Part shown: positions 1 to 24,516 of the stretch, piece by piece | Numbering within the stretch: the stretch's first letter is position 1 | Layout of the letters: every line of letters starts with the position of its first letter | Origin: a virus | Length of the DNA stretch: 24,516 nucleotides | IMG/VR virus record: IMGVR_UViG_3300035659_000453 | Coordinates: 1 to 24,516 of that record | Reading direction: 5' to 3' (one strand) | Made by a program: the position numbers and the translations under genes | Notes under the pieces: generated by a model | What the model was told of the DNA's origin: nothing | Database searches by the model: none | What the model saw: the letters and a program-made list of their open reading frames with translations, nothing else

Positions 1-33
1 CACCAGAACATTTTGGGAATCATCAGATTCTAA
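1..33 (+). CDS. Possible 3' end of an upstream gene (partial)
   Basis: The first ten codons read without interruption to a TAA at 31-33, followed 15 bases later by the next gene with its own SD. Tight packing makes it likely that this is the tail of an upstream gene, probably structural, but ten codons cannot identify it and another frame could equally be the coding one. Confidence 0.3.
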   Translation, partial: HQNILGIIRF

Positions 34-48
34 TTTCAGGAGGATAAC

Positions 49-1722
49 ATGAAAGTTTTGAACTTTGCGAACGCCGCCGATCACGTCGAGTGGTCGCTCC
101 GGGATTTGTCCAACGATTTGATCAGCGGTTTCACCATTGCCTTTTGGGCGAACATCGCTTCTGGTGCGACGGTTTCGGGAGCGATTATCGTCGAGCAAAA
201 CGCCGCCTATCCCGACCTGACGCAGATCGCCATTGAGGGCGGGACGGATCGGATTGTTATCGGCGATGGTTCATCGGGCCCATTCGCTTGGGATGGACAA
301 GCCTATCTCGACGAGTGGCATCATTACGCATTCGTTTTCAGGGCCGCCAATATCGATCTCTATGTCGATGGGGCTCTCGTCGCCTCCGGGACGGGCCCGC
401 TGACCCGTGGGTTCGAGAAGAACAGCGTCATGAGCATCGGCCAATCTCACCTCGGAGACCTTACTGCGGCGGTGTGCAAGATGTCCAATCTCCACATTTA
501 CCTCGAAGAACTTACCGTCGAGAAAATAAATAAAATCCTCCAATATCAGGCTTACTACCTGACGAATTTGGAAATCTATTTCAAGCTCGACGGGACGCCC
601 GGGCGGTTCGTGAATCTTCAAAACGGCCATTCCTACTCGTACATCTCAAGTGGCGTGACGGTCGAGAACACGAACGCTCTCGATATTTACAACTTCAAAT
701 ATGGCGAAGCCGAATTTCCGCAGGCCGCATTTTTTAACGTGCTGAAGGAACCGCAGAGGACGACCATCCCTAAGATGGTGACGGCGGGAGAAGTTCTCTT
801 GGTCACCGGGAAGGATTTAAGTGGGTGTTCCATCCTCGATTTGTTCATCACCGACGAATCCGGGGCGGTGGTTTATTCTCCGTTTAACCCTTATGCGTGG
901 TATCACTTCAATGAATCGGCTGGCACCACCGTAAAAGACAGCTCCACCAATGGCCGGGACGCCATTCTCTACCCCGGATCGGGCGACGGATTCGTCGGTG
1001 GCAAATTGGGCAACGCCATCAGCTACGTCGGCGACACCTACGTCAACGCCGGGCAGATTGGCAACTTCGAGTGGAATGAACCATTCTCCTTGGAATGCTG
1101 GATTTACTACACGAACGACGGCTATCCGAGGTCGATCATGGGCCACATAGATCGTGCGTCGGCGACCGACCGGGGATACCTCCTGTTTGTGAATGACGGC
1201 TATCCGACGCTGTACATTTCAAACGACGCTTCCCTCGGAAAGGCCATCTACGTTTACGGGAACACACAGGTTCCGAATGCGGGCTGGCATCATCTGGTTG
1301 CGACCTACGACGGGAAAGGGCTGGCGGCAGGAGTTAAAATCTACCTCGACGGCATCTTGCAGGTCATGGGAATCGCAAACGACAACCTGTCCGCCGGGTC
1401 GATTAAAAGCTCGGCCAACTTCGCCTTCGGTTCAGCCAATCTTCTCGACTGGTATTTCTTCGGATCGATTGACGAATCCGTCATCTACGACATGGAATTA
1501 ACCCAAGCCCAAGTCTCGGATCGGTATAACGGCGGGGCTGGGACGGAGGCCATGTTCGCTCAAGCCTATTCGTCGCCCATCCCCGGGACGCTGGCATTTC
1601 CCGTCCCGGCCACCGTTCTTGGTGTTCCGGGCGAATACCATGTTCAATTGAAATATGGGAATGACTTGTTCGTGGATTATACGCCGATCCACACGCTGGA
1701 AGTTCTCGACACGCTGGGCTGA
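49..1722 (+). CDS. LamG/concanavalin-like phage structural protein
   Basis: A 557-residue protein with an AGGAGG site a few bases before the ATG. It contains two LamG-type (concanavalin A-like, carbohydrate-binding jelly roll) domains. The first covers about residues 1-165, with FTIAFWANI, EWHHYAFVF and IDLYVDGALV. The second covers about 282-498, with WYHFNESAGT, FSLECWIYY, GWHHLVATYDG, VKIYLDGIL and the closing IDESVIYDMELT. Residues about 240-277 and 503-557 look like two halves of one Ig-like beta domain into which the second LamG is inserted. There is no signal peptide. In phages such proteins are usually virion components (tail fibre, receptor-binding or capsid decoration); that role is inferred from family and from position before the terminator. 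It could also be a non-adhesive accessory virion protein. Confidence 0.8.
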   Translation: MKVLNFANAADHVEWSLRDLSNDLISGFTIAFWANIASGATVSGAIIVEQNAAYPDLTQIAIEGGTDRIVIGDGSSGPFAWDGQAYLDEWHHYAFVFRAANIDLYVDGALVASGTGPLTRGFEKNSVMSIGQSHLGDLTAAVCKMSNLHIYLEELTVEKINKILQYQAYYLTNLEIYFKLDGTPGRFVNLQNGHSYSYISSGVTVENTNALDIYNFKYGEAEFPQAAFFNVLKEPQRTTIPKMVTAGEVLLVTGKDLSGCSILDLFITDESGAVVYSPFNPYAWYHFNESAGTTVKDSSTNGRDAILYPGSGDGFVGGKLGNAISYVGDTYVNAGQIGNFEWNEPFSLECWIYYTNDGYPRSIMGHIDRASATDRGYLLFVNDGYPTLYISNDASLGKAIYVYGNTQVPNAGWHHLVATYDGKGLAAGVKIYLDGILQVMGIANDNLSAGSIKSSANFAFGSANLLDWYFFGSIDESVIYDMELTQAQVSDRYNGGAGTEAMFAQAYSSPIPGTLAFPVPATVLGVPGEYHVQLKYGNDLFVDYTPIHTLEVLDTLG

Positions 1723-1756
1723 CATTCTGGTTGACTACTATGATATTATCCTGTCA

Positions 1757-2245
1757 ATGAGAACCCTCGGACAGATTATCGACGAGGCCGTGAAACAGCA
1801 ATATGGGGACAGCACCAAACCCCACCCGTTGTCAATCGCCGACAAAGTTCCTGACCGCCAAAAATACTCGAGGGAGTTCCTTGTCCAAATTAAAAACGCC
1901 GGGCTCCAAGAACCCGCCAGCGAATATCGCTTCCATCCTGTCCGGCTTTGGAGGCTTGATTTTGCGTACCCTGAAAAGAAAATCGCCATCGAAATCGACG
2001 GGGGTGGGTGGGGACGGCCTGTTTTTTGTAACAGATGCCGCCAGCCCGTTACCCGTTTCGTCAACGGCAGATCGTATCCGGTCAGAGAGGGAGGCCGCCA
2101 CCACACCGCCAAAGGGGCCGAGAACGACAACGAAAAGAAAAACACCCTCGCTGAAATGGGCTGGCGTGTTCTCACGTTCAACCCCAAACACATCCGGGAA
2201 AAATCAGCCATCGAGAGTTTAAAAAAGCTAATCGGCGAACCGTGA
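1757..2245 (+). CDS. Small DUF559/Vsr-like endonuclease
   Basis: A 162-residue protein with a PD-(D/E)XK core. RLDFAYPEKKIAIEIDGG (about 66-83) supplies candidate metal ligands D68, E79 and D81. GRHHTAKGAENDNEKKN (113-129) and GWRVLTFNPKHI (135-146) match the C-terminal half of DUF559/Vsr-like enzymes. An insert at about 87-112 carries a CNRC pair (91-94) that could bind zinc with the nearby histidines. The family includes mismatch (Vsr), restriction-associated and homing-type nucleases; free-standing phage copies are common and their role is usually unknown. The ATG at 1757 was chosen because upstream codons in this frame overlap the LamG gene; no SD is visible, so expression may be weak or coupled. 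A selfish (homing) nuclease is an alternative reading. Confidence 0.72.
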   Translation: MRTLGQIIDEAVKQQYGDSTKPHPLSIADKVPDRQKYSREFLVQIKNAGLQEPASEYRFHPVRLWRLDFAYPEKKIAIEIDGGGWGRPVFCNRCRQPVTRFVNGRSYPVREGGRHHTAKGAENDNEKKNTLAEMGWRVLTFNPKHIREKSAIESLKKLIGEP

Positions 2246-2310
2246 AAGTGCCAGTGAATCCGGTTCCTCCGGGACGTGCGTCGAGGCTGGCTCAATACTT
2301 GACTCACATT

Positions 2311-2485
2311 GTCCCCCGGCGGCGGGGAAACCATGCCCCCTATCGCCGGGTTATTTTCACCTGAAAATAGTGCTTGCAACCCGGATTTCTATTTCGTAAC
2401 TTGCGACCCATGGAAAGGGAGATCCAACATAATTTTGAATTTAGGGGTGCGACAGCGGATCTCCCAAGAAACACTGTCCACCCCT
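2311..2485 (+). other. Folded intergenic RNA segment, possible pseudoknot
   Basis: No credible reading frame. Stems seen directly: CCCCG (2314-2318) with CGGGG (2323-2327); TATTTTC (2352-2358) with GAAAATA (2363-2369); GGGAGATCC (2417-2425) with GGATCTCCC (2457-2465); AGGGGTG (2443-2449) with CACCCCT (2479-2485). The last two are interleaved, which is the order of an H-type pseudoknot or of two mutually exclusive hairpins. An intrinsic terminator begins two bases after the last arm. This could be a structured 3' UTR, an attenuator or a small RNA; no known RNA family is recognised. Confidence 0.5.
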
Positions 2486-2486
2486 C

Positions 2487-2524
2487 AAAATCCTCGGCGG
2501 AGAAATTCGTCGGGGATTTTTTTT
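2487..2524 (+). terminator. Rho-independent terminator
   Basis: AAAATCCTCGGCG (2487-2499) pairs over 13 positions, two of them G-U, with CGTCGGGGATTTT (2508-2520) around an 8-base loop, and runs into eight consecutive T residues at 2517-2524. It lies after the LamG/endonuclease genes and before the recombination operon, so it probably closes the upstream late transcript. Confidence 0.88.
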
Positions 2525-2693
2525 GGGCCGTGAACTTACGATCTCGCAAGAGAACGAGTTTTCCGGGGTCGATTCGGGTGGATGCGTGAAACCGAATCTG
2601 AGGGCCGGAATGGATGCAGGTCAATTAACGCAAGCTTGCTCCCACGGCAGAATTTAGGGACAGCAATCAATCGACGCTCGACAACCCTTAAAA

Positions 2694-2822
2694 ATGGCGA
2701 AGAGACGAGAAAAGCCAGAGGATTCCTTACCCGAGCAAGTGAACGGCTTAACACTCGGCAAATTCCGTGAGAATCTTTTTTTAAAAACGAATCGCCTGAA
2801 CAACGATTCAGTCTTCTGGTAG
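2694..2822 (+). CDS. Possible 42-residue protein, unknown
   Basis: A short frame, beginning MAKRREKPEDSLPEQ and ending NNDSVFW, in the gap between terminator and promoter. It has no SD, its codons are less G/C-ended than those of neighbours, and no family is recognised. It is listed because it is the only protein-like frame in 2525-3009; the rest of that stretch shows only short inverted repeats such as GAATCG/CGATTC near 2791-2812 and the promoter region. Confidence 0.2.
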   Translation: MAKRREKPEDSLPEQVNGLTLGKFRENLFLKTNRLNNDSVFW

Positions 2823-2912
2823 GCAGGACAAAGCCTTTTCAGTACACCAATTTCGGAGACCTAAAGAGAAAGGGAGAGGGTTGCTTGGTGGTCGGCATCT
2901 ACGTTTGATATC

Positions 2913-2976
2913 TCACGGAGAGATAAGCCGTGATCCGAGAATTGATTTGAACAAACGGACAAAAAAAGCTTAGAAT
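2913..2976 (+). promoter_or_regulatory. Promoter region of recombination operon with inverted repeat
   Basis: TTGAAC (2947-2952) and TAGAAT (2971-2976) are separated by 18 bases, a fair sigma70 pair 34 bases before the ATG at 3010. Just upstream, TCACGG (2913-2918) and CCGTGA (2928-2933) form a perfect inverted repeat, overlapped by a second one, TATCTC (2909-2914) with GAGATA (2920-2925). The position suggests a regulator site. A CTTATATAC element follows at 2984-2992 and is a competing candidate for the promoter core. Confidence 0.5.
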
Positions 2977-3009
2977 CACTTTTCTTATATACGAATGGAG
3001 GACAAAAGC

Positions 3010-3846
3010 ATGGACAACCAAATGACTCAAGGCGACAACGGCACACCGATAGAAAAGGGCGGCAACGGGCCCACTGGCAATTCAAAAATACTCGAGGTGA
3101 TGATGGACAGGGCGATCCGCTATCCCCGGGACGAGTACCACGCTCTCGAACGAGCGACGCAGGAATTGGAGAAGGTTCCCGGGCTGGCCGAGGATGCGTA
3201 CTACTCGATCCCTTACGAAAATTCCGACACGGGTAAAAAGGTTCCGGTCGAAGGATTGACCATCGGGGCATCGCTGGCCTTGATTCGATTTTGGGGAAAC
3301 GTCGTGTCCGGCGGGCGGATAACGTTCGAGGACGACAAGGGCTGGGAGCTTGAGGGCTTCGCCTACGATCTCGAAAACAATATCCTGATTCAAAAGCCGT
3401 TCCGAGTGTCCAAGTTCTATAAGCCCCGGGGCGGGCAGGGCGTGGTTCCGCTGTCGCACGACCGCCGGGTGGTCATCCTTCAGGCCGGGGTGTCGAAGGC
3501 CCAGCGTAACGCCGCCCTCGCCATCATCCCGAACTGGGCCAAGGACGCCTACTTCACCAAAGCCAAACAGCTCGTCCTGAACCCGCCGAAGTCTCATGTC
3601 AAGGCCGAGAAGTCTTTACAGGAAAAAATCCTCGATGTGAAAAACGCCTTCCGTAAGAACTGGAACGTGACCGACGCCGAAATGAACGATTACATCGCCG
3701 GGCTGGGTGACGTGGAAACCGACGAGGCCCTATACGTTCACCTTGTCGGCCTTGGGAAGGGCATCAAGGAAGGCCGGGCGACCGCCGATCAGGTATTTGG
3801 TCGGGTGAAAGACCAGCCCGCCATGCCGACCGAGGTGGGTCAATGA
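3010..3846 (+). CDS. Putative phage ssDNA-annealing/recombination protein
   Basis: The ATG at 3010 follows GGAGG (2997-3001) by 8 bases; an ATG at 2995 overlaps that site and is rejected. The 278-residue product carries EGLTIGASLALIRFWGN (81-97), AYDLE (118-122), a basic SKFYKPR segment, and QRNAALAIIP (165-174) followed by a Lys-rich helix. This order resembles a widespread phage family with the pattern GPSIRLAEI..AWGN, HDLE.N and ALRNAI..VIP, usually found beside RecB/Cas4-type exonucleases and suspected to anneal single strands or assist recombination. The nuclease three genes downstream supports that. Function is inferred; the N-terminal 25 residues look disordered. It is the first gene of the left-hand operon. 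Confidence 0.55.
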   Translation: MDNQMTQGDNGTPIEKGGNGPTGNSKILEVMMDRAIRYPRDEYHALERATQELEKVPGLAEDAYYSIPYENSDTGKKVPVEGLTIGASLALIRFWGNVVSGGRITFEDDKGWELEGFAYDLENNILIQKPFRVSKFYKPRGGQGVVPLSHDRRVVILQAGVSKAQRNAALAIIPNWAKDAYFTKAKQLVLNPPKSHVKAEKSLQEKILDVKNAFRKNWNVTDAEMNDYIAGLGDVETDEALYVHLVGLGKGIKEGRATADQVFGRVKDQPAMPTEVGQ

Positions 3847-4121
3847 AGCGATATCTCCTGCTTTTGATTCTCGTCGCCGCCACCACGCTGGGCGTGAACT
3901 ACGCCATCGGGAAGGAACGGGCCAGATACACCGGGCTCCGTAAAATCTACAACGAAACCGTCATCGCCTATATACGGGTGAAGGTGGGGCCCATGCCGAA
4001 AGAACAACTTGACTCCTTGCGGGCTGTTGTTGAAAAATCAACCCCTCGATTCATTTCGGATACCGCCGTTGACTTCGGGGTCAGGAAGGGCCCGGACGGC
4101 AAATGGAAGGTGGCACCCTAA
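3843..4121 (+). CDS. Small protein with N-terminal signal or membrane anchor
   Basis: 92 residues, overlapping the previous stop (ATGA), with GAGGTGGG as SD. The N-terminus MKRYLLLLILVAATTLG is a typical signal peptide or single membrane segment. The rest is soluble and charged, with no Cys and no recognised family. A short envelope-located protein inside a recombination operon is unusual; it may be an accessory gene riding in the operon. No function can be assigned. Confidence 0.65.
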   Translation: MKRYLLLLILVAATTLGVNYAIGKERARYTGLRKIYNETVIAYIRVKVGPMPKEQLDSLRAVVEKSTPRFISDTAVDFGVRKGPDGKWKVAP

Positions 4122-4402
4122 TGGAGATATTTAAATACACGGCATGGGCGTTCAAGAATTATCAAGCGGTCATGAAAAAAAGGGAAGCCCAAAAACAGCT
4201 TGAGAAATTCACCATTCCCCAAAGCGATTACGACAACCTGATGCGGCTCTCTAAAAAGCGGGTCGAGGTAGACGCTTCGCTTTCCAAGGCGTGGAAGGAA
4301 ATCGGCGACAAGATGGGGTTTGATTTCAGAACCGTCCAGCCGATGCACCCCGCCCCATCCCCGGAAATTCTCGCCCTGAAAATTCCCCTGCACGTCGTAT
4401 GA
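4121..4402 (+). CDS. Hypothetical protein
   Basis: 93 residues. The ATG at 4121 overlaps the previous TAA as TAATG and has GGAAGGTGG upstream; an in-frame ATG at 4103 would place the start before that SD, so 4121 is preferred. The sequence is Lys/Ala-rich and probably helical in its first half (KKREAQKQLEKF), ending in a proline-rich tail. No domain recognised. It is coupled to the nuclease gene by an ATGA overlap, suggesting co-expression with it. Confidence 0.6.
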   Translation: MEIFKYTAWAFKNYQAVMKKREAQKQLEKFTIPQSDYDNLMRLSKKRVEVDASLSKAWKEIGDKMGFDFRTVQPMHPAPSPEILALKIPLHVV

Positions 4403-5037
4403 CCAACATTGCCTTCGACGAGGCCACGCACTCGTATTGGATCGACGGCAAGAAGGCGACCAGCGTGACGGAATCGCTGAAGCTGGCCGGGCTCATCGAC
4501 GGCATCCAGTTCGCATCCGAGGAGGCCCTTTGGCGGGGCAAGGCCGTCCACGCCGCCATCCACTTCTACCACAAGGGAACCCTGAACTGGGATTCCCTTG
4601 ACGAACGCCTCGTCCCGTTCGTGCGGGGGTATTTGAAATTCATCGAGGATACCGGGTTCGTGCCGGAGGAGTGGGAGAAGCGGGTGTCCATCCCGCATTT
4701 GATTTTGTGCGGGACGCTGGACGTGATCGGCGTCCTCCCGGACGGCTCCCGGGCCCTGATCGATTTCAAGACCGGATTGCAGGCCAACATGGGCGAATGG
4801 GTGGGCCTTCAGCTTGCCCTGTACGACATGGCCATGGGGCTGGTCACCCCGGCCCGCAAGAGGTATGGTCTGAAGCTCATGGGCGAGAACAATTACCGGC
4901 TTTTTCCCTTCACCGACCCGATGGATTACACGGTCGCTCTTTCAGCAGTAAATATCGCTAATTGGAGGATTCGCAGGCATGGAAAAGATACTGGACAGAC
5001 TTCCCGAAATCAAGACAACCAACCACTCCCTCATTGA
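4399..5037 (+). CDS. RecB/Cas4-like PD-(D/E)XK nuclease
   Basis: 212 residues, starting in the ATGA overlap with the previous gene. Visible motifs: GKAVHAAI (47-54, a helix I histidine), GTLDVIG (105-111, D108), IDFKTG (121-126, D122 and K124) and QLALYDMA (138-145, the QxxxY motif). This H, GxxD, DxK, QxxxY set defines the RecB/AddB/Cas4-type nuclease fold, which resects DNA ends with a divalent metal. No Cys cluster for an iron-sulphur site is seen. With the annealing candidate at 3010 it forms a plausible exonuclease/annealase pair like lambda Exo/Bet. The last 59 bases overlap the next gene. Confidence 0.8.
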   Translation: MTNIAFDEATHSYWIDGKKATSVTESLKLAGLIDGIQFASEEALWRGKAVHAAIHFYHKGTLNWDSLDERLVPFVRGYLKFIEDTGFVPEEWEKRVSIPHLILCGTLDVIGVLPDGSRALIDFKTGLQANMGEWVGLQLALYDMAMGLVTPARKRYGLKLMGENNYRLFPFTDPMDYTVALSAVNIANWRIRRHGKDTGQTSRNQDNQPLPH

Positions 5038-5662
5038 AAAATCGAGGGCTCTCGCTCAAGGCATAATCGACGAGGCCACGTTCAAAGACGCCGGGGCCTT
5101 CGTCTTGGAAATCGACCGCAGACTTAAGTGGTGGACGGACACCATCGCCCCCGCCGTTGACGCCGCCTACAACGCCCACAAAGAAATGGTCAAGGTCAAA
5201 AAGGAAGTGGCCCTCCCGCTTGAGATGGCGAAGAGCGAGGTGGCCCAATCCATGTCCCGGTTCGATGCGGAGCAGAAGCGGAAGGCCCGGGAGCAGGAAG
5301 AACGAATCCGGCAGGGAATGAAAAAGCAACAGGAAGATAACCTGATCAACGTGGCGGCGGGCCTTGAGAAAACAGGCGACAAGGAAATGGCGGACGCCGT
5401 TCTGGCGACACCCATCGTGGACGTGGCCCCCCGAATCGAAACCCCCAAGGTCGAAGGCATCTCATTCCAGACCCGGTATTCGGCGGAGGTGTTCGACATG
5501 GCCGCCCTGATTAAGGCCGTGGCCGAAGGGCGGGCCCCGCAGATCGCCTTGGAGGCCAACACCGTGTTCTTAAATCGGCAGGCCGTGGCCCTCAAGTCGG
5601 AATTTAAGTGCCCCGGGGTTCGGGTGTTGGAAACGAAAATCCCCGTGACCAGATCAAGGTGA
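4979..5662 (+). CDS. Coiled-coil phage protein of recombination module
   Basis: 227 residues. GGAGG at 4964-4968 lies 10 bases before the ATG. The middle, about 90-125, is a charged coiled coil (RFDAEQKRKAREQEERIRQ). The C-terminal domain, about 160-222, reads like GISFQTRY, ALIKAVAEGRAP, LEANTVFLNRQA and PGVRVLE, a pattern seen in many phage proteins encoded next to RecT/Erf-type and exonuclease genes. No catalytic residues are evident. A helper, such as a partner of the nuclease or annealing protein, is a reasonable inference, not a demonstrated role. Confidence 0.6.
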   Translation: MEKILDRLPEIKTTNHSLIEKSRALAQGIIDEATFKDAGAFVLEIDRRLKWWTDTIAPAVDAAYNAHKEMVKVKKEVALPLEMAKSEVAQSMSRFDAEQKRKAREQEERIRQGMKKQQEDNLINVAAGLEKTGDKEMADAVLATPIVDVAPRIETPKVEGISFQTRYSAEVFDMAALIKAVAEGRAPQIALEANTVFLNRQAVALKSEFKCPGVRVLETKIPVTRSR

Positions 5663-5666
5663 TCCA

Positions 5667-5837
5667 ATGGGCGATGCGGCGGATTCAATTATCGACGGCG
5701 AGTGCTGTGAATCATGCGGGGATTATATAGGCCCGGGCGACGGGTATCCCCGCCGATGCCGGAATTGTCAAAACGAAAACAAAAATGGAGGAAGCAATGA
5801 AGGGAACAAAACCAGACATAAAAACAAAAGAGTTTGA
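5667..5837 (+). CDS. 56-residue zinc-ribbon mini-protein
   Basis: AAGGTGATC, a long match to the anti-SD, ends directly before CAATG. The product has GECCESCGDY and RRCRNCQN, two CxxC pairs about fourteen residues apart, as in a zinc ribbon, followed by a basic, Asn/Lys-rich tail. The 3' 41 bases overlap the next gene in another frame, so the tail may be tolerated rather than selected. It belongs to the Cys-rich mini-protein group of this phage. Nucleic-acid or protein binding is the usual inference. Confidence 0.5.
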   Translation: MGDAADSIIDGECCESCGDYIGPGDGYPRRCRNCQNENKNGGSNEGNKTRHKNKRV

Positions 5838-6069
5838 GGAAACCAAGGCCACTTTCAACAGCGAACTGCACCGGGCGATCCACGCACTGTGGAACAAGAA
5901 GGCCCAGCTCACGGTGGTGAAGGAAGAGCTTGATGTCCTCAGCGGTCATGTGGTAACAGAACTGAAGAAGGCCGGGAAGGATTTTATCCGGGTGCAGATC
6001 GACCATAACTGGGTCGAAGCCGAAATCAAACGGTCGGACGAGAAGCTGGTACTCAAAGCGATTATATAA
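5797..6069 (+). CDS. Hypothetical helical protein
   Basis: 90 residues. GGAGG (5787-5791) five bases before the ATG at 5797 decides the start over the ATG at 5785. It is rich in Lys and Glu; the segment KKAQLTVVKEELDVLSGHVV suggests a helix or short coiled coil, followed by a beta-like end (FIRVQIDHNWVEAEIKRS). No family recognised. Its last codons contain TATATA, part of a 12-base string repeated at 13171-13182. Confidence 0.65.
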   Translation: MKGTKPDIKTKEFEETKATFNSELHRAIHALWNKKAQLTVVKEELDVLSGHVVTELKKAGKDFIRVQIDHNWVEAEIKRSDEKLVLKAII

Positions 6070-6079
6070 GGGGGCACAA

Positions 6080-6409
6080 ATGGCAGGATTCAGGAAAAAG
6101 AGCGAGTCGGAATTTATCCCACCGCTGGTCGTAAAGGAACACAAGCAGTATGAGTTTAAAGGCGGCGTGGTCAAATACTGGACGGTTCGCTGGCATTACA
6201 ACGGCAAGCCACTCGATCCGGTATTCGAGAAACGGGATTTCTACCAGACCGATTCCGGGCTTCGCATGGGCAAGGCCAAGGGCCTGAATTTGGCCGACCT
6301 AAAGTGGCTGACCGAGAACTGGGATTCCGTCGTCGCCTCGATCACTGGCGGCCCGGCCCCGGCGGCCCAACCAGAACCGGACGCCGAACCACACGACGTT
6401 TTCGCATAA
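6080..6409 (+). CDS. Hypothetical protein with acidic Pro/Ala tail
   Basis: 109 residues, preceded by AAGGGGG six bases before the ATG. The first 85 residues are a compact basic and aromatic domain (QYEFKGGVVKYWTVRWHYNGK, then KGLNLADLKWLTENWDS). The tail is a flexible acidic stretch with GGPAPAAQPEPDAEP, the pattern of a linker or a C-terminal protein-interaction tail such as single-strand DNA-binding proteins have, though the body is not an OB fold that I can recognise. Function unknown. Confidence 0.65.
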   Translation: MAGFRKKSESEFIPPLVVKEHKQYEFKGGVVKYWTVRWHYNGKPLDPVFEKRDFYQTDSGLRMGKAKGLNLADLKWLTENWDSVVASITGGPAPAAQPEPDAEPHDVFA

Positions 6410-6414
6410 CGTGT

Positions 6415-6428
6415 CCCCCCGGCGGGGG
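6415..6428 (+). other. GC-rich hairpin after gene end
   Basis: CCCCC (6415-6419), loop CGGC, GGGGG (6424-6428). No T run follows, so it is not a normal intrinsic terminator. The surrounding TGTCCCCCCGGCGG closely resembles TGTCCCCCGGCGG at 2310-2322, also after a gene end. Confidence 0.4.
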
Positions 6429-6475
6429 CGGTGCTTTCCCCTTAAGGACATCGCCTCCGCCTTTCCTTTTTCCAA

Positions 6476-6796
6476 ATGGAACAGCTTATTTTAATCGAGT
6501 CACGCCGGAACAAAAAGAAGCCGAGGAAAACCAATCCCGTCCTCGTCCTTGTCGAAGTGTGGAAGGATATCGAGGGCATCCGGGACAGGGGCGAATCCTA
6601 TATACAGATGTGGAACAAAGAGTATTATTCCCGCCACGCTTATTGGTGTAAAAAAATACTAAACGTGGTGGGGTCGCCGCAGGCCGCCGCCGAGTGCATG
6701 GAAGAACTGGCGGTCTTTTTCAGGAAGAAGAAACTGTCGTATTCGATCTCGACCGTTCACAAGTGGGCCGAGAAGTGGGCGACCGGGAAAATCTGA
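6476..6796 (+). CDS. Hypothetical protein
   Basis: 106 residues with a very basic start (ESRRNKKKPRKTN) and a helical body containing SPQAAAECMEELAVFFRKKKL and STVHKWAEKWA. The C-terminal part could be a helix-turn-helix (a Ser-Xaa-Ser-Thr-Val-His-Lys-Trp recognition helix), making DNA binding possible. There is no SD before the ATG, only a pyrimidine-rich stretch. The start is the only one available in the frame. No family recognised. Confidence 0.55.
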   Translation: MEQLILIESRRNKKKPRKTNPVLVLVEVWKDIEGIRDRGESYIQMWNKEYYSRHAYWCKKILNVVGSPQAAAECMEELAVFFRKKKLSYSISTVHKWAEKWATGKI

Positions 6797-6931
6797 TGAC
6801 ACCCCGGCCCCACAATTCAAACGGCGGGGGGTAGGATTGGCCACCGCAGGCTTTCGGGGCCCGGGTGGTGGAAACGGGCGGGCGAATCGTTCTGGCCCAA
6901 AATAGGGCCGTTTAAAGCAAAAGGGGGACGC
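6797..6931 (+). other. Intergenic gap with hairpins
   Basis: 135 bases without a gene. CCACC (6841-6845) can pair with GGTGG (6864-6868), and GGCCC (6894-6898) pairs with GGGCC (6905-6909) around AAAATA, followed by TTTAAA, a weak terminator-like end. CCACCGCAGGCT at 6841-6852 resembles CCTCCGCAGGCT at 10039-10050 in another hairpin-bearing gap. A GGGGG site for the next gene closes the gap. Confidence 0.4.
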
Positions 6932-7561
6932 ATGGAGAGCTGGGTCGCACGTGTGCTTGAGGTTTACAGGATGATGCCGGAGGAGGTCGAGGAGCTGGAA
7001 CGGCGGGAGACGGCGGAATACCGGGTGTGGGGATTTAACCGGGAAAACGGCGAGTGGTCGGATCGGGAGAAGCGGGCCCCCTACGCTTTGGGATGTTGGG
7101 AAATCCAGCGAGTATTTCACAAGCCCAGCCTGAAGGATTACTATAACCTCCAAGGGAAGGGCCTCACCGCAGATGAGCAAACCCGGGATCGCCTGATGCA
7201 AATCTCCGAGGTCGTCAAGGGCGTGATGATCCGGGATTCTGGCGTGAGGGTCATGATGATCCGATGCCGGAAGTGCGAGTGGAATCAAACGCTGGCCGAC
7301 AACGAGTATTTCGGCGGCGACGACATTGCCCACGAAGATACCCGGTGTGTGGGCGAGACCTTCGTCATCCACGTCCGGGAAGTAGAAAAAGCCTTCGATT
7401 CCGTCCTCAATCGGCTCAACATTCCGGGCCACCACCTACTCCACCGAATGGTCAAGAAGCACCAAGACCAGCTATCTATGAAACTGCACCTATTTTTATC
7501 CGCAAGAAACGCCCCTAAAAACCGCTACGAAAAGGTGCTTGCCGAAAAAGAAACCCCTTGA
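6932..7561 (+). CDS. Hypothetical protein with a CxxC motif
   Basis: 209 residues with GGGGG upstream. The N-terminal half is charged and helical (MMPEEVEELERRETAEYRVW). About residues 111-131 contain IRCRKCEWNQTL and then TRCVGE, three cysteines that could bind zinc with nearby His. The C-terminal half is helical and basic. The opening resembles small phage proteins with a W-x-G-x-x-x-E and CWxIQRVFH-type core, but no family can be named. The stop codon lies within the -35 box of the promoter at 7558. Confidence 0.6.
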   Translation: MESWVARVLEVYRMMPEEVEELERRETAEYRVWGFNRENGEWSDREKRAPYALGCWEIQRVFHKPSLKDYYNLQGKGLTADEQTRDRLMQISEVVKGVMIRDSGVRVMMIRCRKCEWNQTLADNEYFGGDDIAHEDTRCVGETFVIHVREVEKAFDSVLNRLNIPGHHLLHRMVKKHQDQLSMKLHLFLSARNAPKNRYEKVLAEKETP

Positions 7562-7586
7562 AATCGGTGTAAACACCCTATATAAT
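7558..7586 (+). promoter_or_regulatory. Strong sigma70 promoter with operator-like palindrome
   Basis: TTGAAA (7558-7563), a 17-base spacer, and a perfect TATAAT (7581-7586). Inside the spacer lies the perfect inverted repeat GGTGT-AA-ACACC (7566-7577). An operator between -35 and -10 is a classic repressor position. It would drive 7621 and the genes that follow, including the methyltransferase. Confidence 0.75.
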
Positions 7587-7620
7587 TGAATTAGGAATTG
7601 ATTGTATAGGAGGGCATGGT

Positions 7621-7878
7621 ATGACAAACTTAAAATGGGACGTAGCCTTAGAAGCGATAAACAGAGCGATAGCCGCAGGGGCGAAGATATACCTTCCGCA
7701 CGATGGCGGGCTTCTGGCGGCCCCGGAATGGCTGGTGGGCGAGGTCGACGACGAGGGCAAGGTGAAGTGCCCGAAGGCCAATGGCGGGTTTGGGTTCAGC
7801 TACTACATTGCCAACGACTATCGGCTCGACGGGATGTATATACAGGCACAGCACTTCTTGATGGGGAGGGTTCTTTGA
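7621..7878 (+). CDS. Hypothetical protein
   Basis: 85 residues. GGAGGG (7609-7614) is six bases before the ATG at 7621; an ATG at 7616 is too close and out of frame. The sequence (AINRAIAAGAKIYLPHDGGLLAA, then GFGFSYYIANDYRLDG) looks like a small alpha/beta fold and has no motif I can name. It is the first gene after the 7558 promoter. Its codon use is GC-rich like the bulk of the phage, unlike the AT-richer genes that follow. Confidence 0.65.
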   Translation: MTNLKWDVALEAINRAIAAGAKIYLPHDGGLLAAPEWLVGEVDDEGKVKCPKANGGFGFSYYIANDYRLDGMYIQAQHFLMGRVL

Positions 7879-7900
7879 CGGTGTTAGAAAACAATAAATC

Positions 7901-8470
7901 ATGAAAATACTCATTGCTTGCGAATTTTCAGGTATTGTTCGAGATGCTTTTATTCGGCATGGACATGACGCTTGGTCATGCGACTTGCTCCCGACCGAAA
8001 GACCGGGTCCTCATTTTCAGGAGGATGTCTTGGAAATTCTCGATAATGGTTGGGACATGATGATTGCGCATCCGCCGTGTACTTACATTAGCAACATGAG
8101 CAATTGCAGAATTAACGAGCCAGGAAGAAAGGAATTAAGGGAAAAAGGTTACGAATTTTTTATGAAGTTCACGCAAACAAATATTCCGTTGATCGCCATA
8201 GAGAATCCAAGGGGACTTCCAGAGCGACGGTGGAGGCCGGCAGATCAAATAATTAATCCGTATGAATTTGGACATCCGATGTCGAAGGCAACGTGCTTGT
8301 GGTTAAAGGGGCTTCCGAGGTTAGTTCCTACGAACATAGTCAAACCAGATAGAAAATTCGACGGAAAAAGATGGAGAACATGGGTTGACACAATGGGATC
8401 GCATACAGCAAAGAATAGAAGTGTAACTTTTGGCGGAATAGCCGAAGCTATGGGGAATCAGTGGGGATGA
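7901..8470 (+). CDS. Compact DNA cytosine methyltransferase-like protein
   Basis: 189 residues. ILIACEFSGIVRDAFIRHGH (3-22) is the SAM-binding strand and helix, DLL (28-30) the acidic second strand, and AHPPCTYISN (55-64) carries the Cys in the place of the PCQ loop of C5 methylases. IAIENP matches the ENV motif, and FGHPMSKATCLWLKGLP is a signature of a phage family annotated as DNA cytosine methyltransferase. It lacks room for the usual target-recognition domain, so activity and target are open. No SD is visible. Codons are clearly AT-richer than in flanking genes, suggesting recent acquisition. A protective or regulatory DNA modification role is inferred. Confidence 0.78.
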   Translation: MKILIACEFSGIVRDAFIRHGHDAWSCDLLPTERPGPHFQEDVLEILDNGWDMMIAHPPCTYISNMSNCRINEPGRKELREKGYEFFMKFTQTNIPLIAIENPRGLPERRWRPADQIINPYEFGHPMSKATCLWLKGLPRLVPTNIVKPDRKFDGKRWRTWVDTMGSHTAKNRSVTFGGIAEAMGNQWG

Positions 8471-8757
8471 GAAAAATTAAAGGCCCATACATGGACGTGG
8501 CAATTTGCCTAAATTGGTTCCCATGGCACCGAAGATGTAAGCACATTTGGACAGCTATACTGCCAAATGGGATCGAAGCGGATACTTGCCTTGAATGTCC
8601 CAAGTGCCATTGTTCGACCGGCGTATGGCTAAAATGGTGGCAAAATAACCGCCATAAGCCTGCGCAGAAAATGTTTTGGGTTAAAGGATATGGGAAATAT
8701 GTCAATGGTGTGCTTCGGGGGGATAATGGTCATGAATCCAATAAAACCAGGAATTAG
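8467..8757 (+). CDS. Small Cys-rich, probably zinc-binding protein
   Basis: 96 residues. The ATG at 8467 overlaps the methyltransferase stop as ATGA; GTG at 8461 is the only alternative nearby. CLNWFPWHRRCKHIW, CLECPKCHC and three tryptophans in the middle suggest one or two zinc sites. It shares the AT-rich codon use of the methyltransferase, and its coupling implies joint expression. No family recognised. Confidence 0.55.
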   Translation: MRKIKGPYMDVAICLNWFPWHRRCKHIWTAILPNGIEADTCLECPKCHCSTGVWLKWWQNNRHKPAQKMFWVKGYGKYVNGVLRGDNGHESNKTRN

Positions 8758-8917
8758 GAGATATTTGTCAAAGATAGGACGCAAAGGCGGTTTGGTTAAG
8801 TCTGAGTCCAAAGCTCAAGCTGTCCGATTGAACGGGCTGAAGGGCGGGAGGCCAAAGAAGCCTTCTCTTTCCTTGGAACATGGGACGAATCCCAAAGAAA
8901 ATGGGTTTCAGGGGTAG
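8732..8917 (+). CDS. Small basic KGGRP-type protein
   Basis: 61 residues from the ATG at 8732, nine bases after GGGGGG (8717-8722); ATGs at 8726 and 8690 are alternatives in frame. KIGRKGGLVKSESKAQAVRL and NGLKGGRPKK match the pattern of many tiny bacterial and phage proteins with repeated GG and a GGRPKK end. These are basic and probably bind nucleic acid, but their function is not known to me. Last gene of the AT-richer segment. Confidence 0.5.
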   Translation: MNPIKPGIRRYLSKIGRKGGLVKSESKAQAVRLNGLKGGRPKKPSLSLEHGTNPKENGFQG

Positions 8918-8993
8918 ATTCAATGCCTAAATCTGCGTTTAATTGCTCCGATTTTTTTCTACGAGCGTCGGATAACGGGAGGACATCGAACTG

Positions 8994-9056
8994 ATGTCGG
9001 ACGAGGAGATCAAACGGCTTTACGAGATCGTGGCATTTTCAAAGGGGGGCGTATGA
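8994..9056 (+). CDS. Possible 20-residue microprotein
   Basis: An ATG at 8994, eleven bases after GGGAGG, opens a 20-codon frame (MSDEEIKRLYEIVAFSKGGV) whose TGA overlaps the next ATG as ATGA. Codons match the phage bias. It may serve mainly as a leader that delivers ribosomes to the next gene. Too short for certainty. Confidence 0.33.
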   Translation: MSDEEIKRLYEIVAFSKGGV

Positions 9057-9334
9057 GCGAGGAACAAAAGCATCCGATGATGGCGTGTGGATGCCAAGCG
9101 AACGGGCAGGACAAAAACGGGAATCCGGTCTGCTGTGTCCACATCGGGATCGCAGAGGGGGCCCGGGTCGTTCAGGAGGCTCCGCCCAATTTGGCGGGCC
9201 GCCAAGCCAAGTGTGGCGATTGCGGGCGGACGGAGGCTTCGGAGCAGGCGTTATCCGGGCGGCTGGCGTTCTTCCGCCACCAGCCAACCAAGCCGTTTGA
9301 TTATTTCTACTGCGGATGCTATGGGTGGAATTGA
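9053..9334 (+). CDS. Cys-rich zinc-binding mini-protein
   Basis: 93 residues behind GGGGGG. Cysteines fall in MACGCQ, VCCVHIG, KCGDCGR and YCGCYGW, nine in total, enough for two zinc sites. Chemistry and size suggest a treble-clef or ribbon-type binder, of protein or nucleic acid. No named family. It is one of the most Cys-dense members of this phage's mini-protein cluster. Confidence 0.6.
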   Translation: MSEEQKHPMMACGCQANGQDKNGNPVCCVHIGIAEGARVVQEAPPNLAGRQAKCGDCGRTEASEQALSGRLAFFRHQPTKPFDYFYCGCYGWN

Positions 9335-9343
9335 GGGGGTATT

Positions 9344-9538
9344 ATGATCAAATCTTTCTTTGTTGATATGCAGAAGATCGACGACGGTTACACGGTTTCT
9401 CGGCTGGTCATTTTTCAGGAACACGAAGAGAGCATCGAGAACAAGAAGCATTGCGAAACATTCAATCAGGCGATAGTCACACTTCGGGGGTGGATCGATG
9501 AAGCGGAGAACGATAATTCACAAGTCCCAAAAGTATAA
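9344..9538 (+). CDS. Hypothetical protein
   Basis: 64 residues; GAGGGGG ends six bases before the ATG. A two-part beta/alpha sequence (SFFVDMQKIDDGYTVSRLVIF, then CETFNQAIVTLRGWIDE) with an acidic tail. The last 41 bases overlap the next gene in another frame. No family recognised. Confidence 0.55.
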   Translation: MIKSFFVDMQKIDDGYTVSRLVIFQEHEESIENKKHCETFNQAIVTLRGWIDEAENDNSQVPKV

Positions 9539-9758
9539 CTTCGTGCTGGCCCACATCAGCGAATGCCGGGAGGTATTCTGCGGGGACAGGTTCTACAATA
9601 ACCCCGCCGAGATATCGCTCGTCTGCGAGGCGACCCGGGAGCTGGGGTATTCCGAAAAGACATCGGGCCTCGATATCATCCGGTCGCTGAGGCCGATTTA
9701 TTTCAGGGTGGCAAATGTCATGCGAGGTGTCCAAGGAGGTCTGTGCCATGAAAAATAG
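9498..9758 (+). CDS. Hypothetical protein
   Basis: 86 residues. GGGGGTGG (9486-9493) is the likely SD. Begins with a basic MKRRTIIHKSQKYN and has scattered Cys without a CxxC pair. The C-terminal codons overlap the SD and start of the next gene, so translation of the two is probably linked. Nothing recognised. Confidence 0.5.
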   Translation: MKRRTIIHKSQKYNFVLAHISECREVFCGDRFYNNPAEISLVCEATRELGYSEKTSGLDIIRSLRPIYFRVANVMRGVQGGLCHEK

Positions 9759-10035
9759 AAATCAAGGCGGAGAAATTCTGATGGGGACGTTGATACTCGG
9801 GGCGTGGGTGTTCAGCCTGTTCGGGCTGGGCGTGGGCCACACGATAGCGGAGAACCGGGCCAAGGACGAGATGCGGGCGGCGGGCATCGACCCGATAGCC
9901 GTTGAGGAAAACTTCGAGGCGGCTCAAGAGTTTCGCAAGAGCCTCCCCAACGAGGTGGCCCCCGGCAAGCTCAAGATTGACAGATACGGGGTCAATCAAT
10001 ACCCACGGTTTGAACGATTGAAGCTGGGGCGGTAA
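9748..10035 (+). CDS. Single-pass membrane mini-protein
   Basis: 95 residues. AAGGAGGT (9733-9740) seven bases before the ATG at 9748 fixes the start, against an ATG at 9715. Residues about 11-33 (LMGTLILGAWVFSLFGLGVG) form one hydrophobic membrane segment; the remainder is charged and ends in a basic KLGR. The hydrophobic helix and Gly pattern could suit a holin-like or anchor role, but no lysis partner is nearby, so I leave it unassigned. Confidence 0.6.
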   Translation: MKNRNQGGEILMGTLILGAWVFSLFGLGVGHTIAENRAKDEMRAAGIDPIAVEENFEAAQEFRKSLPNEVAPGKLKIDRYGVNQYPRFERLKLGR

Positions 10036-10053
10036 CGCCTCCGCAGGCTATTT

Positions 10054-10124
10054 CCACGGGGTTAGGGCCGTGGAGAGAAGCAAACGGGGGAGGGGCGGAA
10101 TCTTTGAGGGAGGACGTTCCTCCC
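10054..10124 (+). other. Intergenic tandem hairpins
   Basis: CCACGG (10054-10059) pairs with CCGTGG (10068-10073), and GGGAGGA (10108-10114) pairs with TCCTCCC (10118-10124) across a 3-base loop. The second is followed by CCCTATTTG, a poor T run, so at most a weak terminator. The gap runs 10036-10157; a strong SD (AAGGAG) for 10158 follows. Confidence 0.4.
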
Positions 10125-10157
10125 CCCTATTTGACAAAATAAGACAAGGAGATCACC

Positions 10158-10373
10158 ATGAGAAAGAAAACAATCAAAGCGGGGCGGCCCGGGCTTGGTA
10201 AAAAATATCCGAAGTCCTTGATAATTCCCGCTTCCGAGTATATGATCGCATACGTTAAATTAATGGGTCGCTCACAAGACCCACAGGTCTCCGGGGCGGA
10301 ATGGTGCAGGCGGATGCTGTTTCCCGATGGGTGGAAGGCGGAGCTGGCCGCAATGGGCGGAGATGTCGAGTGA
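10158..10373 (+). CDS. Small basic protein, possible DNA-binding
   Basis: 71 residues with AAGGAGATCACC before the ATG. Basic start (MRKKTIKAGRPGLGKK), then SLIIPASEYMIAYVKLMGR and EWCRRMLFPDGWKAEL. A strand followed by two helices resembles the layout of ribbon-helix-helix proteins, but the match is loose. Coupled to the next gene through GTGA. Confidence 0.5.
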   Translation: MRKKTIKAGRPGLGKKYPKSLIIPASEYMIAYVKLMGRSQDPQVSGAEWCRRMLFPDGWKAELAAMGGDVE

Positions 10374-10636
10374 AGATCGGGTGTGTTTTATTCGGCCATG
10401 AGTGGGGCCGCAATGTCGAGTCTGGAAATCTGGTTTTCCAAAAGGGCGGGAAGCGGCCCGGCGTTTACGTTTTCGACGGTTCGATTAAAAAATGCAAAAG
10501 ATGCCACCGAGAAAAATACGAAGGCAATCCACGCCCCATCGCAATGATCAACGAAGAGGAATTGCGACGCCTCAAACAGATCAAGGGGGTGGCCCGGTTT
10601 TATGATCGTGTGCCGGAATTGCATCCGAAGATTTAA
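10370..10636 (+). CDS. DUF1660-like zinc-binding mini-protein
   Basis: 88 residues from GTG 10370, whose TG is shared with the previous TGA; GGAGAT serves as SD. MKIGCVLFGHEWGR at the start and KKCKRCHREKY (about 40-50) give the C..x..H and CxxC ligands typical of small prophage zinc proteins with an N-terminal C-x-x-x-G-H-x-W. Role in the family is unknown. Confidence 0.6.
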   Translation: MKIGCVLFGHEWGRNVESGNLVFQKGGKRPGVYVFDGSIKKCKRCHREKYEGNPRPIAMINEEELRRLKQIKGVARFYDRVPELHPKI

Positions 10637-10898
10637 AAAGCATAACCTTTTCCGTGTCGTCATTCCGAAGCCGAATCAATTTTTTAACTTTCCAAATTCA
10701 AGAGCATGGGAGCTGTATTTTGCACTTCGCAACGCATGGGATATCTACGTCACAGGCCTCGCCGATGTCGCTCTCGAACACGACTTCACCGTCAACCACA
10801 AAGGAATCCCCAAATTTCAATGCCTTAAATACACAGGGAGGAAAACGTGCTTAAACCAGTTCCGTGTCGTGGGTGCGGCAAAGCAGTTTATTTTGTGA
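10602..10898 (+). CDS. Probable small protein overlapping both neighbours
   Basis: 98 residues. The start overlaps the previous gene by 35 bases and the end overlaps the next by 52. The evidence is that between 10690 and 10800 this frame alone carries the phage's G/C-ending codon pattern (gtc, ctc, gac, ttc, acc, gtc, aac) and gives a normal sequence with RAWELYFALRNAWDIYVTGL. The start reads MIVCRNCIRRFKK, a CxxC pair. GGGGGTGG lies about ten bases upstream. The alternative is a decayed gene. Confidence 0.42.
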   Translation: MIVCRNCIRRFKKHNLFRVVIPKPNQFFNFPNSRAWELYFALRNAWDIYVTGLADVALEHDFTVNHKGIPKFQCLKYTGRKTCLNQFRVVGAAKQFIL

Positions 10899-11095
10899 CG
10901 GACACCGCCGGGAAAACCCAAATTCTCGATGCCGTGGCCCCGGTGTGGAAAATCAAAATCGCCTTCGAGCCGATGATGGGCGGCCAGATATACATAGCGG
11001 AACGGGCCCCGCAGGAAACGTTCGTGACCCACTTCGCCACCTGTTCCAAAGCCAATCAATTTTCAAAGAAAAAGGAGATCACCCCTCATGCGTAA
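10847..11095 (+). CDS. Zinc-binding mini-protein
   Basis: 82 residues from GTG 10847, five bases after GGGAGG. PCRGCGKAVYFVTDTAGKTQ, then LDAVAPVWKI, and a closing FVTHFATC match a common phage mini-protein pattern: CxxC, a strand with a Gly-Lys turn, a Pro-Val strand and a late H..C pair, together a single zinc site. Function unknown; in other phages such genes also sit in early accessory clusters. Confidence 0.62.
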   Translation: MLKPVPCRGCGKAVYFVTDTAGKTQILDAVAPVWKIKIAFEPMMGGQIYIAERAPQETFVTHFATCSKANQFSKKKEITPHA

Positions 11096-11459
11096 ATATC
11101 CAATTCTTGTCGCAGGGTTCGGAATCAAACGGTGGGAACGCCGGGCCGACGATGCCGGGACAGATTACGGCGTGTTGTCCAAGGAAGAATACTGGGACAA
11201 GGCCGGGCTCATGTTCATGGTCGACCGCAGTTCACAAATGTGGGGCCCGACCAACATTCAAAAGAAATCCAAGTTCGGATTTCTGATCACGTGGCCTTTC
11301 TGCTTTCACGTTTGGTTTCAGTTCATCCCGCAGGTGGAAGGCCAGCCCGGGAGCGAGACTGTTTTTTATTGGCGATTCGGCCTGTGGCGGTGGGACGCCA
11401 ACATGGGCCAGTACATCGGGCCGGGGACGTGGTACGGGCCCGGGCTTCACTGGGATTAG
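11088..11459 (+). CDS. Conserved phage hypothetical protein, aromatic-rich
   Basis: 123 residues; AAGGAGATCACC ahead of the ATG. The C-terminal half is unusually rich in Trp, Phe and Tyr: LITWPFCFHVWFQFIPQ, FYWRFGLWRWD and a closing TWYGPGLHWD. I have seen this WPxCFHVWFQ / GxWRWD / GPGxHWD pattern in unassigned phage proteins; I know of no function. Not a membrane protein by composition: the aromatics are interspersed with charged and polar residues. Confidence 0.62.
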   Translation: MRKYPILVAGFGIKRWERRADDAGTDYGVLSKEEYWDKAGLMFMVDRSSQMWGPTNIQKKSKFGFLITWPFCFHVWFQFIPQVEGQPGSETVFYWRFGLWRWDANMGQYIGPGTWYGPGLHWD

Positions 11460-11461
11460 TT

Positions 11462-11641
11462 ATGGCCGAAGCTAAAGTTTTCGTCGCCACGATTCATGTC
11501 GAGGAAGAGGTCACCGTTTTTGCGGAGAACAAAACCGCCGCCGAGGAGAAATGCCGGGCGGGAATGTATTGGAGAACGGAAGGACAGCAAAGAAAATTCG
11601 TCAAGGTCGTGGCTATCGACGAGGGGAGACTGGAAAAATAA
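11462..11641 (+). CDS. Hypothetical mini-protein
   Basis: 59 residues. The start is the ATG two bases after the previous TAG; a longer reading in this frame from 11132 only shadows the upstream gene. VFVATIHVEEEVTVFAENKT then AAEEKCRAGMYW suggests a small beta-alpha-beta fold. No strong SD, so probably coupled translation. Unassigned. Confidence 0.5.
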   Translation: MAEAKVFVATIHVEEEVTVFAENKTAAEEKCRAGMYWRTEGQQRKFVKVVAIDEGRLEK

Positions 11642-11653
11642 GGAGGCATGGGT

Positions 11654-11812
11654 ATGGATACCGACTTAAAAACGTTGCGAGAAGGACTGGGCTGGGCCGA
11701 TTTTAATTCAAACGAAACCATCCAGGAATTGGTTCAAGCCGTGATGGTTTGCTTGGACAGAATTGACGCACTCGAACAGCTCCGGGATGCGGCGTGGCGG
11801 AGCAAGGAATGA
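11654..11812 (+). CDS. 52-residue helical mini-protein
   Basis: AGGAGG (11641-11646) is seven bases before the ATG at 11654; an in-frame ATG at 11648 is too close. The product (MDTDLKTLREGLGWADF start, then IQELVQAVMVCLDRIDALEQL) looks like two helices with a heptad-like end. Codons match the phage bias. Overlaps the next start as ATGA. Unassigned. Confidence 0.5.
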   Translation: MDTDLKTLREGLGWADFNSNETIQELVQAVMVCLDRIDALEQLRDAAWRSKE

Positions 11813-11880
11813 CGCACATCTATAAACGCATCGCCGACAAGTTCTACTGCGAAATCTGCGGGTTCTGGTTCCATGCGTAA
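11809..11880 (+). CDS. Possible 23-residue zinc-knuckle microprotein
   Basis: ATGA overlap with the previous gene and an overlap with the next start. Reads MTHIYKRIADKFYCEICGFW then FHA, with CxxC and two His, so a single metal site is conceivable. Codons fit the phage bias (atc, gcc, gac, aag, ttc, tac, tgc). Either a true microprotein or a coupling leader. Confidence 0.38.
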   Translation: MTHIYKRIADKFYCEICGFWFHA

Positions 11881-12100
11881 TCCCCGCCGCCGCTGGGGAT
11901 GGTCGATTTTCCAGTGCATCCTGTGCGGGCGGCGATCCCGGCGGTGGCACAATGCCATCCAGTGCCAGCTCCCGATGGCGGAGGGGATGAAGCTGACCAA
12001 TCGCATTTGCGGCGGGCGGCTTTGTTGGGCCGGGAACGGAGAAAAGAAAGCACCGGAGCCCTGCGGGAAGTGCAACGGAACCGGAAAGATATGGCGGTGA
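11873..12100 (+). CDS. Cys-rich zinc-binding mini-protein
   Basis: 75 residues. Basic N-terminus (MRNPRRRWGW), then QCILCGRRSRRW, ICGGRLCW and a closing PCGKCNGTGKIW. The last resembles one zinc-binding repeat (CxxCxGxG) of DnaJ-like proteins. Up to four Cys pairs, enough for two zinc sites. Nucleic-acid binding is plausible from the basic charge. Start overlaps the preceding microprotein; no strong SD. Confidence 0.55.
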   Translation: MRNPRRRWGWSIFQCILCGRRSRRWHNAIQCQLPMAEGMKLTNRICGGRLCWAGNGEKKAPEPCGKCNGTGKIWR

Positions 12101-12265
12101 CCGTCGAAAAAACAGAGGACGAGATTAGGAACACGTGCGCTCCGTCACCTCCGGGAATTACTCGACGAGGAAAACCCGACCCCCATTTTCATCTTCACGG
12201 TGGAATCCAAAATCCGGGCTTACGAACGGAAGATAAAAAAGATTCTGGAACGGGAAGATGACTAA
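12091..12265 (+). pseudogene. Small helical gene broken by a one-base frame shift
   Basis: From ATG 12091 the frame reads MAVTVEKTEDEIRNT and then degenerates into Pro/His-rich residues ending at 12261. From about 12137 a different frame has the phage's codon bias and reads ALRHLRELLDEENPTPIFIF then TVESKIRAYERKIKKILERE, ending at TAA 12265, but it has no start codon after its in-frame stop at 12098-12100. Removing one base near 12136 joins them into a 57-residue charged helical protein. The cause may be mutation, sequencing error or programmed shifting; no known slippery site is seen. Confidence 0.55.
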
Positions 12266-12524
12266 GGTCGTCCACACCGTTGAGCCGTTCAAGACCATCA
12301 ACAGCAAGCTGGCCAACGGATGGGCCTGCTACCTCATCGCCGACTTCGACCAAGGCATCCGGCTTCAGATGTGCGACTCCGACCCGGACGACGACTTCTG
12401 GCGATATTGCATCGTGGGCCAAACGCTGGACGAGTGCGTCGGCAAGGCGGTCATCTTGTCCCAGCGGTACACGCCCAACCAGTTTTCAAATATGACTTGG
12501 CTTCATTGCAGGGGGCACTCATGA
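12258..12524 (+). CDS. Hypothetical protein
   Basis: 88 residues. The ATG overlaps the ends of both frames of the preceding broken gene. Sequence ANGWACYLIADFDQGIRLQM then acidic CDSDPDDDFWRYCIVGQT and a helix (LDECVGKAVILSQRY). A compact beta/alpha protein with scattered Cys. No motif recognised. Followed directly by the winged-helix gene (ATGA). Confidence 0.6.
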   Translation: MTKVVHTVEPFKTINSKLANGWACYLIADFDQGIRLQMCDSDPDDDFWRYCIVGQTLDECVGKAVILSQRYTPNQFSNMTWLHCRGHS

Positions 12525-12820
12525 CGATCACAGAAACAACCCGCCGGGATTCATTCGACAAGACCAAACCCGACATCGGGCCCAAACAGCTCTCCGTATA
12601 TACGCTCCTTCAGCGTCACCCCGGCGGCCTATCGGCGTGGGATATCTCCGCCCGGCTAGGCTGGATGATCCACGTCACCCGGCCCCGGATCACGGAGCTT
12701 CAGCACATGGGCCTTATAGAAGCCTTTGATAAGGCGTACCACGAGGGAACCCAACGCCACGAGGCCGTGTGGCGTACAAAACGGGCCTTGGGGCCGCTTT
12801 TCGATAGGGGGGAGGCGTAA
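12521..12820 (+). CDS. Winged helix-turn-helix protein
   Basis: 99 residues from the ATG that shares ATGA with the previous stop, behind GGGGG. SVYTLLQRHPGGLSAWDISA, then RLGWMIHVTRPRITELQHMG and LIEAFDKAY followed by AVWR fits a winged helix: helix 1, helix-turn-helix, and a beta wing. The pattern is like phage and MarR-type or replication-initiator wHTH domains used to read DNA or to sense helper genes. It is a candidate regulator for the palindromes at 2913, 7566 or 15129, a link that is inference only. Confidence 0.6.
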   Translation: MTITETTRRDSFDKTKPDIGPKQLSVYTLLQRHPGGLSAWDISARLGWMIHVTRPRITELQHMGLIEAFDKAYHEGTQRHEAVWRTKRALGPLFDRGEA

Positions 12821-12969
12821 TGGCCCCCACCTTGCTTATTTACGCACTTGTGGCCGTTTGTGGCCTTGGGGTGCTGGGCCTGATATTCATTGAGAACCGA
12901 CTGGCCGAAATCGTGACCCAGCTCCGGGAGATCAAATACGTCCTGCGGGAGCGACCCGATGAACCGTGA
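12820..12969 (+). CDS. 49-residue single-pass membrane protein
   Basis: TAATG overlap with the previous stop; GGGGGGAGG lies just upstream. Residues about 3-24 (PTLLIYALVAVCGLGVLGLI) span a membrane once, followed by a charged amphipathic helix with LAEIVTQLREIKYVLRER. Topology resembles small phage inner-membrane proteins, such as i-spanin-like or superinfection-exclusion peptides, without a specific match. Confidence 0.6.
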   Translation: MAPTLLIYALVAVCGLGVLGLIFIENRLAEIVTQLREIKYVLRERPDEP

Positions 12970-13153
12970 ACCCGCCCCGGACAAGCGGCCCGAAATGGCC
13001 TGCCCCAAGTGTCGGCACAAGCCCACCCCATCGTGGGGCAAGCATATGCTGATCTGCTCCAACTGCGGATGGACGATGACCTACACCGAGTGGCTGGAAA
13101 AGTCAAAGGAAGATCGAATTGCGGAGCAGGAGATCGGCGACGAAACTTGCTAA
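12959..13153 (+). CDS. Zinc-ribbon mini-protein
   Basis: 64 residues, overlapping the membrane protein gene. MACPKCRHKPTPSWGKHMLI and CSNCGWTMTY give two CxxC pairs seventeen residues apart, a classic zinc ribbon, followed by an acidic helical tail. Ribbon proteins of this size commonly bind DNA, RNA or polymerase; which applies here is unknown. Confidence 0.62.
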   Translation: MNREPAPDKRPEMACPKCRHKPTPSWGKHMLICSNCGWTMTYTEWLEKSKEDRIAEQEIGDETC

Positions 13154-13192
13154 TCGGGGTTATATGTTTAATTATATAAGGGAATAGAACAG

Positions 13193-13447
13193 ATGACTGA
13201 ACAGGAAATCGAGGAGCTTAAGAGGAAAATGGCCGTGGAAAACTTCAAGTATTTAGCGTGGCTGGCCAACGCCGTCCACACCCAGTACCACATGAACGAC
13301 AGCGACGGGTTCGAGCAGGGCGACTGGCGGAAGTGCCCGCACCCGGTTTGCCTGTCCGTATATGGTACGGCCCGCCAGTTCGGCATCGAACCCACCCCAT
13401 CCGGCTTTGACAACCCCATGAAATCAGCGGAGGAACAGGCGGCGTGA
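13193..13447 (+). CDS. Hypothetical protein with Cys/His motif
   Basis: 84 residues. Begins MTEQEIEELKRKMAVENFKY, a charged helix, then LANAVHTQYHMNDSDG and KCPHPVCLSVYG, a likely metal site. The 39 bases upstream hold ATTATATAAGGG (13171-13182), identical to 6061-6072 and placed just before the start in both. The AAGGG probably acts as SD. Coupled to the phosphatase by GTGA. Confidence 0.58.
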   Translation: MTEQEIEELKRKMAVENFKYLAWLANAVHTQYHMNDSDGFEQGDWRKCPHPVCLSVYGTARQFGIEPTPSGFDNPMKSAEEQAA

Positions 13448-13893
13448 GGAATGTCGTCATCTGCGATCTGGACGGGACGCTGGCCAACATCGATCACCGC
13501 TTGGCCCTCATCACCAAATCCAAGCCCGCATGGGATCGATTCCACGCCATGTGTGTAGACGACATCGTGAACGATTGGTGTGCCGAACTGCTCCGGGTCT
13601 TATATAACGACGTGTACCTCATCGAGATCGTCTCCGCCCGCCCCCCCACCGTGAAAACGCACACAGTGAATTGGCTTAACAAACACAGAATCCCATTCGA
13701 CGGCCTGCACCTTTTGGGCGATAACAAGACGCCCGACCAAGTCTTGAAGCTGAATTGGTTTAATAAGGTCGCTCCCATGTGGGGACACCGGATCGCTTTC
13801 GTTATCGAGGACAGGCAACGGGTCGTCGATATGTGGCGGAGCGTCGGCCTCGTCTGTTTGCAACCCTACTCTTGGAAGGAGATCAACGAATGA
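13444..13893 (+). CDS. HAD phosphatase, PNKP 3'-phosphatase-like
   Basis: 149 residues from GTG 13444, overlapping the previous TGA, behind GGAGG. HAD motifs in order: DLDGTLA (8-14, nucleophile D8 and acid D10), IVSAR (62-66, Ser/Thr motif II), GDNKTPDQVLK (92-102, motif III Lys), and FVIEDRQRVVDMW (119-131, motif IV acidic pair). The length and HRL, ARPP and LGD contexts resemble the phosphatase half of T4 polynucleotide kinase and related free-standing phage phosphatases that remove 3' phosphates from nucleic acids; a nucleotide 5'-phosphatase is an alternative. Coupled to the methyltransferase fusion by ATGA. Confidence 0.75.
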   Translation: MRNVVICDLDGTLANIDHRLALITKSKPAWDRFHAMCVDDIVNDWCAELLRVLYNDVYLIEIVSARPPTVKTHTVNWLNKHRIPFDGLHLLGDNKTPDQVLKLNWFNKVAPMWGHRIAFVIEDRQRVVDMWRSVGLVCLQPYSWKEINE

Positions 13894-15119
13894 TCATCGA
13901 GAATGTCCCTATTGAAAAAATCAACCCCGCACAATACAACCCCCGCAAAGACCTGAAGCCCGGCGACCCGGAATACGAAACCATCAAGAAATCAATCGAC
14001 GAGTTTGGGTTCGTGGAACCGCTGGTCTGGAACCGCAAGACCGGGAACCTTGTGGGCGGCCACCAGCGTTTTAAAATCCTGAAAGACCGGGGCGACAAGA
14101 CCGTCCCCGTTTCCGTGATCGACATGGACACCACCAAAGAGAAGGCCCTGAACATCGCCCTTAATAAAATATCTGGTGTATGGGATAAGGGGGCCCTGCA
14201 AAATATCCTGCTCGAACTAAAGGCCATGGACTTCGACCTGTCCAAAATCGGGTTCAGTGCGGACGACCTGCTTGAGCAGTTCGGATTTGGGAACGAACTG
14301 ACCCAAGGGAATGGCGACCCCAACGACGCCCCCAAGGTTCCAAAGAAAACGGACATCAAGAAGGGCGACGTATATAAGCTCGGGGCCCACGAACTGATGT
14401 GCGGCGACTCGGCGGATATTCGGCAGGTGGAGCGATTCATGGGCCCCGACCGGGCCGACATGGTATTTACTGATCCCCCGTATGGTGTGGCGATTGGCGA
14501 CAAAAACAAGTTCTTAAACACCTTCCAGAAGGCCGGGCGGAACCTCGAAAACATCGAAGGCGACAAACTGAACGCTGGCGACCTGAAAAAAACGCTCATC
14601 GCCGTATTTATGAACATCCGGGAGATCATGAAGGACACCGCCTGTATATACGTCACGGCCCCGCAGGGCGGCGACCTCGGGCTGATGATGCTCGAAATGA
14701 TGCGTGAGGCCGGGCTCCCCGTTCGCCACGTCCTGAACTGGGTCAAGAACAGCCCGACCTTCTCGATGGGCCGCCTCGATTACGAATACCAGCACGAACC
14801 CATATTCTACACGTGGAAAAAGACCCACAAGCATTACGGCCTCGGCCAGTTCAATACGTCTGTCTGGTATGTAGATAAGCCCCGCAAATCCAAAGAACAC
14901 CCCACCATGAAGCCCGTGGAACTGATGCTGAACGCCATCCTGAACTCGACCAAGCCCGGGCAGATCGTGGCAGACTTCTTTGGCGGCTCCGGCTCCACCC
15001 TGATCGCCTGCCAGCAATCAAACCGCAAGTGCCGGACGATGGAAATAGAGTCCCTGTACTGTCAGGTGATCATCGACCGATGGGAATCGTTCACCGGGAA
15101 AAAAGCGAAGAAGATTTAA
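13890..15119 (+). CDS. ParB-domain/DNA methyltransferase fusion
   Basis: 409 residues from the ATG overlapping the phosphatase stop. Residues 1-130 are a ParB/Srx-like domain (IEKINPAQYNPR, FGFVEPLVWN, and GGHQR at 56-60). Residues about 155-409 are an amino-methyltransferase: LMCGDSADI, DPPYGV (195-200, catalytic), HPTMKPVELM (337-346) and the SAM-binding DFFGGSGSTLIA (362-373). The order DPPY before the FxGxG motif is the beta arrangement, as in many N4-cytosine or N6-adenine enzymes. This two-domain protein is common in phages and usually precedes the terminase, probably modifying phage DNA against host restriction. Target sequence cannot be read. Last gene before the promoter gap. Confidence 0.88.
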   Translation: MIIENVPIEKINPAQYNPRKDLKPGDPEYETIKKSIDEFGFVEPLVWNRKTGNLVGGHQRFKILKDRGDKTVPVSVIDMDTTKEKALNIALNKISGVWDKGALQNILLELKAMDFDLSKIGFSADDLLEQFGFGNELTQGNGDPNDAPKVPKKTDIKKGDVYKLGAHELMCGDSADIRQVERFMGPDRADMVFTDPPYGVAIGDKNKFLNTFQKAGRNLENIEGDKLNAGDLKKTLIAVFMNIREIMKDTACIYVTAPQGGDLGLMMLEMMREAGLPVRHVLNWVKNSPTFSMGRLDYEYQHEPIFYTWKKTHKHYGLGQFNTSVWYVDKPRKSKEHPTMKPVELMLNAILNSTKPGQIVADFFGGSGSTLIACQQSNRKCRTMEIESLYCQVIIDRWESFTGKKAKKI

Positions 15120-15128
15120 CGCTCCACC

Positions 15129-15233
15129 GTTTACACTAAACCATGAACTATAAACCAATTACTTTTTTTCTTATATACACTGATCTCTATTAAAAAATAA
15201 CCATTGACAAACACACCTCTCTGGCCTTAAGAT
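15129..15233 (+). promoter_or_regulatory. Promoter region of packaging/head operon
   Basis: The 121-base gap 15120-15240 is markedly AT-rich. It has an inverted repeat GTTTA-CAC-TAAAC (15129-15141), the element AATTACTTTTTTTCTTATATAC (15157-15178) shared in near-identical form with 2974-2992, and TTGACA (15204-15209) 18 bases before TAAGAT (15228-15233). The last pair would start RNA within a few bases of the ATG at 15241. Which element is the true late promoter is undecided. Confidence 0.55.
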
Positions 15234-15240
15234 TTTAGGC

Positions 15241-15723
15241 ATGAGAAATGGCCGCCCGTCATCCTGCACACCTGAAATCACCAAAAAAATCTGCGAGTAT
15301 TTAAACCAAGGACTCTCCAAAGAAGATTCCGCCGTCATGTCCGGGATCGCCAAGGGAACGATATTCGAGTGGCAAAAGAAGCACCCCAAGTTCTATGAGG
15401 CCGTTGAAAAAGCCATCACGGAATTTAAGCTGATGAACCTGAAAGTTATCCAGCAGGCGGCCAAGCCAAAAACGTTCGGCGGCGGCGGGAGCTGGCAAGC
15501 GTCGGCGTGGATGCTGGAACGGAAGTTTCAAAACGAATACTACGTCCGCCAGCGGCTTGAGCATGGGTTCGACGAACGGATGCTTCAGGAAATATCCTCA
15601 AAGATCATCGCCATCGTTCACCGGGTCGCACCGGACATTTGCCCGGGGTGCAAGACCCACCTGAATATCTCACCAAAGATCGCCGAAGAACTCGTCGCCC
15701 TCTCTGGTATCTTGGTGAAATGA
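15241..15723 (+). CDS. terS: Terminase small subunit
   Basis: 160 residues. GRPSSCTPEITKKICEYLNQ, GLSKEDSAVMSGIAKGTIFE and WQKKHPKFYEAVEKA match the N-terminal helix-turn-helix of phage small terminases that bind the packaging site. A central helical oligomerisation segment follows (LKVIQQAAKPK, SWQASAWMLERKF), and CPGCKTH near the end may bind zinc. The place directly before the large subunit supports the call. The ATG has only a weak TTAGG upstream and lies close to the likely -10, so a near-leaderless transcript is possible. Shares ATGA with the next gene. Confidence 0.82.
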   Translation: MRNGRPSSCTPEITKKICEYLNQGLSKEDSAVMSGIAKGTIFEWQKKHPKFYEAVEKAITEFKLMNLKVIQQAAKPKTFGGGGSWQASAWMLERKFQNEYYVRQRLEHGFDERMLQEISSKIIAIVHRVAPDICPGCKTHLNISPKIAEELVALSGILVK

Positions 15724-17267
15724 GAGACTACCAAGAGCAACACACCGAGATCGACGCCAAGTTCCAGAAACGAATTTTTGAAAATCTGATCGCCGGATTC
15801 AAAGCCCGGTCGATTGACCTGACCGCCTTCATCCCCGAAGCGTGGAACATCATCGAGCCCGCCACCAACTTCATGCCCAACTGGCACATTGACTGCATCG
15901 CCGAACACCTCCAAGCCGTGACCAACGGCGAGATACGAAACCTCGTGATCAATATGCCGCCCCGGAACGGCAAGAGCAATCTTGTGTCCAAGCTCTGGCC
16001 CGCATGGTCGTGGACAAAGCGGCCCGGCCTCCGCTGGATTTTTATTTCCTACTCACAGCAACTCGCCGAGGCGTTCTCGAAGGATCGCCGGGACATTGTC
16101 GAATCGGATTGGTACGGCGAGAACTGGGGCAACGTCGTCAAGCTCATGCCCGACCAGAACCAGAAGCGTGAATTTATGAACACCGCCCGGGGCACGATGA
16201 TGGCCACCTCCATCGGCGGAACCCTGACCGGGAAGGGAGCCGACATCATCGTCATCGACGACGGCATCGACCCCAAGCGAGCCCACAGCAAAGCGGAGCG
16301 TGAATCAACGGTGCGGTTCGTGAAGCAGGTCGTGTCCACCCGCATCAACGACAAAAAGACCGGGGCCATCGTCGAGATATCCCAGCGGACGCACAAGCAG
16401 GACATCTCCGGGACGCTCTTGGCCGAGGGCAATTACGTTCACCTGAACCTGCCCGCCATCGCACCAAAGACCACGATGGTTTACTTCCCCATTTCAAAGA
16501 AGCAGATGATCCGGGAGCCCGGCGATATCCTTCACAACGACCGAGAGGATCGGACGGTACTCGAACAGCAGAAGGTGAAGATGCTCCTGCCCGGAATGAC
16601 GCAGGGGCAAGCCTTCGAGGCCCAGTACCAGCAGAACCCCACGTCGGACGAGGGCGGTATGTTCCGACGGGAATACTGGAAATATCACAAGGTTCCGCCG
16701 CAAATCATCTGGCGTCAATGGACGTGGGACACGGCGATGGAGGACGGCGAGACGAACGACTACACCGTCGGGGCCCTGCTGTGCTACCACGGTCAAGGCG
16801 TGTGCATCGAACGGGTCGTGCGGGCGAGGATGCAATACCCGGAACTGAAGCGGACGGTCGAGAGCGAGTGGGCGGCCCGCCCCGGCAACATACTCCTGAT
16901 CGAGGACAAGGTTTCCGGGAAGTCTCTGGCCCAAGACCTGATCCGATCCACGTCCCTCCCGATCAAGAAGGTTCAGGTGAAAGGCGACAAGGTGTTCCGG
17001 GCCGGATTGGCTTCGCCATATTTTTCTTCGAGTCGGGTTTCCGTCAAGGAAGGCGAACTTTGGGTGGCGGAATTGATCGAAGAGTTTGCGGAGTTTCCAA
17101 ATTCGGAGTATAAAGATCAGGTGGACGCAATCTGTCAAGGCATCAACGAGTTTTATTTAAGCCAAACGAATCCGTCGGCGATCTTGGTGGGAAGCGGTGT
17201 CGCTCTCCCTATCGCCTCGAATGGCAATGGCAACGGGGGCCACGCCTCATTCCCCGATTGGATGTAA
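15720..17267 (+). CDS. terL: Terminase large subunit (ATPase/nuclease)
   Basis: 515 residues from the ATG overlapping the small subunit stop. The ATPase domain has a Walker A-type MPPRNGKS (79-86), Walker B IIVIDD (176-181) and a coupling region near 219-226. The RNase H-like nuclease domain has WDTA (336-339), LLIEDKVSGKS (392-402) and the late KDQVDA (465-470), giving the acidic triad D337, E395 and D466 or D469. The enzyme pumps DNA into proheads and cuts it at genome ends. The Gly/Asn-rich tail, about 500-510, is disordered. Length and layout are normal for Terminase_6-type enzymes. Confidence 0.95.
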   Translation: MRDYQEQHTEIDAKFQKRIFENLIAGFKARSIDLTAFIPEAWNIIEPATNFMPNWHIDCIAEHLQAVTNGEIRNLVINMPPRNGKSNLVSKLWPAWSWTKRPGLRWIFISYSQQLAEAFSKDRRDIVESDWYGENWGNVVKLMPDQNQKREFMNTARGTMMATSIGGTLTGKGADIIVIDDGIDPKRAHSKAERESTVRFVKQVVSTRINDKKTGAIVEISQRTHKQDISGTLLAEGNYVHLNLPAIAPKTTMVYFPISKKQMIREPGDILHNDREDRTVLEQQKVKMLLPGMTQGQAFEAQYQQNPTSDEGGMFRREYWKYHKVPPQIIWRQWTWDTAMEDGETNDYTVGALLCYHGQGVCIERVVRARMQYPELKRTVESEWAARPGNILLIEDKVSGKSLAQDLIRSTSLPIKKVQVKGDKVFRAGLASPYFSSSRVSVKEGELWVAELIEEFAEFPNSEYKDQVDAICQGINEFYLSQTNPSAILVGSGVALPIASNGNGNGGHASFPDWM

Positions 17268-17282
17268 AGGCGAGGTGCAGGG

Positions 17283-19127
17283 ATGAAAAAGAAAAAAATC
17301 AATTTGCCGAAAAAATCAATCGCAGGAGACTGGATGGAATCAGCGGGCCTCGGGAATAAACCCACCGCCCGGATGGCCCCGGTCACGATGGATAACTCAA
17401 GTTATGACCCCGACCGAGAGTTTCTCGAAATCCAAAACAACCCCGTAAGAAATCCCGTGATCGCTTTCCACGAAGCCCTGCGGGCCGGAAAGGTTCAGGT
17501 CGAAGAAGCGTGGCTGTACGAAGGACGCTTTGACGAACGGGGTTCCTTGATGAAGGAATCGTCCCACCTCGATTTCAACGGCCTCGTCGTTCCCTATCGG
17601 CTCCGCCACGTCGTGGGTCAGGAATACAACCAAGCCCTCGAAGCCGCCAAGAAACAATTTATTGCCCTGCCCGATAAAAACAAACGCCTCGAAGAAGCGA
17701 AGGCCAAGCACCTCCGGGCGGTCGAATCACTCAAGAAAGAAAAGCTCCTCGAAGAAGATTTTAACACCGACACCATCCAGCAACCTTACGACGCCGCCCA
17801 ATATACCGAGTACGCTCCGACCTACGGCGGCCCGTTCAATAAACAGCTCTACATTTACGATTACCTGACCATGCATGCCCGGGCCTTTGAGGCGAAGAAT
17901 CACAACCCACTGGCCAAGCGGATCGTTGACGTGCTGGCCCAGTACGCTTTCGGACGGCGGTTCAAGGTCATTATCAAGAACCCCAAGCAGAAAAAGGTGT
18001 GGGAGGACTTCGAGAAGCAGTACAAAATCACTCACAAGATTTCAAAGTTTTGGTCGAGAGAGTATTTAACATTCGGGGAGCTGATGATCGACAAGATCAG
18101 GTGGGATTCACTTGACCCGTCGACGGTATGGGACATCATCACGAACCCCGACGACATCGGTGAGGTTTATTATTATTACCAGAATTACCCCACCGCATAC
18201 CAGACTTTCACGGGTTACCGTGTCAAGGGTGAGCCGGGTTCCGAAAAACAACAACCACTGAAATATGTGATACGGCAACTTCCAGCTCACCAGATTTTGC
18301 ATATCAAAGCGAACGTGTCCTCGATGGAGAAGCGGGGCCGTTCGTTCCTGTTCCCGATCCTCGGCTGGCTGAAGCGAATCAAAGACCTCTACAACGCCGA
18401 AGTGCTGAAAGCCCAGCTCGAGGCGTCGTTCATTTGGGACGACACCATCGACGGGAATGCCGGGGACGTGGCCGCCCACGCTTCGCAGTATTCGACGATG
18501 CCCAAGCCCGCCTCCGTGTTCGTTCATAACAAAGCCGTTGAGCGTAAGCCCATGCCCGCCATGACCGGATCGACCCGGGGAAGCGTCGGCGTGTCGGACG
18601 AGATACTCGGCTTCATCGCCACGTCCATTGGCATCCCGAAAGAGTTTTTTAACGTGATGGGTGCGGGATCGTCCAATCGGGCGAGTGCCGTTCAATCAGC
18701 GGAACCGTTCGAGAAAGTGATCGAGGACTTGCAAGCGGACTTTGAACACCTCCTCCACAACATTGCCGAGGAAGTATTCGAGCAGGCCAACGTCCCTTAC
18801 GAGAAAGGCGACGTTGAGTTTGGATTCCCGTCCGTCACCAAGGACACGACGACCGAGGCGATCAAGAATATCTCCTTCAGCGAGACGATGGGTTACATCG
18901 ACCACCAGACCGCTTCCGAAATGATCGCCGCTGAAATGAACATCACGACCTACGATTACAAGGCGGTTCAGGATGCCATCAAAAAGGACTCGGTCAACAA
19001 GGCCGACCCTCTCCTGCCGCCAGCGGGCCGCTTCCCAGCCCCCCCGCCAACGCTCGACGATGGCGAAGGTTCGCCTATTCGGGGCAACGGGGCAAAGAAG
19101 CTCAAGGCCCAGCTTAAAACCCTATGA
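17283..19127 (+). CDS. Portal protein
   Basis: 614 residues, between terminase and minor head gene; AGGTGCAGGG is the SD region. The core includes NPLAKRIVDVLAQYAFG, SREYLTFGELMIDKI, EVYYYYQNYPTAYQT, RQLPAHQILHIKAN and RGRSFLFPILGWLKR, followed by SIGIPKEFFNVMGAGSSNRA, the recurring order of dodecameric phage portals (clip, wing, stem). A basic N-terminal extension (MKKKKINLPKK) and a Pro-rich C-terminus (PAGRFPAPPPT) flank it. The portal forms the DNA entry ring at one capsid vertex. It is long compared with typical 400-520 residue portals. Confidence 0.88.
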   Translation: MKKKKINLPKKSIAGDWMESAGLGNKPTARMAPVTMDNSSYDPDREFLEIQNNPVRNPVIAFHEALRAGKVQVEEAWLYEGRFDERGSLMKESSHLDFNGLVVPYRLRHVVGQEYNQALEAAKKQFIALPDKNKRLEEAKAKHLRAVESLKKEKLLEEDFNTDTIQQPYDAAQYTEYAPTYGGPFNKQLYIYDYLTMHARAFEAKNHNPLAKRIVDVLAQYAFGRRFKVIIKNPKQKKVWEDFEKQYKITHKISKFWSREYLTFGELMIDKIRWDSLDPSTVWDIITNPDDIGEVYYYYQNYPTAYQTFTGYRVKGEPGSEKQQPLKYVIRQLPAHQILHIKANVSSMEKRGRSFLFPILGWLKRIKDLYNAEVLKAQLEASFIWDDTIDGNAGDVAAHASQYSTMPKPASVFVHNKAVERKPMPAMTGSTRGSVGVSDEILGFIATSIGIPKEFFNVMGAGSSNRASAVQSAEPFEKVIEDLQADFEHLLHNIAEEVFEQANVPYEKGDVEFGFPSVTKDTTTEAIKNISFSETMGYIDHQTASEMIAAEMNITTYDYKAVQDAIKKDSVNKADPLLPPAGRFPAPPPTLDDGEGSPIRGNGAKKLKAQLKTL

Positions 19128-20122
19128 GGCATAAACAAGACCGCACCATCGAGCGATTAGAAGTCGAGAGCCTCCGGGCCATCGACAAGCTCGTGATGCA
19201 GGGGTCTTTGGGCGTCAAGGCCATTTGGGACGAGGCCATCGATTCCATGCGGAACTCGGTGATCGAGGAATACCGCCGGGACTTTGGCCGGGACAAATGG
19301 AACCTGACGCTGGCCGCCAAGATGGGAACCTTCAATCGGATCGACCGCCGGATCGCCGCAACGCTGTCTGCATTTCACTCGGCCTCGATCCTGATGGCCT
19401 CCATGGTTTTTAGGGACATTTATTTCCAGGGCGTACTGAGAAACGCTTGGATGATCGATCAGGTAACGCCGCCCTCCTACGACGTGAAGCTCCCGAAGTC
19501 GCCCATGTTCAAAGAGGCCGACCCTGTTTATCGGGGCCCGGAATCGGACACGGCGTGGAAGGTTCGCTGGTCGGCGTGGATGGACGCTTATCGGGCGTCA
19601 CTCAATCAGAACCTTCGCCTCGGGGCCATGAACGAATCCGAGATCAACGACGCCGCCGACGAGGTGGAAGCGACCCGGCCCGGGAGCCCGCAAGCCGATA
19701 TGTGGAACGCCATCGAGAAGGTTTACACGAATCAGGCGGACACCGTTTACTCGTCGGCACAGATCGACGTGTCGGAAGCGAATCCGCAATTAGAGATTGT
19801 GGAGATTTGGCAAACCCGTTATTATGACCGTGTCTGCGACATCTGCGATGAGAACCGTGGGCTGACCCGGGACGAGGCCGACAGCGACATTCCGGCCCAT
19901 CCCAACTGCGGATGCTTCTGGCGGCTCGTGCCGAAGTCGTGGCGGGCCCTGTTGATGTCGGGCGATCAGAACGACGTGGCGATAGCGAAGGCGATGGACG
20001 CCTCGGGCGAGGTTCCCAACGCCATGCTGATTTTTAACGACGACGGGAAGCTGGTGGGATCGACGATTGTCGAGTTTGATACGTGGGCCGAAAATAAGAT
20101 GGCCCCAATTCAGTCAAGGTAA
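19124..20122 (+). CDS. Minor head protein (Mu gpF/SPP1 gp7-like)
   Basis: 332 residues, ATGA-linked to the portal gene. The N-terminal 200 residues are helical and charged. At 238-264, VCDICDENRGLT followed by IPAHPNCGCFWR has the C-x2-C and HPNCxC signature of the Mu gpF-like minor head domain, which binds a metal. Such proteins enter the prohead with the portal and assist DNA packaging or ejection. About 65 residues follow the motif, including an acidic, Ala-rich helix. Position between portal and protease is standard. Confidence 0.83.
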   Translation: MRHKQDRTIERLEVESLRAIDKLVMQGSLGVKAIWDEAIDSMRNSVIEEYRRDFGRDKWNLTLAAKMGTFNRIDRRIAATLSAFHSASILMASMVFRDIYFQGVLRNAWMIDQVTPPSYDVKLPKSPMFKEADPVYRGPESDTAWKVRWSAWMDAYRASLNQNLRLGAMNESEINDAADEVEATRPGSPQADMWNAIEKVYTNQADTVYSSAQIDVSEANPQLEIVEIWQTRYYDRVCDICDENRGLTRDEADSDIPAHPNCGCFWRLVPKSWRALLMSGDQNDVAIAKAMDASGEVPNAMLIFNDDGKLVGSTIVEFDTWAENKMAPIQSR

Positions 20123-20131
20123 GGAGACGAG

Positions 20132-20617
20132 ATGGCGAAGAATGTGGCGGACGTTTTAGAAGGACGGGCATCAACCCTTTACGAAAAGATCGGGTCGAAC
20201 CTCGCTGTCTCTAACGTGCTGATGGCCCTCTTGGGCCGCTTGGTGATCATGGCCCAACAGAACGGCAAGCCCATCGAGGGCATCTCCTTGGACACGCCGA
20301 TCTTCTTTGGCCGTTCCATCCGGGCCCGCATCAAGTTCAATACCCTCTCGATGACACGCTCCCCGCTGGGCCTATGGGCCCCGGCGGACGATCTCGTCAA
20401 GTACACGCAGTCGAGATCGATGCACCTCGCCAAGGTTCTCGAACGCAACAACGGCGTCAAGGTATTCTTCGCCAAGTTCTGCGAGGAGATCGACCAATTT
20501 TGCAAGCACAAACAAATCAAATGGAGTGACCTGAAGATTGAGAAGGCTCTCATCACGCCCGACAATTTAATGGTTGTGACGTTTTCAAAGGAGCATGTAA
20601 GCTTATGGGAGAGATAG
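20132..20617 (+). CDS. Hypothetical head-region protein
   Basis: 161 residues; AAGGAG lies six bases before the ATG. Hydrophobic VSNVLMALLGRLVIMAQQNG is a buried helix rather than a clear membrane span. SIRARIKFNTLSM and the C-terminal basic helix (FCKHKQIKWSDLKIEKALI) give no family. Location among capsid genes suggests a virion or assembly role. Overlaps the next gene by 13 bases. Confidence 0.6.
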   Translation: MAKNVADVLEGRASTLYEKIGSNLAVSNVLMALLGRLVIMAQQNGKPIEGISLDTPIFFGRSIRARIKFNTLSMTRSPLGLWAPADDLVKYTQSRSMHLAKVLERNNGVKVFFAKFCEEIDQFCKHKQIKWSDLKIEKALITPDNLMVVTFSKEHVSLWER

Positions 20618-20826
20618 GAGAGCTTTCGAGAGACGAACAGGATTTGATTTTTGAATACCGACGGGTCAAGGCCCTGCGTCATGGCGACCTGATTGTGTCC
20701 GTCAAGAACGAGGAAATGGTCAAGCTGTGGGTGACGACGCAGACCACGAAGAAGATCGATCTCGATGGCCTACGCAACGGAAAAAAATTGATGGAGGTGA
20801 CCCCCAATGACAAAGCTTGTAATTAA
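20605..20826 (+). CDS. Hypothetical small head-region protein
   Basis: 73 residues; the SD AAAGGAG is about twelve bases upstream, inside the previous gene. Sequence SRDEQDLIFEYRRVKALRHG then LIVSVKNEEMVKLWVTTQT is a small basic helix-beta protein. Its 3' end carries the GGAGGTGA SD and first codons of the protease gene. No homolog family recognised. Confidence 0.55.
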   Translation: MGEIGELSRDEQDLIFEYRRVKALRHGDLIVSVKNEEMVKLWVTTQTTKKIDLDGLRNGKKLMEVTPNDKACN

Positions 20827-22303
20827 AGCCGTCAAGACAATGTTCCGGGACAATAAAGAAAAAAACGTCGCCGGATATGATTCGCTCGTCGATAAACTGA
20901 AGGGCGACCCGGACGTGGACAATCCCTACGCTCTGGCCCATTACATCAAGGGCGAGTCGAAAAAGAAAGGGGCCACGCAAGCCAACACGCTGAACACGCT
21001 CTCCCAGCTTTTGAAGAAGGGCACGAAGCTCCGCTGTTCGGAATCGGCCAAATTTGTTGAGAAGGTATCCGTGTCCGAAGCCCCGGAGGGCCACGTGTTC
21101 AAGGTGGTCTTGATTACCGAAGGGCTGGGGAACCGCCGCAACATGAATTTCTACGGGCCGGAAGCCATCGTCTCCGCCCCCGGCATATTCGAGGGAAAGC
21201 CATGTTTCCTCGACCACCCCAGCGAATCCGAGGATCGGGATATACCGGAACGCCGGGTGCGTGACAAGTGTGGATATTTTAAGAACGTGAAGGTGGAATC
21301 CATGGACGGGGCCCAAGCGGTGACGGGCGAGCTTCATTTTGACCTGTCGGATTCCGGGAAGAACGGCTACCTGAAAGCCCTGACCGCCCTTCACTACAGA
21401 AACGAATTTCCAAACCTCGAATCGGAATATGTCGGCCTCTCCATCAACGCTGATGGAGAGTGGGAAGATCGCAAAGTCGAATGGCTGGGCGAAATTCTCG
21501 ACGTTAATTATGTCACGCAATTCAAAGACGCATTCTCGTGTGACATCGTGACAAGCCCGGCACGAGGTGGAAGATTCCTTGCCTTGGTGGAAAGTGCCGC
21601 TGGGGCAAAACCCGGAAAGGAGGGAAATGCCATGAAAGGACTCAAGAAGAGTCTTGAAGCGGCACGAGCCGCCCTTGAGGAAGCCGTCAAAGAATCCGAC
21701 GCCGCAAAAAAGGCGAGTAAAGTCGCCGAGGCCAAGAAGCTCTTTGATGCGTTTCTTAAAGAGGCGGAAACAGCCGCTATGCAAGACGAAGATGAATCCG
21801 AATCCGAAAAGAAAGAAGGGTGCGAAGACGAGGGCGAAGCCAAAGTCGTGGCCAAAGCTTCCGAAAAAAAGGAAGACGAAGCCAAGAAAGAGGACGAGTC
21901 CGAATCCGAGGACGATTCTGAAAAGAAGGATAAGGAAGTTCCAGCAGTTAAAAAGGAAGAGACCGAAGCCGAAGACGACAAGGAATTGCCGAAAGGCGAT
22001 AAGGTCGATGGCGAAGACGAGGATGAAGACGAAACCGTCGAATCCAAACGTCTCGCTGTGACCGCCCTGTTGAAGGAAGCGAAGGTCGATCTTCCCGAAG
22101 AAAAGGTCGCCGAATTGGGCAAGCTCTCTTTGAAGGAAGCGAAAAAAGAAATCGCTTTCCTCAAGGGCTTGGTCGAAGCGACCGCAAAAAAAGTGATCAG
22201 CAAAATGTCGGTTCCATCCGCCCGGTTCGCCTCGATGAGTGAATCAGAACGGAAAGCCGTCGGGTCAGGCAACAACGACCTGTTCGCTGATTGTCTAAGG
22301 TAA
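20807..22303 (+). CDS. Prohead protease with C-terminal scaffold
   Basis: 498 residues. Residues 1-75 are a lead domain with NPYALAHYIKG. The protease domain, about 95-260, has VLITEGLGNRRNMNFYGPEA, CFLDHPSE (H137) and EYVGLSINADGEW (S212), a His/Ser pair fitting herpesvirus-assemblin-like phage maturation proteases. From about 276 it becomes a long charged Glu/Lys coiled coil (to about 440), ending in a folded knob (MSVPSARFASMSESERKAVG), typical of a scaffold that fills the prohead and is then cleaved. An internal SD and ATG at codon 276 could yield the scaffold alone. SD for the full gene: GGAGGTGACC. Confidence 0.85.
   Translation: MTKLVIKAVKTMFRDNKEKNVAGYDSLVDKLKGDPDVDNPYALAHYIKGESKKKGATQANTLNTLSQLLKKGTKLRCSESAKFVEKVSVSEAPEGHVFKVVLITEGLGNRRNMNFYGPEAIVSAPGIFEGKPCFLDHPSESEDRDIPERRVRDKCGYFKNVKVESMDGAQAVTGELHFDLSDSGKNGYLKALTALHYRNEFPNLESEYVGLSINADGEWEDRKVEWLGEILDVNYVTQFKDAFSCDIVTSPARGGRFLALVESAAGAKPGKEGNAMKGLKKSLEAARAALEEAVKESDAAKKASKVAEAKKLFDAFLKEAETAAMQDEDESESEKKEGCEDEGEAKVVAKASEKKEDEAKKEDESESEDDSEKKDKEVPAVKKEETEAEDDKELPKGDKVDGEDEDEDETVESKRLAVTALLKEAKVDLPEEKVAELGKLSLKEAKKEIAFLKGLVEATAKKVISKMSVPSARFASMSESERKAVGSGNNDLFADCLR
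21632..22303 (+). CDS. Nested scaffold gene (internal in-frame start)
   Basis: AAAGGAGGG (21616-21624) is seven bases before an ATG at 21632-21634 that is in frame with, and equals Met276 of, the protease gene. This site is better than many true starts here and falls exactly at the boundary between protease and scaffold, so a 223-residue free scaffold (starting MKGLKKSLEAARAALEEA) is likely made in excess over the protease form. Known precedent: lambda C/Nu3 and other phages with nested protease/scaffold genes. Confidence 0.72.
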   Translation: MKGLKKSLEAARAALEEAVKESDAAKKASKVAEAKKLFDAFLKEAETAAMQDEDESESEKKEGCEDEGEAKVVAKASEKKEDEAKKEDESESEDDSEKKDKEVPAVKKEETEAEDDKELPKGDKVDGEDEDEDETVESKRLAVTALLKEAKVDLPEEKVAELGKLSLKEAKKEIAFLKGLVEATAKKVISKMSVPSARFASMSESERKAVGSGNNDLFADCLR

Positions 22304-22319
22304 AAAGGAGGTGGCTTAA

Positions 22320-22793
22320 ATGTCTACTACGTCGCAAAATAATCAGATCCACAATGAAAGCACACCGCTGTATTACCCAGTCTTAACGGACGGGACGTAT
22401 GATGTCAACCAAGGAGACTTGGTTTGGTTCGACAGCTCGGTTCATGCCGTCAAGCCCGTGGATTCGGATGCTCACGCCGCCTATTGTGCGGGTGTGGCTT
22501 TACAGCAAAGCAAACTGAATGTGTACGGTTCTGCGGGCTATCCGCAGGGCGGCATTCAAGTGGCGACCAGAGGTATCTTTAAATTCAAGACAACCGCTGG
22601 CGATACGCTCAACCATGGAGATGCAGTTTATATCGGTGCTGATGCTCAGACCGTCACAAATACCGCTGGCGGAATGACATCCAAAATCGGTTATGTGTTT
22701 CTGCGTCCCCAGCAGTCTGCCGTTTCCGGTGCAGTCGGTACAAACATCGAGGTTTTAATCACCCCGTTGTTCCCGATCACTGGCGGCCTATAA
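22320..22793 (+). CDS. DUF2190-like head decoration protein
   Basis: 157 residues with a very strong SD, AAAGGAGGTGG. GDLVWFDSSVHAVKPVDSDA, then GVALQQSKL, GGIQVATRGIFKF, AGDTLNHGDAVYIGADAQTV and KIGYVFLRPQ give the repeating short strands of DUF2190-type capsid-associated proteins (bulk value, then state change GDxVY, then IGxV). Such proteins decorate or cement capsids and are abundant. Located directly before the major capsid gene, as expected. No signal peptide. Confidence 0.75.
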   Translation: MSTTSQNNQIHNESTPLYYPVLTDGTYDVNQGDLVWFDSSVHAVKPVDSDAHAAYCAGVALQQSKLNVYGSAGYPQGGIQVATRGIFKFKTTAGDTLNHGDAVYIGADAQTVTNTAGGMTSKIGYVFLRPQQSAVSGAVGTNIEVLITPLFPITGGL

Positions 22794-22806
22794 GGAGGAA
22801 ATGACG

Positions 22807-24003
22807 ATGTCCAAAGAAACCAAAGATTCAGTCGTCCGGCTCAGCCCCCTTATTGAGGCAAACCGGAATCTCACGAAGAGAGTTCACGAACACAAATCCT
22901 CAGCGATGCTGGAAAGCATCCGCCGGGCGTTTGGCGTGGACTTGGCCGACAAGGAAAGCTTCAACTTTGAAGACCCGTTCTTCTCTTGGATTAAGTTCCG
23001 GGAAGCGGCCTACAAAGTCGCCGAGAGGAAAATGCAGGAATCAAATGCGGAGAACACCTTTTCGCAATTGCTTCGTGCGGGCATCAACATGATCGCCAAC
23101 AACTGGTACGAACTGGTCGAAACCAACCACGAAATGGTCGGTGCGTCCACGTTCTCGACCAAGGCGATTGAGCCCTACGCCCCGCTTCACCGTGGTGCGG
23201 TTCCTCGCCGAGTGCAAGCCGGAGGGCAATTCCCCCGGACTCGTGTTGCTGGCCTCGACATCCTGATCACCAATGAAAAATTTGGTGCTATCGTGGACTT
23301 TGAACGAGAACTGTTTGACGACGATCAAACAGGCCAGATCGCTCAACGAGCGAAAGACATTGGAGAGAATATGCGTATCCTCGAGGATGCGTGGTTCTTC
23401 CAACGGTTCATCGGAACCGCCGGAGACTATGCCGGAGATCCGATCCCTGCATCGCAGACCTACTCGACAGTTTGGGCCCCAGCGACGGCTCCTCTGGCGG
23501 GTGGCGGGTACAATCGGCCAGCCAGCTACTTGGCCTTTACCCCGGCGAACCTTCAGCTCGCCGACCTTGCTCTGATGCAACAGCTTGACTTGCTCGGCAA
23601 CAAGATGTTGGTTAACCCCAACACCCTGCTCGTCGGAACAAGCAACAAGTTCTCTGCTCGCACACTGTTGAACTCCGAATGGTATCCGTCCAACGCCACC
23701 GTGAAAATCGGCGGCGGTGCAGGTGCGGACTCCACCCTCGGCGTGGCCTTTGCTCGAAACGTGATGGAAGGGCTCTACAACCTCGTTGTAAGCCGGTTCC
23801 TTCCCGCCAAAGCGTGGTCAATCGGTGAGGCTGGCAAGGGGATCGTGTTCCAGCGTCGTGACGCTCTTGAGATCATCCAAGAGAATCCGGCTTCTGGTAT
23901 GGCGTTCTCGAATGATGTGTTCCAGTTCCGATCCAGAGCCCGCTGGGAACCCGATTGGGTTGACCCTCGCTTCTGGTTCCTCGGAAACGACGGAACGATC
24001 TAA
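22807..24003 (+). CDS. Major capsid protein
   Basis: 398 residues. AAGGAGG (22792-22798) lies eight bases before the ATG at 22807; the ATG at 22801 is too close. Segments NHEMVGASTFSTKAIEPYAP, VDFERELFDDDQTGQIAQRA, ILEDAWFFQRFIGTAG, NKMLVNPNTLLVGTSNKFSA, SEWYPSN and FQFRSRARWEPDWVDPRFWF resemble HK97-fold capsid proteins that lack a long delta domain because the scaffold is separate. The place after protease/scaffold and decoration genes strongly supports the role. Whether the N-terminus, about residues 1-60, is cut by the protease is unknown. Confidence 0.88.
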   Translation: MSKETKDSVVRLSPLIEANRNLTKRVHEHKSSAMLESIRRAFGVDLADKESFNFEDPFFSWIKFREAAYKVAERKMQESNAENTFSQLLRAGINMIANNWYELVETNHEMVGASTFSTKAIEPYAPLHRGAVPRRVQAGGQFPRTRVAGLDILITNEKFGAIVDFERELFDDDQTGQIAQRAKDIGENMRILEDAWFFQRFIGTAGDYAGDPIPASQTYSTVWAPATAPLAGGGYNRPASYLAFTPANLQLADLALMQQLDLLGNKMLVNPNTLLVGTSNKFSARTLLNSEWYPSNATVKIGGGAGADSTLGVAFARNVMEGLYNLVVSRFLPAKAWSIGEAGKGIVFQRRDALEIIQENPASGMAFSNDVFQFRSRARWEPDWVDPRFWFLGNDGTI

Positions 24004-24027
24004 GGTCTAGGAAATTATTTAAATTGT

Positions 24028-24067
24028 CGATGCGTGTCCCCAACTTGGAAGAGACGGGTACGCATCG
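24028..24067 (+). other. Hairpin downstream of capsid gene
   Basis: CGATGCGT (24028-24035) pairs perfectly over 8 bases with ACGCATCG (24060-24067), with a 24-base loop that can pair further (GTCCC with GACGGG only imperfectly). No T run follows, only TTTAAAAAT. It could lower read-through into the next gene or protect the abundant capsid mRNA. Confidence 0.45.
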
Positions 24068-24097
24068 CCACTTTAAAAATATCGGGAGGATTATAAA

Positions 24098-24516
24098 ATG
24101 AAAAAGCTTTTTCGATGGGCGATTGCCCTTTTAATCCCGTTCTGTGTTGCCGGGGGAATCTACGCCTCCCGAGTGGTTTATAACCAGCTTTTGGTCAGCG
24201 AAACCGCACTGGCCTATGACAACACATACACGGTGGACTTGGGATCGAGCGTCCTGCCCAACAGCAACGTCGACACCATTTCCATGCAAGCGGCTTATTC
24301 AAGTGCCACAATTTCAACTGTCAGTTTGACCGATGGCAAAGCTTCGACCGGGACGATCACCGTTGCCAACAACGCCCTCCTCTTGGGCGTGGCCGCATCG
24401 AACACCCTCACTGTATCATCCAACACTTTCCTGTCTGGAAAATCGGTTTACTTCGATCTGAACGGAACCCGATTTCTGAATGGCGACTTGTGGAACGTGG
24501 GAGCTTCTTCGGCGGC
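24098..24516 (+). CDS. Secreted-looking phage protein, 5' part
   Basis: The gene runs off the window, so only about 139 residues are visible; GGGAGG lies before the ATG. MKKLFRWAIALLIPFCVAGG is a signal peptide or anchor. Then comes a Ser/Thr-rich, strand-like body with AYDNTYTVDLGSSVLPNSNV, TISMQAAYSSATISTVSLTD, GKASTGTITVANN and SVYFDLNGTRFLNGDLWNVG. A comparable repeat of strand plus NG-x-x-L-x-x-G-D-W is known in phage virion proteins with short beta domains; no specific family is named. Signal peptides are uncommon in phage structural genes. Confidence 0.65.
   Translation, partial: MKKLFRWAIALLIPFCVAGGIYASRVVYNQLLVSETALAYDNTYTVDLGSSVLPNSNVDTISMQAAYSSATISTVSLTDGKASTGTITVANNALLLGVAASNTLTVSSNTFLSGKSVYFDLNGTRFLNGDLWNVGASSA

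Follow-up and report, generated by a model that had tools for sequence, protein, structure and literature searches.

Does a single gene in the head module of an uncultured phage give rise to one protein or to two? The question is raised by an open reading frame (20807..22303, 498 aa; this and all features below lie on the + strand) in a 24.5-kb IMG/VR record, the whole of which (24,516 nucleotides) was analysed and is referred to here as the window. The frame fuses a protease to a scaffold, an architecture seen in its homologs, and its ATG at 20807 is preceded by the Shine-Dalgarno (SD) sequence GGAGGTGA. A second SD, followed by an in-frame ATG, is found far inside the gene.

The fusion protein and its head module

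The genes of the window include a large terminase (phrog_38), a portal, a possible head morphogenesis gene and two small genes without assignment. These are followed by the protease-scaffold frame, a cement or decoration protein gene (22320..22793; PF09956, E 2.4e-9) and a Mu gpT-like major capsid protein (MCP) gene (22801..24003; PF25209 and PF10124). The order portal, protease, decoration, MCP is common to the homolog genomes wherever these are annotated. No further scaffold-like gene was apparent among the portal, protease-scaffold, cement and MCP genes of this module. A small frame upstream (20618-20828) appears, by eye, to overlap the protease start, so translational coupling may act at the main start but not at the nested one.

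An AF2 model of the 498-aa protein, built on a 27-row alignment, predicts the protease domain with confidence (approximately residues 92-262; 21080..21592). Its last strand (256-261) is followed by a disordered linker (263-273) and then by the scaffold part, comprising a helix (274-295), a longer helix (299-332), an acidic, disordered and poorly conserved middle (327-404) and C-terminal helices. Modelled alone, the protease domain reached a pLDDT of 91. VIA-align placed T4 gp21 (5jbl) first, with Z 9.2 for the full model and 9.8 for the domain (rmsd 3.0 over 128 residues), and herpesvirus proteases next. Foldseek against the PDB alone returned weak matches topped by unrelated MCE and pseudouridine-synthase structures, and it was the VIA re-alignment that settled the fold; the best BFVD matches were phage maturation proteases, including an Arthrobacter phage capsid maturation protease. 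H137 (21215-21217), S212 (21440-21442) and D246 (21542-21544) are invariant in the 27-member alignments, and their His-Ser-Asp order and near spacing agree with gp21-type enzymes such as SPN3US gp245, with H77/S153/D178 (PMC5694885). The protease hence models as an assemblin-type fold with conserved His, Ser and third residue, to which catalysis is putatively assigned. Pfam gave no match for the window protein and single weak matches only for the 27 homologs (for example DUF2213), comparison of the domain profile with PDB sequences found no real relative, and nine of the 27 homologs matched phrog_15531, a head maturation protease.

Several putative cleavage sites accompany this fold. The first, LVE262|S (21584..21595), lies 13 codons ahead of the nested start. 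Its glutamate is invariant across 27 homologs, in the context L/I/V-x-E-S/A, with E-D in some members, and it is likely to be a site of self-cleavage that releases the protease. A second candidate within the scaffold, LKE424|A (22070..22081), has a glutamate conserved in at least 90% of homologs; both glutamates mostly occur in the context hydrophobic-x-E-[S/A]. A third, MSE|S (22235..22246), would be a C-terminal, maturation-type site. Sites of the hydrophobic-x-E-[S/A] form are 2-5x commoner than in shuffles in most of the proteins, a count inflated by the LKEA repeats of the helical scaffold. They are also numerous in the N-terminal stretch of the MCP (22801-23043, ~80 aa), which ends in a conserved [LMV]xE[AS]NAE, here MQE80|SNAE (23032-23043), and is probably a cleaved propeptide ahead of the capsid core. 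Taken together, the release, scaffold and MCP sites suggest a maturation programme like that of T4 and the herpesviruses.

The proposed nested start and its conservation

The internal SD, AAAGGAGGG (21616-21624), is followed by AAATGCC and then by the ATG at 21632, with a gap of 7 nt. This ATG is codon 276 of the fusion, in frame ((21632-20807)/3 = 275), and the nested gene (21632..22303) would encode a 223-aa scaffold of 24.4 kDa and pI 4.7, formed by a helix, the acidic disordered stretch and further helices. A preliminary description had reported an SD seven bases ahead of an in-frame ATG at codon 276, at the border between protease and scaffold. The coordinates are confirmed, and the AF2 model draws the border at this position, with the protease strand ending at 261, disorder across 263-273 and the scaffold helix beginning at 274.

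SD strength was expressed as anti-SD duplex energy in kcal/mol. The nested SD scores -12.1, against -10.6 for the protease's own start; the cement and MCP genes score -12.9 and -12.2, and none of the five further in-frame ATGs located from codon 39 onwards does better than -7.5. The window contains 14 copies of the pattern GGAGG(N4-9)ATG where 5.7 would be expected, including several at head-gene starts, and the phage therefore appears to use SD-led starts. When the residues PGKEGNA are recoded synonymously, however, an SD of equal or better strength arises in 7.7% of draws (p 0.077). Judged from the window alone, the nested SD is thus only suggestive; it is because of the comparative data that the site is counted as more than chance.

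Two other kinds of start were considered and rejected. An out-of-frame ATG at 21627 opens a frame of two codons (ATG CCA TGA) and is missing in the homolog L003, and was not regarded as meaningful. TTG and GTG codons 4-5 codons past the motif PARGG have SD-like DNA nearby, which was judged a by-product because Arg-Gly-Gly codons resemble an SD.

Scanning viral contigs, with a profile to widen the search, yielded ~35 distinct homologs, while a scan of genome contigs confirmed no relative. The cultured members, from a phage collection, comprise Arthrobacter, Brevibacterium, Streptomyces, Curtobacterium and Stenotrophomonas phages as well as the methanogen virus Blf4. Positions were counted in codons from the end of the protease-end motif D-x-V-T-x-PARGG, on which scale the SD-ATG of the window stands at +20. 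In the closer set (n=24, 39-89% protease identity to the window) an SD-ATG is found at +17 to +22 in every member. Dereplication left 29 representatives. An in-frame ATG with an SD of <= -8.5 kcal/mol falls within +14..+26 in 22 of them and farther along, at the scaffold border, in another four. The background rate of such sites across the rest of these ORFs is 0.0012 per codon, and the other two frames of the same +14..+26 stretch hold 1 and 0. The nominal binomial p for 22/29 is 5e-34 and ignores relatedness; these statistics treat related sequences as independent, which homologs are only approximately. After thinning to <60% protease identity, eight of ten members keep the site and the remaining two (L066, L016) have it further down. 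The expectation, likewise raised in the preliminary description, that SD and ATG should be conserved at this border in homologs is thus borne out widely, with exceptions only among remote relatives. Conservation across this wide range of homologs supports its claim of a nested scaffold start, and we regard a start at the protease/scaffold border as well supported by comparative sequence evidence.

Where the linker is longer, the start is displaced with it. The SD-ATG is found at +37 in L066 and L067, at +36 in Kukla and at +65 to +71 in L016, L018 and L039. In LuckyBarnes and MT835568, ~90-120 aa are inserted after the protease; no strong SD-ATG was found at +20 in these two phages, and one lies right behind the insert, at +98 and +132. 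From its position in these sequences, the nested site is one that tracks the scaffold border. Inserts between protease and scaffold were observed in LuckyBarnes, MT835568 and Jojan60 (L047:3430-3730; L083 and L078, past the protease motif), and the ~90-120 aa inserts have in common a motif, RDFD...EVRA/VVA..TKYVP.

Remote relatives in culture depart from the pattern. Yappy has no ATG at the border; SDs are weak in Jojan60 and the Amigo-type Arthrobacter phages and in Thunderclap/Molivia; and Blf4 has an SD of -7.4 at +25. In Streptomyces phages the SD-ATG lies only four codons past the motif (+4), which is also the sole site in L048. As a separate observation, the Microcystis phage Mae-JY22 and two metagenomic phages have the protease domain joined directly to the MCP by a short acidic linker (L020:2119-4998, L019:3-1955, L082:2644-4956), and the ATGs at the join have weak SDs only.

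A probable pair of products from one gene

The reading that we consider highly probable is that this one gene has two products, a protease-scaffold fusion and a separate scaffold made from the internal start, both of which would be incorporated into the prohead. From sequence, conservation and predicted fold we infer the following course of events. Ribosomes starting at 20807 would make the fusion, while those starting at the internal SD-ATG at 21632 would make the scaffold alone, in the same frame and with the same C-terminus. Fusion and free scaffold would be taken into the prohead jointly, with the core built from scaffold copies and protease supplied in smaller dose by the fusion. Once the prohead is assembled, self-cleavage at LVE262|S would liberate the protease, which would go on to cut both the scaffold and the propeptide of the MCP at similar sites (hydrophobic-x-E|S/A), and departure of the fragments would make room for the DNA. 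An excess of the short product is presumed in this scheme; the stronger nested SD argues for it, while folding of the RNA urges caution.

The RNA around the nested start (21580-21675) is strongly folded in the clade of the window (z -5.1 in the window, -4.0 in L003), with a hairpin immediately 3' of the nested ATG. In L009 the corresponding z is -0.9, and a conserved RNA structure, present in the window and L003 but not in L009, was rejected as a feature of the site. So strong a fold could make initiation less efficient if it were not opened by ribosomes arriving from upstream, and it may represent a brake that is released by ribosomes translating the protease part. The fold would also suit a minor nested product, made but redundant, with free scaffold arising mainly through self-cleavage at LVE262|S, as in fused proteins of the P2 gpO type; the invariance of Glu262 implies that the fusion is probably cut there. 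We nevertheless consider this improbable, since in 27 of 32 members the best candidate among the upstream starts, which were picked by rule, has a weaker SD than the nested start, and such conservation is hard to square with a redundant product.

A further concern is whether the SD is there for the ribosome at all. A Lys/Gln-Glu pair (AAG/CAG-GAG) may simply be favoured in the linker and Met may be an ordinary helix-start residue, in which case no ribosome would start there and the full-length protein would be the source of all scaffold. The pair does occur 2-4 residues ahead of Met in most members, where it supplies the GGAG; the amino acids could thus account for part of the SD. Taken one at a time, many members also give no significant result against the synonymous-recoding null (p 0.06-0.6). 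However, the residues ahead of Met vary widely (KEGNA, HRGGSA, KEVGP, STEDTR, KEVRT, TREGR, NQEVC, DKENV, QQEVR, NPKEVQ, KHKEVRI, GAGGGRY and GDRRDVA, among others). Most members have the SD core in codon phase 2, but L009, L011 and L071 have it in phase 1 and L029, L066, L018 and others in phase 0; its distance to the ATG is 4-9 nt whatever the phase, L048 being the exception. Members that lack K/Q-E keep an SD, in another codon phase, with significant recoding values (HHRGGSAM p 0.0055, APTREGRM 0.0035, GAGGGRYM 0.0015, GDRRDVAM 0.018); the combined p is 1.1e-6 over the 29 representatives and 8e-4 when thinned to <60% identity; and SD and Met shift together where the linker is longer. When close pairs are compared, synonymous changes are depleted directly ahead of the nested ATG (1/6, 0/6 and 1/7, against ~0.37 elsewhere), which is the direction expected, but the codons are too few for this to serve as evidence. 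Since the amino acids vary and the SD occupies every one of the three codon phases, it is apparently the nucleotides rather than the peptide that are under selection, and a by-product of the linker is a quite unlikely explanation.

Least probable of all is a role other than main scaffold for the nested product, for instance in tuning protease activation or head size: its acidic middle (327-404) is disordered and poorly conserved and its scaffold function putative, but the nested gene stands directly ahead of the cement and MCP genes, its helical ends flank an acidic centre, no other scaffold gene was seen nearby, and the precedent of Mu Z speaks for a scaffold.

Parallels in known systems and their implications

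The two-product reading places the gene within an arrangement that is already known. An in-frame internal SD-led start at a domain border, with a common stop, characterizes the nested protease/scaffold genes Mu I/Z and lambda C/Nu3, and the sequence here has the same features. The preliminary description had taken lambda C/Nu3 as its precedent. The idea of nesting stands, but not the choice of nearest relative, which was rejected on the protease fold: lambda C is a ClpP/S49-type protease, whereas the window protease models with the gp21/herpesvirus fold. Given that fold, the lack of a Pfam family and an MCP matching Mu gpT, Mu I/Z (for mechanism) and herpesvirus UL26/UL26.5 (for layout and fold) are closer parallels than lambda. 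In lambda itself, the Nu3 scaffold gene is described as overlapping the 3' part of protease gene C (Shaw and Murialdo 1980, as cited in PMC8508860), and the MD8 enzyme, related to lambda C, has been modelled on ClpP (PMC8508860).

In Mu, as is proposed here, the scaffold Z starts in frame within the protease gene I, at an internal SD (CAACAGGAGAACAAACCCATG), in an annotated layout, and Z lies directly ahead of an MCP from the family matched here (PF10124). Unlike the window, Mu has no cement gene between Z and T. Between the two proteases themselves hhalign detected no similarity (E 0.29, with Mu I as a single sequence), and PF10123 had no match in the window or in the control genomes.

The herpesvirus UL26.5 scaffold is made from a separate mRNA, that is from an overlapping gene of its own, whereas here an internal translation start would serve. 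Otherwise the layouts resemble each other: the herpesvirus protein has an N-terminal protease, a C-terminal scaffold, a release site between them and a C-terminal maturation site (PMC12474303), and for the last two the window protein has putative counterparts. The sequence of the separate scaffold UL26.5 is, moreover, that of the C-terminal part (PMC12474303), and the protease fold is likewise common to both. The nested start lies ~13 codons past the putative release site, compared with ~60 in HSV-1 by the numbers in PMC12474303.

Two further phage systems share parts of this plan. For P2 gpO, we know of no nested start. It resembles the present gene in that protease and scaffold are encoded together (PMC8508860) and differs in its Pfam family, which the window protein does not match. 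T4 gp21 is the best fold match and also has glutamate-based cleavage-like sites, but the T4 scaffold, gp22, is a separate protein with no fusion (PMC5694885). In a limited search of the open literature, we found no published nested scaffold in gp21-type phages.

Current gene callers give one protein at this locus, and the scaffold of this phage group has consequently been missed. If the two-product reading is true, a single internal start sets the ratio of scaffold to protease, which is testable in cultured relatives. More tentatively, and with somewhat less than even confidence, we propose that the plan of herpesvirus UL26/UL26.5 (the same protease fold, a release site, a maturation site and a nested scaffold) is followed in a large group of tailed phages, with the separate scaffold produced by an internal translation start, and that this plan is either ancestral to herpesviruses and tailed phages or has arisen repeatedly around the protease fold. 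Were this so, phages sharing the protease fold of the herpesviruses would also have their layout of protease and nested scaffold, and this would bear on the common origin of both capsid assembly systems.
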